Shown here: positions 1 through 64,000 of the stretch, piece after piece
Layout of the letters: every line of letters begins with the position of its first letter
Numbering within the stretch: the stretch's first letter is position 1
NCBI RefSeq assembly: GCF_014202035.1
Contig: NZ_JACHFR010000004.1
Span: 151,740-215,739 of the forward strand
From: Treponema rectale
GTDB taxonomy: Bacteria; Spirochaetota; Spirochaetia; Treponematales; Treponemataceae
DNA length: 64,000 nt
Reading direction: 5' to 3'
Position numbers and translations under genes: made by a program
The notes under the pieces: generated by a model
What the model saw: only the letters and a program-made list of their open reading frames with translations
What the model was told of the DNA's origin: nothing
Databases searched by the model: none

Positions 1-1
1 T

Positions 2-688
2 TTGTGGCGCGGACATGAGTTTTTTATTTCTTCTTTACCGGCTCTTGCTGAATTTATTCCGGTAACGATTTTTTATCTGACTGTACCTACTTTAATTTCG
101 TGGGTTCTCGGAACTTTGATATGTATAGTCAGAACAGGCAGAAAGAATGTTTTATATTATGCAGTTTCGCTGTTCGTTTCTTTTTTCAGGGGAACTCCGG
201 GACTTGTGCAGTTATATATTGTTTTTTTTGGTCTGCCTAAATTATTTTCATTATTTGGAATGAATATAAATGCATGGGATGCAGGATTTTTTTATATAGT
301 AGCAACGACGGCAAACTTTTCTTCATTTGTTTCCGAAGCCCTGCGTGGTGCTTATGAGGGAATTGATAAAGCACAGATTGACGCAGGATATTCTGTTGGA
401 TACAGCAGGATTCAGTGTTTTTTTCATGTAACGGTTCCGCTTACTGTAAAGATTGCGCTTCCAAATCTTAAAAATCTCGAAATAGATTTGCTGAAGGGAA
501 GTGCAGTGGCTTATGTAATCGGAGTTGTAGACGTAATGGGTAAGGCAAATAAAATCATTTCACTTCACAGAGGCTATGGACAGATCTGGGTTCTGCTGGC
601 TGCTGCAGTGATATATTTTTTTCTTACGACCGTGGTTGAATTTATTTTCAATATGGCGTTGCGTCATTTCAGAAGGTATGAGGTTTAA
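2..688 (+). CDS. Polar amino acid ABC transporter permease (5' end probably outside window)
   Basis: Inner membrane permease of the His/Glu/Gln/Arg family. Hydrophobic segments fill the 228 visible residues, and the family's EAA-type cytoplasmic loop is seen near residues 113-150 (EALRGAYEGIDKAQIDAGYS followed by the VPLTVKIALPNLKN stretch). The reading frame is open from base 2 and its first codon is TTG with no visible Shine-Dalgarno, so the true start probably lies upstream of the window. The next permease starts 5 bases after the stop and the ATPase abuts that, so the three form one importer. The solute-binding protein is not in view and is presumably upstream. Substrate cannot be read from the permease; the downstream genes hint at cystine or a related sulfur amino acid (inference). 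Confidence 0.9.
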   Translation: MWRGHEFFISSLPALAEFIPVTIFYLTVPTLISWVLGTLICIVRTGRKNVLYYAVSLFVSFFRGTPGLVQLYIVFFGLPKLFSLFGMNINAWDAGFFYIVATTANFSSFVSEALRGAYEGIDKAQIDAGYSVGYSRIQCFFHVTVPLTVKIALPNLKNLEIDLLKGSAVAYVIGVVDVMGKANKIISLHRGYGQIWVLLAAAVIYFFLTTVVEFIFNMALRHFRRYEV

Positions 689-693
689 GAGAA

Positions 694-1386
694 ATGAATC
701 TTGATTACGGATTTATGGTATCCATTATACCTGTTGTTGTTAAGGCGCTGCCTGTTACCCTTGAGTTAACGGTAATATCTTTACTGTTAGCTTCTGTTAT
801 TGCTTTGGTTTTTGGAACTGTTCTTATCAGGAAGGTATTTATCCTTAATAAGCTTGTGCTTTTTTTTAACACTTTCCTGAAGGGTGTTCCTCTGATAGTT
901 CAGCTTTTATTCTGTTACTATGCCATTCCTTATGTTCTTGAGAAGGCAGATGGAATTTTCGGATGGCACTATGATCCCCGGGCGCCGTCTTACTTTGCAT
1001 TTGCTGTTGTAGCCTTTGCATTCAATTACGGAGCATACCTGACAGACGTAGTGGTTTCCTCTTATGGGGCTGTTGATAAGGGACAGTATGAAGCTGCCTG
1101 TGCTGTGGGAATGACGCCCTTTCAGGCAATGATTCATATTGTTGTTCCGCAGGCACTTGTGATTTCCCTTCCAAATCTGGGGAATTATTTTATGTGGCTG
1201 CTTAAGGCAACAAGTCTTGCATCAGTTGTAAATGTGTTTGAGATGCTGTCGGTTGCAAAGGCATCAACGGCAGAAAACTATGCAATTCTTGAAGGTTATC
1301 TTGTAGCTGCAGGAGTATATTGGATTGTCTGTTTTTTTGCAGAAAAACTTATCTCGAAACTGAATGTCAGGATGAAGAGGTGCTGA
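694..1386 (+). CDS. Polar amino acid ABC transporter permease, second subunit
   Basis: A 230-residue inner membrane permease, homologous in layout to the preceding one: N-terminal hydrophobic helix, the GVPLIVQLLF stretch typical of the family near residue 64, and the EAA loop near residues 124-160 (SYGAVDKGQYEAACAVGMT, then VPQALVISLPNLGN). An AAGAGA ribosome site lies just before the ATG. Its stop codon TGA directly abuts the ATG of the ATPase gene, which implies translational coupling. Two different permeases probably form a heterodimer in the importer. Confidence 0.92.
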   Translation: MNLDYGFMVSIIPVVVKALPVTLELTVISLLLASVIALVFGTVLIRKVFILNKLVLFFNTFLKGVPLIVQLLFCYYAIPYVLEKADGIFGWHYDPRAPSYFAFAVVAFAFNYGAYLTDVVVSSYGAVDKGQYEAACAVGMTPFQAMIHIVVPQALVISLPNLGNYFMWLLKATSLASVVNVFEMLSVAKASTAENYAILEGYLVAAGVYWIVCFFAEKLISKLNVRMKRC

Positions 1387-2151
1387 ATGGATTACGTACT
1401 TGAAACAAAAGATATACGGAAAAAAATAAACGGAAAGACCATTCTTGATGGAGTAAGCCTTTCTGTAAAGGAAGGTGAGGTTGTTGTAATTCTCGGTCCT
1501 TCCGGTTCAGGAAAAACCACTTTTTTACGTACGCTTAATTTCTTAAATCCTGCAGACAGCGGGACTGTAAATATTGCAGGAACTGTTGTTGACAGTGCAA
1601 GGCATACTAAAAAATCTGTGCTGAAACTGAGAAGAAAAACGGGAATGGTTTTTCAGAATTACAATCTTTTTAAAAACCGCACTGTGATTCAGAATATAAC
1701 GGACGGACTGACAGTTGTACGGAAAATTAAAAAGGAAGAAGCCCGCAACCGGGCTATGGAACTTTTAGAGAGAGTTAATCTTACGGACAAAGCAGATTCT
1801 TATCCGGATCAGCTTTCAGGAGGACAGCAGCAGCGGGTAGGAATATGCCGTGCTCTTGCACTTCAGCCGGAGGTTATTCTTTTTGATGAACCGACTTCTG
1901 CCCTTGATCCTGAACTGGTTGGAGGAGTTCTTAATGTCATGCGGGATGTTGCCTCTACAGGTATCACTATGATTGTAGTAACTCACGAGATTCGTTTTGC
2001 CAGGGATGTTGCGGATACTGTCGTGTATATGGAAGACGGAAAAATAGTTGAATCAGGTTCACCAAAGGACGTTCTTGATAAACCTAAAAACGAAAAGACT
2101 ATAAGGTTTTTAAGAAGCCTTTTGAATGATTATTCAGAGTATTATATCTGA
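1387..2151 (+). CDS. Amino acid ABC transporter ATP-binding protein (GlnQ/TcyN-like)
   Basis: Cytoplasmic ATPase, 254 residues, that energises the two permeases upstream. Walker A is GPSGSGKTT (about residues 37-45), the Q-loop region is MVFQNYNLF, the signature is LSGGQQQR near residue 143, Walker B is VILFDEPTSALD near residue 163, and the switch histidine is in VVTHE near residue 198. This is the standard polar amino acid uptake (PAAT) ATPase layout. It starts immediately after the stop of the second permease. Confidence 0.95.
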   Translation: MDYVLETKDIRKKINGKTILDGVSLSVKEGEVVVILGPSGSGKTTFLRTLNFLNPADSGTVNIAGTVVDSARHTKKSVLKLRRKTGMVFQNYNLFKNRTVIQNITDGLTVVRKIKKEEARNRAMELLERVNLTDKADSYPDQLSGGQQQRVGICRALALQPEVILFDEPTSALDPELVGGVLNVMRDVASTGITMIVVTHEIRFARDVADTVVYMEDGKIVESGSPKDVLDKPKNEKTIRFLRSLLNDYSEYYI

Positions 2152-2182
2152 TTTTTAGATTAAAGATATTATGGAGGAAAAG

Positions 2183-2686
2183 ATGGCATTTGAGAATAAT
2201 AAACCGACTTTAAGAAATTATGGCGTAGACGGAATGAGGGAAATCAGTCAGAGGCGGGCAGCAACTATTGCAAACATGATTGATTCAGCAAAACAGCACG
2301 GTATTGATGATTCCTTTGCCAGAGAGGGAATTGCAAAATATGGCCGGGACAATGCAGAAGCAATGCGTAAGGAAATGAAAAATCCTGATGACTTCAAGGA
2401 ATTTGCAGACTCTTTTGGAACGGATCATAACCGGGATATTTATGAAATGGAAGTTGTAGAAAAGACAGACAGCAGGCTTGCCATTCACTTTCATTACTGT
2501 CCGTATGTAGAAGAGTGGAAAAAGCAGGGCCGCAGTGAGGAAGAAATTTCTAAGCTCTGTGAAATAACCATGGCAGGTGATCATGAATTTGCAAAGGCAT
2601 TTCCTTGTCTTGATTTTAAACTTGACGGAACCATTGCAGACGGAAAGAATGTATGCAGACTTTTGTTCACAAAGAAAGGAGTGTGA
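2183..2686 (+). CDS. L-2-amino-thiazoline-4-carboxylic acid hydrolase-like protein
   Basis: A 167-residue soluble protein that matches the ATC hydrolase family in its C-terminal half: HFHYCPYVEEWKKQG, then LCEITMAGDHEFAKAFP and a C-terminal DGKNVCRLLF. In Pseudomonas this family opens the ATC thiazoline ring on the route to L-cysteine; many relatives are uncharacterised. I prefer the ATG at 2183 over the one at 2171 because the GGAGG of 2173-2177 then serves as ribosome site. The cysteine and histidines of HFHYCP are likely functional (inference). It sits between an amino acid importer and an aminotransferase and shares their operon. Confidence 0.75.
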   Translation: MAFENNKPTLRNYGVDGMREISQRRAATIANMIDSAKQHGIDDSFAREGIAKYGRDNAEAMRKEMKNPDDFKEFADSFGTDHNRDIYEMEVVEKTDSRLAIHFHYCPYVEEWKKQGRSEEEISKLCEITMAGDHEFAKAFPCLDFKLDGTIADGKNVCRLLFTKKGV

Positions 2687-2688
2687 AT

Positions 2689-3846
2689 ATGCCGGAACTT
2701 TCAGACAGGACAGCGGGATTTACGGACAGTGTTATCCGCCGTATGACCCGTATTTCCAATCAATATAATGCAGTAAATCTCTCTCAGGGATTCCCTGATT
2801 TTGAACCGCCTGAAAAAATTCTTCAGAGACTTGCAGAAGTTACACGAGAAGATTTTCATCAGTATGCGGTTACCTGGGGGGCTCAGAATTTTAGAGAAGC
2901 CCTTGCAAAAAAAATTACGCATTTCTCCGGGGTTGATGTTGATCCTAATGCCGAACTGGTAGTTACCTGCGGAAGTACGGAAGCAATGATGGCTGCCATG
3001 ATGAGCGTTACAAATCCCGGGGATAAGGTAATTGTATTTTCTCCATTTTATGAAAACTACGGAGCTGATACTATTTTAAGCGGTGCACAGCCGATATATG
3101 TTCCTCTTATTCCGCCGGAATTTAATTTTGATGCTGAGGTTCTGGAAGATGCATTCAGGCAGAAACCGAAGGCTATTATAGTCTGCAATCCTTCTAATCC
3201 TTGTGGTAAAGTTTTTACCAGGGATGAACTGCAGATTATTGCTGACCTTGCAAAAAAATATGACGCCTTTGTCATTACGGATGAAGTTTATGAACACATT
3301 CTTTACAAGCCGAATGTTCATACTTACATGGCATCTTTACCGGGAATGAAAGACCGGACCATAACCTGTAATTCCCTGTCCAAGACCTATTCCATTACGG
3401 GATGGCGCCTTGGTTATACTCAGGCAAATCCTGAAGTTACAGAACGCATAAAAAAGGTTCATGATTTTCTGACGGTAGGAGCGGCTGCTCCTTTACAGGA
3501 AGCTGCGGTTGCCGGACTGAATTTTGGTGATGATTATTACGAAAGCCTTCAGCAGAAATATACTGAAAAGCGGAGTTTATTTTTAAAGGGGCTTGATGAC
3601 ATTGGGTTGATTCATACTGAGCCGCAGGGAGCATACTATGTTCTTATTGATATAAGTGAATTCGGTTATGAATCTGATCTTGAGTTTGCAGAAGATTTAG
3701 CGAGAAAAGTCGGGGTAGGGGCTGTTCCTGGTTCCAGTTTCTTTAAGGAAAAAGAAAACCGCTATGTAAGGCTTCACTTTGCAAAAAAAGAAGAGACTCT
3801 TGATGAGGCACTTAATCGTCTGTCTCTGATTCGGAAGAAGATTTAG
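2689..3846 (+). CDS. PLP-dependent class I/II aminotransferase (KAT/YbdL/C-S lyase-like)
   Basis: A 385-residue cytoplasmic fold-type I PLP enzyme. It has NLSQGFPDFEPP near residue 26, YAVTWGAQNFREAL (substrate-arm region), NPSNPCGKVFT (PLP-ring Asn), ITDEVYEHI (PLP pyridine-N Asp) and the catalytic lysine in NSLSKTYSITGWRLGY near residue 235; the C-terminal carboxylate-binding Arg is in RYVRLHFA. The order resembles kynurenine/glutamine transaminase K and methionine aminotransferase YbdL, enzymes that can also act as cysteine-conjugate beta-lyases. The start at 2689 has AAAGGAG at 2675-2681 and lies 2 bases after the preceding stop, so the ORF's earlier ATG at 2653 is not used. Its 3' end overlaps the oppositely oriented YolD-like gene by 35 bases. 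Confidence 0.9.
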   Translation: MPELSDRTAGFTDSVIRRMTRISNQYNAVNLSQGFPDFEPPEKILQRLAEVTREDFHQYAVTWGAQNFREALAKKITHFSGVDVDPNAELVVTCGSTEAMMAAMMSVTNPGDKVIVFSPFYENYGADTILSGAQPIYVPLIPPEFNFDAEVLEDAFRQKPKAIIVCNPSNPCGKVFTRDELQIIADLAKKYDAFVITDEVYEHILYKPNVHTYMASLPGMKDRTITCNSLSKTYSITGWRLGYTQANPEVTERIKKVHDFLTVGAAAPLQEAAVAGLNFGDDYYESLQQKYTEKRSLFLKGLDDIGLIHTEPQGAYYVLIDISEFGYESDLEFAEDLARKVGVGAVPGSSFFKEKENRYVRLHFAKKEETLDEALNRLSLIRKKI

Positions 3847-4009
3847 TTGTTCCGTTATGTGACTGTGCAGTTTTTTCAATCAGTTCTTCAAAACCTTTTA
3901 AGGCTGCAAAGGGCATGAAAATTTTTGCACGGTCACTCAGAGGCATTTTTTCTTTTAGTGACGGCTGCGGCCACTGTGTGTTTATTATATCGTCATAACG
4001 ACCTTTCAT
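3812..4009 (-). CDS. YolD-like small protein, partner of Y-family DNA polymerase
   Basis: A 65-residue protein with the opening YDDIIN, then MPLSDRAKIFMPFAALKGFEELIEKTA. This matches the pattern YDDIIN...M(S)xxDRAxxFxPFAALxGxE found in small YolD-like proteins of Clostridia, which are usually encoded directly after a UvrX/ImuY-type Y-family polymerase and are thought to modulate it. The polymerase is indeed on the same strand, but 8.5 kb upstream at 12514-13878; the recombinase element at 4035-12476 lies between. If the element is removed, the YolD start would be about 60 bases from the polymerase stop. The last 35 bases overlap the end of the aminotransferase gene. The ribosome site is weak (AAGGGA about 11 bases before the ATG). 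Confidence 0.72.
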   Translation of the reverse strand: MKGRYDDIINTQWPQPSLKEKMPLSDRAKIFMPFAALKGFEELIEKTAQSHNGTTKSSSESETDD

Positions 4010-4034
4010 GCTCGGTGTTATCCCTTCTTTTTAT

Positions 4035-4099
4035 AAATCCAAACTTTTCAAACTTACCCCATATATTACATATAATTAAACAGTTGAAAGTTTGGATTT
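4035..4099. repeat. Left end of the recombinase-trio element: 65-bp inverted-repeat module
   Basis: AAATCCAAACTTT (4035-4047) is perfectly inverted as AAAGTTTGGATTT (4087-4099), with an AT-rich centre. The right end of the element has the same arms at exactly the same 65-bp overall span. A tyrosine-recombinase binding site (two arms flanking a crossover region) or a nested terminal repeat are both compatible. It lies 25 bases upstream of the YolD-like start. Confidence 0.8.
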
Positions 4100-4143
4100 T
4101 GTTTTTATTATCTTTACCATAACAAGTTCTTCGCAAAAAGAAC

Positions 4144-5343
4144 TTATTCCAAATATCCGCCGTAGCACCAGCCTGTGGTTCCTGATTTTATTTCTTTACC
4201 GTCTTTATCTTTCGCGCCAGAAAGAACCTCTACCTGTACCCAGTTGCTGTTTATGCCGTCGATTGTTTCGGCTTTGCCAAGTTGCAGGATTTTGACTTTT
4301 GAGCCTTTTTGCATGGTTGTGATTACACTGCTTGATGTTGCTTCCTGAGAACGAAGGCGAAGATTGTCGTTGCAAGTCATTACTTTGCTTACAGCTACGT
4401 TTGTTGATGAAGCTGAATCCAGATTATCAAAATTGATGTGTTCTTTATTCCACTGCTCGCGCCACTGTGAATCCCAGGTATTTTCGATTCGCCAAAGGGT
4501 GTGTGTGTCTGTTGTCCAGTTTATAGTCAGGAAATACCAGTCGCCGTTTGGATGATAGGTGATGGATTCTTCGGTTTCATTCTCAGGAATGGTGTAATTT
4601 AACACCTCACTTTCTTTTCTGTTAAAAACCCTAATAGTTTTACGCTTGTTATTTAGAGTAATTACATAATCTGTAGTTTCATAAGCTGTTGCATTCCATC
4701 TGCATCTGACTCCATCAATGTATAAATCATTATCTGAATCTAAAGTCAGATGAGGAGCATAGTTTCCATTATTAAGAAGTTTACTTGTTTCTTCTGCATT
4801 ACGGAAATTTTTCTGATTTTGCTTTTCATCTAGTGAGGGATGAACTATGCAGTGTATCTTATTATTATGATCTTGAAAAAACAAAATATCTGTTTCTTCA
4901 TCATAATATGAAAGTTGAGAAGAAACCTGGCTATTAGCATTCACCACATATTTTCTCTTGCCGGAAGACCGATCAATTGCAATGCTGGCGGCATCAGTCC
5001 ATTTATAAAAGAAATAGTTATTTGAGACAGCATATAATCCAAATAATTCTGAAGCGTAGTATATATCTGAAAAATCATAAGAATAAGATTTAGCTATTTG
5101 GAATGTTTTTGAATCTAGTTCATAAAGAATATTTTTATCATCATTGTAAATAAAAATAGAACCATTTTTATCACAAAACATGCGATTCCCAGTTTTACCA
5201 TTATAAGCATCCAGTTCATAATTATGAACAATTTTGACTTCTTTAGTATTCGAAAACTGTTTTACAGCTTTGAGTTCAAGGTTCTGACACCATAAAAATG
5301 TGCTTATGAAAAGTAAAGTTATAAATATGAATGTCTTTTTCAT
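4144..5343 (-). CDS. Secreted protein with C-terminal bacterial SH3 domain
   Basis: A 399-residue exported protein with a signal peptide (residues 1-19, hydrophobic ITLLFISTFLWC then QN). The middle (about 50-310) is a repetitive beta-rich region resembling a propeller-like sensor (FCDKNGSIFIYNDDKNILYEL style). The C-terminal 80 residues form an SH3-like domain beginning near NLRLRSQEATSSSVITTM, of the type that binds cell wall or protein ligands. The last 49 residues are identical at 46 positions to those of the gene at 6515-7702, a recent duplication or conversion. It is the last gene of the cargo operon of the recombinase element; a GGAG 13 to 10 bases before ATG serves as ribosome site. 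Function unknown. Confidence 0.78.
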   Translation of the reverse strand: MKKTFIFITLLFISTFLWCQNLELKAVKQFSNTKEVKIVHNYELDAYNGKTGNRMFCDKNGSIFIYNDDKNILYELDSKTFQIAKSYSYDFSDIYYASELFGLYAVSNNYFFYKWTDAASIAIDRSSGKRKYVVNANSQVSSQLSYYDEETDILFFQDHNNKIHCIVHPSLDEKQNQKNFRNAEETSKLLNNGNYAPHLTLDSDNDLYIDGVRCRWNATAYETTDYVITLNNKRKTIRVFNRKESEVLNYTIPENETEESITYHPNGDWYFLTINWTTDTHTLWRIENTWDSQWREQWNKEHINFDNLDSASSTNVAVSKVMTCNDNLRLRSQEATSSSVITTMQKGSKVKILQLGKAETIDGINSNWVQVEVLSGAKDKDGKEIKSGTTGWCYGGYLE

Positions 5344-5368
5344 TTACTGTATCTCCAAATATAATTTA

Positions 5369-6505
5369 CTATTTCTCTAGCTTTTGTATCATTTCAACAA
5401 GTTTCTGGCGGTGAGCTGGAAGTGTAATTTCGCCGGATGATTTGCCTTCATCTGTGTACCAGACTTGCTTATCGAAATACTTTGATAAATCTGCGCTCTT
5501 AAAATGAACGCCGTAAATTGCAAAGATTGTATTTCTCAAAAGGCGGAGTTCGGCTTTGCTCAAGGTTGGAAGAACCTTGTTTACGTACTTGCCGTAAGAG
5601 TCGTCTGTGTAACCGTTTATTGCCATTGCGTAAAAATCTGGATCACCCCAGGTACGGCGGATGCGGAAAACTTCGGTGTACTCTTTGCCGGTAATGTAAT
5701 AGTAGATGTTACCGCCAAAGCCGACGTACCAGCTAAAAGAATAGTCTTGTCCACTTTTCCGAATTTCTGAATATAAGTTCAGATTTTTTAAATAAAAAAT
5801 ATTATCATCATTTAAATAACATCCAAGGACGTTACCAAGACTTCCATAATTTTCAGAAAAATATCTATATCCTTGGAGATCATATTGCTGCAATGTATTG
5901 TGTTCTTTATAGTATGTGTTTCCCCAAATCAAAACATTGTTTCTAATAAAATCATTATAAAGACTCAGCTCTGCAGCCTTTTTTTTGCTCTGCTCATATT
6001 TTTCGGGATCATATTGCTTCAGATATGCCATTGCCTCTTCTTCTGAATAAATACGTCCAATTGAATCTATGGCACCGCCTAAAAAATAAACTATATAACC
6101 GCTATCTTTTTTGAGTATAAAGCTTATACCAGGATTTGTATCACTGATGTATTTATAAGGTGTACTATTTATTGAATACTCAATAGAATCCGAATAAACT
6201 CCCCAATAATCATTTCCTAATACCAAGAGTAATGGTGCGTGTTCACTTAAAAACGGTTTTTCTTCTTTTGAAATTGCTTTAGTTTCAAGATTGATTGTTA
6301 CTATAGTTCCGGGCAAAGGATCCTGTACAACCAAGAGATTGTTTACTTCATTAAAATATATTCCTAGTGGAAAATGCCCCATTCCACCTCCGGGATATCT
6401 TTCATACTTTACATCTTCTAAGACTGCAATTTTTTCAACTTCCTGCGCAAAGCAGAAAAGACTCATTGTGAAAATAATTGCTGTAAATAAAATTGTTCTT
6501 TTCAT
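5369..6505 (-). CDS. Secreted YARHG-domain protein
   Basis: A 378-residue exported protein: signal peptide in residues 1-21 (ILFTAIIFTMSLFCFAQ), a beta-rich middle similar in feel to the two flanking proteins, and a C-terminal YARHG-type domain (AELRLLRNTIFAIYGVHFKS, then YFDKQVWYT). YARHG domains occur in secreted proteins and are thought to act outside the cytoplasm, without a known activity here. I use the ATG at 6505 (AAGG 7 bases before it) rather than the TTG at 6511. It begins 9 bases after the stop of the upstream cargo gene, so it is probably co-translated with it. Confidence 0.78.
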   Translation of the reverse strand: MKRTILFTAIIFTMSLFCFAQEVEKIAVLEDVKYERYPGGGMGHFPLGIYFNEVNNLLVVQDPLPGTIVTINLETKAISKEEKPFLSEHAPLLLVLGNDYWGVYSDSIEYSINSTPYKYISDTNPGISFILKKDSGYIVYFLGGAIDSIGRIYSEEEAMAYLKQYDPEKYEQSKKKAAELSLYNDFIRNNVLIWGNTYYKEHNTLQQYDLQGYRYFSENYGSLGNVLGCYLNDDNIFYLKNLNLYSEIRKSGQDYSFSWYVGFGGNIYYYITGKEYTEVFRIRRTWGDPDFYAMAINGYTDDSYGKYVNKVLPTLSKAELRLLRNTIFAIYGVHFKSADLSKYFDKQVWYTDEGKSSGEITLPAHRQKLVEMIQKLEK

Positions 6506-6514
6506 ATTCAAACC

Positions 6515-6664
6515 TTATTCCAAATATCCGCCGTAGCACCAGCCTGTTGTGCCTGTTTTTATTTCTTTACCGTCTTTGTCTTTTGCGTCAGAAAGAACTT
6601 CTACCTGAACCCAGTTACTGTTTATGCCATCGATTGTTTCTGCTTTACCAAGTTTCAGGATTTT
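6515..6664 (-). repeat. DNA duplicate of the SH3 segment at 4144-4293
   Basis: The 3' ends of the two SH3 genes share very high nucleotide identity. From the stop codon the first 33 bases are the same at 4144-4176 and 6515-6547, and similarity continues for about 150 bases before dropping sharply. A 5' region with little similarity next to a near-identical 3' region suggests gene conversion or domain transfer inside the cargo operon. Confidence 0.8.
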
Positions 6665-7702
6665 GACCATTGTGCCTTTAGCCATTGTTGTAATGATTTT
6701 ACTTGATGTTATTTCTTCCGCTCGCAATCTAAGATTATCAACTGTAGTAAATATTTTACCAATTTGAATGTTTTCTTGTAATGAATTGCTTGGATTCCAT
6801 TTCTGCTTAGCTTCTGAAGACCAGTTGTTTTCGATGCAATAAAGCAATAGTTCTTTCTTTTCGTTTGAATAGTCTAAATAAAATAAATCTCCTGTTTTAG
6901 AAAGTGCTGGGAAATAAGTCCTGCTGATTGAATATTCATCTTCTGTAAATTTATAACTGGTTAATAATTTTGCGTTTGAGTTTTGAACAAGAAATCTTCT
7001 TCGGTTGCTGACATAGTAGGAATTGCCTGCTAAATCTTCTCCGATGAAAAAAGAAGAATTCTTTGGAATTATATATTCAACAACATTATTGATAACTAAT
7101 TTATTTTCATTATTTATTCTGATATCTGAAATCTTTGCTTTTGATAAATAATTGTTTATCTGCTCATTATTCATTGTACTGTTATTTTCTTTTAACAGAT
7201 ATATACCGTCCTTTGCATAATGAAACAACAAATCATTTTTCTCATCATAAATGAAACTATATTTAACAACATCACCAGGTAATGATATCTCCCATTTTAC
7301 ATTTCCATTCCAATCAATGAATATTATTGATTCATTTTCATTATATAAAAGAAGACCAACATTATATGCTTTGATTAAATTAGGAAGACAAAGAAGATTT
7401 TTATTTACTGGAATAAATCGTTCACATTCAAATTTTGCATTGAATACATATATTTTTAATGCTATCTGATCAAAGATAATCAAGTTATTATTTTCATCAA
7501 AACAAATTGCAGATGGACCTTCCCAATAGTACTGATCCCCTACTGCTAATCCATCAGGGATATTATATTTATCAGAAACTCTGGAAATGCCTTTTTCAAG
7601 CTTGCCTGAATCTAAATTTTTAATTAGCTTCTGTTGTATTTCTGTTTGTGCAAAAACACTTGAAGTCAAAAACATCAAAATAAAAATAAATATTTTTCTC
7701 AT
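6515..7702 (-). CDS. Secreted protein with C-terminal bacterial SH3 domain (paralogue of 4144-5343)
   Basis: A 395-residue exported protein with a signal peptide (IFIFILMFLTSSVFAQ, residues 4-19), a beta-rich N-terminal sensor-like region (LIIFDQIALKIYVFN, SIIFIDWNGNVKWE), and a C-terminal SH3 domain from about residue 315 (DNLRLRAEEITSSKIITTM) to the end. The ATG at 7702 has AGGAG at good spacing and lies one base from the stop of the AlbA_2 regulator, so the two are tightly coupled. Its last 33 coding bases are identical to those of the gene at 4144. Function unknown; the context says cargo of the recombinase element. Confidence 0.78.
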   Translation of the reverse strand: MRKIFIFILMFLTSSVFAQTEIQQKLIKNLDSGKLEKGISRVSDKYNIPDGLAVGDQYYWEGPSAICFDENNNLIIFDQIALKIYVFNAKFECERFIPVNKNLLCLPNLIKAYNVGLLLYNENESIIFIDWNGNVKWEISLPGDVVKYSFIYDEKNDLLFHYAKDGIYLLKENNSTMNNEQINNYLSKAKISDIRINNENKLVINNVVEYIIPKNSSFFIGEDLAGNSYYVSNRRRFLVQNSNAKLLTSYKFTEDEYSISRTYFPALSKTGDLFYLDYSNEKKELLLYCIENNWSSEAKQKWNPSNSLQENIQIGKIFTTVDNLRLRAEEITSSKIITTMAKGTMVKILKLGKAETIDGINSNWVQVEVLSDAKDKDGKEIKTGTTGWCYGGYLE

Positions 7703-7703
7703 T

Positions 7704-9113
7704 TTATTCTCCTGCATTTAATATTTCCCAGAAACCAGTTTTATTGGAACCTGAGCGTTTTATATAACCTTTCTGTTTGAGAACTGCAATTGCATTATCA
7801 ACGGTAGTCTTTCCAACTCCAACCAGTTGTGCAATTTGAGGTTTTGTAATATTTGGATTATTTCGAATTTCTGAAAAAATCTTGGACTGGGTATTATTAA
7901 GCTGTGAATTATCACCCGTTTTATTACCCACTTTATCACCCATATTGTTAATCCAATTAAAAGGGATTTTTACAACAATAGAGTTCTCGTGAAATTCGTA
8001 AGCACTTTTTCCGTATGTGCTGGTAATTTTAGGAACCCCGCGTCCAGTTTTTTCACTGATATGAAGTTGTAAGAATATTTCTGAAAGTTTCTTATTTACA
8101 GGAACAGATTCACCTCTAAAAAATCCTTCAAGCGTCTGTTCTGGTGGTAGTATTCCCCGAGAAAGGATTTCAATTTTATCTGAGAAAACGGTAATCATCG
8201 GTTCATTTTCTGTTACCCATTTATTATGAACAAACGCATTTATAACAGCTTCCCTGAATGCATCATTTTCAAACAAAGGAACATCCTTTCGCTCAACAAT
8301 TCTATCTTTCTCATCTGCCTGGAGAATATTCAAGACATCTCCATAACGAAGAACTTCATCAAGCGTATACAAAATACACTGGTAACCAAATTCGCGGATA
8401 GAATACATTTTATCTGCTTTTGTCTTTCCTGAGAAAATGGCAACCCTTAACGGAATCTGAGAATTATCAGAAAGCAACTGTGCAAGAATGTTATATTTTC
8501 CATCTTCTGTAAGAAGATTAAGGTTCTTTTTGAAATTATCAGGATTAAGTTTCAGACCTTTTGCTCCATAATATATAAAAAGTTTCTCAAAAGTTAAATC
8601 CTGATACTTAGATGGTGTGTTTTCAATTGTAGGAAAACCATGTCGAAGGACATCAAATAAATAAGATTCCTTTTCCGGATACTTTCTGAGGCTTTCTTTA
8701 CTTGAGCCAATTCGTATAAAACGTTCGTTATCAAAACTTGTAGGAACTGTTCTTGCAGCTGGAATAGTAAGAACAACAACCTTTTTACCCTCATAATTAG
8801 TTTCTTCAAAATTGAAATTTAAATCTGGATAAATCTGTCGTGCAAGAAAATGTTTTAAAGGCTCATTTTTAATATCCATGTTGCAGTTGAAATTCGTACC
8901 TGTAACATCATGAGTTTCATTATGAATTCCCCAGACAAAATAAGCATTTTTTCGACCTTCAATTGCAGCACTGTTTGAGAGAGCAGAAATATACTGTCCA
9001 AGTTGAGTCTGATCAAACCAGTTTTCTTTAAACTCAAACCATTCACGTTCAGTATCATAAGAACGGAGTTCATCTAATAATTCATGTAATTGATTATTCA
9101 CTTTATCACCCAT
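7704..9113 (-). CDS. Schlafen/AlbA_2-domain, HATPase_c_4-type regulator with C-terminal winged helix
   Basis: A 469-residue cytoplasmic protein. The N-terminal AlbA_2 (Schlafen-type) domain is seen as REWFEFKENW, then YISALSNSAAIEGRKNAYFVWGI-like sequence (residues 18-60). The middle holds the ATPase-like fold of this family (EAVINAFVHNKW, then KTGRGVPKI near 375). A short repetitive linker (MGDKVGNKTGDN) leads to a C-terminal winged helix (KPQIAQLVGVGKTTVDNAIAVL). Such proteins are annotated as RecG-related helicases or transcriptional regulators; the role is not established. I choose the ATG at 9113, since sequence before it has no AlbA_2 match. It leads the four-gene cargo operon directly downstream of the recombinase trio. 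Base sequence around the start repeats the linker (see separate entry). Confidence 0.8.
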   Translation of the reverse strand: MGDKVNNQLHELLDELRSYDTEREWFEFKENWFDQTQLGQYISALSNSAAIEGRKNAYFVWGIHNETHDVTGTNFNCNMDIKNEPLKHFLARQIYPDLNFNFEETNYEGKKVVVLTIPAARTVPTSFDNERFIRIGSSKESLRKYPEKESYLFDVLRHGFPTIENTPSKYQDLTFEKLFIYYGAKGLKLNPDNFKKNLNLLTEDGKYNILAQLLSDNSQIPLRVAIFSGKTKADKMYSIREFGYQCILYTLDEVLRYGDVLNILQADEKDRIVERKDVPLFENDAFREAVINAFVHNKWVTENEPMITVFSDKIEILSRGILPPEQTLEGFFRGESVPVNKKLSEIFLQLHISEKTGRGVPKITSTYGKSAYEFHENSIVVKIPFNWINNMGDKVGNKTGDNSQLNNTQSKIFSEIRNNPNITKPQIAQLVGVGKTTVDNAIAVLKQKGYIKRSGSNKTGFWEILNAGE

Positions 9114-9165
9114 GATGATTATATCACACATGGGTAATAAAGTAAGTAATATGGGTGATATTTTG
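9099..9165 (-). promoter_or_regulatory. Repeat-rich control region around the AlbA_2 gene start
   Basis: Read on the minus strand, TATCACCCAT (9154-9163 area) faces ATGGGTGATA at the start codon, with TTACCCATGTGTGATATAAT between them. The 15-mer ATGGGTGATAAAGTG covers the start codon (9099-9113) and recurs in the gene's own interdomain linker (7929-7943). The inverted and direct copies could be an operator for autoregulation; this is inference from symmetry only. TATAAT ends 7 bases before the ATG, which is too close for a normal leader. Confidence 0.45.
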
Positions 9166-9174
9166 CCACAAAAA

Positions 9175-10209
9175 TTATCTTGGTAATCCAAGAAATTCAG
9201 ATAATGAACCATCATCCATTTTCCATTTTTTAGGAAGCGATGTCTCCTTTTCATCTTCAAGTGTTTCCAGAGCTTTTGCTTTTTCATCTATGGTAACATC
9301 TAGATATTTCATAGTCGTTTCAACACTTTCATGTCCAAGCAGGAATTTTATCTGAACAATATTCATTCCATCTTCAAGCCAATGTGTGGCTTTTGCATGT
9401 CGTAATTGATGAGAATGAAGATTTATTGGTATTTCCAGACTTTTTGCACTACCTGCTACTGCGTATTTCTTTATACGTTTTGCTATGGCTGGCTGAGTTA
9501 ATTTCTCCTTCCGATTTCCCACAGGCGAGAAAAATAAGTAATCTTCTGGATTTGGATTTTTACCATGAACGGATTCAATATACCCATTCAAGTTGCTAAC
9601 CGTTCTTGGCATCAGAAAAGCAGTTCTTATTTTCTCACCTTTTCCAAATAAATTCATATAAGGATGAGCTCCCTCTAAGAATAAGTCTTTTATCTTTAAA
9701 GATAAAATTTCATTAATTCGCGCTGCAGAACTATACATCAACATTAAAAGCGTATAATCTCTTCGGCCTATCTTAGTTCTCAAATCAGGTTGATTCAATA
9801 ATTCCTGAATTCCTTTTTTTGAAACACCTGTTACTTTCTTTTTAACAGTTTTTAATCTGTGAATATTTCTTGACTCTTCATACAAATACATAAGTTTTAT
9901 ATCCTTAAAACCAAGATACTTCAAAAAACCTCTGAATGTACTTATACGATTGTTACAGGTATCTGGAGAACAATTGCGTTCATTTTTTAACCAGAGTATC
10001 CATTTTTCTATATATGTTCTTTCAAAAGCTTTTCTTGATAGATTTGAAGAAGTGATACCTTCCTTTTCTAAAAATTTAACATATAAAACCAAAGTATCTT
10101 CATAAGATTTCAGAGTATCTTTTGAACGGCTTAAAAATGCAGGTGCATAATTGTAAAGATAATCTGATATATATTTCGAAAATTTTATAGCTTCCGCATT
10201 ATTCTTCAT
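9175..10209 (-). CDS. Tyrosine recombinase, third of the trio
   Basis: A 344-residue site-specific recombinase. N-terminal SAM-like core-binding domain (residues 10-110, TLKSYEDTLVLYVKFLEKEG) and C-terminal catalytic domain. Catalytic set is complete: Arg in YSSAARINEIL, the beta-strand region LFGKGEKIRTAFL with the Lys, HQLRHAKATH, LLGHESVETTMKYL with the nucleophile Tyr. It overlaps the end of the second recombinase by 11 bases and has AGGTG before its ATG. It probably acts with the two others on the element ends. The order large-medium-medium matches my memory of RitA-RitB-RitC. Confidence 0.9.
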   Translation of the reverse strand: MKNNAEAIKFSKYISDYLYNYAPAFLSRSKDTLKSYEDTLVLYVKFLEKEGITSSNLSRKAFERTYIEKWILWLKNERNCSPDTCNNRISTFRGFLKYLGFKDIKLMYLYEESRNIHRLKTVKKKVTGVSKKGIQELLNQPDLRTKIGRRDYTLLMLMYSSAARINEILSLKIKDLFLEGAHPYMNLFGKGEKIRTAFLMPRTVSNLNGYIESVHGKNPNPEDYLFFSPVGNRKEKLTQPAIAKRIKKYAVAGSAKSLEIPINLHSHQLRHAKATHWLEDGMNIVQIKFLLGHESVETTMKYLDVTIDEKAKALETLEDEKETSLPKKWKMDDGSLSEFLGLPR

Positions 10210-11155
10210 AATTCACCTCTTTTATTATTTCATTCAAATCAGATTCTGTTTTATCTTTTATAGTTTCACTAAGACGCGGGACTATCGAGTAATAATAGAG
10301 TGTAGATACTAACTTTTTATGTCCCATAGATTTAGACAAGAAAAACAATTTATCATTGAATTCGAATGAATCAGTTTCCCAACTATTTATATTAGTTGTT
10401 GCATAGTTGTGCCGCAAATCATAAGGCACTGCAGATGTTTTATTAGCTCTGTACCAGCACTCCCTAAAACATCTGCTAAGCCAGCTTTTATCAAAAAAAG
10501 AACCATTAGATTTTTCAAAGAAATATGTTCGATTTTTTTTCAATTTATCCATTGCAAAATCATATTTCTTTAACATATCAACGGTAGAGGAATGAAGCGC
10601 AACATAATGTTTATCAGAGCCTTTCCCTTTTCGAATTTTAAGAATGCCGTTCTCAAAATCGACATCTTCTCTTTTTAATAATCTGGCCTCTGTTGTTCGA
10701 ATTCCTGAACTATATAGCAATCGGAAAAGAACCGGAACAACAAGGTTCTTATAATTGGAAAATCTTCGACCATCTTTACAAATATGATCACATTCAAAAA
10801 AGAAAGCCTTCAATTCTTCTTCTGTGAATGAATGTGGTATATATTTAGATTTCTCAGACTTCATGAGCACCGGCAGTTCAATACATGCCAAGCCCCTTTG
10901 ATTAAGAAATTTTATAAAAGCTCTAACAACTTTTATTCTTGTATTTCTAGATCCATTCAATTCAGAAGATCTTTTTTGACACCAAGAATCAATCATTTCT
11001 TGTGTTAACTCTTTCTGATCTGCATAGTTTTCATAACAAAATTTTTCAAATCGTCTTAAAGCTTGTATATATACACTATTAATACCACTAGAAACATTTT
11101 TATAATTGAGAAAAAGTTCTATCTCCGTTCCTAAGTTCTTTTCTATCTCAGTCAT
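10199..11155 (-). CDS. Tyrosine recombinase, second of the trio
   Basis: A 318-residue phage-integrase-family protein. Core-binding domain in residues 5-95; catalytic domain with Arg in LLYSSGIRTTEARLL, Lys region KIRKGKGSDKHYVAL, YDLRHNYATT, and SMGHKKLVSTLYYYS with candidate nucleophile Tyr. I use the ATG at 11155, which has AGGAGG 9 bases upstream and overlaps the first recombinase by 8 bases, rather than the alternative at 11176. Overlapping genes in all three pairs suggest a fixed ratio of the three proteins. Confidence 0.9.
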   Translation of the reverse strand: MTEIEKNLGTEIELFLNYKNVSSGINSVYIQALRRFEKFCYENYADQKELTQEMIDSWCQKRSSELNGSRNTRIKVVRAFIKFLNQRGLACIELPVLMKSEKSKYIPHSFTEEELKAFFFECDHICKDGRRFSNYKNLVVPVLFRLLYSSGIRTTEARLLKREDVDFENGILKIRKGKGSDKHYVALHSSTVDMLKKYDFAMDKLKKNRTYFFEKSNGSFFDKSWLSRCFRECWYRANKTSAVPYDLRHNYATTNINSWETDSFEFNDKLFFLSKSMGHKKLVSTLYYYSIVPRLSETIKDKTESDLNEIIKEVNYEE

Positions 11156-12377
11156 TTGTAAATACCTCCTCTGCAATCGGAAAGTTTTCTAAGCTAAGTG
11201 CAAATGGTCTTAAATGTTCTATATCTGCTTCAAGATATGGCTCTAAGGAAGTTGGTTCGACATATCCCAAAGTTGCACTTATTACAGGTTGAGAAAATCC
11301 ACCTGATGCCAATGCAGTTGCAATATGGTGTCTGAAAATATGCGTTCCTCGTCGTTCACCTTTATTCTGCCTAAGCCCAGTTATTTTAAATAACCTATTT
11401 GAAATGCTATAAATACCATTGCTATTGAGGGCTTCATATGGAGAAAACGACTTAAGAAAAAGAAATTGACTCTGTTTTTCTGGCCTCTCAAATTTGAGAT
11501 AATCGTATATTGAATTTCCAACAATTGGCAAAAGAGGTAATTCAACCAGATTTAAGGTTTTTGACTGGTATAAAGATATTTTATCTTTTTGCCAGTCTAT
11601 ATTTTCCAATTTAAGATTAGCTACATCACAAGCCCGTAGTCCATAGTAAAGCAAAATATTCAGGATAGCCTTATCTCGTAATGAAAAATGATTGTCCATC
11701 AGCTCATGCTTTATTACTTCACATTCTTTTACTGTTAGAAACTGATAAAGCGTTCGTATTTTCCTTATTTCTGGTACATAGTTCATAATTCTTTGCACAT
11801 CAGAATCTTCAAGATTTACCTGTAATGCTGTAGTTATGGCTTTTTTATAAGAGTGACTTTTATTTAGTTGATTATTCTCATCAAGAAAAAAAGCTTGCAC
11901 ATCTTTTTCTGTCACCTTACCTAATGTTGCAAATCCTTTTTGCTGAAAAAACTTAAGAAAACATGCAGCTTTTCTTACACAGGCACTTATAGTAGTTTCA
12001 CTATGACCTTTATTAGTTGCATAGGAAATGTAGTTATCAACCAATGATTTAAAATAGGGATTTAAGCATAAGTAAGCACTTTTGACAGGCTGCAAAGGAT
12101 TTCTTTTATTATAAGATGGACTTTTATTATTTTCTTCGAAGTCGCTGAAAGTGCGATACATCGAATGAAGTTTATATTCCACATTAACAGAAGGTCTTTT
12201 TCCTTCGATTCGATATTTGCATAAATCAATATAAGATGCAAAATCCTTGTCTTTTCCATGTTTTTGAATCCAATGAATTTCAAAAATATACTTTTTGATA
12301 GTCGACTCTGCATATTGCTCATCTTTCATTGCTTTGAACAAAACATCCGATGTCGCTATTAATTTTTCGATATTCAT
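11148..12377 (-). CDS. Tyrosine recombinase, first of the trio
   Basis: A 409-residue recombinase with a long N-terminal part and a core-binding region near residues 105-190. The catalytic domain has Arg in LLYYGLRACDVANL, HIFRHHIATAL, and the box LGYVEPTSLEPYL. In the last box the usual histidine of LGH is tyrosine, a deviation from the consensus; the nucleophile Tyr is kept. The ATG at 12377 has AAGGAGG at ideal distance, better than the TTG at 12419 that lies inside the terminal repeat. Transcription probably starts within the right end of the element. Confidence 0.88.
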   Translation of the reverse strand: MNIEKLIATSDVLFKAMKDEQYAESTIKKYIFEIHWIQKHGKDKDFASYIDLCKYRIEGKRPSVNVEYKLHSMYRTFSDFEENNKSPSYNKRNPLQPVKSAYLCLNPYFKSLVDNYISYATNKGHSETTISACVRKAACFLKFFQQKGFATLGKVTEKDVQAFFLDENNQLNKSHSYKKAITTALQVNLEDSDVQRIMNYVPEIRKIRTLYQFLTVKECEVIKHELMDNHFSLRDKAILNILLYYGLRACDVANLKLENIDWQKDKISLYQSKTLNLVELPLLPIVGNSIYDYLKFERPEKQSQFLFLKSFSPYEALNSNGIYSISNRLFKITGLRQNKGERRGTHIFRHHIATALASGGFSQPVISATLGYVEPTSLEPYLEADIEHLRPFALSLENFPIAEEVFTND

Positions 12378-12405
12378 AACAATATCCTCCTTGTCTTGAA
12401 TATCG

Positions 12406-12435
12406 AAAATAAAATCCAAACTTTTATATTGTCAA
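12406..12435 (-). promoter_or_regulatory. Predicted promoter of the recombinase trio, inside the right terminal repeat
   Basis: On the minus strand TTGACA (12435-12430) is followed after 18 bases by TATTTT (12411-12406). The 18-base spacer contains the terminal-repeat arm. Recombinases bound to the arm would cover the promoter, so autorepression is plausible (inference). Confidence 0.6.
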
Positions 12436-12476
12436 ATCTCTATATAATAATAAAATATGCTAAAGAGTTTGGATTT
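12412..12476. repeat. Right end of the recombinase-trio element: 65-bp inverted-repeat module
   Basis: AAATCCAAACT (12412-12422) is inverted as AGTTTGGATTT (12466-12476). The total span of 65 bp and the arm sequence match the left end. A further imperfect copy, AAATCCAAAAGTTTT, lies just outside at 12500-12514 next to the polymerase stop. Confidence 0.8.
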
Positions 12477-12513
12477 CTTTTTAGTTAAGATAAATTCAGA
12501 AATCCAAAAGTTT

Positions 12514-13878
12514 TCATTTTTTGTGACCTCCTATCTGCCGGTTCCTTTCTATAGTTGTGGCACCTTCTTCAAAATCACTTCCTTTAAGTATTGTGTTTTT
12601 ACCGAACTTGTTCTGAAGTTTAAGCATGGTTTCCTGAAGTGAGCGTTCTTTTTTCTGTTCATGAACTGTGGTGAATAGATCTGCCTGTTCTTCTTTTTGA
12701 GGAATAACTTTTTCTGCCGTAAGGTTCAGTCTTTTTGCAAGAAGAGTTTTGTCGATTATCCTGTCAAAAACAGTTAGTACTGCGTCGGTTATTTTACTCA
12801 TGGAAGAAGTTTCTGCACTTAGCCTTATGCTTCCGTGGTCAGACTTTGGAACTTCACGTCCGTAACGGTCGATTTCAAAATCTCCTTTATAATTTTCAAG
12901 AGGAGAACTTCTGTCATAAGAAATTATCAGGGTAAAAGTTGCAGAAGCAAGCTGTTTTGTAACCAGTTCCTGAGAAAGGAATTCTGCCATTTCTTTTACA
13001 ACGATTCTTGTTTTTTCCCATGTGTAGGGACATGACAGAACCTGTCCTGAGGTTATGCTTTTATAACGGCGTTTATAATTTTTTATGTGTTTTATTGTAC
13101 AGGGTTCATATCCCCAGGCATGATCTATTAGAATTTCTGCATCGATTCCAAAGAGTTTGTAGAGGGACTGCGGTGCATCCAGGGAACGGCGTGCAATATC
13201 TCCCATTGTATGAATTCCGATTTTCAGGAGACGGTTTGCAATTCCATTTCCGATTCTCCAGAAGTCAGTTATCGGGGTATGATTCCAGAGCGTTCTTCTG
13301 TATTCATCAACTGACAGGGTAGCAATGCGTACTCCGTTTTCATCAGCCTCAACATGTTTTGCAACAATATCCATTGCGATTTTGCAGAGGAACAGATTTG
13401 GTGCAATGCCTGCTGTAGCCGTAATACCGGTTTTATTCAGTATTTCCTGAATGATGTTTTTTGTAAGAGTCTTTGCATCTGTTTTGTATAGGTTCAAGTA
13501 GCCGGTTGCATCAATGAATACTTCATCAATGCTGTACACGTGAATGTCTTCATGGCTGAAATAGTTTAAGTATATTGAATAAATTCTTGCTGAATATTCC
13601 ATGTAGAGTGCCATGCGGGGCGGGGCAATTATGTATTCAAGTTTTTTTCCTGTCCTTTGCTCAACTTCTTTTGATTTCTGTATGACTTCAAAAAGCCTGC
13701 TTCTGCCGGAAAGTCCGTATGCTTTAAGGGAAGGGGTTACGGCAAGACAAATTGTTTTTTCCGTGCGTGATTCATCTGCAACAACAAGATTAGTTGTCAG
13801 CGGGTTGAGATTACGCTCAACACATTCAACAGAGGCATAAAAAGATTTTAAGTCGATTGCAATATATGTCCGTTCCAT
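12514..13878 (-). CDS. Y-family DNA polymerase (UvrX/ImuY-like translesion polymerase)
   Basis: A 454-residue translesion polymerase. The catalytic carboxylates are visible in YIAIDLKSFYASVE (residues 5-18) and VYSIDEVFIDA (residues 114-124). The thumb helix-hairpin-helix is near GIGNGIANRLLKIGIHTMGDIA-like sequence (around 210-230), and the little-finger region follows. The C-terminus ends in the EGATTIERNRQIGGHKK tail typical of the UvrX-like group of Clostridia, whose gene is normally followed by a small YolD-like gene. That partner is here at 3812-4009, on the far side of the recombinase element. It is divergently arranged with the GNAT gene. I see no obvious LexA-type operator upstream. 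Confidence 0.93.
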   Translation of the reverse strand: MERTYIAIDLKSFYASVECVERNLNPLTTNLVVADESRTEKTICLAVTPSLKAYGLSGRSRLFEVIQKSKEVEQRTGKKLEYIIAPPRMALYMEYSARIYSIYLNYFSHEDIHVYSIDEVFIDATGYLNLYKTDAKTLTKNIIQEILNKTGITATAGIAPNLFLCKIAMDIVAKHVEADENGVRIATLSVDEYRRTLWNHTPITDFWRIGNGIANRLLKIGIHTMGDIARRSLDAPQSLYKLFGIDAEILIDHAWGYEPCTIKHIKNYKRRYKSITSGQVLSCPYTWEKTRIVVKEMAEFLSQELVTKQLASATFTLIISYDRSSPLENYKGDFEIDRYGREVPKSDHGSIRLSAETSSMSKITDAVLTVFDRIIDKTLLAKRLNLTAEKVIPQKEEQADLFTTVHEQKKERSLQETMLKLQNKFGKNTILKGSDFEEGATTIERNRQIGGHKK

Positions 13879-13941
13879 TCTTGCTGCGTAATAAAATGTA
13901 CAGTAAACATTTATGATTCACAAGATATTAATTGTAAGGTA

Positions 13942-13970
13942 TTGACTTTTAATGAACTCAAAAATATTGT
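13942..13970 (+). promoter_or_regulatory. Predicted sigma-70 type promoter of the GNAT gene
   Basis: TTGACT (13942-13947), a 17-base spacer and TATTGT (13965-13970). The start codon is at 13977, where transcription would begin, and there is no good Shine-Dalgarno, so the mRNA may be leaderless. Confidence 0.55.
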
Positions 13971-13976
13971 GGAATA

Positions 13977-14504
13977 ATGAGTAATATAAAAATACGTGAT
14001 GTAAATTTAAGTGATGCAGCAAGGCTTGCAGAAATATATTCATACTATGTAAAAAACACGGCCATATCTTTTGAGTACGATGCTCCTGATGAAAAGGAAT
14101 TTTCTCAGAGAATTTCTTCCATTCAGAAAAATTTTCCATATATCTGCATTGAAGAAAACGGCAGGATAACGGGTTATGCTTACGCTTCTAAGTTTCATCC
14201 CCGTGCAGCCTACAGTCACTGTGCGGAACTTTCCATTTATATAGAAAAGAATTCAAAGAAAAAAGGCTTTGGAAAACTTTTGTACGAAGAACTCCAGAAC
14301 CGTCTGGAAAAACTCGGCATATTAAATTTATATGCGTGCATAGGTGTTCCTGAAGTTCCCGATGAATATCTTGATTTTAACAGTCAGCATTTTCATGAGC
14401 ATCTTGGTTTTAAAACAGTGGGCTTATTCCATAAATGCGGCAGAAAGTTTAACCGCTGGTACAACATGATCTGGATGGAAAAACTGATTGGAGTGCATGA
14501 GTAA
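13977..14504 (+). CDS. GNAT N-acetyltransferase (phosphinothricin acetyltransferase-like)
   Basis: A 175-residue cytoplasmic acetyl-CoA-dependent N-acetyltransferase. The N-terminus IRDVNLSDAARLAEIYSYYV and the conserved TAISFEYDAPDEKEF are typical of the Pat/Bar/YncA group; the acetyl-CoA loop is KKKGFGKLLYEEL near residue 94, and the C-terminal part has FHEHLGFKTVGLFHKCGRKF and WYNMIWM. Close relatives acetylate amino acids or analogues such as methionine sulfone; the real substrate cannot be read. It precedes the MocR regulator by 55 bases on the same strand. Confidence 0.88.
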   Translation: MSNIKIRDVNLSDAARLAEIYSYYVKNTAISFEYDAPDEKEFSQRISSIQKNFPYICIEENGRITGYAYASKFHPRAAYSHCAELSIYIEKNSKKKGFGKLLYEELQNRLEKLGILNLYACIGVPEVPDEYLDFNSQHFHEHLGFKTVGLFHKCGRKFNRWYNMIWMEKLIGVHE

Positions 14505-14559
14505 AAAGTAGAAAAAATTTTATAATTTCTGCTTTCGGTAAAGGTTAAGGGGAGTCTGT

Positions 14560-15975
14560 ATGCTTACATACGACATGTCAGAAAAAAATAAACCGCTGTA
14601 CAGGCATCTTTATGAGTGCATTCGGGCGGATATTACTTGTGGAAAATTAAAGAGCAGCCAGAAGATGCCTTCAAAAAGAACCCTTGCGGAACATCTTGGT
14701 GTCAGTACGATTACGGTAGAAAATGCCTATGACCAGTTGATAAGTGAAGGGTATATGTATGCTGTTCCGAAGCGGGGGTATTTTGTATCTGATATAACGG
14801 GATTAAAGCTTTCTTCTTCTCAGGATATAAAAAAACTTCATATCCTTAAGCCGGTAAAAAATACTGAAAATTTTTTTGATTTTTCTTCAAATAGAACCGA
14901 GCGTTCGGATTTTCCTTTTTCAGTCTGGGCAAAGCTTATGCGGGAAACAATTTCTTTAAAAGAAAAAGAACTTCTTATTGATTCCCCCTGCGAAGGCGTA
15001 AGGGAACTCAGGGAAGCAATTGCAAATCATCTTTCTTCTTTCCGGGGAATGAATGTAGATCCTGATCAGGTAATCGTTGGTGCCGGAACGGAATATCTTT
15101 ATACGCTTTTAATAAAACTTCTCGGAACAGACAAGGTTTTTGCAATAGAAAATCCCGGATATAAAAAACTTTCTTCCATATATAAGAGTAATGGAACAGA
15201 GTGCTGTTTTATAAATCTTGACCGCAGCGGCATGAATGTTGAAGAACTCATTCAAAGCGGGGCAGATGTTGCACATATAAGTCCGACACATCACTTTCCA
15301 ACGGGAATTACAATGCCTATAAGCCGCCGTTATGAAATGCTGTCATGGGCAAACGAAAAAAATGGGCGGTACATTATAGAAGATGATTACGACAGCGAAT
15401 TCCGGCTTAACGGAAAACCGATTCCATCTCTGCAGAGTATAGATGCCTTTGAAAAAGTCATTTACATGAATACCTTCTCAAAATCCCTTACTTCCACATT
15501 CCGAATCAGTTACATGGTCCTTCCGGAACATCTTGTAAATCTGTTTTTTAAGAATCTTTCTTTCTATTCAAATACAGTTTCTACTTTTGAACAGTATACC
15601 CTTGCGTCTTTTATCAGCGGCGGTTATTTTGAAAAACACATTAACAGAATGCGCCTCAGGTATGGAAGAAAACGCACCAGAATTCTTGAGATGATAAAAA
15701 AGATTTTCTCTCCTCAGGAATGTCAGGTTATAGAAAATGATTCCGGACTTCATTTTCTGCTTTCCCTTAATACAGAACTTTCTGACCTTGAGTTACAGAA
15801 AAGACTTCTTCAGAAAAAAATTAAAATAGGAAGCATTACGGATTATTACATGACGCTGGAAAAAAATTCCCTGAAACTCCCGGACAGACATCAGTTCATC
15901 TTAAATTATTCCGGAATTGACATGAACGGTCTGGAAGCTGCTCTCAGGGAAATTAAGTCCTGCATGTATGTTTAA
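14560..15975 (+). CDS. MocR/PdxR-type regulator (GntR wHTH fused to aminotransferase domain)
   Basis: A 471-residue regulator. Residues 10-78 are a GntR winged helix (KMPSKRTLAEHLGVSTITVE, then DQLISEGYMYAVPKRGYF). Residues 110-470 are a fold-type I aminotransferase domain with the PLP-binding Asp/Tyr region IIEDDYDSEFRL and the internal-aldimine Lys in MNTFSKSLTSTFRISYMV. MocR proteins sense PLP or amino acid derivatives and control vitamin B6, GABA or taurine genes. AAGGGGAG precedes the ATG. The gene ends 4 bases before the convergent VUT transporter gene. Its target genes are not evident; regulation of the adjacent transporter is possible but unproven. Confidence 0.92.
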   Translation: MLTYDMSEKNKPLYRHLYECIRADITCGKLKSSQKMPSKRTLAEHLGVSTITVENAYDQLISEGYMYAVPKRGYFVSDITGLKLSSSQDIKKLHILKPVKNTENFFDFSSNRTERSDFPFSVWAKLMRETISLKEKELLIDSPCEGVRELREAIANHLSSFRGMNVDPDQVIVGAGTEYLYTLLIKLLGTDKVFAIENPGYKKLSSIYKSNGTECCFINLDRSGMNVEELIQSGADVAHISPTHHFPTGITMPISRRYEMLSWANEKNGRYIIEDDYDSEFRLNGKPIPSLQSIDAFEKVIYMNTFSKSLTSTFRISYMVLPEHLVNLFFKNLSFYSNTVSTFEQYTLASFISGGYFEKHINRMRLRYGRKRTRILEMIKKIFSPQECQVIENDSGLHFLLSLNTELSDLELQKRLLQKKIKIGSITDYYMTLEKNSLKLPDRHQFILNYSGIDMNGLEAALREIKSCMYV

Positions 15976-15979
15976 GTAC

Positions 15980-16804
15980 TTAGTTTTTATATTCAAACCG
16001 CGACGGATCTTTGCTTATCTCCATGGTTTTGCAGTATTCAAAGTATTCATGTCCTACGCCTTCCTGCTGCCATTTACGGCATTTTCTGTATGCAACCGGT
16101 GAAAATATAACTTCACAGAAAAGTTCAATAAGGGCACCGAGAACAGCCATTCCGGTAATGGTGGTAAAACCGTAGTAATGTGCAAAAAAACTGAAAGCAA
16201 GGGCCGTAAAAATAAAGTTGTCTACAAACTGACCTGTCATCGTACTTATGTAGGAGCGGGTAATGAATGCTGCTTTTCCGTCAGGATTTTTTACAAATAG
16301 TTTTCCGATTAATACGTTTACTACGGCATTAACTATTCCTGAAATAACGTATGCGGTTGTGGAAGAAATAAGAATCTGCCACGGCTGAACTCCGTTTCCT
16401 GTAAAGCCGAATACTGTGTCAAAAGAGGCACTTGCTCCTGGAAATGGAAATTCGGAAGGAACTGATGCGATGATTCCCAGAAAAACAACTGCAAGAGTAT
16501 TTACCAGTGCTCCAAAAAGGTTGAGCTTAATAGATGCTTTTGCTCCGAAAGTTTTTGTAACCATGTCCATGATTAAAAAAACAGCCCAGGATAAAAATAC
16601 TCCGCCTGTAATCGAAATAAAGTAATTCTGTCCGATTTTTAAGCCGCTCCAGACGATTTTATTGGCGGCAAGATTCATTGTTACTGTAGAAACAGTAAAC
16701 AGAGCAACAACAGAGGCCGGTATGGATCTTAAAAGCATTTTCCAGTCTTTTAAGTCAAACAGCCATTCAAAAGTGTCCATAATCCAGGCAATAAGCTTTT
16801 TCAT
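15980..16804 (-). CDS. VUT-family transporter (queuosine precursor transporter, YhhQ-like)
   Basis: A 274-residue inner membrane protein with about six hydrophobic helices. The family is recognised from NLAANKIV (residue 44), GGVFLSWAVFLIMDMVTKTFGAKAS (acidic D-x-x-T pattern near 80-95), a tract rich in SGIVNAVVNVL, and RSYISTMTGQFVDNFIFTALAF near 178. YhhQ-type members import queuine or preQ0/preQ1 for tRNA modification; others were predicted as vitamin uptake proteins. The N-terminal 25 residues (WLFDLKDWK) extend before the first helix. GGAG lies 8 bases before the ATG. It converges with the MocR gene and is preceded by an attenuator-like leader. Confidence 0.85.
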   Translation of the reverse strand: MKKLIAWIMDTFEWLFDLKDWKMLLRSIPASVVALFTVSTVTMNLAANKIVWSGLKIGQNYFISITGGVFLSWAVFLIMDMVTKTFGAKASIKLNLFGALVNTLAVVFLGIIASVPSEFPFPGASASFDTVFGFTGNGVQPWQILISSTTAYVISGIVNAVVNVLIGKLFVKNPDGKAAFITRSYISTMTGQFVDNFIFTALAFSFFAHYYGFTTITGMAVLGALIELFCEVIFSPVAYRKCRKWQQEGVGHEYFEYCKTMEISKDPSRFEYKN

Positions 16805-16807
16805 TTT

Positions 16808-16895
16808 TATATCTCCGAAATTTTTATTTTCAAAGACATGATCAGCCCAACAAAAAAAGAGGGCATGACACCCCCTAGTTTTAATCCCTAGTTTT
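16808..16895 (-). promoter_or_regulatory. Candidate regulatory leader of the VUT gene, with direct repeats
   Basis: Between the divergent VUT and LuxR genes, CCCTAGTTTT occurs twice with a 13-bp period (16873-16882 and 16886-16895, plus strand), as expected for an operator of a dimeric or tandem-binding regulator. On the minus strand the next segment is AGGGGGTGTCATGCCCT followed by a T-run, which could be a weak terminator hairpin about 55-70 bases before the VUT start. I do not recognise a known riboswitch. The 16896-17040 stretch shows nothing further. Confidence 0.35.
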
Positions 16896-17040
16896 GTTTA
16901 GAGACAGGATGGTTCCGAACTGTCTTATGAATTATGTAGGGAAGACTATAATGAATTGTATTTTTTTAGTACAGAGAAAAATGTCTTTTTTTAGCGTTTT
17001 TTACCTTTTTTCATGCAAACTGTGTGTTATCATATTATTA

Positions 17041-18504
17041 ATGGAAGATAATATAGAAAAAAGTGAACTTTTAACCGACAAGAAAACTTCACCTCTTATT
17101 CCGATTGAAGAACTGGAACGCAGACTTCATGAAGTTTCTGTTAATTATTTTCTTAGAGATATCCGCAAAGACCGGGAATCATATTATGCCCTGACTTATG
17201 AAGAGATTGTCCGTACTCAGTCCTGGCTTTGTTTTTCAGGATTGACACTTAATTTTATCATGGACGGCAAATTAGAAGAAGCCCGGCATTTAATTGAGTC
17301 CATTCCAGAAGATAAAGATTCTTTTATTAAACTTTTGAAAATCGGCCTTACAATAGTTCATCCTGAAATTACCTGGAAGCGGTTTGTTTCTTGTATTGAG
17401 TATCTTAAGAGCATTAATACTCCTTTGAAGTGTGTTATGCTTACTGCTGGTCGTCCTCTTTTACTTAACGGTTTTAATGATTTTTCAAGACTGGGACCTC
17501 TTCTTTTAAAGCACAGGGAAATGTTTGTAGATTATCTGAAGTATTTGTATCCTGAATCACTTTGTCCGTACATATATAATCTCTGCCTTGCTGAATACTA
17601 TTATCAGACCAATTCCCTTGTAGATGCAGCAATGCTTGTGGGGAGTACGATAAAAAAGTTTAATATCGAAGGTGAGAACCGCGTTACATTTGCAGCCCTT
17701 TATCTGCAGTCAAAAATCCTGCTTGCTCACGGAAAGAGTGTCAGGGCAGAGAGTTTTATTCAGGATATAAGAAATTGTACCGGAGAAGCAGGTAAGGCAG
17801 AGTTTGATTATAATATTGATGCCGTTAATGTTCTCTTTTCTCTTTATGAAGGAAACATAGCTCGGGTTAAAGAATGGCTTTCGGAAACTGCTCCTGATGA
17901 ATTTGCAGATTTTAACCTGCTGGATTTATACCGCTACATGGTAAAGATGCGCTGTTATATTGCAACAAGAAAATATGCTGCGGTAATAGCACTTGCGGAA
18001 CGTCTGAGACCGTATCTTGCTGCCGGCAGGAGGTTTATGGACTTATGCGAACTGGATTTAATCCTTGCTTTGAGTCTTTTTGCTGCAAAAAATAATAAAG
18101 CCGCATTTGAAGCCTTAAGGAATGCCCTGAAAAAAGTCAGAATGTACCGTTATTACCGTCTTGTAGCTGATGAAGGCGAACCTATGCTTCATCTTTTAAT
18201 CGAATATATTAAAACTGAAGGAAAATCGCCTTTTCTGATGAACCTTCTTGATATGACCAGAAGTATGGCAATCCGTCATCCTCTTTACATGAAGGTCCCC
18301 TGTCAGAAAGGAGAAGGTTTTACACAGATGGAAATAGACGTTCTTACGCTTCTTGAGCAGGGAAAATCAAAGGAAGAGATTGCTGAATATTTTTTTATCA
18401 GCGTAAATACCGTAAAGTACCATATTAAAAACGTATATGTTAAACTTGGTGTAAAAACAGCTACCCAGGCAGTCTGGAATGCAAGAATTCTTGGAATAAT
18501 ATGA
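17041..18504 (+). CDS. LuxR-type transcriptional regulator
   Basis: A 487-residue protein with a helical, TPR-like sensory region (about residues 20-400) and a C-terminal LuxR helix-turn-helix at about 425-487 (TQMEIDVLTLLEQGKSKEEIA, then SVNTVKYHIKNVYVKLGVKT). No ATP-binding P-loop, so not MalT-like in the N-terminus. I start at MEDN (17041); in-frame upstream codons to 16894 would add a hydrophobic tail unlike the family. There is no clear Shine-Dalgarno. It lies 57 bases before the adenylate cyclase gene and could control it (inference). Confidence 0.85.
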   Translation: MEDNIEKSELLTDKKTSPLIPIEELERRLHEVSVNYFLRDIRKDRESYYALTYEEIVRTQSWLCFSGLTLNFIMDGKLEEARHLIESIPEDKDSFIKLLKIGLTIVHPEITWKRFVSCIEYLKSINTPLKCVMLTAGRPLLLNGFNDFSRLGPLLLKHREMFVDYLKYLYPESLCPYIYNLCLAEYYYQTNSLVDAAMLVGSTIKKFNIEGENRVTFAALYLQSKILLAHGKSVRAESFIQDIRNCTGEAGKAEFDYNIDAVNVLFSLYEGNIARVKEWLSETAPDEFADFNLLDLYRYMVKMRCYIATRKYAAVIALAERLRPYLAAGRRFMDLCELDLILALSLFAAKNNKAAFEALRNALKKVRMYRYYRLVADEGEPMLHLLIEYIKTEGKSPFLMNLLDMTRSMAIRHPLYMKVPCQKGEGFTQMEIDVLTLLEQGKSKEEIAEYFFISVNTVKYHIKNVYVKLGVKTATQAVWNARILGII

Positions 18505-18561
18505 AAAAACTACCCTTTTGGGTGGGACAAAATTTATAAATTTATGTTATCTTAATATGAT

Positions 18562-20709
18562 ATGAAAAAAGTAAAGCGGCAGAGAATTTTTCCTTTAGGG
18601 GTAAAGCTGGCTATAATTATCGGCTTTATCGTACTTGCTTCTCTTGGCTCGGTAACCGTTTTGAATAGTTATTTTGTATCAAAAGATGTTCGGGTTACTG
18701 CAGAAGAGAATAATTTAACCTTAAATACTCGTTCGGCTTCCAGCGTGCAGAGTGAATTTAATTCGGTGCGTGCTAATGTTCTTCAGCTTCTTGACCTGGT
18801 TAATGCGGTCAGCGGCGGAAGAAATTCTGCGCTTGCAAAACAGGCAGAGGGCTTTTTCTTTGAAAGAAACTCAAATATTGCAGAAATAATGCTTCTGACT
18901 CAGTACCAGACTCAGAAAAATCTCGTTGTATATACCCGGTTAAAGAATAACCGCTTTTATTCATCAAATGAAATAGATGCTGATGCATCAGATGTTCTTC
19001 TCTATCAAATAGAAGATTCTTTGCTTAGAGCCTGCAATGGAGAGACTATAGTAGAAAATGTTTCTCCATTTTTTAAGACGGGAATGCTCAGCCTTCTTCT
19101 TCCGTACAGGGAAAACGGTCTCAGGCAGTGCTGTGTTATAGTTTTTAGTCTTGAAAATATTGCATCCATACTTGGAACAGGTTCTATTAATGAAACCTTT
19201 ATGATAAATGATGCTGATGAATTGTTGTGCCATCCGGAAAATGACCGCGTTCTTTCAGGACAGAGCATGAAAAATCATCCCCTGGTAAAAATAATGCGCC
19301 AGGAGAACATGAATAATGAAGAAAGCCGTCAGATTGTGTATAATTTTGTAGACAACTTCGGAAAAACTAAGAAATATATTGGTGCATTTCAAAAAATCGG
19401 CATGGCCGATATAAGTATTTTTACTTCAGTTTCGCTGGATGTAGTTCTTGAAGGTGTGTATACCACGCGCCGTAACAATCTGTACCTTATGGCGATAGTT
19501 TTCTTTATTTCCATAATCTTTATTCTTTCTTTCAGCCGCTTTGCAATTTCAAGACACTTGCGTCGTCTTACGGCTGCTGCTGAAGAAATTCAGAAGGGTA
19601 ATTTTAATACAGGAATCATTTCTGCCCTTAACGTGCGCCGCAGGGATGAAATCGGTATTCTTAATAAATCAACTCAGGATGAGCAGGAATTCCTTAATAC
19701 TTTTGCAAGGTTTACGAACCGTGGTGTTGCAAAAGCCATTGCCCGCAAGGAAATCGACTTTGAGCCGCATCTTAAGGATGTTACTATTTTCTTCTCAGAC
19801 ATACGCGGATTTACTGCAATTTCTGACGGATTTAAGAATCGTTTCGGAGAAGAAAGCCCTAGGGAAATCATCGGGTTCTTAAATGACTATATGGGCCGCA
19901 TGGTAAACTGCGTTACTATTTCCGGCGGTACAATCGATAAGTTTGAAGGTGATGCTATCATGGCTGTATGGGGAATCCTCAGAGACGACAGTCTTGATTT
20001 TGAACAGCTTCCAGATACTGATCCGGAAAAGAAAAAGCACGAAGAAGTTCACCTGCGTCATGTTAAGGAAGATGCTGTAAATGCCATCCGCGGTACTATT
20101 GCCATGAGATATGCCCTTATGGAATACAACAAGGCGGCAGAAGCATTTACAAAAGCTCATGAGCATGAAGAAAGGGCAAAATATAAGCCGCACATCAGAA
20201 TCGGCTGCGGTATTAATACCGGACGTGCTACCTGCGGTATTATGGGTAGCGAAGACAAAATGGAATATACCGCTATTGGAGACAGCGTAAACTTTGCCAG
20301 CAGAACGGAAAGTTCAAATAAACCTTGTGGAACGGATATCCTCATTACAGAAGATACTTACAATTTATTGAAGAAAGATTTTATCCGCTGTAAAGAGAAT
20401 AATTTTACTTTGACACAAGAAAATGAAATAAATGAACTTGTTGTTGAACAGATACCAGTTGAGTTTGAAGTAAAAGGAAAGGGCGCTCAGCATTTCTATG
20501 GTGTGGTAAATATGCCTCAGTTTGACATTGAAGCCTTCTTTAAAACTGCAGATAAGGATTTTGTTCTTGATGCAGATTGTGCACGGGCTGTAGGAAAATC
20601 AGGCCCGAAGACTTTGAACGAAATGCGTCAGCTGCTTGGTATCCCTGTTCCAGAGTTTGAAATGGTGAACTTGAATGAAGAAGAGAACAAGATTCAGGTT
20701 AAAAAATGA
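18562..20709 (+). CDS. Membrane-bound class III adenylate/guanylate cyclase with HAMP domain
   Basis: A 715-residue sensor cyclase. Helix 1 is at residues 13-35, an extracytoplasmic sensory region at 36-303, helix 2 at about 306-326, HAMP at 327-375 and the class III cyclase at about 405-640. Metal-binding Asp residues are in FFSDIRGFTAI and TIDKFEGDAIMAVWG; the region MEYTAIGDSVNFASR near 567 holds the base-recognition and transition-state residues. Makes cAMP (or cGMP) from the nucleoside triphosphate. A 40-50 residue insertion rich in charged residues (about 475-520) interrupts the catalytic domain. Homologues next to FecR and outer membrane protein genes are known from other treponemes (TP0485 region, from memory). 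The next gene overlaps it by 35 bases. Confidence 0.92.
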   Translation: MKKVKRQRIFPLGVKLAIIIGFIVLASLGSVTVLNSYFVSKDVRVTAEENNLTLNTRSASSVQSEFNSVRANVLQLLDLVNAVSGGRNSALAKQAEGFFFERNSNIAEIMLLTQYQTQKNLVVYTRLKNNRFYSSNEIDADASDVLLYQIEDSLLRACNGETIVENVSPFFKTGMLSLLLPYRENGLRQCCVIVFSLENIASILGTGSINETFMINDADELLCHPENDRVLSGQSMKNHPLVKIMRQENMNNEESRQIVYNFVDNFGKTKKYIGAFQKIGMADISIFTSVSLDVVLEGVYTTRRNNLYLMAIVFFISIIFILSFSRFAISRHLRRLTAAAEEIQKGNFNTGIISALNVRRRDEIGILNKSTQDEQEFLNTFARFTNRGVAKAIARKEIDFEPHLKDVTIFFSDIRGFTAISDGFKNRFGEESPREIIGFLNDYMGRMVNCVTISGGTIDKFEGDAIMAVWGILRDDSLDFEQLPDTDPEKKKHEEVHLRHVKEDAVNAIRGTIAMRYALMEYNKAAEAFTKAHEHEERAKYKPHIRIGCGINTGRATCGIMGSEDKMEYTAIGDSVNFASRTESSNKPCGTDILITEDTYNLLKKDFIRCKENNFTLTQENEINELVVEQIPVEFEVKGKGAQHFYGVVNMPQFDIEAFFKTADKDFVLDADCARAVGKSGPKTLNEMRQLLGIPVPEFEMVNLNEEENKIQVKK

Positions 20710-23449
20710 TTTAGCCGTTCCGTTCAGGATAGCAATTTTTATTTGTCTCATTTGTGCTGCAGTAAGCTATTGGCTTTTTCATCAGAGTTTTTTCCGTGCA
20801 CTTTCAAAAATGGGTGAAGAACCTATTGCAACGATTACGTTTAAGTATAAAACGGCAGAACGAAAATTTCTTGAAAGGGTTGTATGGGACAGGCTCAGAC
20901 AGAATTCTCCTGTATACAACGGGGATACGATTCATACGGCAGATCTTTCGGAAGCAACAGTATGGTTTGTAGACGGCACGACACTGGATCTTGCCGAAAA
21001 TACCATGGCTCAGATATTTCTTCATGGAGATGGGCTGCTTGCTACTGATTTAGAAAAGGGTAGTCTGACTGTAGATTCTGCGGAAGAGAGCAAAGGCGTA
21101 ATACTTACCAGTCAGAAAGTTCAGGTTTCTGTACAGGCAGGTTCTTCTTTATCTGCAACTAAATCTGAAGAAAATTCTGTTACGCTTTCTTTAAAAAAAG
21201 GAACTGCAGAATTTGAAAACGGAGAATCTGTTGCTGCTGGTGAATCTGTCGTAGTTGCTGACGGCATAAGATCAAAGCCGGCACTTACAGTACTTTCTCC
21301 GTTACCTAATGAAAAATTTCTTTATTATGATGAAGAACCTCTGGCTGTTGATTTCAGCTGGGCGATGAATCTTCAGGATATAGGGCTGAGACTTCAGATA
21401 TCTCAGGATAAAAATTTTAAGCATCTGGTTCAGAATATAGATGCTTCCGGGCTTGATAAACTTTCGGTAAAACTTTCCAGGGGAGTGTATTACTGGAGGA
21501 TTTCCGAAACAGAAAAAAAAGGTCAGAAAGAAACAGGTCTTTTTACAGGAAAATTTCAGATAATTCAGTCTTTAAAACCTGAACTTATTGTTCCTGTAAA
21601 TGATTTTACATATACCTACCGCCGGCAGACGCCTTCCGTACGCTTTATATGGAGAGAAAGTGAAGCTGCTACTGCATATAATTTTGTAGTTTCTAAAAAT
21701 CCAGACATGTCGTCTCCTGTAATTGAAAAGCGGTCTTCAAGTCCGTCAATAATAATCTCAACATTAGGAAAAGGAACCTGGTATTATCAGGTAACACCGT
21801 ATTATGTTGTCAACAGGACAGGTCTTGCAAATCCTTCCCAGGTGGGTTCATTTAAAATTGAACAGCGGGGCGAACTTTTAACACCTCTTCTGGTTGCTCC
21901 TGTAAACGGTGCCTTTATTAATAAAACCAGAAAGTCAGAAACTCTTTCATGGCGGATGGATGAAGAGTTTGTAACTTATAATGTTGTTGTTTCGGCAAAT
22001 AAAAATCTTACTTCTCCGGTAATTTCAAGAGAAACTATCGAAAACTATATTTCGCTTTCTCAGGATGAATTAAAAAAGCTTAAGGACGGTGAATATTTTT
22101 GGGCTGTTACTCAGACTGACAGTGAAGGAAACGTTTCTCCCCGTTCAGAAGTATATTCGTTTTATGCTGCAACTGGAGAAATCGAACAGAGAACGGTGTT
22201 CCCTCCTGATAATTACAAAATATGGCAGCCTCTTCTTGGTGACATAAGGTTTACGTGGAAATCCAATCTTAATCTTACCCAGTATTTTCAGATTTCGTCA
22301 GATAAGGATTTTACAGATATAAAATTTGAGGCAGAATCCACAGGTTCTTCTTATTATGGAACACATCTTGATTATGGAGAATATTACTGGAGAATTACTA
22401 CAAAAGACGAAAACTTTAAGATGGCAACGCCTGCAAAAAAACTTTCTGTTGTAGATGAACTTTATGCGCCGGCAGTAGAATTTCCGTCTACAGCAAAAAA
22501 AGCTGTTGTTCGTCCGGAAGAACCGTGTCAGTTCTCATGGAAGGATTCGGAAGGTGCGGATTATTACAGAATCAGGCTTTACCGTTCCGGAAGTTCAGAA
22601 GTTATCTATGATGAAAACTTTATTACGGATACAACTGCTGAAGTTGACGTAAAGGATTTTGAAGAAGGAAGATACCGCTGGGAGATTCAGGCATTTACAA
22701 GTGAAACAGAACTTACTTCCCGAAGAAGCAGTCAGCTTGCCGGAACAGATTTTACTCTCAGGAAGATCAGGCCGATAGTATTGGCTTCTCCTAAAAACGG
22801 TGCGGTTATCGGAGGATGGGAAGCTATAGAAAATCCACCGGTTCTTCAGTGGAATTCAAGGGAACCTTATGTTTCTGCACAGGTTGTACTTACGAAGAAG
22901 AGTGGCCTTGAAGCAGAAGAAAAAGTATATATAAAAAATAATTTCAGTCAGCAGCTTCCTTCTCTCAGTTCAGGAATTTATGAGTGGACGGTAATGGCCT
23001 CTTCTCTGGATGAATTTGATATTTCTGCAATGAATAAGTATTCATTCACAGTAGAAGAAATCCCTCCGTTCCCGGTTCCGGAAAAAGCAAGGACAGAAAA
23101 AACTTCATATTTTAACGGTTCATATTTGCGTAAAACTCCTTATATAGTTTTTGCATGGGATAAAGTTCCCCGTGCCCAGGGCTACGTAATTGAAATTATG
23201 GATAAAAAGAATAAGACAGTGTTCAGGGAAATTATTGATGATGCAGAGGCAAAGTCATATAAATATGAAAACCTCGTAAACCTTTCTAAAGGTGATTTTA
23301 CCTGGAAAGTCCGCGGCGTAGTACTGACAGATGATAAAAAAGAAATTCTTATAGACGGTATTCCGGCAGTAAATAAATTTACGATTGATTATGCAATAAA
23401 TTCAGCCGGTGGAAAACGTAAGAAGAAGGGGGAACTTTATGCGCAGTAA
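20675..23449 (+). CDS. FecR-domain protein with multiple Fn3-like repeats
   Basis: A 924-residue envelope protein. One membrane helix at residues 18-36 anchors it; a FecR domain follows at about 85-205 (VYNGDTIHTADLSEATVWF, then DGTTLDLAENTMAQI). The rest holds about six to seven beta-sandwich modules with the repeated pattern FxWxx...Y...(I/V)(S/A)...(G)xYYWRI (for example YYWRISE, TWYYQVTP, YFWAVTQ, YYWRITT, YRWEIQA), similar to fibronectin type III. FecR-type domains normally sense or bind in the periplasm. The start at 20675 overlaps the cyclase gene and gives a proper membrane segment. A link between this protein and the cyclase's periplasmic sensor is inferred from synteny. Confidence 0.85.
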   Translation: MKKRTRFRLKNDLAVPFRIAIFICLICAAVSYWLFHQSFFRALSKMGEEPIATITFKYKTAERKFLERVVWDRLRQNSPVYNGDTIHTADLSEATVWFVDGTTLDLAENTMAQIFLHGDGLLATDLEKGSLTVDSAEESKGVILTSQKVQVSVQAGSSLSATKSEENSVTLSLKKGTAEFENGESVAAGESVVVADGIRSKPALTVLSPLPNEKFLYYDEEPLAVDFSWAMNLQDIGLRLQISQDKNFKHLVQNIDASGLDKLSVKLSRGVYYWRISETEKKGQKETGLFTGKFQIIQSLKPELIVPVNDFTYTYRRQTPSVRFIWRESEAATAYNFVVSKNPDMSSPVIEKRSSSPSIIISTLGKGTWYYQVTPYYVVNRTGLANPSQVGSFKIEQRGELLTPLLVAPVNGAFINKTRKSETLSWRMDEEFVTYNVVVSANKNLTSPVISRETIENYISLSQDELKKLKDGEYFWAVTQTDSEGNVSPRSEVYSFYAATGEIEQRTVFPPDNYKIWQPLLGDIRFTWKSNLNLTQYFQISSDKDFTDIKFEAESTGSSYYGTHLDYGEYYWRITTKDENFKMATPAKKLSVVDELYAPAVEFPSTAKKAVVRPEEPCQFSWKDSEGADYYRIRLYRSGSSEVIYDENFITDTTAEVDVKDFEEGRYRWEIQAFTSETELTSRRSSQLAGTDFTLRKIRPIVLASPKNGAVIGGWEAIENPPVLQWNSREPYVSAQVVLTKKSGLEAEEKVYIKNNFSQQLPSLSSGIYEWTVMASSLDEFDISAMNKYSFTVEEIPPFPVPEKARTEKTSYFNGSYLRKTPYIVFAWDKVPRAQGYVIEIMDKKNKTVFREIIDDAEAKSYKYENLVNLSKGDFTWKVRGVVLTDDKKEILIDGIPAVNKFTIDYAINSAGGKRKKKGELYAQ

Positions 23450-24707
23450 GTTTTTCTTTCTTATGACAGCTGCTTTTTTCTGCTGTTTTAATTTTTACGG
23501 ACAGTCTAAAACAGAAAATGGTGTTCAGGACAATCTTACCGGTGAATCTGATGATATCCGTTCAGAAAATGCCGGAGCAAACGAAATCCGTCAGCCTTTT
23601 GCATGGACAAGTGCAGGTGATGTTCTTAAATATCAGGTAATTATTGACCGCATTAACAGTGACGGTTCAGCAGAACAGGTATTTTTTCATGAAACGGATG
23701 AAGAAGAAACCGAAGCCTGTAAAATTTATATAGAGCCGGTTCTTCCGCCGGGACATTATCGTTCCCAGATAAGGGTTTTTAACATTCTCGGCATAGAGGA
23801 AGAAGATCTCCTCGACACGGATTTATTTGACATACGCAAGGCCTATATGCCGGAAATTAAAAACGTAACTTATCCGCTTTACATGAGAAGCACAATTTAT
23901 CTTGATGATCTGGATAATGACGGAATTATAAAAATTGAAGGACATAATCTTTTTGATCTCCCTGTTACTTACGATGAACTTATATATACAGAATATTTCT
24001 TAAAGAATGATAAGCGCAGGATTTCTCCGGTAGAAATTATTGATCGCGGAAAGAATGATAAAAACTTAACATTCCGCTTTGATATGAAAAAGCTTCCGGT
24101 AGGCGAGTATTATTTTATTGCTCAGGACGCATCGGGACTTCATTCGGAAGAGAATTCTGATTCTCATTTCAGTATTAAATTTAAGAAGTGGATGGACTTT
24201 GATGTAGAAGGCGGTTATGTATGTCCTGTAGTTTTGCATGATGATACTTTCCCTTCATATATAGGTAAAGTTCTGCCGTTCAGTGTTCAGGGAAAAGTTA
24301 GTTTTATGCCGATGAAGAACAACTGGGGATACCTTGGTTTTGGAATTCGGGCAAGCTATTCAAGGCTTTATAAAGATTGTGGTGATTATACGATTGACGG
24401 TAATCTGGCAACAGGTCATTTTATTGTCATATATCAGCTTCCGATGTTCAGGCGCCGGGTTGTTGCAGAACTTCATGGCGGAGCCGGTTTGAGTTATTTT
24501 AATGATATTTGTTTCCATTTTGCCCACAATGTAGATTCAGAACCTCTTAATACAGTTTCCATTTCGCTGGATGCAGGAGCTTCCTTACAGTTTTATTTGA
24601 ATAAGCGTTTGTATACAGAGATAGCGGCAGATTATGTCTTTACAATGAATTCAGACATGATATTGGGAATGATTCTTCCGTCGGCAGGTGTTGGCTGGCA
24701 ATTCTAG
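23439..24707 (+). CDS. Outer membrane beta-barrel-like protein (TP0483-type)
   Basis: A 422-residue exported protein with a signal peptide (FFFLMTAAFFCCFNFYG, residues 4-21). The N-terminal half has an Ig/Fn3-like segment (KYQVIIDRINSDGSAEQVFFHE) and the C-terminal 170 residues show alternating hydrophobic strands with an aromatic last residue (SAGVGWQF), typical of outer membrane barrels. I use the ATG at 23439, with AAGGGGG at good distance; it overlaps the FecR gene by 11 bases. The position cyclase-FecR-this gene matches the T. pallidum order TP0485-TP0484-TP0483 as I remember it; TP0483 has been described as fibronectin-binding. Confidence 0.7.
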   Translation: MRSKFFFLMTAAFFCCFNFYGQSKTENGVQDNLTGESDDIRSENAGANEIRQPFAWTSAGDVLKYQVIIDRINSDGSAEQVFFHETDEEETEACKIYIEPVLPPGHYRSQIRVFNILGIEEEDLLDTDLFDIRKAYMPEIKNVTYPLYMRSTIYLDDLDNDGIIKIEGHNLFDLPVTYDELIYTEYFLKNDKRRISPVEIIDRGKNDKNLTFRFDMKKLPVGEYYFIAQDASGLHSEENSDSHFSIKFKKWMDFDVEGGYVCPVVLHDDTFPSYIGKVLPFSVQGKVSFMPMKNNWGYLGFGIRASYSRLYKDCGDYTIDGNLATGHFIVIYQLPMFRRRVVAELHGGAGLSYFNDICFHFAHNVDSEPLNTVSISLDAGASLQFYLNKRLYTEIAADYVFTMNSDMILGMILPSAGVGWQF

Positions 24708-24723
24708 AAAACAGGAGGAAGAT

Positions 24724-27700
24724 ATGAAAGGTTGCTTAAAAAATTTTCTGAAGTTTATTGCCTTGTTCTCATTTTTTTCTTTTCTTGAGGCCTGCGATTT
24801 TCCTACACTTTTTAACCCTGACTATAATGAAGGTGTAAAAGGGTATTTTGAAGAATATACAGAAACTGCTGCAATTATGCTTCAGGAACTGGACGGAAAG
24901 TATCCTTCTGATTCTCAGGGAATTACTTGTTTTCCAAGTGGTGACAGCAGAATAGTAAAGCTGTATTTACGTAATCCACAGAATTATATTCTGAATGTCA
25001 GCATGGAATCTGATGATGTTGTAAATAATAATGTAACTGTGGTACAGGATGAAACAGATAAATCAATTGTTACTGTAACTTATCCTGGAAGCTGGCTTTT
25101 AGAAAAAGATAAAGATGATAAAGATATTTCTGGTGTAATTAAAATTGTAGAACCTGTAAGCGGAAGACAGTTTCAAGACTGGAATATCACCCTTCATGCA
25201 GATTCTGTTCCTCCTGCAATAAAAAGTCCTGTTTTTCAGTTAGACAGTTCAGATCTGTCTGCGGCTCATTATATTGTCTGTTTTTATTTTCCGAATCTTT
25301 CTACTATAGGAAACGGAGTTCATTCTGATGTAAATACTTTGCTGATTGATGGAAAAAAATATTATATAAGCGGTACAAGTATATACAATGATGAAGGCTG
25401 TACCAAGTTGAATGAAAGTTTTGTTTCTGAAAAACCGGCCGGGCTTACTGCAGATTCCCAAAACAATCCGGGTTATGATTTTGATCCGGCAGCTGTTCCG
25501 GAAGATTATATTGTTCTTTATTATCTTACTGGTGCTTCTCCTTCTACGGATGAAGTTTCTTATTCATTTGTTTTACAGGATAAAGCAGGCCTTAAAAGCA
25601 GTGAAGTGAGCATTTCAAACAAGGCTAAAAAACTTTCTTCTCCGGTTATATGCAGGACAGACGGTACTGAACTTTCTTCCGGGGAATCTCTTGCCGCTGA
25701 TGAAGATACATTCCTTTATACACTTCTTATAAACCATGATGGAACGGATGAAGATGGTGCATCCTGCGGAACTGCTGTAATAAATTATACAATTACAGAA
25801 ACAAACGGTGCACTTGTATTTGCAGACGGAACTTCTTCAGTCCTTACAGCTGTCAGTGAAGGTTCTGTATCTGTAAAGCTTCCTAAGGGAACATACACTG
25901 TAACTGCAGAGGCTTCAAAGAATTTCTATCTTACAAGTGATGAAGTTTCTGTAAGCGGAATAAAAATCAGAAAGCCGGCGGTTTATTACATAAGTGAAAG
26001 CGGCTTTGATTCTGATTCTCAGTCTGGTTCAGCCGGTGAGCCTTATCGTACTGTTCAGTATGCACTTAATCAGTATGCAGCAGGCGTAACTTCCGGTGAA
26101 TATGAACTTGATGACGGTTGTGATATACGAGTGCTTACGGATCTTACTGTACCGGCTGATTTTGACTGGACTGCAAACGGCAATTATTTTGTAAATACCA
26201 GCGTTCTTACAAATGCTGTTGTAAATATTTCAGGCTGGCAGGGAACAAAAACTGTAGATATCAGTCAGGAGGAAGATTCAACTCATACCATATTTAATGC
26301 AGCATCAGGAAAAGTTAATATCAGTAATTTGAACTTTACAGGAGGATATACAGATTCTGATGTTTCTCCGATATTTAATATTTCTTCCGGTGTTGAATTT
26401 GTTATTAAAGATTCAAAGATTTACGAAAATACTCTTGCCTCTGATAATGGACGGCTGTCACTTATTCAGTCAGCCGGAACTCTTGAAATGAATAATGTCA
26501 TTGTATCTGATAACAGTCAGATTGTAGGAGCTGGTGCAGATCCAATGAATACTCCTGCTTTCTATGCAATTAATCAGACAGCTGGACAAGTTACGCTTAA
26601 TGACTGTTCAATTACAAGCTCGGGAACAGGGCACGGCGCATACTGGATTTTGATATGTGTAAGTTCCGGAACTTTCACTATGAATGGCGGTTCAATCAGA
26701 GATAATACCGGATGTAATATTGTCTTATCTAACGATGCAAATGGCACAACTCTTAATGATGTAGTGATTGATAATAACGGAGATGAATGGGGCGATATAA
26801 TTTCAAATACCGGAAAATTGTTCTTAACTGGATGCACTGTCACCGGCAATACGGGCGGATACAATGGACTTATAACAAACTATTCAGGCGGAACTCTTAA
26901 CTTAACTGATACAGAGATAAAGAATAATAATCTGGTTGAAAATGTATATGCCGGAGCAGGAGATGATTATTACAATTGTGGCGGAGCCGTATGGAATAAC
27001 GGTAGCCTTACTCTTGACGGATGTACGATTTCTGGAAATACAATAAACAACGTAAACGGAAGAGGCGCCGGTATTTACATGAAGACTGGGGCGGATCTGA
27101 GTCTGACCTTAAAGGGAAAGAATTATATCTACGACAATTACAACAATGCATTTACTCCGCCAAAACGTGATGACATCTATCTGCCGACAGGATGCGTAAT
27201 CACCGTTGATGGTGATATCAGCGGAAGTACAATCGGTGTTAACGTGCCGTGGGAGTCATCTGATGCGGGTGCACCAAGAATAGGATCTCCTGCTGAATTT
27301 ACATCAGGCTACGGAACGGGTAATACAGTCCTGCCTGGTGAAATCTTTATAACAGAAAATAACTACAGTATTACTGCAAGCAGTTCTGGTGAAGCAGCCT
27401 TTGCTGTAAGCGGCGGCGGAATGTATACAGCACTGGATTATGATGTAAATCTGACAGCTTCTTCTGTTAGTGTTTATCCAGATACTGAAAAAACTATTTC
27501 CATAGCAGTAGGTGGTACAAGAAAAGAACCTGGCGGAACGCCAACAGACCTTTACTACAACAATGCAGACGGCAAATTCTACACAGATCCTGACCTCACC
27601 GCAAAAGCCGCCGGCGACAACACAGTAACATTTGCTGCTGCTCTGTATAACGGTGGAGTAAAAGTCAGTGACTGCGAAATAGGTCATCCCGAACTTGATT

Positions 27701-28968
27701 CGGGATCCATCCTCGTTACAGTTCCTGCCCTTGCTTATGAAGATACTTACACTCTTAGAATTACTTCTACCTTCTTTGGAGTGACAAAAGATACGAGTGT
27801 TGAGTACGCGGTAAAAAAACTTGTGTCTGTAGCTTCTCTTTCAGAAGCTCCGACTTCAGGAGTATATTCTCTTTCTACACTCAGCGAATTAGAAAAGATA
27901 AGAGACTGGGTCTCAAGTAACAATACTTTGCAAAATGTAACTTTCACCCTTGAAGATGATATTGATACAAACGGTGAAGAATTGATTATCGGTTATTATA
28001 AATCTAATGATTCTGCAAACCGTGCCTTTATGGGAGTCTTTGACGGAAATAATCATACAATTACAAATAAGATTACAGCAAGCGATGTTAATACAAGTGC
28101 AAGAATTGCACTATTCTCTTATGTAAAAGGTTCTTCAACTGTTATTAAAAACCTTACTGTAAAAGGAACTTCTACACGAGGTTCAATTGTTGGATATCTG
28201 AATGAAAATGCCAGCGTTGAAAACTGTATTTCAGAGACAGTAATTAATGCATCTGTATCCGAAATAGGTGGTATTGTATGTTATATGAACACCGGCTATG
28301 TCAGAAACTGTATTAATAAAGGTAATATTACTTCAAGCAAATCTGCTGTCGCAGGAATTGTAGGAGAGGCAATGTCAGGAAATGGAGCTATTGATAGATG
28401 TATAAATAAGGGAAATATTTCCGGTTATACATCTACAGGTGGCATTGCAGGTTATTTGCAGGGTCAAACACCTGTTACAAATTGTAAAAATTATGGGAAT
28501 ATTCCTTCAAATTCATATAGCGGTGGAATAATTGGATTGTATAACCATTCAAGTTCAAAGCTTAATAACAACTGTAATTTAGGTGAAATTACATACGGAG
28601 GCGGTATTTTCTATTATTCTGATACAAGTAAACCTAACTTTAATAATAACTGTAACTCAAATACGATAAAGTATGGTGCTTGTGCTAAATTTGATAGCGG
28701 TTTAACTTCTATAGCAGCAAATAATAATTATTCATTAAACGTCTATACAACAGCCCTATATCCATCTACGGCAAGTGGTTCATTTAATCCTTCTACGATT
28801 ACAGAATCACAAATTAAATCTTTCGAGCTTAGTGAAGCAGGCAGCGTTGTAGAAAGTCTTAATAACTGGGCAACAGCAAACAGCACAACCTCACTGACGT
28901 ATGCTTCATGGAAGCTGAATGCAGAAGGCAAACCAGAACTTGACCTTGGCGAAATGGATAACTGGTAA
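24724..28968 (+). CDS. Giant surface lipoprotein, parallel beta-helix plus GLUG-like repeats
   Basis: A 1414-residue lipoprotein with lipobox LEAC near residue 22-25. Residues about 40-430 hold Ig-like modules. Residues about 440-825 are a right-handed beta-helix (repeated N-x-x-(I/F)-x-G and NNG turns, DCSITSSG, GGSIRDNTG, DGCTISGNT). Residues about 1100-1325 hold GLUG-like repeats (GGIVCYMNTGYVRNCINKGN pattern). It is probably surface exposed and adhesive or glycan-binding; no catalytic motif is visible. AGGAGG precedes the ATG at 24724, 16 bases after the outer membrane protein gene. A palindromic repeat is inserted in frame at 27683-27710 (residues reading GHPELDSGS). Confidence 0.85.
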   Translation: MKGCLKNFLKFIALFSFFSFLEACDFPTLFNPDYNEGVKGYFEEYTETAAIMLQELDGKYPSDSQGITCFPSGDSRIVKLYLRNPQNYILNVSMESDDVVNNNVTVVQDETDKSIVTVTYPGSWLLEKDKDDKDISGVIKIVEPVSGRQFQDWNITLHADSVPPAIKSPVFQLDSSDLSAAHYIVCFYFPNLSTIGNGVHSDVNTLLIDGKKYYISGTSIYNDEGCTKLNESFVSEKPAGLTADSQNNPGYDFDPAAVPEDYIVLYYLTGASPSTDEVSYSFVLQDKAGLKSSEVSISNKAKKLSSPVICRTDGTELSSGESLAADEDTFLYTLLINHDGTDEDGASCGTAVINYTITETNGALVFADGTSSVLTAVSEGSVSVKLPKGTYTVTAEASKNFYLTSDEVSVSGIKIRKPAVYYISESGFDSDSQSGSAGEPYRTVQYALNQYAAGVTSGEYELDDGCDIRVLTDLTVPADFDWTANGNYFVNTSVLTNAVVNISGWQGTKTVDISQEEDSTHTIFNAASGKVNISNLNFTGGYTDSDVSPIFNISSGVEFVIKDSKIYENTLASDNGRLSLIQSAGTLEMNNVIVSDNSQIVGAGADPMNTPAFYAINQTAGQVTLNDCSITSSGTGHGAYWILICVSSGTFTMNGGSIRDNTGCNIVLSNDANGTTLNDVVIDNNGDEWGDIISNTGKLFLTGCTVTGNTGGYNGLITNYSGGTLNLTDTEIKNNNLVENVYAGAGDDYYNCGGAVWNNGSLTLDGCTISGNTINNVNGRGAGIYMKTGADLSLTLKGKNYIYDNYNNAFTPPKRDDIYLPTGCVITVDGDISGSTIGVNVPWESSDAGAPRIGSPAEFTSGYGTGNTVLPGEIFITENNYSITASSSGEAAFAVSGGGMYTALDYDVNLTASSVSVYPDTEKTISIAVGGTRKEPGGTPTDLYYNNADGKFYTDPDLTAKAAGDNTVTFAAALYNGGVKVSDCEIGHPELDSGSILVTVPALAYEDTYTLRITSTFFGVTKDTSVEYAVKKLVSVASLSEAPTSGVYSLSTLSELEKIRDWVSSNNTLQNVTFTLEDDIDTNGEELIIGYYKSNDSANRAFMGVFDGNNHTITNKITASDVNTSARIALFSYVKGSSTVIKNLTVKGTSTRGSIVGYLNENASVENCISETVINASVSEIGGIVCYMNTGYVRNCINKGNITSSKSAVAGIVGEAMSGNGAIDRCINKGNISGYTSTGGIAGYLQGQTPVTNCKNYGNIPSNSYSGGIIGLYNHSSSKLNNNCNLGEITYGGGIFYYSDTSKPNFNNNCNSNTIKYGACAKFDSGLTSIAANNNYSLNVYTTALYPSTASGSFNPSTITESQIKSFELSEAGSVVESLNNWATANSTTSLTYASWKLNAEGKPELDLGEMDNW
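27683..27705. repeat. In-frame half copy of the palindromic repeat
   Basis: GTCAT is followed by TCCCGAA-CTTGA-TTCGGGA (27687-27705), a 7-bp stem with the five-base loop CTTGA typical of this repeat family. It lies inside the giant lipoprotein gene and is translated as HPELDSGS without breaking the frame. Confidence 0.8.
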
Positions 28969-29022
28969 GTCTTGTGGAAATATATTGATAATTTGATTTG
29001 ACAACTAAATGGAGACAGATAT

Positions 29023-32000
29023 ATGAACAAAAAGGCACTGATTACAAAATTAACTTTTTTATGTTCGGGATTTATGTTCTTTATCTCCTGCTCTGATATG
29101 TTTAGTTTTCAGACAGGGGAGTCTTCTTCAAGAAACACTAGTGAAACAGACAGAATAATTTTTAACGGTACAATAAGTGTAAGCGGTGCCTTGCCTGTGA
29201 GTCTTAACGAGACCCTGAATCAAGTTCAGGGTGACAGTCATGCCGAACTTGATTCGGCATCCCTTGCACAGGAGATTCCGTGTCAAGCACGGAATGACAG
29301 TCATGCCGAACTTGTTTCGGCATCTTTTGCACAGGAGATTCCGTGTCAAGCACGGAATGACAATATTTCAGCACGGAATGACAGTAGCGTTTCCCGCTCA
29401 GCCCTTCCTTCATTCACCATTGGTACAGAGTATTACTATTATGTTACTGCTACTCAGACAGATGGAAGCGGTTCATTCACTATAAACAGCATAGAAGATT
29501 CAGATTTCTTTGATTTTTCAAGCGGTGTGACTTTTGCTCTGGAACTTACCAGCGGAAAGTGGAATATTGAAGCCGGCATAAAAAACGATGATGCTTCTGT
29601 AATGTCAGAAACTTATCCTGCAACTGTATCAACTGCAAATCCTGTGGTAAGCCATACCTTCTACCCGAAGCTTTCGCAGAAAGGAAGAGGAACTTTATCT
29701 TTAAACATGAGTATCCCGGATACCGTAAAATCTTTGACAGCAACCTGCAGTGATGACGGCTGGAATGTAACCTGCGGACTTACATCAGAGTCCCTTGCAT
29801 ATGTAAAAGGTGGAGATGGAACGGATGGTGCAACTGTTGATTCAGGCTCTTATGAAGTTACATTTAATTTTTATGATGAAGACAGCATTCTTTTATATTC
29901 CACAGTGCAGACTGTAAATGTTTTTGACAACCTGCTTACAAATACATGGGTAAGTGACGGAAGCGGAATAATAAACGAGAGCGGTGACTTTAGTCTTACT
30001 TCTGCCCTCATAACTCAGTTTGCCCGCACCACACTTTATGTAGGCCAGACAGCAGCGGCTACTAAGTTAAAAATTACTGCCAATGATACAAGTGGAACGG
30101 GGAGTGTATACAGTCCCCTTAAAACCCTTGATGTAGCAATAAAAAAAATTATTGCTTCTGGAGACGGTACAAAGGATTATAAGATTTTTATATCAGGAGA
30201 AGTAACTGGAAATTCAAGCCTTACTCCTCCTGTAGCTTCAAAAGCGCGTTCAATAAGTATTTGTGGCCTGAACGGACTTGATGAACAGGGTAATCCAAAA
30301 GATGCTCTTATAGGAGATGGCAGTGATACTGTTCTGAACGTTATGACAAGTGCTTCATTAAAAGATATTGTCATAAAGGGCGGAACAACAGGACTTAGCG
30401 TTGGTTTGACTGGAACGACCGTAACCATAGAAAGCGGTGTTTTAATAACAGGCTGTTCCAGAGGCGTAAATATTTACGGAAGCGGAAAACTTAAGATGAA
30501 GGGTGGAAAGATAAGCGGAAATACTGGTACTCAGGGCGGCGGCGTAAAGCTTTCAAGCGGTGCAGGCTTTGATTTTGAAGACGGAGAAATAAGCGGGAAT
30601 GAAGCTGTAGTAGACCCGGAGGATTCGTATTCAGGAGAAGGTGGTGGTGTTTATGTTGAGTCCGGCTGCTCTTTTACCATGACAGGCGGAACAATTAAGA
30701 GCAACAAAGCTGTGCGTGGCGCAGGCATATACAATTCTGCAAGCTCAAGCTCCATTACAGACGGAACCATAACAGAAAATGAAGCGTCAGAACAAGGCGG
30801 CGGAATTTGTAATACCTCCAATAGTAGCTTTACAATCACAGGCGGCGAAATAAGCAAGAACACAAGTCCTTCAGGCGGAGCAATTCTTGTAAATTATGCA
30901 ACGCTTGTTTTGAGCGATGATGCATACATACCATCTGGCGATAAAAAAGGTAAACATGGAGCTGGAAAAAACGACATTTGTCTTGAAAAGAATGGTTCTC
31001 ATGATTCTTATATTACAGTTGCAGACGGGCTTTTGAAGCATACTGAATCTGCACCTGTTGCAGTTTCTCTTGATGAATTGAAGCGTGGCAAGACAGTTAT
31101 AATTGCGCAGGATGGAGTTCTGGAAACACTTCCTGACGATATAGAAAAAAAATTTGTTCTTACTTCAGCTGCTGATGGATGGGAAAGTTTTCTTTCTTCC
31201 GATAAGAAGTCACTTAGACTCAATTTGCCAATATATGTTGCAGGAAAAGACTATAAAAAGTGTTCGGCAAATGGAAGTGATGATGAAGGAACAGGTCTAA
31301 AAAGTGCACCATTTGCTACAATAAGTAAGGCACTTTCTTTGATGAATGATAAGGATGTTGATTATATAGTCGCTATCGACGGCGAAGTTCCTGGAGCACA
31401 AACGATTCCAAGTACACTAAAAAATGACGGCAACGGAACATATAATGCAAGATCTGTTGTTATTTGCGGTGCTACGGGTAATACGACAGACATCCTTAAT
31501 GGTGGATTTACCCAAACGTCAAATGGAACAACACTTAAGATTCTTACTGGTGTTCCTGTTATAATCAAAAAAATTAAAATCACTGGCGGATATGCAGCTT
31601 CATCTTCTGCAGGTGGCGGCGGTTTGTATGTTAATGGAGATGTTACCCTTTCGGAAGGCGCGCTTGTTTACGGAAATTACACCGCTTCTTGTGGCGGTGG
31701 TATCTACAATGATTCTAAAAACCTTACTATTGAAAGTGGTGCGGAAATTTCTGGCAATCATGAGAAGGGCGTTTCTAATTGCGGCGGCGGCGGTGTTTTT
31801 AACTACAAAGGAACGCTTGTAATCAGCGGTGGCGTTATAAAAACAAACAGCGCTGCCCATGAGGGCGGTGCGATTTATAATGATGAAGAAGGGACCTGCT
31901 ATATTTATGGTAATGCCCTGATTGGAAAAGATGCTACTGCCGCTCCAAGTGAATGGAATTATGGAAGTAATACGGCAGAAAACGGGGGCGCAATCTGTGT

Positions 32001-34122
32001 TAAAGGTGGCAATGTTTATATTGGCTACAAAAATAACAACGGAACGGCATCGAAAGATGATGAAGCCAGTGTAAAAATTATGGGGAACGCCGTAAACTCA
32101 AGCAGCTCAAAGGGCGGTGGTATTTATGTTGTGAGCGGAACCGTGCAGATTGCAAAAACCTGTGTTGGGTTTAATTATTCTCCAAAGGATGGGGGCGGAA
32201 TTTATACTACAGGAACTGTTAGTCTTTTGGAAGACGCCGTAATAAAGGGAAACAAAGCCTATAGTTACGGCGGTGGCGTTCATGTCAATAAAAAAGGCAG
32301 TCTCAGCATGACGAGCAATTCAATTATAGGCGGAAGTGAAAGTGGAGAAGAAAATACGGCAGCTTCTGGCGGCGGTGTTTATGTTGCAAGTAATAGTACG
32401 GTTACTGGAGATGAAGCGACTGTAACATTCGGAGTGTTAGGAGCTTCTGTAAGTCCGTCTATTACCGGGAACTCTGCGACAAGTGGCGGTGGCGGTGTTT
32501 ATGTTGAAAATTTTGCCGCTACATTCAATATGCACTCAGGAACCATCAGCAATAATAAGCTTGTCGGCGGAACAACTGGCGGCGGCGGAGTTGAAATCAG
32601 TTACGGAACTTTCAATATGAACGGAGGAACAATAAGCGGAAACTATATTGAAAATCCTGGTACATCAACTCTTGGCGGTGCGGTTGACATCAACACGAAC
32701 GGAACCTTCAACATCAAAGGAACAGTCTCTATTCCATATGGAGGAGAAAAATACAAGAATGATGTAAGCTCTCGTGGAAACCCGGTAAAGATAGCAGGGG
32801 CAATCACTTTGCCGGAAGGAGTTTCTTCAGTTGCAACAATTATTCCGAAAAATTATACGGAGCCTATTCTTGAGCTGGAAACAAGTCCAACACCGTCAAC
32901 AACTCTTGCAAATGAAGCTGGAAAATTTGAAGTAGTACCGAATGGAAGTACCAAATACTATATTGCTTTCGACGGAAAAATGTATAAATATAAACCTGCG
33001 GCTCAATTCACGGCTGTTCCTGCTTCCGGTGACACTACAGGTCTGGCAACAATGGATGACTTTGAGAAGGTTGCAGAATGGGTGGACGATGGCAATGAGC
33101 TTACTGGAGTTACTTTAATCCTTTTAACTGATGTAACGCTTGACTCGTCATTTACGCCTGTTGGTGAATACTATTCTGATTATGAGGTGAATAAGCAAGG
33201 GAAAGTTAGAAAAGTATTTACAGGTGGTACTTTCGATGGAAATAACAAAACCATTACTTACGACAATGTTTCTTTCACGCAGGAGTATTCCGGAATATTC
33301 AGCGGCGCTAAAAACGCAACCATTCAGAATTTAAACCTTGAGGGTACGCTTAATGTAAATGCTGATTATGCTGGCTGTGTTATAGGTCATGCAGAAGCCT
33401 GCATTGTAAAAAATTGTTCCAGCAGTGTGACTATAACAAGCGAATCTTCTCAATACGGTATTGGTGGAATTATTGGAGATGCAGAAGGAACTTCTGTTAG
33501 TGGAAAAACTTATTATAATGAGAGGGACTGCTACATTCTTGACTGTGTGAATACAGGTTCAATTACAGGTTCCGCATCAGGGTATGTCGGAGGTATTGCA
33601 GGAAGTGCCACGGCCTGTATTATACGAAACTGCATAAATAAAGGAAATATTACAGGAGCTAAATGTTGCGGAGGTATTGTTGGTGTTACATCAGGTTCTG
33701 GTCCAAACAGCTATGGAAACCTTATAGAAAACTGTGGCAACAATGGAAATGTATCGGTGACCGGTAGCGAATCTTATGACTCCGGTGCGGGAGGAATAGC
33801 AGGTGGTCCTTCAGCAAACAATGATGACTGGTATCCTCATATAAACAACTGTTATTCATCAGGTACAATAACATGCACTTACACCACGTATGACGGTAAA
33901 ACGTTAAACGGTGGTATTTTGGGTTATGAGAAAGATAAATGTGTTCTTTCAAAATGTTATTATTATAATCCAAATCAGGCATGTTCGGCTGGAAGCCCTT
34001 CTGGCAGCTCAAAATACACAAGTATCAGCAATATTTTAGATGATATGAACTCGCTGAACAACTCTGATTCTGCAACCTACAGAAAATGGAAAGTGTCCGG
34101 CATTGTCCTGGAATTTGAATAA
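29023..34122 (+). CDS. Giant surface lipoprotein, beta-helix plus GLUG-like repeats, with in-frame palindromic repeats
   Basis: A 1699-residue lipoprotein; lipobox FISC near residue 20-23. An N-terminal region with fimbrial-like beta modules (YYYVTATQTDGSGSFTI, SAANPVVSHTFYPK) is followed by a long beta-helix at about residues 435-1225 (GGKISGNTGTQGGGV, GGTIKSNKAVRGAGIY and many similar turns) and GLUG-like repeats at about 1420-1640 (GGIAGSATACIIRNCINKGN). It is a tandem paralogue of the genes at 24724 and 35709. At residues about 64-120 it carries tandem in-frame palindromic repeats (see entry). GGAGA precedes the ATG. Likely adhesin or surface-coat protein; no enzyme motif seen. Confidence 0.85.
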   Translation: MNKKALITKLTFLCSGFMFFISCSDMFSFQTGESSSRNTSETDRIIFNGTISVSGALPVSLNETLNQVQGDSHAELDSASLAQEIPCQARNDSHAELVSASFAQEIPCQARNDNISARNDSSVSRSALPSFTIGTEYYYYVTATQTDGSGSFTINSIEDSDFFDFSSGVTFALELTSGKWNIEAGIKNDDASVMSETYPATVSTANPVVSHTFYPKLSQKGRGTLSLNMSIPDTVKSLTATCSDDGWNVTCGLTSESLAYVKGGDGTDGATVDSGSYEVTFNFYDEDSILLYSTVQTVNVFDNLLTNTWVSDGSGIINESGDFSLTSALITQFARTTLYVGQTAAATKLKITANDTSGTGSVYSPLKTLDVAIKKIIASGDGTKDYKIFISGEVTGNSSLTPPVASKARSISICGLNGLDEQGNPKDALIGDGSDTVLNVMTSASLKDIVIKGGTTGLSVGLTGTTVTIESGVLITGCSRGVNIYGSGKLKMKGGKISGNTGTQGGGVKLSSGAGFDFEDGEISGNEAVVDPEDSYSGEGGGVYVESGCSFTMTGGTIKSNKAVRGAGIYNSASSSSITDGTITENEASEQGGGICNTSNSSFTITGGEISKNTSPSGGAILVNYATLVLSDDAYIPSGDKKGKHGAGKNDICLEKNGSHDSYITVADGLLKHTESAPVAVSLDELKRGKTVIIAQDGVLETLPDDIEKKFVLTSAADGWESFLSSDKKSLRLNLPIYVAGKDYKKCSANGSDDEGTGLKSAPFATISKALSLMNDKDVDYIVAIDGEVPGAQTIPSTLKNDGNGTYNARSVVICGATGNTTDILNGGFTQTSNGTTLKILTGVPVIIKKIKITGGYAASSSAGGGGLYVNGDVTLSEGALVYGNYTASCGGGIYNDSKNLTIESGAEISGNHEKGVSNCGGGGVFNYKGTLVISGGVIKTNSAAHEGGAIYNDEEGTCYIYGNALIGKDATAAPSEWNYGSNTAENGGAICVKGGNVYIGYKNNNGTASKDDEASVKIMGNAVNSSSSKGGGIYVVSGTVQIAKTCVGFNYSPKDGGGIYTTGTVSLLEDAVIKGNKAYSYGGGVHVNKKGSLSMTSNSIIGGSESGEENTAASGGGVYVASNSTVTGDEATVTFGVLGASVSPSITGNSATSGGGGVYVENFAATFNMHSGTISNNKLVGGTTGGGGVEISYGTFNMNGGTISGNYIENPGTSTLGGAVDINTNGTFNIKGTVSIPYGGEKYKNDVSSRGNPVKIAGAITLPEGVSSVATIIPKNYTEPILELETSPTPSTTLANEAGKFEVVPNGSTKYYIAFDGKMYKYKPAAQFTAVPASGDTTGLATMDDFEKVAEWVDDGNELTGVTLILLTDVTLDSSFTPVGEYYSDYEVNKQGKVRKVFTGGTFDGNNKTITYDNVSFTQEYSGIFSGAKNATIQNLNLEGTLNVNADYAGCVIGHAEACIVKNCSSSVTITSESSQYGIGGIIGDAEGTSVSGKTYYNERDCYILDCVNTGSITGSASGYVGGIAGSATACIIRNCINKGNITGAKCCGGIVGVTSGSGPNSYGNLIENCGNNGNVSVTGSESYDSGAGGIAGGPSANNDDWYPHINNCYSSGTITCTYTTYDGKTLNGGILGYEKDKCVLSKCYYYNPNQACSAGSPSGSSKYTSISNILDDMNSLNNSDSATYRKWKVSGIVLEFE
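29213..29382. repeat. Tandem in-frame palindromic repeats in the lipoprotein gene
   Basis: First a hairpin CCCTGAA-TCAAG-TTCAGGG (29213-29231), then two 62-bp double hairpins at 29237-29298 and 29300-29361, then a fragment to about 29382. Each double hairpin runs GTCA + TGCCGAA-CTTGA-TTCGGCA, a spacer TTGCACAGGAG, and ATTCCGTG-TCAAG-CACGGAAT + GAC. The start-to-start period is 63 bases, which is 21 codons. The translation of each copy ends in QARND. The repeat is open in four of six frames. Confidence 0.9.
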
Positions 34123-34185
34123 TGACATACATTCTGTAGGTGCGGGCAAAGGGGCAGGCAGCGTGTTTACCGCGTGTAGTCTTCT

Positions 34186-34250
34186 GTCATTATCGGGTTT
34201 GACTCGATAATCCCTCTGCATGAGATTGCCCGGTCAAGCCGGACAATGAC
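34186..34250. repeat. Intergenic 65-bp double-hairpin palindromic repeat
   Basis: GTCATTATCG...CGATAAT, spacer with CTGCATGAG, then ATTGCCCGG-TCAAG-CCGGACAATGAC. Shorter broken copies (GGACAATGAC, GCGGCAATGAC, CGGAATGAC) follow up to 34330. The gap 34123-34407 holds little else apart from the inverted repeat before the next gene. Confidence 0.85.
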
Positions 34251-34355
34251 AGATGTGTAAAGTCGGACAATGACAAGGGTGACGAGTGCGGCAATGACAA
34301 GGGAGGCATGTCCGGAATGACAGTGGGCAGGCAGATTGTGTGTAATTTTTATCGT

Positions 34356-34383
34356 AAAATTGTTAAATATACTTAACAATTTT
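34356..34383. promoter_or_regulatory. Inverted repeat upstream of the AAA_14 ATPase gene (candidate operator)
   Basis: AAAATTGTTAA (34356-34366) is perfectly inverted as TTAACAATTTT (34373-34383) with a 6-base centre. It lies 24 bases before the ATG at 34408. It could be an operator; there is no T-run in the right place for a terminator of the upstream gene, though the AT-only stem ends in TTTTAT. Confidence 0.5.
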
Positions 34384-34407
34384 ATAACAACATTGTAAAC
34401 TACACTT

Positions 34408-35604
34408 ATGGAAAAACTTACAGAACTCTTTAGAAAGAAAATTTCCTCAACAAGTCTGGACTTTGTAAGAAGTCTTGAAAGCCAAATCAACTGGGATGCC
34501 AGGCTTATCTGTATACGTGGTGCCCGGGGAACCGGAAAAACAACCCTTATGCTGCAGCACATAAAAAAGACATTCGGAAACAATCTTTCGAAAGTCATTT
34601 ATGTAAGCCTTGACAATCTCTATTTTGCGGATAACTCCCTTGTAGATTTTGCAGACAGCTTTGCAAAGCGAGGTGGAACTCACATTTTTTTTGATGAAGT
34701 TCACAAATATCCTGACTGGTCAAAGGCTCTGAAAAATATCTACGATGATTATCCGGAGCTTCATATTGCCTTTACAGGTTCTTCCCTTCTTGAAATTCTT
34801 AACGCTCGTTCAGATTTAAGCCGCCGTGCCCTTGTGTATAATATTCAGGGGCTTTCTTTCAGGGAATATCTTAATCTGCTTGCAAAAACAGATTTTCCAG
34901 TCCTCACTCTGGAAGAGATTATTGAAAACCACGAAAGCATTTCTGCTGATGTTGTCTCTAAAATCAGGCCCTTTGAGTATTTTGAAGATTACTTAAAGTT
35001 CGGCTATTATCCTTATTTTTTAGAAGGAAAGGATGATTACTATGACAGGCTGAACGAAACCGTGAATATGATTCTTGAAGTAGAGCTTCCGCTTTTAAGA
35101 AAACTAGATGTCTCTTACATTGCAAGAATAAAGAAGCTTTTGACTGTGATTGGAAAATCAGCTCCATTTATTCCCAATACGACTGAGCTTGCCTCAAAGA
35201 TTCAGATTGCCCGACAGACCCTTCTGCAATACTTCCAATATCTTGAAGAGTCGCGGTTAATCTTTCAGGTGTTTAAGGAAAGCCGTGGTCTTGGAACTTT
35301 AGAAAAGCCTGACAAGATATTTTTGGAAAACACAAACCTCATGTTCCTTCTTGGAAAAGCAGAGACAAATACCGGTAATGTCCGTGAAACTTTTGCATTC
35401 AATCAACTGAGCAAGAATCACGAAGTCCTGTTTTCTGAACAGAGCGATTTTCTTGTGGATAAGAAAATCACCTTTGAAGTGGGCGGTAAAAATAAAAAGC
35501 GAAAACAGATAAAAGAAATTCCCGATTCTTTTATTCTGGCAGATGATATTGAATTTGGTACAGACCGAAGAATTCCCCTCTGGCTTTTAGGATTTTTGTA
35601 CTGA
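34408..35604 (+). CDS. AAA_14 family ATPase with DUF4143-type C-terminal domain
   Basis: A 398-residue cytoplasmic protein. Walker A is RGARGTGKTT near residue 38-47, Walker B is IFFDEVHKYP near residue 94-103, sensor 1 is AFTGSSLLEI near 126, and SFREYLNLL follows near 151. The C-terminal third (winged-helix and nuclease-like DUF4143 part) has ITFEVGGKNKKRKQIKE. This family is common in gut anaerobes and spirochaetes, often as many stray copies, with no settled function. It stands alone between two giant lipoprotein genes with its own inverted-repeat promoter region, so it may have been inserted there with the palindromic repeats. Confidence 0.9.
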   Translation: MEKLTELFRKKISSTSLDFVRSLESQINWDARLICIRGARGTGKTTLMLQHIKKTFGNNLSKVIYVSLDNLYFADNSLVDFADSFAKRGGTHIFFDEVHKYPDWSKALKNIYDDYPELHIAFTGSSLLEILNARSDLSRRALVYNIQGLSFREYLNLLAKTDFPVLTLEEIIENHESISADVVSKIRPFEYFEDYLKFGYYPYFLEGKDDYYDRLNETVNMILEVELPLLRKLDVSYIARIKKLLTVIGKSAPFIPNTTELASKIQIARQTLLQYFQYLEESRLIFQVFKESRGLGTLEKPDKIFLENTNLMFLLGKAETNTGNVRETFAFNQLSKNHEVLFSEQSDFLVDKKITFEVGGKNKKRKQIKEIPDSFILADDIEFGTDRRIPLWLLGFLY

Positions 35605-35666
35605 AAGAACCAGGCAGGCTGGCGAAATATGTTGTGCGGACGAAATATGTCATGCTGACGAGAGCT

Positions 35667-35691
35667 GTCATGCTGAACTTGATTCAGCATC
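35667..35691. repeat. Palindromic repeat hairpin in the leader of the lipoprotein gene
   Basis: GTC + ATGCTGAA-CTTGA-TTCAGCAT + C, an 8-bp stem with the family loop CTTGA, ending 10 bases before the AAGGAG ribosome site of the gene starting at 35709. A partial copy (GTCATGCTGACG) precedes it at 35649. It could influence mRNA stability or translation (inference). Confidence 0.8.
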
Positions 35692-35708
35692 AAAAAGGAG
35701 ACGAATAT

Positions 35709-38700
35709 ATGAAGAAAAGGACATTGTTTACAAAACCGACTCTTTTGTGCGTGGGACTTTTGTTTTTTGCATCCTGCTCCGACCTGCTTGGTTTTCAGGA
35801 AGGAACGTCTTCTACCCGGAATTGTGGAAATGGTAAAGTTATCTTTAACGGCTCCATCTGCGTGACAGGTGCCCTACCTGTGAGTCTTAATGAGACCCTG
35901 AATCAAGTTCAGGGTGACAGTCATGCCGAACTTGATTCGGCATCCCTTGCACAGGAGATTCCGTGTCAAGCACGGAATGACAGCAGCGTTTCCCGCTCAG
36001 CCCTTCCTTCATTCATCATTGGCCCTGAATATTACTATTATGTTACCGCCACCCAGACAGACGGAAGCGGTTCATTCACCATAAACAGCATAGAAGATTT
36101 AGATTTCTTTGATTTTTCCAGCGGCGTGACTTTTGCGCTTTCGCTTGGAAGCGGAACATGGCAAATAATAAGCGGCGTAAAAAGGTCTCCGACATTCTCT
36201 AGCGTGAATGCCAACACTGACCCAATAATCATGAGCGACACATATCCTGCAACCTTGTCCGCCGCAAATCCTGTGGTAAGCCACACTTTCTACCCGAAGC
36301 CAAGCCAGAGCGGAAGCGGACTTGTTGGCTTAAGCATGACCATCCCGACAACCGTAGAGCTTGTAACAGCGATTTGCAGCAATTCTAACTGGAGAGATAA
36401 TATTAGTGTTAATGTCGCGGGAATTTCCGTTACTGTCATGACAAAGGATATGACATCTGGCGGCTCAACTCCCTCCGGCTCTTACGAAGTCACCTTTAAT
36501 TTTTTTGATGAATACGGCATCCTTTTATACTCAACAGTCCAGACCATAAATGTCTTTGACAACATGACCACAAATACCTGGCTTTCTGACGGAAGCGGAG
36601 TGATAAGCGACAGTGGCGAATTCAGCCTTACCGCTGACCTTGTGAGCCAGTTTGCCCGAACTACATTTTATGTAGGACAGACCGCGGCCGCTACAAGCGT
36701 GGAAGTCACTGCCAGCGACATCACAGGAAGTGGAAGCCCTTACGCTCCATTTGAAACAGTCACAAAGGCGGTGGAAGTAATTGCGGCTACAGGCGACAGC
36801 TCAAAGGATTACCGCATTTTTGTTAGCGGAACTGTAACGGGATCGCAGGAGATTTCCGACGCAGTAAACGGAAAGGCAAACTCCATAACAATAGCAGGCT
36901 TGAACGGGCTTGACTCAAGCGGAGAGCCCAAAGACGCATTGTCTTGTTCAGGTTCGACGGATGCCGTTACGCTTAAAGTTTTTTCAACTGTTCCTGTAAA
37001 TCTTAAAAACATAAAACTTTTGGGAGACAGCACGCCAACAAGCAAAACAATGGTTCTTGTCCTTGACAATAATTATGAAACAGATGTGACGATTGAAGAG
37101 GGAGTGTGGATTACAGGAAACGACACTTCTTCTTTTACAGAGGAAACTTTTTCAGCAGTTTTTGTCGGAGTTGACGGAAAACTTACCATGAAGGGCGGAA
37201 AAATCAGCGGAAATAAGTGTATGTCCGGCGGAGGAATTGTTGTAGGCGGAACTTTTGTCATGACAGGAGGAGAAATTTCTGGAAACGAGGCAACAGCTTC
37301 TGGCGGTGGAGTTTTCAACACTGGAATTTTCACTTTTTCTGGCGGAAAAGTGAGCGGCAATACAAGTTCATCTGTTGGAAGCGGTATTAGTAATCAGGGT
37401 ACTCTTAATATGAGCGGAGACGCTTTTGTTGCGGGCGACATTTACCTTGCAGGTGAAGAGAATAAAATCACTCTGACAGGTGCCCTTACAGCCCACAGCG
37501 CAAGCGACCAGATTGCCATTACACCGTCGGAATGGAAGCGGGGAACAACAGTGGTTCAGGCAGACGGAACGAATCTTTCAACTATCAAGAAAGACGGCGA
37601 GTATGATTACACAAATTATTTTGCGCTGTCAGATGACGACTGGGGAATTAAGCTTTCCAGCGACAAAGATAAGCTTTTGCTTGATGCGCCGATTTATGTT
37701 GCGGGAAGCGAATCTCACCCATTTTGCGGTGTCGCAGGAAACGACACAAACGGCAACGGCACAAAATCAAAGCCTTTTGCCACGATTGCAAAAGCCATAG
37801 AGGTTATGAATTACAGCACTGCTGAGTACACAATCTACATTGATGGAACTGTTACTGGCACGCAGACAATTTCGGGTAATCTAAAATCTGACGGCAACGG
37901 AACATATAATGCAAGATCTGTCACACTTTCTGGAGCGACAGGAAACACAAGTGATATTCTGGACGGAAACAGCCAGGGAACGACACTCACGATTTCTACA
38001 GCGGTTCCGGTTACAATCAAAAACTTAAAGATTACCGGGGGTAGCGGAACGTACGGTGGAGGAATTTATATGGCGAGCGGTTCAAATGTTACTCTCTCTG
38101 AAGCCACCGTCACTAAAAATGAGTCCAAATCATACGGCGGAGGTATTGCTGTCGTTTGCGCAACCCTCACAATTGATAAGAGTTCCATAACAGAAAACAA
38201 AACTATAAAAGAAGATAAGGGTGTAGGAGGTGGCATTGCCATAGTAGGAGACGAAACCGTTACTGATACAGTTACTGCCAAAGTAACCATGAAGGCAGGT
38301 TCAGTTATTAGCGGGAATAGTCTGTATCCTAACAAAAACGGCGGTGGCGTAGCCCTGTATATCGGCAAAACACAGTTCACAATGGAAGGCGGTGAAATAA
38401 GCGGAAACCAAGCTTATTCTGGTGGCGGAGTTTCCATGTGGAATGACGCTGAATTTATTTTCAAAGACGGAAAAATCTCAGGAAACACGGCAACTCATTC
38501 CACTGGCATAGTTGGCGGTGGCGGAATATATTTCTGCGGTAAAGCATCTCTGGTAATGAGCGGTGGTGAGATTTCAGGGAATAAAGCAAAAGACTACGGC
38601 GGTGGAGTTGCATTTGCTGATAATGAAACAACTCAATCATTCACAATGACAGGCGGTGTAATCAAGAACAATACCCTGACGAGCATATCAGGATTGGGAA

Positions 38701-40127
38701 AAGGAATTTTCGTTAATGGCACATTCAATATGTCGGGCAATGCTCTTGTGGATAGTACAAATGATGTCTATCTTACAAGTGAAAAAACTATCACAATAAC
38801 AGATTCACTTTCAGAGCTCGAGACAGACAATGTAATCAGCATTACTCCAAACTCTTACGAAGCGGGAAGAACGCTGCTTGAGGCTGGCACTGGCACAATC
38901 GTTAACCTTGCCGACGAGGTGGGAAAATTTGCTCTTACACCAGACGCAAGCGATCCGACGGCTGGCTGGTTCATAACCAGCGATGGCACATTAGGCATTC
39001 CGCTGGATGCCGCACTGGTTACATCTGAAAACTATGACACAGTAACAAGAATTAAAGTAATAAGTGCCGCAGGCATGAACCAAATTGCAGCGCTCACAAA
39101 TGATGGAAAAAATTTTGAAGGAAAAACAATTACCCTTTTTGATGATGTAACCCTCACTTCTAGTTTCACACCAATAGGACCAGATTACAATAACGTATTC
39201 AAAGGAACCTTTGACGGAAATAACAAGACCGTTTCAGGTCTTTCCGGACAAAATGCATTGTTCAATTATGTAGACGGAGGAACGGTCAAAGACCTTACCG
39301 TTGAGGGAAGTTCTACATACGCCGGCATAGTTAATAGATTGAACAGTGGCCGTATAGAAGGCTGCAGAAGCTATGTTTCTGTTACTCATACGGGAGGTTC
39401 TGATACCGGAGGCATTGCAGCATTTTGCAACACTGGTACCATAATAAACTGTGTGAACTATGGAACGGTAATTAGCAAAGGTGATGGTCTTGGAGGAATT
39501 CTTGGTTATCAGCAGGGCTCTGGCGTCGTTGATTCCTGCGTGAACATGGGAGCTGTACAATCAACCGGGGCTACCAAAACTGGTGGAATTGCCGGGCTTG
39601 CATTTGGAATTGTGCGTAACTGCATTAATATCGGAGAGGTCTCTGCTTCAACAGCAGTCGTTGGTGGCATTGCAGGCAATGAACATTGTGCTTCAACAGA
39701 CAGAGGTGTGCTCAACTGTGCAAACCTGGCTCCCGTGTCTGGTACGTATTGCGTTGGTGGCATTGCAGGTGTTTGTGATCTTAGTAGCGACTATAAAGCA
39801 ATTGTCAAGAACTGCTTTAACTCCGGAAGTGTTACTATAACAGACAGTACCAAAACAAGTGCGGGCGGCGTTATCGGAGAAATTTTAACTGGAGGAAGCG
39901 GTACTTGTATATTTGTAAGCAACTATTATGCGGCAGGAACAGCAGCAGGCGGTATTGGTGCTGACAACGGCGTAACGGTTGCAGATCCTAGTGAAGGAAT
40001 CCCGTCTATCTACCAAATGAACGAGTGGGTAAATGCTAACAATTCAGGAGAATTATACAAGACTTGGACATCGAAAGTTGTGGACGGTGTGACTCTTCCT
40101 GTTCCCGATGTAGGCTACGACTGGTAA
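35709..40127 (+). CDS. Giant surface lipoprotein, beta-helix plus GLUG-like repeats
   Basis: A 1472-residue lipoprotein with lipobox FASC near residue 21-24. It is a close paralogue of the gene at 29023: the N-terminal 200 residues (ALPSFIIGPEYYYYVTATQ and following) and a mid segment (DGNGTYNARSV) are nearly identical at DNA level. The beta-helix spans about residues 400-1015 and GLUG-like repeats about 1157-1407 (GGIAAFCNTGTIINCVNYG, GGIAGLAFGIVRNCINIG). I use the ATG at 35709 with AAGGAG; the frame is open further upstream only because it runs through palindromic repeats. It carries one in-frame 62-bp palindromic unit where the paralogue carries two. Confidence 0.85.
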   Translation: MKKRTLFTKPTLLCVGLLFFASCSDLLGFQEGTSSTRNCGNGKVIFNGSICVTGALPVSLNETLNQVQGDSHAELDSASLAQEIPCQARNDSSVSRSALPSFIIGPEYYYYVTATQTDGSGSFTINSIEDLDFFDFSSGVTFALSLGSGTWQIISGVKRSPTFSSVNANTDPIIMSDTYPATLSAANPVVSHTFYPKPSQSGSGLVGLSMTIPTTVELVTAICSNSNWRDNISVNVAGISVTVMTKDMTSGGSTPSGSYEVTFNFFDEYGILLYSTVQTINVFDNMTTNTWLSDGSGVISDSGEFSLTADLVSQFARTTFYVGQTAAATSVEVTASDITGSGSPYAPFETVTKAVEVIAATGDSSKDYRIFVSGTVTGSQEISDAVNGKANSITIAGLNGLDSSGEPKDALSCSGSTDAVTLKVFSTVPVNLKNIKLLGDSTPTSKTMVLVLDNNYETDVTIEEGVWITGNDTSSFTEETFSAVFVGVDGKLTMKGGKISGNKCMSGGGIVVGGTFVMTGGEISGNEATASGGGVFNTGIFTFSGGKVSGNTSSSVGSGISNQGTLNMSGDAFVAGDIYLAGEENKITLTGALTAHSASDQIAITPSEWKRGTTVVQADGTNLSTIKKDGEYDYTNYFALSDDDWGIKLSSDKDKLLLDAPIYVAGSESHPFCGVAGNDTNGNGTKSKPFATIAKAIEVMNYSTAEYTIYIDGTVTGTQTISGNLKSDGNGTYNARSVTLSGATGNTSDILDGNSQGTTLTISTAVPVTIKNLKITGGSGTYGGGIYMASGSNVTLSEATVTKNESKSYGGGIAVVCATLTIDKSSITENKTIKEDKGVGGGIAIVGDETVTDTVTAKVTMKAGSVISGNSLYPNKNGGGVALYIGKTQFTMEGGEISGNQAYSGGGVSMWNDAEFIFKDGKISGNTATHSTGIVGGGGIYFCGKASLVMSGGEISGNKAKDYGGGVAFADNETTQSFTMTGGVIKNNTLTSISGLGKGIFVNGTFNMSGNALVDSTNDVYLTSEKTITITDSLSELETDNVISITPNSYEAGRTLLEAGTGTIVNLADEVGKFALTPDASDPTAGWFITSDGTLGIPLDAALVTSENYDTVTRIKVISAAGMNQIAALTNDGKNFEGKTITLFDDVTLTSSFTPIGPDYNNVFKGTFDGNNKTVSGLSGQNALFNYVDGGTVKDLTVEGSSTYAGIVNRLNSGRIEGCRSYVSVTHTGGSDTGGIAAFCNTGTIINCVNYGTVISKGDGLGGILGYQQGSGVVDSCVNMGAVQSTGATKTGGIAGLAFGIVRNCINIGEVSASTAVVGGIAGNEHCASTDRGVLNCANLAPVSGTYCVGGIAGVCDLSSDYKAIVKNCFNSGSVTITDSTKTSAGGVIGEILTGGSGTCIFVSNYYAAGTAAGGIGADNGVTVADPSEGIPSIYQMNEWVNANNSGELYKTWTSKVVDGVTLPVPDVGYDW
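35897..35982. repeat. In-frame palindromic repeat in the lipoprotein gene (single copy)
   Basis: A CCCTGAA/TTCAGGG hairpin (35897-35915) is followed by one 62-bp double hairpin (35921-35982) whose sequence matches that of the first unit at 29237-29298. Translation of the unit ends in QARND, then continues SSVSRSALP as in the paralogue, which has a second 63-bp unit and a seven-codon remnant at the same place. Confidence 0.9.
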
Positions 40128-40143
40128 GGAGAAGATAAAAAGA

Positions 40144-40290
40144 TTCCACGCCAAGCCGGAATGACAGTGGGCAGGCATCTCTTGCACAGCATTTTGTCAT
40201 TCCCGCGCTCGACCCGATAATCCCCCTGCATGAGATTGCCGCATCAAGTGCGGCAATGACAGGGTGACGATGTGGCAGACACGGAAAGAC
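40144..40290. repeat. Intergenic palindromic repeats downstream of the lipoprotein gene
   Basis: A full 65-bp double hairpin lies at 40196-40260 (GTCATTCCCG..., spacer CTGCATGAG, ATTGCCGCA-TCAAG-TGCGGCAATGAC). Degenerate halves flank it at about 40144-40165 and 40272-40290. The rest of the 40128-40382 gap shows only AT-rich sequence before the next gene. Confidence 0.82.
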
Positions 40291-40382
40291 AATCGTGTAT
40301 AAGCCTTTCTTCCTTAACATAATCTTTACACAACAGTAAGTTTTTTTCTTGAATTTTCAAAAATCGGTAATAAAATTAGACT

Positions 40383-42314
40383 ATGGTTGAGAATTCAGGC
40401 GTTAAAGGGCGTATAAAAAGATTTCTCAAAAGCTGCAGATGTTCCTCATTTGTAAAGGATTATTTGTTTACGTCAAACATCAGGTCAGCAATATTTGTTT
40501 CTGTAATAGTAGCCGTTATAGAAGTCTGGATGCTTATAATGATGTTTTCCGGTGTAATAGAGGATTCTAACAATTATACCGCAGCATGGCTTATTACGCA
40601 CACGATTGCTTATACAGTTCTTCTTGTAAGCTCTATAATAACGCTGGTATATTCTGTTCTCTTTCTAAAAAACAAAGTTTCCAATAAAAAAATCGGTTCC
40701 GTAATAAAACTGTTGTTTTCAATAATACTGATTCTCTTTGGATTATATATTTCATATACAAGTAAGGACCGGGGAGGCCAGGTTTTTGTATTTATAACTG
40801 TAATCATAATAGTAAACTGTATTTTTGTGTGGCATCCTCTGGTTTCTTTTACAGCCCTTACAGTTGTTTTTATGATATACATGTTTCTTCAGAATAAACT
40901 TGTTCCTCTTTCATTAAGTTTAAAAGTAAATGCCTTTACTACATGGCTTGCATTTTTTGTAACGGCATTGAATTCTCATCATCAGCAGAGAGTAGAAGCT
41001 CAGAAAGACGAAGAACTTAACAGTTTAAATTTATTTCTTCAAAAAAAATCCCTGATAGATGATCTGACTTTACTTCCTAATATGAATTATTTTTACAAAA
41101 CCGTTGGGGAATTTATAGTTGATGAAAAGAAATCCATAGATGATATGTGTTTTGCCTTTATGGATGTGGAAAATTTTAAAAGCTATAACGAAAAATACGG
41201 CTTTGCAGCGGGAACAAACTTTTTAAAGACTGTAGCCCAGATTATAAATGAAGTTTTTTATGGAGAAATTATAGCTCGTTTTTCTGATGACCATTTTGTT
41301 GCTTTTACTGATATTACAAAAATAAAAGACAAGGTTGCCATAGTAAATGAAAGGATTCAAAAAAAAGAAAATCTTCTTCAGCTTGAATTTAAGGCGGGAA
41401 TCTGCAAACTGAAAGACAGAAAAGATTCTCCGACGCTGGCCTGTGATCATGCCCGCTATGCCTGTGAATCCAGTAAAAAACATTTTGGCAGGAATATAGT
41501 TGAATACGACTGTAAAATGGATAAACTTTTTAATCAAAAACAGTACATAATAAACAATATTGATTCTGCAATAGAGAAGGGCTTTGTTAAGGTTTATTAT
41601 CAGCCTGTGGTATGGGCTGCAACAGGAAAAATATGCGGGGTAGAAGCACTTGCCAGATGGGAAGACCCTGTATTCGGTTTTCTTTCTCCTGCTGCATTTA
41701 TATCTGTTCTGGAAGAATACCATTTAATTCATAAACTTGATCTTGCCGTAATGGAAATTGCCTGCAAAGATTTAAAAGAAGCTCTGGATACAGGTTTCCC
41801 TGCAGTGCCGGTTTCAATTAATTTTTCAAGACTCGATTTTGAGCTTATTGACCCTGCAAAAGAACTGGACTGCTGCATAACAAAGTACGGACTTTCAAAG
41901 TCTTATATTCACGTAGAGATTACAGAAAGCGCCCTTTCTTCTAATGATGAAAAATTAAAGACTTCTCTTGAAGTATTTCATCAAAATGGAAATTCTCTCT
42001 GGCTTGATGATTTTGGTTCCGGTTATTCAGGATTGAATGTTTTAAAAGACTATAATTTTGATTTGATGAAAATAGACATGGCATTTCTTTCTGGTCTGTC
42101 AGAAAATAATAAAGCCCAGTCGATTCTTACCTGTATTATAAATCTTGCCAATCAGATTGGAGTGCAGACTTTAACAGAGGGGGTAGAAACGCAGGAAGCT
42201 TTTGACTTCTTAAAATCCATTGGCTGCCTGCGTCTCCAGGGTTATCTTTTTGGAAAACCGATGCCTAAAGAAGAGTTTACATCTAAAGTAAGCAGTGGTT
42301 TTTATCAGGTATAA
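40383..42314 (+). CDS. Membrane c-di-GMP phosphodiesterase: degenerate GGDEF plus EAL domain
   Basis: A 643-residue inner membrane protein. About six membrane helices fill residues 35-200. A GGDEF-like domain follows (DVENFKSYNEKYGFAAGTN near 260), but the catalytic motif position reads RFSDDHF, so cyclase activity is unlikely. The EAL domain (about 385-635) keeps its key residues: EALARW, SINFSR, EITES, LDDFGSGYS, MKIDMAF, TEGVET and QGYLFGKP. It therefore probably hydrolyses c-di-GMP, with the GGDEF part possibly as a regulatory GTP-binding site. It converges on the chemotaxis receptor gene with a single base between stops. No strong Shine-Dalgarno is visible. Confidence 0.92.
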   Translation: MVENSGVKGRIKRFLKSCRCSSFVKDYLFTSNIRSAIFVSVIVAVIEVWMLIMMFSGVIEDSNNYTAAWLITHTIAYTVLLVSSIITLVYSVLFLKNKVSNKKIGSVIKLLFSIILILFGLYISYTSKDRGGQVFVFITVIIIVNCIFVWHPLVSFTALTVVFMIYMFLQNKLVPLSLSLKVNAFTTWLAFFVTALNSHHQQRVEAQKDEELNSLNLFLQKKSLIDDLTLLPNMNYFYKTVGEFIVDEKKSIDDMCFAFMDVENFKSYNEKYGFAAGTNFLKTVAQIINEVFYGEIIARFSDDHFVAFTDITKIKDKVAIVNERIQKKENLLQLEFKAGICKLKDRKDSPTLACDHARYACESSKKHFGRNIVEYDCKMDKLFNQKQYIINNIDSAIEKGFVKVYYQPVVWAATGKICGVEALARWEDPVFGFLSPAAFISVLEEYHLIHKLDLAVMEIACKDLKEALDTGFPAVPVSINFSRLDFELIDPAKELDCCITKYGLSKSYIHVEITESALSSNDEKLKTSLEVFHQNGNSLWLDDFGSGYSGLNVLKDYNFDLMKIDMAFLSGLSENNKAQSILTCIINLANQIGVQTLTEGVETQEAFDFLKSIGCLRLQGYLFGKPMPKEEFTSKVSSGFYQV

Positions 42315-42315
42315 C

Positions 42316-44382
42316 TTATTCTGTTTTGAATCTTCCTGTATCAGAATCAAGCTGTGCAACGTTTGTATTCAGATTTTCGATACAGTGATCCAGCTGCATT
42401 CCGCTTTTTACGACACTCTGTGCGTTTTCTGACATTGCTGCCATGCTGTCGCTGACGGCATCTACAGAGTTTTGAAGGTTTTTCATTTCTTCCAGGATAT
42501 GGGAACTTCCTTCTGCCATTTTAAGTGATGCTTTTCTTACGTCTTCTGTATTTTTATCCATTTCATTCAGTGAAGATATTACACTGCGGGATTCTTCTGT
42601 CTGTTCTTCAAGAGAACTGCGGACAGATTTTACAAGGCGGTCTGTTTCTTGAATTCTTCCGGAAACTCCAGCAAAAGCAGTACTTGATTCCTGGGAAGCT
42701 GCAACAATTTCTTCAATGCTGTCCTGAATGTTTTTAAGCTGGACTCCGATTGTTTTTGACTGACCTGATGAGGTTTCGGAAAGCTTGCGGATTTCATCAG
42801 CTACTACAGCAAACCCTTTACCGGCTTCTCCTGCATGGGCTGCTTCTATGGCTGCGTTCATGGCAAGAAGATTGGTTTGTTCTGCAATTGAGGCAATAGC
42901 CATGTTAGCTTCCTGAAGCATCTGCGACTGTTCTTCAATCTGAGAAATTCTTTCGTCAACTTTCTGCTGTTTAGAAATTCCGTTCTGGGCTTCTTTATCA
43001 AGAGTGTCAAAAGAGACAGACATGCTTTCCATTGAAGTAGTTATTTTTTCGATGCCGTTTACCAGCTGGCTGACAGCAGAAGAAGATTCCTGAATACTTT
43101 TTGTCTGGGAATCAATCATTGTATTTACCGTCGAAATACTTGAAGCTACGTCTTTTACAACAGTTGATGTTTCGTTAAAGCCCTCTGACTGCTTTTTTAT
43201 CTGTTCCTGAACGCTGTTGATACTCAGACGGATGTTTGTCATTGAATTTGATACGGAAGCAACGCTTTCTTTTACACTGCCGGAGACAACATTCAGATTT
43301 GAGCCTGAAGCTTTTATTGTCTGCATCATGGACTGTAATTTTTCCATGAAGGTATTGAAGTTGTTTACAAGTTTATGAATCGATGCAAATGGGGTATGAA
43401 TGTTAGTATTAAGGCGGCGAGTAAGATTTGCTTCGGAAGAAATAATATTTTTTACGGTCTCGTTGATTTCATCCAGAGGCTTAAAGAGACTGTTCATTGT
43501 ATATCCTATAAAAAGGATTACCATAATGATTACGAGTATTGCAAACGGAACCAGGGCATTCTTTAAAAATGCCTGTGGTGTAAATGGAATGAACAGAACG
43601 AGATGCCAGCCTAAAGATTCAACTGGTGCAATAAAATATTCGCCTGACATGGTAGAAAATGTTTTTTCTTCGTGAGTAAAAAGATTTTCTGCTTCTTTAA
43701 GTTCTGGCATAAGGGAAGTAATCTGTATTTTCTTTTCAAGGTCTCTGATATCAGGAGAAGCGGAAACTTCACCGCTGCCGTTGTACATGTACATTGTGGT
43801 TTCTTTATCAAGCGTTTCATACATCGAAAGAACAAAGTCATTCAGTTCAACACCGGTTCCCGTGATTCCTCTTACAGAGTGGTGTTCATCATAAACTAAG
43901 ACATTTATCCACATGAAAGTTTTTTTAAGTCCAAGGTCATAATCAACATAAAACTGGAAAGGAAGGTTTGCATTAATGGTTGCCTGGTACCATGAGCTTG
44001 ACGGATCCCTTTTATCAAGATCGTATATGAATTCCATATTGGAATAGTATTTTAAATCTTCATCAGATATCCAGAAAGTTCTGTGAGAACTGTAGGAAGT
44101 CTGAAAACTGCTGAAATCTCTGAATGCCAGTTCCCGAACAGCTTCATCTTCCGGATTTTTCATGTAATCAATGATTGCCGGTGACTGTGCCATCTGAATT
44201 GCCAGTTTTTTCTCTGGCAGCAGGCCTTTTTCCATCTCAAGGGTTTTTTCATACTTCATCTGCTGCAGCTGTTCATCAGCATTTTTTCTAAACAGGTTGA
44301 TTGCAGAAAAAGAAACTATTCCCAGCCCGATGATAAAGAAGGCAATGAAAGCAAAAACAGAAAATTTTCCAGAGGTTTTCAT
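42316..44382 (-). CDS. Methyl-accepting chemotaxis protein with periplasmic Cache domain
   Basis: A 688-residue chemoreceptor. Helix 1 at residues 7-29, a Cache sensory domain at about 40-270 (RTFWISDEDLKYYSNMEFI, DPSSSWYQATI, GITGTGVELNDFV), helix 2 at about 274-298, HAMP at 298-350 and a long signalling coiled coil. The kinase-control hairpin is at about 494-533 (IASIAEQTNLLAMNAAIEAA, then GKGFAVVADEIRKL). Cache ligands are usually amino acids or small carboxylates; not readable here. It is divergent from the MATE gene. Confidence 0.95.
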   Translation of the reverse strand: MKTSGKFSVFAFIAFFIIGLGIVSFSAINLFRKNADEQLQQMKYEKTLEMEKGLLPEKKLAIQMAQSPAIIDYMKNPEDEAVRELAFRDFSSFQTSYSSHRTFWISDEDLKYYSNMEFIYDLDKRDPSSSWYQATINANLPFQFYVDYDLGLKKTFMWINVLVYDEHHSVRGITGTGVELNDFVLSMYETLDKETTMYMYNGSGEVSASPDIRDLEKKIQITSLMPELKEAENLFTHEEKTFSTMSGEYFIAPVESLGWHLVLFIPFTPQAFLKNALVPFAILVIIMVILFIGYTMNSLFKPLDEINETVKNIISSEANLTRRLNTNIHTPFASIHKLVNNFNTFMEKLQSMMQTIKASGSNLNVVSGSVKESVASVSNSMTNIRLSINSVQEQIKKQSEGFNETSTVVKDVASSISTVNTMIDSQTKSIQESSSAVSQLVNGIEKITTSMESMSVSFDTLDKEAQNGISKQQKVDERISQIEEQSQMLQEANMAIASIAEQTNLLAMNAAIEAAHAGEAGKGFAVVADEIRKLSETSSGQSKTIGVQLKNIQDSIEEIVAASQESSTAFAGVSGRIQETDRLVKSVRSSLEEQTEESRSVISSLNEMDKNTEDVRKASLKMAEGSSHILEEMKNLQNSVDAVSDSMAAMSENAQSVVKSGMQLDHCIENLNTNVAQLDSDTGRFKTE

Positions 44383-44510
44383 AAAACTGACTCCACAGAA
44401 TGCTTAATTAAATTTTTATTTTTTTACCTTAAAAGGAATATTATAACCCAACATTAGAAAGAAAAAAAGCAAAAATTTGGTTTTTGTTGTAAATTTTATT
44501 GATAATTTTT

Positions 44511-44520
44511 TTGCTATAGT
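44511..44520 (+). promoter_or_regulatory. Extended -10 promoter of the MATE gene
   Basis: TTGCTATAGT has the TG-N-TATAGT form of an extended -10 element. No -35 match stands at 17 bases; TTGATA is too close. It gives a leader of about 30 bases to the ATG at 44558. Confidence 0.45.
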
Positions 44521-44557
44521 TGTCTTAATAAATAATCCCCGGTAAAATGGCAAAATT

Positions 44558-45898
44558 ATGTTAACGGATAAACAGGATTTTACTCAGGGACATATCTTTT
44601 CTAAGCTCATTGCGTTTATGTTTCCCATTTTACTTTCTCTTGTGCTTCAATCTCTGTACAGTGCTGCAGATATGGTTATTGTAGGTCATTTTGGGACTGA
44701 TGCCGGAATCAGTGGTGTTAATGTCGGCGGAAACGTCATGAATCTTTTTACGATGTTCCTTAATTCAATAACTATGGGTGTTACTGTTTTGATGGGGCAG
44801 TATATCGGTGCAAAACGTTATGAAGATGTAAATAAGCTTATAGGCAATGCTGTTGCTTTTTTTCTTCTTCTGTCTCTTGTTCTTACTGTCGGTATCATAA
44901 TCTTTGCCCGACCTCTTGCTGTCGTTATGCAGACACCAGAAGAAGCTGTTGACTTAACTGTTCAATATATAAGGATATGCGGCGGTGGTTTTATTTTTAT
45001 AACTTTCTATAATTTTATAAGTTCCATGCTTCGGGGAATGGGAGATTCTTCTACACCGCTGGTTTTTGTAGCCATTGCAAGTATTGTCAACGTCATCGGA
45101 GACCTTATTCTTGTTGCAGGATTTAAGATGAATGTAGCCGGTGCTGCTATTGCTACGGTTGCTGCACAGGCTGTAAGCGTCATTCTTTCTTTTGTCATCA
45201 TAAAGAAGAGAAAGATGTCTTTTGGTTTTCATAAAAAATATTTTAATTTTGGAAGTGAAGTCCCTCGTTTTGTAAAGTTAGGCCTTCCGCTTACTGTACA
45301 GGGCGTCCTTACAAATTTTAGTTTTCTTGCATTGTGTGCTTTTGTAAACAGACTTGGTCTTGCTGCTTCTTCAGGCTACGGCGTTGCACAGAAAATACAG
45401 CTGTTTGTAATGCTCATACCGGCTGCCCTCATGCAGAGTATGGCTCCTTTTGTTTCTCAGAATGTGGGTGCCGGAAATGAAAAGCGGGCACGAGCAGGAA
45501 TGCTTTGCGGCCAGATTTTGGGAGCAGGAATCGGTTTTGTAATTATGATAGGGGTATTCTTTTTTGGAGATTATCTTGCAATGCTCTTTACTTCAAACAG
45601 ACAATTTATTGCTCGTGCTTTTGAGTTTTTAAGAGGTTTTGCACCTGAAGCTGTCGTAACTTGCATTCTGTTCAGTTATCTGGGGTATTTTAACGGACAT
45701 TCAAAGTCACTCTTTGTAATGATTCAGGGATTGTTGCAGACGTTTCTTTTAAGGCTTCCTGTTTCTTATTTAATGAGTATACGTCCTGATGCAAGCCTTA
45801 CCGGAATTGGCGCTGCGGCTCCTCTTGCAACCGTGTTTGGTATAATCCTCTGCTTTATCTACTATAAGCGGATGGGCCGTTCTCTGGACAGAAAATAA
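44558..45898 (+). CDS. MATE family efflux transporter
   Basis: A 446-residue inner membrane protein with about twelve helices. The N-terminus FSKLIAFMFPILLSLVLQSLYSAADMVIVGHF and the repeat in the second half (FVKLGLPLTVQGVLTNFSFLALCAFVN) are diagnostic of MATE exporters of the DinF/NorM-like bacterial group. It exports cationic drugs or metabolites in exchange for Na+ or H+. The ribosome site is weak. Its own promoter is likely at 44511. Confidence 0.95.
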   Translation: MLTDKQDFTQGHIFSKLIAFMFPILLSLVLQSLYSAADMVIVGHFGTDAGISGVNVGGNVMNLFTMFLNSITMGVTVLMGQYIGAKRYEDVNKLIGNAVAFFLLLSLVLTVGIIIFARPLAVVMQTPEEAVDLTVQYIRICGGGFIFITFYNFISSMLRGMGDSSTPLVFVAIASIVNVIGDLILVAGFKMNVAGAAIATVAAQAVSVILSFVIIKKRKMSFGFHKKYFNFGSEVPRFVKLGLPLTVQGVLTNFSFLALCAFVNRLGLAASSGYGVAQKIQLFVMLIPAALMQSMAPFVSQNVGAGNEKRARAGMLCGQILGAGIGFVIMIGVFFFGDYLAMLFTSNRQFIARAFEFLRGFAPEAVVTCILFSYLGYFNGHSKSLFVMIQGLLQTFLLRLPVSYLMSIRPDASLTGIGAAAPLATVFGIILCFIYYKRMGRSLDRK

Positions 45899-45994
45899 AA
45901 TGTTTTGCAGAAAATGTTTAAAAGTTAATTAATATTTTTTTGAGTGCCGGTTTTAGAAATTCCCCTTATAATAAATTATATACAGGAGGAATTT

Positions 45995-46618
45995 ATGGAT
46001 CAGAAAGCAATGTATAGTCTTTCTTATGGTGTTTTTGTTTTAGGTACAAAAAGCGGTGACAGAATTAATGCCTGCATTACCAATACCTGTTTTCAGACAG
46101 CAGCAGGTCCGGTGAGAATTGCGATTTCTGTTATCAGTCAGAACCTTACCTGCGAAATGATAAAAGAAAGCGGCGTGTTTTCTCTGTCAGTTCTTGATAA
46201 GTCCTGTACTTTTGATACCATAAAAAATTTCGGATATTCCAGCGGCCGTTCCGTAGATAAATTTAGAGACTTTAAATACGAAAAAGACAGTAACGGCTGT
46301 CCATATATTACGGAACAGGTTTGTGCAGTCTTAAAGTGTAAAGTTACTGCATCTATGGAACTTGGAAGTCACACACTCTTTGTTGCAGAAGTTCAGGATG
46401 CAAAAACTATCAGCAGTCTTGCCCCTCTTACTTATGCTGAATATCAGAAGAACGTAAAGCCTGAAAAAGCCGGGCAGAGCAGGGAACATAAAAAAATAAT
46501 CGGATGGCGCTGTAAAATATGCGGTTATGAACTTATGGAAGAAATACTGCCTGAAGACTTTATCTGTCCTATGTGCGGACATCCTGCCGAAGACTTTGAG
46601 CCTATTTATGAACAATAA
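45995..46618 (+). CDS. Flavin reductase-like protein fused to C-terminal rubredoxin
   Basis: A 207-residue redox protein. Residues 1-150 form a flavin reductase-type FMN-binding domain (YGVFVLGTKSGDRINACITNT, VRIAISVISQN, FSLSVL). Residues 168-203 are a rubredoxin with both iron-binding pairs (WRCKICGYE and CPMCGHP). This matches high-molecular-weight rubredoxins of anaerobes, which pass electrons from NADH to oxygen- or nitric-oxide-detoxifying flavodiiron proteins. The ATG at 45995 has AGGAGG; the frame upstream to 45944 is not used. No flavodiiron gene is in view. Confidence 0.92.
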   Translation: MDQKAMYSLSYGVFVLGTKSGDRINACITNTCFQTAAGPVRIAISVISQNLTCEMIKESGVFSLSVLDKSCTFDTIKNFGYSSGRSVDKFRDFKYEKDSNGCPYITEQVCAVLKCKVTASMELGSHTLFVAEVQDAKTISSLAPLTYAEYQKNVKPEKAGQSREHKKIIGWRCKICGYELMEEILPEDFICPMCGHPAEDFEPIYEQ

Positions 46619-46628
46619 AAAAATCCTG

Positions 46629-46747
46629 AGGATGACCAATAAGTATTGTCATACTAAACTTGTTTCAGTATCTACACCACATCTAGTTCTATAGATTCCG
46701 AAACAAGTTCGGAATGACACTAGGATGTAAACTTATTGGACAGCCCC
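46629..46747. repeat. MITE-like repeat, copy 1
   Basis: Left end GATGACCAATAAGT (46631-46644), right end ACTTATTGGACAGCCCC (46731-46747), which read as imperfect inverted repeats. Inside are two family hairpins (around 46649-46672 with CTTGT, and ATTCCGAA-ACAAG-TTCGGAAT + GAC around 46694-46720). AGGATG occurs at both borders, a possible target duplication, but it overlaps the left terminal repeat. It lies between the rubredoxin gene and the 3' end of the lipoprotein gene. Confidence 0.72.
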
Positions 46748-46788
46748 AGGATGCTTAGTATAAACTAAAAGCTTAGTAACATAGTTAC

Positions 46789-47736
46789 TTAGTCTCCGAC
46801 TACCTCTGTAATTGGTGTAAGAGTCATTACGTTAAAATCTCTTGTGAAGGTGATAGTTTTTGTTAGGTAAGGCAATATTGTATTATAGCTAACACCATCT
46901 GCAGTAGTACTATATTTCTCTTTCAGAGTATCAAACTCATCTCCAAAGGTAAGGACAAGTTCTTCGGTATTTTCGTTATATACGTATGTTGCTGTTAATG
47001 TTGCTTTTTCAACAGATTGTTCTGGAGTAGAACTGTCTGCTGGAGTTTTTGTAACAAAAACATAAGCAGTAAATCTGAGGTTCTTTCCATCATCAGAATT
47101 TAAAATAATGCTTTCTATACCACCTGCGTCAAGTGTATAGTCGTGGCCAGTAGAGACAAACTCACTGTTAAGAAGGTTAGATACCTTGTCAAATACAGGG
47201 GTCAGTGTAATAACGCCATCTCCAGCGATAGAATATGTATTTTTTTCTACTGCTTTTGATATGGCTTTATACTGATTATACAAAGGCTCTTTATAGAGAG
47301 ACCACGTTAATTCAGCAGCTGCTTTTTCGTCTGCAGTCATATCGTCTGTGTTTCCAAGTTCGTTTATTTTCATCATCTCTAATAAATCTTCGACAGTTGT
47401 ATATCTTACGCCGTCACTATAAAAAGCTCCCACTGTAAGATATACTGTTCCTTCTTTTGGATCATCTCCGGTGTTCTGGAAGGAATATTTATATTCATCA
47501 GTTAATTCATAATCGCCACTCTTGGTCTTATCATAATTTTTGATAACTGAGTCTTCAATAACAAGTTTGTCATCACCAGAAGTATAAGAGCCTTTAAAAT
47601 TGTTTACGCCTTTAGATGCAGGAAGGCTTCCTCCGAATGTTGTAGAAGAAGCTTCGTCATCTTTATCGCAGGCTACAAATGCCAGTGCTGCAGATAAAGC
47701 AAGAATTGCAGCTGCAACTTTTTTTGTTGTTTTCAT
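46789..47736 (-). CDS. Lipoprotein of unknown function
   Basis: A 315-residue lipoprotein: signal sequence in residues 1-23 with lipobox FVAC, then a short linker rich in Asp/Ser/Thr. The rest alternates beta strands (GTVYLTVGAFYSDGVRYTT, ATLTATYVYNENTEELVLTF, KTITFTRDF), so a beta-sheet domain of the kind seen in many treponemal lipoproteins. A very strong ribosome site (AAGGAGGT) precedes the ATG. No catalytic motif; no family recognised. A short hairpin (AGTAAC-TAT-GTTACT, 46775-46789) overlaps the stop and might be a weak terminator. Confidence 0.8.
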   Translation of the reverse strand: MKTTKKVAAAILALSAALAFVACDKDDEASSTTFGGSLPASKGVNNFKGSYTSGDDKLVIEDSVIKNYDKTKSGDYELTDEYKYSFQNTGDDPKEGTVYLTVGAFYSDGVRYTTVEDLLEMMKINELGNTDDMTADEKAAAELTWSLYKEPLYNQYKAISKAVEKNTYSIAGDGVITLTPVFDKVSNLLNSEFVSTGHDYTLDAGGIESIILNSDDGKNLRFTAYVFVTKTPADSSTPEQSVEKATLTATYVYNENTEELVLTFGDEFDTLKEKYSTTADGVSYNTILPYLTKTITFTRDFNVMTLTPITEVVGD

Positions 47737-47850
47737 AATTAACCTCCTTACGAAAACTTAACATATTATCTACATTTTATTTTTTCATGTTATAAGTTGT
47801 AAGTCAAGGAAATTTCAGGGGGAGGTGGTAATAAATTTTCAATAAAAAAA

Positions 47851-48102
47851 GGGGCTGTCCAAAAAGTATGAGTCATTGCCGTGCTCGACAGCCTGTCATT
47901 GCCGCACTTGATGCGGCAATCTTTTGTATTTAGGGTTTAATACAAAACCTAAAAGACGGCTGTGTCAAGGCTTTAAGCGTTAGCGTGCCTTGACTCGACG
48001 TATTGTAACTAAATAGATTTTCGGGTCGCGCCCGAAAATGACATTTATAAAAAGTTGTTGACAGCCCGAAAATGACATTTTTCGAACTTATTGGTCAGGT
48101 GC
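47851..48102. repeat. MITE-like repeat, copy 2 (left flank of tRNA-Ala and Fn3 lipoprotein)
   Basis: Left end GGGGCTGTCCAAAAAGT (47851-47867); right end AACTTATTGGTCAGGTGC (48085-48102). The inner part contains ATTGCCGCA-CTTGA-TGCGGCAAT and a segment TTTTCGGGTCGCGCCCGAAAAT, plus an extra insert of about 100 bases holding GTCAAGGC...GCCTTGAC. It matches copy 3 at 53545 in reverse orientation. Nothing else is seen in the gap 47737-48304 except the tRNA and a terminator. Confidence 0.78.
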
Positions 48103-48112
48103 TTAAATTAAG

Positions 48113-48186
48113 TGGAGCTGATCGGACTTGAACCGACTACCTTTTGAATGCCATTCAAACGCTCTAGCCAGGTGAGCTACAGCCCC
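48113..48186 (-). tRNA. tRNA-Ala(GGC)
   Basis: A 74-base cloverleaf on the minus strand: acceptor GGGGCTG pairs with CAGCTCC (one G-T), D-arm TAGCTCACCTGGCTAGAGC, anticodon loop ATGGCAT with GGC at the anticodon, T-arm GTCGGTTCAAGTCCGAT, discriminator A. CCA is not encoded. The MITE-like copy 2 ends 10 bases downstream of its 3' end. Confidence 0.95.
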
Positions 48187-48242
48187 TTAAAACTTACTAA
48201 GATGCTAGCATATATATTCATTTTAGAAAAGAGACCTGAAAG

Positions 48243-48284
48243 TAAAAAAAACAGCTGCCGTCTTAATTAGCTGGCGGCAGCTGT
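48243..48284 (-). terminator. Rho-independent terminator of the Fn3 lipoprotein gene
   Basis: On the minus strand a perfect 10-bp stem ACAGCTGCCG / CGGCAGCTGT (48275-48284 and 48251-48260) is followed by eight T residues. It lies 21 bases past the stop of the lipoprotein gene. Confidence 0.92.
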
Positions 48285-48304
48285 CAGGTTAAATTCTTTC
48301 CGGA

Positions 48305-51300
48305 TTATTCAGCCGTGGTGGAGTAAGTGTATGTTACCTTCCACTTACCGTCAGCTACACCAGGAGAACCTTCTGATTTACGATAAGTAATCTTTTTTTC
48401 GTTAGTGGTTTTACTTCCAGCTCCTATCTGAATTTTTCCTTCTTCAGCTGTAGGTCTGAGTGAATACGGATAGTCTGAATCATATTTAGATGTACCGTTA
48501 AAGAAACTTGCATATTGCAGTGCACTTTCTTCAATAGAGTTCTTTTCAAATACTGCTGCGTCACTATAAACAACCCAGGCAGTTTTTGATGCATCAATGG
48601 CTGCCATGCAGACAAATCCGTCTGTTAAGCTTGAAGATACAGAAGTAAGCATAAGGCTGAATGTATCAACAGTACCAGTTTCTGCCTTCAGTGCATTACT
48701 ATCAGTAGTGGAGTCTGCCGTGTAAGTATAGTAAATGCTTCCGTCAAGGGCAGGGTATACTACCATTGTCTTAGAATATCCTCCGGAATTGCCGGAATTA
48801 GTTATAAGCGCTTTTGCACTTGAAGCAACAAAATATGGATTTTCACTGTTATTCATAGTTTTATATTCAGCCATGACTTTTCTTGGTGCGGCTTTTGAAC
48901 TTAAATCACCGGTAAATGTTTTTCCGTCCGAAGTAACAATATTTACTGTGAATGTGTATTCCGTGCCGACAGTAAGATCTGTAAACTGAGCAACCTGGAC
49001 TCCGGCAGAAATCAAGTTGCTTTCATCAGAATTAGCCGGAAGAATGGTGTTTATACCGTCTGTTCCTGTAACTTCATAAGAGTATGTAACTCCGTCTTCT
49101 GAAGCAGGGGTGTCTGTCCATGTTACAAGGATTTCTTTAGTCCATCTTGCAGAAGCCTTTACAGAATCAGCAAACGGTGCTGCTGCTGCTGTATATGCCG
49201 CAGGAGAATTGTCTGTATTGTTTTCATCGCCCTGCATGTTTCCGCTTGTGTCAACAGTTGCAAATGTGAATGTATGAACAGAGTCCTTTTCTACGTCAAA
49301 GGAAGCTGTTGTCGTTCCCTTTGCAATTGTCTGAGGTTCAAGACCTTCTGCCGTGATTTTAACGGAAGCATAATCTTCTGCAGCCGGTTCATTCCATGTA
49401 AGAACGATTTTTGTTCTGGAAGTTTCGTTTGAACGGGCAATATCTGTAACAGAATCCGGTGCGTTGACATCATAAGTCTCTACTCTGAGAGCATCAGATT
49501 CTGTTCCGGCATTATCATAAATATCATAAGGTGTAATCGTAAAGTTATAGAGTGTGTTTTCAGCAAGATTTGCAAACTTATAAGAAGTTTCCCCTGAAGT
49601 AAGTGTTATGTCTTCCGGACCGCCCTTGATTACAACATATGCAAAGTCTGCATCAGATGGATTAGTCCATGTAATGACGGCACTGTTTCCTGTTATGCTT
49701 TCTGCATTTACAGAGAGGTCAGAAATTTTTTCAGGACCTTTGCCGTCTGTTGCTTCGGTGCCTGTCCATACTGCAGGTTTGATTGCAATCTGCCAGTCGA
49801 TGTTTGATTTATCAACACTGGCATTTACGCTGAGATTTAAGCATGAACTGTAGAAGTATCTGCCTGTGTACTGGTCTGAATGAATGAAATACCAGCCTTC
49901 ATAGTTTTCCGGAACTGCAGAAGTGCATGTACTTCCTTCTTTTTCAAGAACAAAAGAAGACTGTTTTGTAAATGTTGAACTTGTAAGAACCTTCGTATCT
50001 TTGTCTCCGACCCAGAGTTCCCAGACATTACCTCTGTTGTATGACCAGTTGGCATCTTTCATGGCGTTGTAATTACTGTTCCATGAATTTCCGTCAAAAT
50101 ATACAAAGAGGTTTGAGCTTTCTGCAGTTTTATCTGTTGCTTCAAGACTGAAGGAATTTTCTGCCTTGCCGTCCTGAAGGCTAGGCCATACAATCCAGCG
50201 GTCATATTTCATGTCTGTAAGCGTAAATTTCTGCTCACTGCGTCCTACACCGATTAAGTTTTTATAGTCCCTTGATCCGTTTGTAAGAATATACGGAACG
50301 ACATCAACATTGCTGTAAGGCTGTTTCATCTGCCATACGATTTTTACAGGCTTAACGGAACAGTCTGAGTAAGTAGTTTCTGTACTGCAGATGACTGCAT
50401 CTTTTTCTGTATCAGTAAATACGGTAACAGCTGCAAGTTTGTACTCAGCTCCAGGTGTAAGTCCGTTTACAAGTATTTTATCAGAAGCACTGTAATCTGA
50501 TGCACTTACAGCTGTGTCTGCTTCATCATTTTTATTTACAGCCTTTATACCGTAAGAAATGCTGTAACCTGTTTCTGCAGAAGGAGATATGCCTGTTATT
50601 TTAAGCTGTCCTGTCCATCCTGTTTCTGCAGAATAAGTAGTATTGATGGAACCTGTGCTTGACGGCATTGTCAGTGATACTGTACTTGAATCATCACCGT
50701 TGCCGCTTTCATCATAAGTAGTAATGGAAACCGTGCTTCCTGCAGAAAGAGTTCCTGCTGTAATGCTGTTGTTGATTTCATCTGCTGCATCAACAGCTGC
50801 TTTTTCCGTTCCGTTAATTTTAACTACAGTTTTTCTGTAATCAATGTCAGACGGATTTGTCCAGCTGATTAAACCGCTGTTCATGTCAATGGAAATACTG
50901 CTTACTTTTGCAGGAGGGAAGGAATCTCCTGACGTTTCAAAGTCTACTGCGGCAGAGACAGCTTCTGCATTTGCAGCATTTACGGCCTTTACAGTTACTG
51001 AGTATTTTCCTGAAGCTGTAAGCCCTGTAACAGAATATGAGTTTTTACCTTTGCCTGCTTCAGAAGAAACGATTTCCGTTCCGTCTTCTCCAGTTACAGT
51101 CACGATGATTTTTTCAAGAGAGCCGTTTGAAGGATTTTTCCATGATACAGTTGCAGTTGAATCACTTATGTCAGAAACTGTAACTTCTGAAGGTGCTTCC
51201 TGTGTAAGAGTCCATTCACCTTTTACTGCTGTATAATAGCTGTCTGAAAGTTTTCCTTTTGATTCTGCATCTGCAAGACTTAATCCGCTTAAGTTGTGAG

Positions 51301-53359
51301 CTGATTCCCACCAGTAGAGGGAAGAATCTGCTGTACTGCAAATCTGTACCTGATGGGTGCGTCCTTCTTCTTCTGCAGGAATGAATTTAAATTCGGCATA
51401 AGAAGGATTATAAGGCTCTGCATCAACCCAGAGTTGTGGTCCGGAACTGTTGACATTTTCCCAGTCAGGAATTGCACGCATACTGTTTGTAAAAGCGTAT
51501 TTTTTGTCAATGTCAAGGTAAGCATACATTCCACCTGGTACAAGTGTACCGTCTGAAGAAACTGATGCTGCTTCAAGGGTAAAGTGTTCCGTACTTTCCG
51601 GTTCTGCAAGACCCGGTACGAGCAGCCATTTTGTGTATTTCATGCTGCTGATGGTATAGTTTACACCGTTACCTGTGTGACCGCAGCCAATGAGATTTTT
51701 ATGAGAAGCTGATCCTGTTATGTATGGAACTACGGCTGCTGTTTCCCAGTCTGTATAAATTGCTGCTGCTTCAACTTTTACAGTTTCTGCTTCTAAAGCC
51801 GTGTTTATGTCTGTATAAGTAACTGTATAGTCAGTGTCTGTAAATTTTGCTTTTAATGCTATTTTATATTCTGTATTTGCATTAAGTCCCCGGAGGACAG
51901 CTGTTGTCTTTTCAGAAATAACTGCAGCTGCAGCTTCTGTATTTGTGCTGTCAATTGCCGTTACTGAATATTCTGCTCCGGAAGAGAATGTCGGAATGTC
52001 AGAAACAAGGTATGCATTTGACCAGTGAGGTTTTGCCTTCATTGATCCTGTGCTGATTGCTTTCCAGCAGTCTGCAGGAACTGTAACTGTATTTTCATTT
52101 CCTACTTTATCGAATGTTGTAAAAGTAAGTCCGGCTGCTGCTTTTGAAATTTCTATTGTGCGGTTTTGGAAAGAAACAGTATCAGTATCTTCTCCTGCAA
52201 TCTGAACTTTAGCAAAATCTGAATCAGTTGGATTTTTCCAGCTGGCACTGAATGTCATGCTTTCTTCAGTAACGCTTTTAATTACAACATTGAGATCAGA
52301 AACTTTTGCACATGGAGTACTGTCTCCTTCTACAGTAAGAGAATCAGATTCACCGTTCTTAACAGAAACTTCTGATGAAGCATTTCCTTTTTTATCATAA
52401 GCTGTGATTGTAAAACCAAACGTACGGTTATCTTTTGCAGGTTCAATGTTAAAGCTGTATGTATTGTCAGCTTCGGCTGAAGTTGATACTTCGGCTGAAG
52501 TGAGTTCAACAGGTTCCTGTTCTATAGAATTAAGAGAAGGAACGATTTTGAATTTTTCTATATCACTGTCTGCAGAGTTTTTCCATGAGATGACTATTGC
52601 TGAACCGTCTTCACTTAAAGTCATAGCTGCATCAGATACAGATTCAGGAGGTGTAACGTCATCCTTTGTTTTAAATTCTACTTTTTCAACGGAATAGGTT
52701 TCTGCTTCTTCAGAATCAGCATAAGCCGTATAGATTTCTGCAGTGAAAGAAACATTTGAATCAAGGTTTTCAAATTTTACAGATGCTGTTTCCTTATCAT
52801 AATAATTTATGCTTAAGATGTCGTCCTCAGTTTTCAATATTACGACATAAGCCAGTACGGATCCGTTTTCTGTGTTAAATGGAGCCCATTCGAGTTCTGC
52901 TTCATGTTCTGTTACTGAGTTTTCCTTAACGGCAGGTTCTGTAACGGCTGCTGGTGAAGGGCTGGCAAGAGAACTGCTAAAAACAACAGTATCAGTATAG
53001 GTTTTATTATCCGCCGTAGTAATTGAAGCATTTACGGTAAAGCTTCCTTCTGCAAGGAATACTATTTCGGCAGAATTTCCTTCTGATTTGAAAAGTGCTG
53101 TCTTTTCATTGCCTGCTGTCCATGAGACAACTGCATCATCAGCATTTTCAACTGCTGCAAGCAGTGATTTACCCGTAATACCTGGAATTACATCAGATAC
53201 TTCCTTTTCACCGGAATAACTGATTGTAACGGAAGGAATCTTTTCTTCTTCCGTTGCTCCGCCGCTGCTGCCACCGTCCGATGAACATCCTGCAAGCATT
53301 CCTGCGGCAAGAACTGCGGCCGGTATAAGGCTAAAAAACTTTCTTAATGTTAATAACAT
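48305..53359 (-). CDS. Giant Fn3-type surface lipoprotein (1684 residues)
   Basis: Signal sequence with lipobox LAGC near residue 22-25, then a Gly/Ser linker. At least six Fn3-like modules begin near residues 233, 350, 720, 813, 1206 and 1296 (patterns such as VSDAAMTLSEDGSAIVISWKN and ISDLSVNAESITGNSAVITW, each with WxNPxDxD). Three copies of a further domain of about 190 residues lie near 526-715, 1003-1198 and 1495-1684 (VVPYITGSASHKNLIGCGHT / VVPYILTNGSRDYKNLIGVG). I do not recognise that domain. GGGGGA lies before the ATG at 53359; the frame's earlier start at 53407 lacks a lipoprotein signal. Likely adhesin; ends at a strong terminator and is bracketed by inverted MITE-like copies. Confidence 0.85.
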   Translation of the reverse strand: MLLTLRKFFSLIPAAVLAAGMLAGCSSDGGSSGGATEEEKIPSVTISYSGEKEVSDVIPGITGKSLLAAVENADDAVVSWTAGNEKTALFKSEGNSAEIVFLAEGSFTVNASITTADNKTYTDTVVFSSSLASPSPAAVTEPAVKENSVTEHEAELEWAPFNTENGSVLAYVVILKTEDDILSINYYDKETASVKFENLDSNVSFTAEIYTAYADSEEAETYSVEKVEFKTKDDVTPPESVSDAAMTLSEDGSAIVISWKNSADSDIEKFKIVPSLNSIEQEPVELTSAEVSTSAEADNTYSFNIEPAKDNRTFGFTITAYDKKGNASSEVSVKNGESDSLTVEGDSTPCAKVSDLNVVIKSVTEESMTFSASWKNPTDSDFAKVQIAGEDTDTVSFQNRTIEISKAAAGLTFTTFDKVGNENTVTVPADCWKAISTGSMKAKPHWSNAYLVSDIPTFSSGAEYSVTAIDSTNTEAAAAVISEKTTAVLRGLNANTEYKIALKAKFTDTDYTVTYTDINTALEAETVKVEAAAIYTDWETAAVVPYITGSASHKNLIGCGHTGNGVNYTISSMKYTKWLLVPGLAEPESTEHFTLEAASVSSDGTLVPGGMYAYLDIDKKYAFTNSMRAIPDWENVNSSGPQLWVDAEPYNPSYAEFKFIPAEEEGRTHQVQICSTADSSLYWWESAHNLSGLSLADAESKGKLSDSYYTAVKGEWTLTQEAPSEVTVSDISDSTATVSWKNPSNGSLEKIIVTVTGEDGTEIVSSEAGKGKNSYSVTGLTASGKYSVTVKAVNAANAEAVSAAVDFETSGDSFPPAKVSSISIDMNSGLISWTNPSDIDYRKTVVKINGTEKAAVDAADEINNSITAGTLSAGSTVSITTYDESGNGDDSSTVSLTMPSSTGSINTTYSAETGWTGQLKITGISPSAETGYSISYGIKAVNKNDEADTAVSASDYSASDKILVNGLTPGAEYKLAAVTVFTDTEKDAVICSTETTYSDCSVKPVKIVWQMKQPYSNVDVVPYILTNGSRDYKNLIGVGRSEQKFTLTDMKYDRWIVWPSLQDGKAENSFSLEATDKTAESSNLFVYFDGNSWNSNYNAMKDANWSYNRGNVWELWVGDKDTKVLTSSTFTKQSSFVLEKEGSTCTSAVPENYEGWYFIHSDQYTGRYFYSSCLNLSVNASVDKSNIDWQIAIKPAVWTGTEATDGKGPEKISDLSVNAESITGNSAVITWTNPSDADFAYVVIKGGPEDITLTSGETSYKFANLAENTLYNFTITPYDIYDNAGTESDALRVETYDVNAPDSVTDIARSNETSRTKIVLTWNEPAAEDYASVKITAEGLEPQTIAKGTTTASFDVEKDSVHTFTFATVDTSGNMQGDENNTDNSPAAYTAAAAPFADSVKASARWTKEILVTWTDTPASEDGVTYSYEVTGTDGINTILPANSDESNLISAGVQVAQFTDLTVGTEYTFTVNIVTSDGKTFTGDLSSKAAPRKVMAEYKTMNNSENPYFVASSAKALITNSGNSGGYSKTMVVYPALDGSIYYTYTADSTTDSNALKAETGTVDTFSLMLTSVSSSLTDGFVCMAAIDASKTAWVVYSDAAVFEKNSIEESALQYASFFNGTSKYDSDYPYSLRPTAEEGKIQIGAGSKTTNEKKITYRKSEGSPGVADGKWKVTYTYSTTAE

Positions 53360-53544
53360 AGAGCTCCCCCTTAAAAAGCTGCACCTGCAAAGCAATATCA
53401 AAACCAAGTATCAGTTTGCTTTTATTTGTATCAAACTTTATTTTTTGATATCACTTTTAATACTGTGAAATCGATTATAAGGGCACTTCTTTAATAATGC
53501 AAATTTTTTAAGCTGTTTTTTAAGAAAAATTATGCAAATTTTAA

Positions 53545-53802
53545 GGGGTGACCAATAAGTTCAAAAAAATGTCATTTTCGGGCTGTCAACAACTTTTTAT
53601 AAGTGTCATTTTCGGGCCCGACCCGAAAATCCCCCTGCATGAGATTGCCGCATCAAGTGCGGCAATGACAGGCTGTCGAGCACGGCAATGACTCATACTT
53701 ATTGGACAGCCCCATCTACACTAGATACACATTCGTAGCAGGTGCGTGCGAATGTGGCATAGATTCCGAACGCTACGCAATAAACTTTTTGGACAGCCCC
53801 CT
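53545..53802. repeat. MITE-like repeat, copy 3, compound (right flank of Fn3 lipoprotein)
   Basis: A unit from GGGGTGACCAATAAGTT (53545-53561) to ACTTATTGGACAGCCCC (53697-53713) is the reverse of copy 2 but lacks its 100-base insert. It contains the TTTTCGGGCCCGACCCGAAAA and ATTGCCGCA-TCAAG-TGCGGCAAT hairpins. Directly after it comes the right half of a copy-1-like unit that ends AACTTTTTGGACAGCCCC (53785-53802). Together they fill most of the gap 53360-53846; 53360-53544 shows only AT-rich promoter-like sequence for the lipoprotein. Confidence 0.75.
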
Positions 53803-53846
53803 TATTATTATGGTAAAATAGATTTACAAAAGGTGAGGTAAAATTT

Positions 53847-55085
53847 ATGAAAAGATTTTTTTCCATTATTATGCTTTTATCTGTGTTTAGTTACGTGCAG
53901 CTCTTTGCACAGAAAACCCCATACTCGTCGGCAGATAAAGAGACTCAAAAAGTGTTAAAAAAAGTAGACAAGTTAATACAAAAAGGGCAGTATCAGACAG
54001 CATTTGGTTCTTTAGGGGCAGATACTAATGAATATATCATCGCAAAAAAGATTGAACTCTGCTCAAAATACTTTGCGCTCAGCATGATGCATACAATGTT
54101 TGGTTTTAAGGATCTTGAAAAAGGAGAAACTCTTTATGATGTTCGTCATGCAGTAAGTACATCAGGTGAGATGACCTTTAATACTGTTATGTATGATCCG
54201 GCAGCTGTTGTTCAGAAGTATATAGAAGCTAATGGAGAAAAACCTATTCTGGATTATGCCCTTGGGCTTTATTATGATGATGTAATTTACCGTTACAGCG
54301 GTAACTGGCTTATGAGTGACGAAGAAATAATGAATAATGCCCTTACTTATCTTCGTAAAGCTTATGATCAGGACTGTTATGACGGTTTTTCCCTCAGCAC
54401 TCTTGCTTTTATTTATTTCAGCATGGATGACATTGAAAATGCAAAACTGGTTTATGATAAAAAAGACCAGGAGGGATATGAGTTTACGGCTGATGATAAT
54501 TATAATTATTCCATAGTATTGTGGAATTCCGGAGAGTTAAAAAAGGCTCTTAAATTTTCAGAAAAGTGTATAAAAGGCTATTCGGACAACCCTGAATATC
54601 AGAGCGATGCTTATATTATTACGGCACGAATTGCCCTTGCAGTTCCTGATTATAAAAAAGCTGAATCTACTTTAAAAAAGTGTGAATCAAAGTATCCGGA
54701 AGATTACAGAATTCCTCTGTATAGAATTACTCTTTATGGTCTTCAGGGAAATAAACAGAAAACTTTAAATGCTGCAGATACTCTTTTTGCAATTTCACCT
54801 GAGAATCCGGAAGTATCACAGCTGATTATTGAAAATTTTGTAGACGCAGAGGTCTGGACATGGCTTCCTGAATTTTTTGAGTCAAATCTTGTACGCTATG
54901 CAGAAAATCTTTCTGCTAAACAGAATCTTCTTATTCATTATGCTTACATTTTAAAACAGCTGGGTGATTATGACCGTGCAGTTCAGGCTGTGGCGCAGGC
55001 AAAAGAAGAACTTGTAAAAGATGATTCCCTTTCTCCTGAGATAGAAAACTTTCTTAACAGGATACTTGAAACTAATCAGCAGTAA
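53847..55085 (+). CDS. Exported TPR-repeat protein
   Basis: A 412-residue protein with a signal peptide (FFSIIMLLSVFSYVQLFAQ, residues 4-22) and no lipobox Cys. From about residue 145 it shows helical tandem repeats of tetratricopeptide type (ALTYLRKAYDQDCYDGFSL, AYIITARIALAVPDYKKAE, AYILKQLGDYDRAVQAVAQA). Such periplasmic TPR proteins act as scaffolds for outer membrane or peptidoglycan assembly; the partner is unknown. Ribosome site GTGAGG. The SIMPL gene follows 44 bases on and may be co-transcribed. Confidence 0.82.
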   Translation: MKRFFSIIMLLSVFSYVQLFAQKTPYSSADKETQKVLKKVDKLIQKGQYQTAFGSLGADTNEYIIAKKIELCSKYFALSMMHTMFGFKDLEKGETLYDVRHAVSTSGEMTFNTVMYDPAAVVQKYIEANGEKPILDYALGLYYDDVIYRYSGNWLMSDEEIMNNALTYLRKAYDQDCYDGFSLSTLAFIYFSMDDIENAKLVYDKKDQEGYEFTADDNYNYSIVLWNSGELKKALKFSEKCIKGYSDNPEYQSDAYIITARIALAVPDYKKAESTLKKCESKYPEDYRIPLYRITLYGLQGNKQKTLNAADTLFAISPENPEVSQLIIENFVDAEVWTWLPEFFESNLVRYAENLSAKQNLLIHYAYILKQLGDYDRAVQAVAQAKEELVKDDSLSPEIENFLNRILETNQQ

Positions 55086-55129
55086 TAATGTTTGACTGGT
55101 AGAAACTAATGCTTCTTAATTAGGAGAAA

Positions 55130-55843
55130 ATGATGAAAAAGAACCTTATTTTAAAGACAGCAGTCATGATGTTTGCTTCTGCTGCACTGTTTGTATCCTG
55201 CTCAAAAAAAGAACTTCGTACGATTAATGTAAGCGGAGAAGGCACGGTAAGTTTTGTTCCTGACATTGTTAAAATCAGTATTAATGTAAAGAACGTTGAG
55301 CCGCGCCTTGCTGATTCCCTTGCAAAGACAAATGCTACTGTAAAGCAGCTGATTGATATCTGTAAAAAGTATTCGGTAGACGACAAGGATATTAAAACCG
55401 GTCTTGTACAGACTAACAAGGAATATCACTGGCAGTATAATCCAGAAAAAAGAGTGTTTGACGGATATTCTTCAACTCAGAATACGTCAATTACATTCAG
55501 GCATATTGATGAATTTGAACAGTTTTCCGAAGAAATCCTTGCTCTGGACGTTACTTCCCTTACAGACCTGACTTTTGATCATTCTGAACGCAGTAAATAT
55601 GAAGCAGAAGCAAATCTTCTTGCCCTGGATAATGCAAAAGAATCTGCAGAAAAACTTTCCGGCCGCATTAACGAAAAGCTCGGTAAGGTATTAAAAATTA
55701 CAGATGCAGCTTATTCAGATGCCGAAGGTGAAGCAGCAGTCAGTGCAAATTATTATTCAAAGAGTCTTAGTTCCGGAATTACAGCATCTCCAGGCATTCT
55801 TACCGTAAAAAAATGTATTAATGTAAAATACGAGATAGACTGA
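55130..55843 (+). CDS. SIMPL-domain (DUF541) lipoprotein
   Basis: A 237-residue lipoprotein: signal with lipobox FVSC near residue 20-23, then a SIMPL domain (INVSGEGTVSFVPDIVKISI at the start, then KQLIDICKKYSVDDKDIKT, the central SSTQNTSITFRHIDEFEQF, and a C-terminal ALDNAKESAEKLSGRINEKL). SIMPL/YggE/OMP28-type proteins are periplasmic or surface proteins linked to oxidative stress or outer membrane function. ATG at 55130 or 55133; AGGAG allows both. It is followed by a hairpin terminator. Confidence 0.85.
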   Translation: MMKKNLILKTAVMMFASAALFVSCSKKELRTINVSGEGTVSFVPDIVKISINVKNVEPRLADSLAKTNATVKQLIDICKKYSVDDKDIKTGLVQTNKEYHWQYNPEKRVFDGYSSTQNTSITFRHIDEFEQFSEEILALDVTSLTDLTFDHSERSKYEAEANLLALDNAKESAEKLSGRINEKLGKVLKITDAAYSDAEGEAAVSANYYSKSLSSGITASPGILTVKKCINVKYEID

Positions 55844-55858
55844 ACGTAATTTGTTTCA

Positions 55859-55919
55859 ATATCCTGAATTTTCCACCGGCAATAAATGGCAGCAGGACGG
55901 AGATTCAGGATATTTTTTT
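55859..55919 (+). terminator. Terminator or attenuator between the SIMPL and HD genes
   Basis: ATATCCTGAAT (55859-55869) is perfectly inverted as ATTCAGGATAT (55903-55913), followed by a T-run. The 33-base loop is larger than usual. It ends 17 bases before the HD-gene ATG, so it could end the SIMPL transcript or attenuate the next gene. Confidence 0.7.
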
Positions 55920-55936
55920 AAACAGGACTTAAGAAC

Positions 55937-56539
55937 ATGAATAATCGACTGAAAAAACAGCTTGAATTTGCCCTTGAAATAGATAAAGAGAAGAATATAT
56001 TCCGTCAGACACATCTTTCCGGTCATGGACGCAACGAAAATGATGCAGAGCATGCCTGGCATATGGCTATAATGGCATATATTTTAAAGGAACACTCCAA
56101 TCAGGAAATAGACATAGCAAAAGTTATGATTATGTGTCTGATACACGATATTGTAGAAATTGACGCCGGTGATACTTATGCTTATGACGAAGAGGGCAAA
56201 AAGACCCAGAAGGAACGGGAAGAAAAGGCAAAAGAGCGGATTTTTTCTCTGCTTCCAGATGATCAGAAGAAAGAGCTGGCTGCTGTTTTTGAAGAATTTG
56301 AGGAAGCTCAGACTCCTGAGGCAAAGTTTGTCAGGGCAATGGATAATCTTCAGCCTCTTATGCTTAATAATAGCAATAACGGAGATGACTGGAGGGCCCA
56401 TAATGTTACTGCGGAACAGGTTTACGGCAGACAGAGCAAGACCAGGGCAGGTTCAGAAACTCTTTTTGAAATAACAGACACAATAATTAAAGAAAACATA
56501 AAAAAAGGCAATATAAAACCGCTTTCTGAGAATAACTGA
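55937..56539 (+). CDS. HD-domain hydrolase (YfbR/HDDC2-like 5'-nucleotidase)
   Basis: A 200-residue cytoplasmic metal-dependent phosphohydrolase. Metal ligands visible: His in AEHAWHMAIMAYIL (residues 38-50), the HD pair in MCLIHDIVEIDAGD near residue 67-80, and a later Asp in RAMDNLQPLML near residue 135. This order is typical of the HDDC2/YfbR group, which dephosphorylates deoxynucleoside monophosphates. The ATG at 55937 has AGGAC upstream, which is weak. The terminator-like hairpin in front may limit read-through. Confidence 0.88.
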   Translation: MNNRLKKQLEFALEIDKEKNIFRQTHLSGHGRNENDAEHAWHMAIMAYILKEHSNQEIDIAKVMIMCLIHDIVEIDAGDTYAYDEEGKKTQKEREEKAKERIFSLLPDDQKKELAAVFEEFEEAQTPEAKFVRAMDNLQPLMLNNSNNGDDWRAHNVTAEQVYGRQSKTRAGSETLFEITDTIIKENIKKGNIKPLSENN

Positions 56540-56854
56540 CTTCGATTAAACCATCATTTAATGAAAATTAAACCTCATTTTTACTGAAGTGTTTACAGTT
56601 TATGTGTACGGGGTGGACATAATTCTTATTATTCATTACAGTATTGCATTGCAATCAACAATAACTTCGCTTAAATATTACAATTTGTTTATAATTTTCT
56701 AAGGTTTTCATAAGTTTTCTAATATTTTCATAAAAATATAAAGAAATAACACTTTTTTCAATAAAATTCTATTGACGGCATATTTTTAATTTTATACAAT
56801 CCTTTCCGCTAATTTTAATAACTTAACCGAATTTTTACATACAAAAACAAAATA
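56540..56854 (+). promoter_or_regulatory. Intergenic region with a promoter for the OmpA gene and a palindrome
   Basis: The AT-rich 315-base gap contains no credible ORF. TTGACG (56772-56777), a 17-base spacer and TACAAT (56795-56800) form a strong sigma-70-like promoter about 50 bases before the OmpA ATG. A 13-bp palindrome ATTGCATTGCAAT (56643-56655) stands further upstream and might be a regulator site. Confidence 0.7.
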
Positions 56855-58360
56855 ATGAGACGATTTTTTTTACTATTAACTATTGCTTTTTTAACAACTG
56901 GGCTTTTTGCAGAGCCTGACAATGGAAAGTTTCTTCCGGAAAGAGAACTTATCCAGCCTAATCATGTATTTGTGGAGGCAGGGGGAGCACTGAACTTTCC
57001 TATGGAATTCTTCAGTCAGGGTACTATACCTATGACCAGCTACGGCGGAAGTTTTTTTGCAGTTGCCGGATATAACTGGCAGGGATGGCTTTTGGGGCTT
57101 GCCTATACTCATGATATGTGGGGTGAAGGTAAGACGGAAAAGGCCCTCATGGAAAATTTTAAGACAAATATAGTCGAATTCCGTATCCGCAAGATAATCT
57201 CAAAAAAGATGGTATCCTGGTTTCCGGGATGGCTGGAACTTATTCCCGGGGCAGGTGCCGGTGTTAATTTTATAACTACGGATTATTATCGCTCGGAGCA
57301 GGCAAAAAAAGATGGAAGAATGACCAGCGTAAAACTTGGACAGCCGGGAGCAAACTGTCTTTTTTATCGTGCTTCCCTGGAAACAGCTGTTTTTTTAGGT
57401 ACAGATATGTTTGTACCGTTTATCGGTATTGATTATAACGCATTTTATGACACAAGTATCGGTGGTGGTTTTGCCGGTTATGCCAGAGTTTATGGAGGAA
57501 TAAGAATGTATCCGCTGGGAGTTGTAAACGACGTGCAGAGAATGATTCAGAATCGTCAGGAACGTAAGCGTCTGGCTTATGAAGAAATGATAGCTTCATG
57601 GCCGGAGCCTTTTGCACTTATTACAGCATCACCAAAAGAAGATTTTACTCCTGATGAAGACGGAATTGCTGATACTGCAACTCTTTCTCTTACAACGGAT
57701 TATCTTGAATATTCTCCAGAAAGCTGGAAGGTAGAAATACTTGATCCCCAGAACAACGAATTTAAAACCTGGACAGGAAAAGGTGAGCTTCCTGAAAATC
57801 TTAGGTGGGATGGTAAATCAGATTCCGGGGAACTTGTATTCTCCCGCAACACATATACGGTGCGTCTGACTGTAATTCCTGATGAAAGAGACAGGGAACG
57901 CACTCAAAAAGAAGTTCTTGTTTCTACAGATATAATTACCACAGGAATTCTTATGGAAGTAATTATTCCTAATAAGAAGTGGAAGATTATTGTAAATACT
58001 ATCTACTTTGATGCAGATAAGGCAACTTTCAATAAGATTTCAGAAGAACAGCGTCAGGAAAATATAGAAACTCTGGACAGTATTGCCCGCCAGATTAAGA
58101 CTCACGGAAATGTAAACGTAACTGTAGAAGGGTATGCAAACAATGTTTCAAATACTGAGCGTGAAAATATAAATGAGCTTATTCCTTTATCAAGACTCAG
58201 GGCTCAGACAATTGTAGGGCTTCTGACAGATCGGGGTCTGGATAAAAACCTCCTTTCATATGAAGGAAAAGGCGGTGCTAACCCGATTGCAAAATGGGAA
58301 GACCGTAAAAACTGGTGGAAAAACCGCCGCGTAGAGTTCATCGTAACAAAACAGGAATAA
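56855..58360 (+). CDS. OmpA-family outer membrane protein with N-terminal barrel
   Basis: A 501-residue exported protein. Signal peptide residues 1-19 (FFLLLTIAFLTTGLFAE). Residues about 25-215 look like an outer membrane beta-barrel (VEAGGALNFPMEFF, GWLLGLAYTHDMW, FVPFIGIDYNAFYD). Residues about 250-360 hold a beta-sandwich of the FlgD/Ig type (ASPKEDFTPDEDGIADTATL). The C-terminal OmpA domain at about 380-500 has ITYFD-like NTIYFDADKA, VEGYANN and NRRVEF, and would bind peptidoglycan. Promoter at 56772. A good candidate for a structural link between outer membrane and cell wall. Confidence 0.88.
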   Translation: MRRFFLLLTIAFLTTGLFAEPDNGKFLPERELIQPNHVFVEAGGALNFPMEFFSQGTIPMTSYGGSFFAVAGYNWQGWLLGLAYTHDMWGEGKTEKALMENFKTNIVEFRIRKIISKKMVSWFPGWLELIPGAGAGVNFITTDYYRSEQAKKDGRMTSVKLGQPGANCLFYRASLETAVFLGTDMFVPFIGIDYNAFYDTSIGGGFAGYARVYGGIRMYPLGVVNDVQRMIQNRQERKRLAYEEMIASWPEPFALITASPKEDFTPDEDGIADTATLSLTTDYLEYSPESWKVEILDPQNNEFKTWTGKGELPENLRWDGKSDSGELVFSRNTYTVRLTVIPDERDRERTQKEVLVSTDIITTGILMEVIIPNKKWKIIVNTIYFDADKATFNKISEEQRQENIETLDSIARQIKTHGNVNVTVEGYANNVSNTERENINELIPLSRLRAQTIVGLLTDRGLDKNLLSYEGKGGANPIAKWEDRKNWWKNRRVEFIVTKQE

Positions 58361-58396
58361 AGCTTTAATAGAGCAGGTAAAAAAGAGGCAGATTTT

Positions 58397-61300
58397 ATGA
58401 AATGTACAGCAAAAATCCTTACTATTATAACGGCATTTGCAGCATTTACTGGATTTTTTTCAGGATGCTCAAGTCTTTTTGAAAATATTTATAATGATGA
58501 CGGTACGGAAAAAACCGGTGATGACAGCTTAAAACCAGTTGCAAGCACAAACCTGGAAATTGACAGCGGTCTTGTTGTAATAAAAAACACAGATACTGCT
58601 CATAATCAGATTACTTACAGTGAAGAGCAGAGCGTGTATTTTGTAGGTGCTGTTCCTGAAGGTTATGAAGACTATGACGTAACCTACGAAAACGGTACAA
58701 ATGTCACTCTTTTAGGTAAAGATGATCCTGTTCAGTTCAGATGTTATACAAATGACATTCATGCGGTGGTAACATGGTCTGCAGTACAGACCTGGAAATA
58801 TGTTCCGGAAACAGAAACCTGTACTTTTGAAGATTCTGACGGTAACGAAATAACCTACAGCGGAATTAAGGGACAGTATCCGCAGAAGCTTGATGAAGAA
58901 ACAGAAGTTAATCTTGTAAAAGTAAAGTCTTCTGATGGAAGCATTGTTCAGGCTGACCTTCCTTACGGTGTAACGGTTGTAACCTGCCGTGTAACAGCTG
59001 ATGATGACAATTATTATTCTGAATATAAAATCGTCCTTACAAAGGAATATGTAATTACTCTTGCAGATTCCAGTGATGAAAGCAATGTTACGGATCACGG
59101 ACTTGTAGTTCTTAAGGCAACAGATCCGTCCCGCAATGCAATCAATTACAGCAGCACCGTTTTCAATTATGAAATCGGAGACTCTACCGGTGCTGATACA
59201 AGTCTTGACCTTACGGGAAGAGATGATCCTGTTGTCTTTAAGTGCTATCTTCTTGACGACAATGCGGAACTTGCATGGAAAGCCGTACAGACTAAAAAAT
59301 ACGTTCCTGTATGGGATGACAATAAAGGCGGAGTTACAGACCAGTACCTGGAAGACCTGGAAACTCCGGTTGAATTCAGCTTTATAAATTGCGATGAAAC
59401 TTACAGCGGAACTTCTCCGTACATGCAGTATATCTCTGAGGAGAATACTTCCCTTAGAACAGACCTTCCTTATGGCGTAACAGAAGTTTATGCAACGGTT
59501 ACCGCATATAATACAGATGAACAGGGTAATCTTTCTGAATTTGTTTCTCAGTATAAAATAACCCTTACAAAACGCTATATCATTACTACAGCATCTTCTT
59601 CTGATACTTCTGCAGGTGACAGCGGGCTTGTAGTAATGGCAAACGGAAAAGACGGAAACCTTATAAATTACAGTTCAACTGTACTTAATTATACCGTTCA
59701 GAATCTTACGGGAGCAAATGATCCTGTAAACATCAGGTTTTATCCTGAGGAACCGGACTATACCGTTACTTCATGGACTGCTGTTCAGACTCAGGAATAT
59801 GTTTCTAAAATAACCGAAGTTGAAAACGGCAGCGTAACTTATACAATTCAGACTGCAGGAGAGTTTAAGGATCTTGAGCAGAATACAGACCTTATAGAAG
59901 CAGGTTCTCTTGAAGTTACAGAAACAGAAGGTTCTTCTTCCGGCTGTACTGTTCTTCTGGGAGACCTTCCATACGGAACTACAGTTGTAACTGTAACTGC
60001 AACTTCTCTTGACGATGAAGATTCTTCAACGACTTATACAGTCACCCTTATGAAGAAGAGGGTTTCTACAAAAATAAACATTATCTCTTCCGGCAGCGAA
60101 AATCTTTCTACAGTTACGGATAACGGACTTGTTGTTCTCAGTGCAGAAGATGATTATTCTCTCAATCACATAAGTTTTGATCCTGATGTAACGGAATATC
60201 CTCTTACGGTAGATGCTTCTGATAATGGAACTGACGGCATGAAATTCCGCTGCTATCTTGCAGATACAGATGCAGACCTTACCTGGACTGTAATTCAGAC
60301 AAAAGAGTTTGAAACCGTAACTTCAGAAACTACAGTAACAGATGACATTACCGGAGAAACCTATACTCAGGAGTATGTTTCCGGACAGTCAGAAACTGAA
60401 TGTGCAAATATAATAGAATATGAATCAACTTCAGACGGAATAAATAACGAAATTGCAGCCATGATTCCTTATGGCGTTACGAAAGTAACTGCAACCATTA
60501 CTTCCGGTGGAGAAGAAACAAGCACTTATTCAATTATACTTACCCGTAATATTTATGATTCATCAAGCTCAGCAGGGGGAAATTATTCACTTCTTGAAAG
60601 CCTTGATGTAACGATTATAAATTCCAGTGATGAGGAAGAAGCAGCAGCTGTTCTTTCTCCGGCATTCAGCCCTGATGTTACAACGTATACACTTACTGTT
60701 GATGAAACTGCAGATAAACTTTCTATTGAAGCTATTGCAGAAGCAATGGGGGCAGAAATATCAGATGCAGCCGTAATTACAAAATATGGTACAGTTCCGG
60801 GTACAGATGGTCTTACTGTAGAACTTGTAGGCGGCAAAACCCGTATTTCCTTTACGGTTACAGATGAAACCGGCATCAGCAGAACTTATTCAATTTATGT
60901 AGAAAAGCCTGAGGATGGAGATACAACACTTTCTTCTATTATATATACACTGGAAGCAGGATTTGCCAACGGTGTAAAGGGCTTTACTTTTGACTCTTCA
61001 TATTCCGGTTCAACTGAATCTGCTGCTGCAAAGTATGCAATGACCCTTAGTGCTGACTCCAGGGTTGATGTTACTGAGCTTGAATTTACTGCAGTTCCGA
61101 CTAACAAACGTACGTCAGCCTGGTATGGCGTTTCTTCTTCCGCAACGGAACTTCCAGAAGAATGGAGCAGTGTATTTACAAAAACAAGCCAGGCTTCTTC
61201 TGCTTTAAGTCAGTCTGTGACTTTAGGGGATGAAAATACAGCAGCAATAACCCGTGTTCTCTGGATTAAAACCGTCAGTGATGAATATTATCACCGTACA

Positions 61301-63862
61301 TCTTCCGGATATGAATCTTCAAAACGGGCAGATACTACTTATCATAAAGTTGAAATAACAAAAGCCGGCGATGCAAATACAAACCTTACGGCTCTTGTAG
61401 TCAGGGCAACATACGAAACTCTCGGTACAAACGGTGAGTATAACGTAAGTAAAATCCTGAATCTTACTTCTACAGCTGATGTTGCATATACTGCTGCTGC
61501 AAAAACAGTAAATGTAACAACCTTTGCAGATAAACTTGAATTCTTCGTGCGTCCTCTTGATAAAGATGCGCCGGTTTATTATACGGCTGTAAATACTGAG
61601 CATAAAAATGATTCAGAAAACACTTCTTTTACAGGTTATGCACCGGAAGCCGTAACTCTTACAGAAGTTGATGGTGAATGTGAATATCTTGCTGACGGAT
61701 CAGACGGATATTATACCTTTACGCTGGGTCAGGTAAGCGGCGGAACAGGCTCTGTTCTTGATCTTCCGAACGGTACTACAACAGTTAAAATCTGCGGAAT
61801 AACATATAAATTTGTTAAGCCGGATCTTTCTACGGTTTCTTACGGGGTAAAATCTTCCGGCAGCGGCGGAGAAGGTGTTTATACTCCATGGACGTACTAT
61901 ATTTATCTTCCAAATACAGTATCTTCCCTTAAGATGAACCTTACGACAAACCAGCAGAACGAAAGCATTGAAGTTGAATCCTGTGTTCAGACTGCTGATG
62001 TAAACGGAACTGCCGTTACGGAAAGTCAGGATGCAGGCTGGACGCTTCATCATTATGATGTTACTGAAGGTGAGAATATCGTTAAGTGGCTCATTAACAT
62101 AGGAAATGCTTCTGAATCAATTGACGGCTATAACTATGTAAACGGCGGAAATACTCTTGCAACTGAATTACCGGTGGGAACAACAACCCTTAAGTTTAAG
62201 GTTTCAAACGGCGGAAGTGCCGGTTCAAGCTATCAGGAATATGTTTATTACATTATACGTGCTTCAGACAGCGAGTCCCGTCTTAATTCCCTGTCCTTTG
62301 CCGGAACTGTACCTTCTGCATTTGCAAGTGACTGGGCTGCAGGCATGACGGGAAGTACGTATTATTATCTTGCTTCAACAAAGGCTTATGCAGTAGATGC
62401 AGGAACCTTAAAAGTTGCAGCACAGGCTGTTTCCAGCGGAGCTTCCGTAAAGATAACAATGCGTCACAGCAATGGTACTGATATTTCTGCAGATGATGAT
62501 TCAATAACAGCCGCTTCATGGACTGACGAAACAACTGTTGCAGACGGAATATATTCCGTTTCTTACAGTCACACAATGAGCGGAGATGATGCAGGAACTC
62601 TTCTGTTTACTGTTTATGTTGAATCAGAAGACGGTTCTTCAAGCCGCAAATACTATATGGTAGTTCACGTAGAAGCTGATAAGACGGCACAGCTTAATTC
62701 CCTCAGAATCATACAGAATGGTTCTGATGAAGATGCAGACAGTGATAACAGAACAATTCTGGGAAGTTCATTTAGTCCTGAAACTTATACATATACTGAT
62801 CTCAGTGCAAGCCTTAACTATATCGGAAGTATTATAATTACTCCTGTTAAGTATTCAAAGGCAACAATAACTGAAACTTCCCTTACAATGAATGGCACGG
62901 ATATTGTTTCTGACGGCAGTGCATCAGTTTCTGACGGAGTTTATACAATTCCGTATGACTTCTACATCAATAATATGGGAACAACAATAACCGTAACTTA
63001 TACCGTTCAGGCACAGGATGTTTCTGTTGAACCGGTTACTTATACAGCAAGTTTTGACATTCCGTCTTATACGGTAATTACAGAAACTTACAAATATACG
63101 ACTACTTCTGAATATTCTTATGAAGTTCCATCGGAATTTGAAAAGGGGCTGGGCTACCGCTTCGGTTCTGTAATTTCAGACAGCAGTTCTCCTTTTGTAG
63201 GAAAATTCGGCGGAATTGATATTGTAGGATCCAGCACCCTTACTTCTTCAGACCCTGTATGGTATGAAAGTAGCTTCGGTGCATCAGGACTTCAGTTTGT
63301 AATTAATATTGACGGTACGAATTATGGTGTACAGCTCAATGAAGAAGGGGTTTCAGAGAAATTCTATAAATTCTCTTCTTCTCTGGTAGACGTAAGTGAA
63401 TGTACCGGTGAAGAAATTCCTGATGTAACGCTTGAAGTTGTACCTTCATTTGTATATGAGGGAGATACCCCGTATCTTCAGCTTACATTGAATCTTACTA
63501 ACAACACTGGAAAAGAAGTTCTTCTTGGTGGTGCAATAGATACTCTTGTAGGAACTCTGGATGAATCAACGGATGCAGACAATGACAGTGTAGAAGTTGT
63601 AGAAACAAACAGCGGCTTTACGATGAACGGTAAGGAATATGCTTTTGCTGTATGTCTTAAAAATGCCTACAACGTAACGGATGCTGATAATATCTGGTAC
63701 GGAACTTATGACGGAGGAAGCTTTATAAACAATATGTTTGATTCTTCCGCAGAGAGTGGTCTTTCTTCCGGAGAGGACAGTGCGGCAACCTTCAGCTGGA
63801 ACCTGGGAAGCGATGTTTCTTATTCAAAGACCATCCGCTTTACGATGGGTGCATCTGAATAA
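58397..63862 (+). CDS. Giant repeat lipoprotein (1821 residues) with four DGLVV/AVQT modules
   Basis: Lipobox FSGC near residue 22-25. Four repeats of about 174 residues begin near residues 56, 234, 408 and 576, each opening with (S/H/N)GLVV and containing W-x-(A/V)-(V/I)-Q-T and DLPYGVTxV. A cadherin-like beta-sandwich (LLESLDVTIINSS, then VTTYTLTVDETADKLSIEA) follows near 731-835, then further beta modules and a C-terminal domain at about 1570-1821 (FEKGLGYRFGSVISDSSSPF). Secreted, surface-attached, probably adhesive or ligand-binding; no enzyme motif. It follows the OmpA gene by 36 bases, so the two may be co-transcribed. Confidence 0.85.
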   Translation: MKCTAKILTIITAFAAFTGFFSGCSSLFENIYNDDGTEKTGDDSLKPVASTNLEIDSGLVVIKNTDTAHNQITYSEEQSVYFVGAVPEGYEDYDVTYENGTNVTLLGKDDPVQFRCYTNDIHAVVTWSAVQTWKYVPETETCTFEDSDGNEITYSGIKGQYPQKLDEETEVNLVKVKSSDGSIVQADLPYGVTVVTCRVTADDDNYYSEYKIVLTKEYVITLADSSDESNVTDHGLVVLKATDPSRNAINYSSTVFNYEIGDSTGADTSLDLTGRDDPVVFKCYLLDDNAELAWKAVQTKKYVPVWDDNKGGVTDQYLEDLETPVEFSFINCDETYSGTSPYMQYISEENTSLRTDLPYGVTEVYATVTAYNTDEQGNLSEFVSQYKITLTKRYIITTASSSDTSAGDSGLVVMANGKDGNLINYSSTVLNYTVQNLTGANDPVNIRFYPEEPDYTVTSWTAVQTQEYVSKITEVENGSVTYTIQTAGEFKDLEQNTDLIEAGSLEVTETEGSSSGCTVLLGDLPYGTTVVTVTATSLDDEDSSTTYTVTLMKKRVSTKINIISSGSENLSTVTDNGLVVLSAEDDYSLNHISFDPDVTEYPLTVDASDNGTDGMKFRCYLADTDADLTWTVIQTKEFETVTSETTVTDDITGETYTQEYVSGQSETECANIIEYESTSDGINNEIAAMIPYGVTKVTATITSGGEETSTYSIILTRNIYDSSSSAGGNYSLLESLDVTIINSSDEEEAAAVLSPAFSPDVTTYTLTVDETADKLSIEAIAEAMGAEISDAAVITKYGTVPGTDGLTVELVGGKTRISFTVTDETGISRTYSIYVEKPEDGDTTLSSIIYTLEAGFANGVKGFTFDSSYSGSTESAAAKYAMTLSADSRVDVTELEFTAVPTNKRTSAWYGVSSSATELPEEWSSVFTKTSQASSALSQSVTLGDENTAAITRVLWIKTVSDEYYHRTSSGYESSKRADTTYHKVEITKAGDANTNLTALVVRATYETLGTNGEYNVSKILNLTSTADVAYTAAAKTVNVTTFADKLEFFVRPLDKDAPVYYTAVNTEHKNDSENTSFTGYAPEAVTLTEVDGECEYLADGSDGYYTFTLGQVSGGTGSVLDLPNGTTTVKICGITYKFVKPDLSTVSYGVKSSGSGGEGVYTPWTYYIYLPNTVSSLKMNLTTNQQNESIEVESCVQTADVNGTAVTESQDAGWTLHHYDVTEGENIVKWLINIGNASESIDGYNYVNGGNTLATELPVGTTTLKFKVSNGGSAGSSYQEYVYYIIRASDSESRLNSLSFAGTVPSAFASDWAAGMTGSTYYYLASTKAYAVDAGTLKVAAQAVSSGASVKITMRHSNGTDISADDDSITAASWTDETTVADGIYSVSYSHTMSGDDAGTLLFTVYVESEDGSSSRKYYMVVHVEADKTAQLNSLRIIQNGSDEDADSDNRTILGSSFSPETYTYTDLSASLNYIGSIIITPVKYSKATITETSLTMNGTDIVSDGSASVSDGVYTIPYDFYINNMGTTITVTYTVQAQDVSVEPVTYTASFDIPSYTVITETYKYTTTSEYSYEVPSEFEKGLGYRFGSVISDSSSPFVGKFGGIDIVGSSTLTSSDPVWYESSFGASGLQFVINIDGTNYGVQLNEEGVSEKFYKFSSSLVDVSECTGEEIPDVTLEVVPSFVYEGDTPYLQLTLNLTNNTGKEVLLGGAIDTLVGTLDESTDADNDSVEVVETNSGFTMNGKEYAFAVCLKNAYNVTDADNIWYGTYDGGSFINNMFDSSAESGLSSGEDSAATFSWNLGSDVSYSKTIRFTMGASE

Positions 63863-63912
63863 TAATATATAACGGACCCCTCCTGCTGAAACGTAAATGA
63901 AAAGCTGATATG

Positions 63913-63945
63913 TACCCCTTTTACTGGACAAAAGTAAAAGGGGTA
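63913..63945 (+). promoter_or_regulatory. Hairpin that covers the transposase ribosome site
   Basis: TACCCCTTTTACT (63913-63925) is perfectly inverted as AGTAAAAGGGGTA (63933-63945), then TTTTT and the ATG at 63951. The GGGG ribosome site lies within the stem. This would block translation of read-through transcripts and could also act as a terminator for the upstream lipoprotein gene (inference). Confidence 0.65.
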
Positions 63946-63950
63946 TTTTT

Positions 63951-64000
63951 ATGCGCTATTCATTTGAATACAAAAAGAAATGTGTTGAATTGTATCGACA
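63951..64000 (+). CDS. Transposase OrfA, IS3-family, partial
   Basis: Only 16 codons are visible: MRYSFEYKKKCVELYR, the start of an IS3-type helix-turn-helix OrfA (M-x-Y-S-x-E-(F/Y)-K-x-K-x-V-x-x-Y). The ribosome site is in the preceding hairpin. The remainder lies beyond the window. Confidence 0.7.
   Translation, partial: MRYSFEYKKKCVELYR

Follow-up and report, generated by a model that had tools for sequence, protein, structure and literature searches.

A cargo-bearing RIT-family element, probably placed by its own recombinases, where a Y-family polymerase gene meets a yolD-like gene in Treponema

The locus analysed here raises the question of what kind of DNA separates a Y-family DNA polymerase gene from its yolD-like partner, and of how that DNA came to lie at this particular junction. 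Positions refer to the whole 64,000-nucleotide stretch that was analysed (the window), and all of the features described lie on the minus strand (-). The polymerase gene (UvrX-like; 12514..13878) is identified by an IMS match (3.9e-28) and a conserved tail, IGGHxx*, and its product is a predicted lesion-bypass enzyme. The gene on the other side (3812..4009) has no Pfam or NCBIfam match, and the name yolD is kept because tblastn matches it to the open reading frame directly after the polymerase gene in relatives. The preliminary description had called the right flank a UvrX-like polymerase gene, which holds, and the left flank a YolD-like gene, which holds as far as the match to relatives goes and finds no counterpart among the domain profiles. 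It had also proposed that an element was inserted between the two genes, and that related genomes be searched for the empty site. This search supports the proposal: in a set of 88 polymerase 3' ends from the genus, yolD lies within 140 bp downstream in 76, an uninterrupted pair, while the element or its ends occupy the junction in 7.

The limits of the element were determined by comparison with the copies in five other genomes (G076, G141, G148, G058 and G091). With its outer palindrome the element spans 4018..12519 (8502 bp); without the palindrome and the inner 6-mer it spans 4018-12493 (8476 bp). On the yolD side it ends at 4018, where GGGATAA is followed by 8 bp and the yolD ATG; the terminal repeat region on this side (4018..4100) ends ...AAAAGTTTGGATTTATAAAAAGAAGGGATAA, and the 8 bp consist of an outer 6-bp spacer, CACCGA (4012..4017), and GC. 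On the polymerase side, a terminal repeat region of the form TTATCTTAAC...AAATCCAAACTC...AAAGTTTGGATTT (12412..12493), in which the repeat starts at 12493, is followed by an inner 6-bp spacer, CTGAAT (12494..12499), as long as the gap in compact RITs, then by a degenerate 20-bp palindrome, AAATGAAAACTTTTGGATTT (12500..12519), which is taken as the counterpart of AAATCCAAACGTTTGGATTT in compact RITs, and finally by an outer 6-bp spacer, CACAAA (12520..12525). These ends are not a product of chance, because patterns built on them give hits in 8 and in 9 of the 200 genus genomes, while control patterns read backwards give 0 among the matches listed. The AAATCCAAACTTTT arms reported earlier are present at 4035 and 12412, as are the two 65-bp inverted modules (4035-4099 and 12412-12476), but the limits proposed with them, 4025..12483, have to be moved, since the real ends (4018, 12519) lie outside both that interval and the modules. 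The polymerase stop codon (12514-12516), which had been placed 38 bases from the element, is within the element end, because the palindrome contains it. The preliminary description had noticed neither the true ends nor the palindrome, nor that the site is used repeatedly and that there are copies at other places and copies without recombinases. A 10-codon frame at the polymerase-side end, MKTFGFLxLS*, was considered as a real peptide and rejected, because compact RITs have the same DNA layout and the frame is better read as palindrome plus terminal repeat; a 7-bp spacer was likewise replaced by one of 6 bp, as in compact RITs. A TTGACA-like candidate promoter was noticed by eye at 12406-12435, at the polymerase-side end region.

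Between the ends, as had been described, lie three overlapping tyrosine recombinase genes: ritA (409 aa; 11148..12377; Pfam Phage_integrase, 1.9e-19), ritB (318 aa; 10199..11155; 2.9e-15), which overlaps ritA by 8 bp, and ritC (344 aa; 9175..10209; 1.3e-25), which overlaps ritB by 11 bp, slightly more than the four to eight bp given for RITs in the published account consulted in excerpt (PMC3414803). In the comparison with RitA, RitB and RitC that had been suggested, each protein finds its best match in its own class of a pHG1 RIT (RitA-RitA 28%, RitB-RitB 28%, RitC-RitC 29%), and 76 of 80 public loci show the order A-B-C, the remaining 4 being cut by the locus end. Judged by these one-to-one sequence matches and this gene order, the interval belongs to the RIT (recombinase-in-trio) elements. 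It also has the terminal inverted repeats and associated palindrome of RITs, the palindrome being degenerate in Treponema. The alignments show that the catalytic RH...Y motif is kept by all three recombinases; in RitC the residues R, K, HxxR, H and Y are all retained, in RitB the first position of HxxR is Tyr, and the window's RitA has Tyr at a later His conserved in 17 of 18 aligned relatives, so that this copy of RitA may be impaired. In the genome contig search, the RitA sequence alone gave no match as query, and the alignment gave matches. The element is 8.5 kb long, rather than the ~3.5 kb of RITs that end directly after ritC, and it is set apart as a variant by the ~5 kb of cargo that separates ritC from the element end. 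That this differs from the standard compact form, as had been supposed, is borne out by the 24 RIT loci (among 72) at which both ends could be called, 23 of which measure 3.40-3.46 kb.

Compact RITs, which occur in many contexts, provide the reference for interpreting the element ends. With a threshold of at least 9 of 10 pairs, 13 of the 17 compact loci with both flanks readable have a 20-bp palindrome beyond an end, at a distance of 6 bp (7 in one case; 5 left, 7 right, 1 both), and 4 have none, the background being 0 of 219 stretches. These 17 two-sided loci remain after removal by hand of three with truncated flanks (L142, L158, L183). Three right-side loci (L172, L178, L180) share one flank, and the right end of L206 is unsure (4.5-kb candidate span); a separate count that allows for both gives 11 of 15 (5 left, 5 right, 1 both). 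An automatic terminal-repeat search within 330 bp after ritC produced unreliable ends at many loci and was excluded from the counts. In one Salegentibacter genome, L172 has a right-hand palindrome and L177 a left-hand one; pHG1 reads TAGCGC-palindrome-GCGCTA-[RIT]-TAGCGC, and a Priestia plasmid has the mirror form of this arrangement, with GTTGAC. Among 10 tabulated palindrome-bearing compact copies, 5 have an inner 6-mer that is the reverse complement of an outer one, as do pHG1 and Priestia, but this holds for 0 of 5 Treponema copies checked. The outer 6-mers are fully equal in only 4 of 14 tabulated compact copies, and this incomplete agreement of inner and outer 6-mers means that a model with a 6-bp overlap must assume hybrid overlaps. 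In support of such an overlap, the first three bases of the outer 6-mers are equal on the two sides in 7 of 7 tabulated Treponema copies, whereas mispaired sides agree in 12 of 42 (shuffle p 0.006), and all six bases are equal in 2 of the 7. The two sides of G058, G091 and G189 are on separate contigs; G013, whose ends are also on separate contigs and whose 6-mers, CATAAA and CTCCCG, disagree, is excluded from the 7. The rule for the palindrome may be partly known already from the main RIT paper (Ricker et al. 2013).

Copies or remnants occupy the polymerase-yolD junction in 7 of the 200 genus genomes searched, and 4 lie elsewhere; the presence of copies at different loci suggests that the element is likely mobile. 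The element spans the exact junction of polymerase stop and yolD start, and all seven copies have an identical position relative to the IGGH codons. Because the same junction is occupied in seven genomes, the element's own recombinases likely choose it, which would be new for RITs. The reading preferred here, to which we assign a probability of roughly 0.8, is that of a cargo-bearing RIT-family element at the polymerase/yolD junction, likely placed by its own trio through site-specific integration with a predicted 6-bp overlap.

Copies without recombinases bear on how the cargo is maintained. The gene next to ritC encodes a SLFN AlbA_2 protein with HATPase_c_4 and winged HTH domains (469 aa from the likely start; 7704..9113). 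In 15 pairwise comparisons among 6 copies, 3 of which lack recombinases, its dN/dS lies in the range 0.01-0.10, and values of 0.25 for RitA and 0.09 for RitC come from the single pair available. As its frame is still open after recombinase loss in G141, G148 and G149, the dN/dS values and open frames together suggest that the gene is likely useful to the host. An assignment of this protein to defence was not accepted, the PADLOC match to PDC-S50 (7.5e-8) covering 121 of 387 profile positions. The open frames would also suit passengers moved in trans by RitABC rather than decayed residents, as would the retention of both ends in G141 and of the palindrome and right end in G148; but the three copies lost their recombinases through different deletions, whose differing joints make separate local events the apparent cause, and G148 lacks the left terminal repeat while in G149 the right end is not seen. 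Movement in trans, which is compatible with the preferred reading, is thus unlikely, at perhaps one chance in a handful.

If insertion were untargeted, and junction copies survived because the site between polymerase and yolD is harmless, the 4 of 11 genus copies found elsewhere and the many contexts of compact RITs would be natural. Such survival should produce scatter, however, whereas the seven junction copies show one position, and, judged by eye, the outer arm of the palindrome resembles the right arm of the target, the left target arm having no clear match to the element; we regard this alternative as improbable. Still less credit is due to a single insertion beside the polymerase gene that spread by inheritance or locus exchange with no site preference. 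The sister polymerases of G000 and G189 (85% identity) could share one insertion, but placing the 7 carriers on a tree of 88 polymerases takes 6 changes, each of them required by well-supported branches, a result that favours repeated insertion and rejects single inheritance; shuffles are as low as 6 changes in 76 of 500. The SLFN genes of G058, G141, G148 and G149 are moreover 97-99% identical to that of the window where the polymerases are 60-71% identical, and G076 carries a full copy (RitA 90%) at another locus; the sole relative found to share the gene upstream of that copy (G001, L113) has a different junction sequence.

Comparison with known systems places the element nearest to the RITs of C. 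metallidurans CH34 and C. necator pHG1, with which it shares the overlapping A-B-C trio, class-by-class homology, inverted terminal repeats and a palindrome near the ends; in the excerpts consulted, those RITs are ~3,500 bp long with no cargo described, and unlike them the 8.5-kb Treponema element repeatedly occupies one gene junction (PMC3414803, PMC2864759). GInts, in the parts of their description consulted, share with it three integrase genes, cargo, imperfect short repeats and a target gene that is often spared, and they prefer the end of a DNA-metabolism gene (ssb), like the polymerase end here, but they need a fourth gene, ginD, and their GinC is without some catalytic features (PMC5385486). 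IME8 of Lysinibacillus sphaericus has tyrosine recombinases and an attB in a yolD-uvrX operon, but is described, in the text available, as mobilizable, ~30 kb and carrying two recombinases plus hp3, with attB within yolD and not where the polymerase gene stops and yolD starts (PMC13239906). SE elements and Tn554 share several tyrosine recombinases, target preference and a 6-bp spacer at a junction, but the section consulted gives them no trio that keeps the catalytic motif throughout, and Tn554 has one abnormally long recombinase (PMC10214605). That the element is a GInt, or of the Tn554 or IME type, despite these likenesses in gene-end integration, cargo and the use of yolD beside uvrX, is scarcely credible, because A, B and C match RIT classes, all three keep the R-H pair and tyrosine unlike GinC, the 61 bp from the ritC stop to the likely SLFN start are too short to hold a fourth recombination gene (no ginD-like gene follows ritC), recombinases of 409, 318 and 344 aa include none as long as the large one that Tn554 combines with a small TnpC, and no relaxase or conjugation gene has a Pfam or NCBIfam match among the seven element proteins.

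A 2012 survey, in the portion consulted, states that the ends of RITs do not fit usual recombinase sites and finds it hard to see why three enzymes are needed (PMC3414803), and Table 1 of a 2023 account lists their target specificity and movement as not tested (PMC10214605). Under the preferred reading, the mobile form would be a circle of RIT plus 20-bp palindrome, whose two RIT-palindrome joints would be identical core sites in inverted orientation (in compact RITs, [GTTTGGATTT]-N6-[TTATCCAAAC]). This circle would integrate across a 6-bp overlap, and the joint used for crossover would decide on which side the palindrome remains. In the Treponema lineage the outer arm of the palindrome, AAATGAAAAC, is similar to the target, GCATGAAA, so that the polymerase would keep its stop codon at the usual place after insertion, and the other end, GAAGGGATAA, would supply yolD with a replacement ribosome-binding site. 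The full proposal, that RITs move as circles with a travelling palindrome and two inverted cores, and that the Treponema lineage retuned one core to the stop and start codons that overlap in a translesion-polymerase operon, giving a gene-sparing cargo RIT dedicated to this site, whose SLFN gene is kept by the hosts after the recombinases decay, is tentative, with odds slightly against it. A palindrome 6 bp outside either end, together with a 6-bp overlap, constitutes a concrete, testable attachment-site model for RITs, for which the Treponema family provides a natural target; the family also adds a cargo-bearing form of RIT and, after IME8, a second element type in a repair operon of the yolD-uvrX type.

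The remaining cargo comprises three proteins that are predicted to be secreted, each having by eye a signal-peptide-like N-terminus: two with a C-terminal SH3_3 domain (6515..7717 and 4144..5343) and one with a C-terminal YARHG domain (5369..6511). The N-terminal part of the protein encoded at 4144..5343 is weakly beta-propeller-like, with TM by query length of 0.18-0.36 among the 50 matches listed.

The element separates the Y-family polymerase gene (12514-13878, minus strand) from the yolD-like gene (3812-4009, minus strand) and holds three tyrosine recombinase genes that overlap one another. Its other genes encode an SLFN/AlbA_2-HATPase-winged-helix protein (SLFN) and three proteins with SH3 or YARHG domains whose N-termini resemble signal peptides. 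The terminal arms and inverted modules reported in the preliminary description are present in the sequence. Comparison with copies in other genomes of the genus places the ends of the element at 4018 (GGGATAA) and 12493 (TTATC), and shows that on the polymerase side a further 26 bp recurs with it, made up of a spacer of 6 bp and, beyond it, a degenerate 20-bp palindrome (12500-12519) inside which the polymerase stop codon lies. In uninterrupted relatives the polymerase ends in IGGH plus two residues, its stop often overlaps the yolD ATG, and the codons ATA GGA GGN of its tail double, as judged by eye, as a Shine-Dalgarno sequence for yolD. The window polymerase ends in IGGHKK and a stop, a tail shared with two genomes that lack the element (G101 and G009), and the window yolD retains its own start codon, for which GAAGGGA at the yolD-side end of the element may serve as a new ribosome-binding site. 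A promoter candidate before ritA (TTGACA-N17-TTATTT, 12406-12435) overlaps an arm motif, which suggests self-regulation; its TTGACA is not conserved in the copy of genome G076.

A search of 200 Treponema genomes with the end patterns and the SLFN protein, and of 196 of these with RitA, located copies or remnants at the polymerase/yolD junction in seven genomes (G000, G058, G091, G141, G148, G149 and G189; each side is on its own contig in G058, G091 and G189) and away from the junction in four (G076, G122, known by its right end only, G013, and G171, a fragment). One close RitA occurs in the window genome. Between the element and yolD of G141 lie 1.35 kb of DNA that contain an open frame of 404 codons on the opposite strand. 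The match in G189 is limited to the outermost ends, with other DNA in between, and the SLFN protein search found no SLFN there; in its two contigs (L121, L066), which do not join, unrelated DNA with a ferritin-like ORF, noted by eye, lies inside the element ends between polymerase and yolD. G079, a pattern match without any other element sequence, was excluded.

Empty sites were sought among 92 polymerase regions (30 loci and 62 further matches), a non-random sample from which some partial or weak matches were left out. The IGGH tail is present in 88 of these, missing in three, and the 3' end is missing in one; among the 88 tailed regions yolD follows within 140 bp in 76, seven are carriers of the element or its ends, and five have no yolD match there. 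On a tree of the 88 polymerases the seven carriers require six changes, all forced by well-supported branches, and shuffled carriers require a mean of 6.8, with a value as low as that observed in 76 of 500 shuffles, so that the carriers are scattered on the tree. SLFN in G058, G141, G148 and G149 is 97-99% identical to that of the window, and the polymerases of these genomes are 60-71% identical to the window's; the G091 SLFN is 99% identical over an 87-residue fragment. The simplest reading of these sequence comparisons is repeated insertion at one site.

Each recombinase best matches its own counterpart in the RITs used for comparison, with identities for RitA, RitB and RitC of 28%, 28% and 29% in pHG1 of C. 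necator and 34%, 40% and 48% in a Priestia plasmid. The genes stand in the order A, B, C at 76 of 80 public-genome loci, several of them from one genome, and the remaining four are truncated where the locus ends. RitC shows all of the catalytic residues (Arg, Lys, HxxR, His and Tyr), and in RitB a Tyr replaces the first His of HxxR. All six catalytic positions of RitA are kept in 17 of 18 alignment rows; the window copy of the element may be impaired, because its RitA (11148-12377) has Tyr at residue 386 of a 423-residue frame where 17 of the 18 aligned rows have His. Neither a RIT with cargo nor a RIT at a polymerase-yolD junction is described in the portions consulted of five papers (PMC3414803, PMC10214605, PMC2864759, PMC13239906, PMC5385486), a set that does not cover Ricker et al. 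(2013).

The dN/dS of SLFN is 0.01-0.10 (15 pairs from six copies, three of them recombinase-less), and the three recombinase-less copies lost their recombinases through different deletions; the single pair with both recombinases gives 0.25 for RitA and 0.09 for RitC. In the G141 SLFN a stop is present only before the start chosen for the comparison. Among the cargo genes the retained SLFN is, on these sequence data, the best candidate for a benefit to the host. By eye, GGGTGATAA-type repeats, possibly operator repeats, stand at its start (9090-9122) and before the winged-helix part (7920-7952). Relatives of the SH3 cargo proteins are mostly unnamed metagenome proteins, and the fairly confident predicted model of one (mean pLDDT 80.8) weakly resembles beta-propellers. 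Over 226 bp of their 3' parts (4143-4368 and 6514-6739) the two SH3 genes share 83% identity, and they differ in the remainder; SH3/YARHG gene make-up also differs between copies (G076, G141, G149), a pattern that resembles recombination of C-terminal modules.

Compact RITs, which lack such cargo, have a palindrome that is perfect or nearly so, usually AAATCCAAACGTTTGGATTT, 6 bp (once 7 bp) beyond one end. In the 17 loci with both flanks readable, out of 72 tried, most of which were not callable with the end pattern, and with three loci removed by hand, it lies on the left in five, on the right in seven, on both sides in one and on neither in four; merging loci that share flanks leaves it in 11 of 15, and background stretches contain it in 0 of 219. 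Of the Salegentibacter copies, L172, L178 and L180 have it on the right and L177 on the left, and L174 lacks it. The identical RITs of L172 and L177, with palindromes on opposite sides, are apparently inverted against the same flanks, and appear to preserve the outcome of natural recombination at the 6-mers. Palindrome and RIT ends may co-evolve, because lineages with other terminal repeats (L181, L184, L198, L203, L209) have, by eye, other palindromes nearby.

The cleanest copies are arranged as TAGCGC-palindrome-GCGCTA-[3526 bp]-TAGCGC (pHG1) and, by eye, GTTGAC-[RIT]-GTCAAC-palindrome-GTTGAC (Priestia), so that the 6-mers beyond the two outer edges are identical and the inner one, between RIT end and palindrome, is their reverse complement. 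Of 14 tabulated compact copies, 4 have identical outer 6-mers; of the 10 with a palindrome, 5 have an inner 6-mer that is the reverse complement of an outer one. In seven tabulated Treponema copies the outer 6-mers share their first three bases in all seven and all six bases in two (first-three matches in mispaired controls, 12 of 42), and the inner one matches in none of five checked; the 6-mers of G013, outside this table, disagree. The 6-mers may thus mark a 6-bp overlap, possibly hybrid after integration, by likeness to GInts, whose overlap is described as becoming hybrid on integration in the part of PMC5385486 consulted. The Priestia megaterium plasmid RIT (L131) lies, by eye, within the stretch that apparently encodes the HELTHA motif of a metallopeptidase-like gene.
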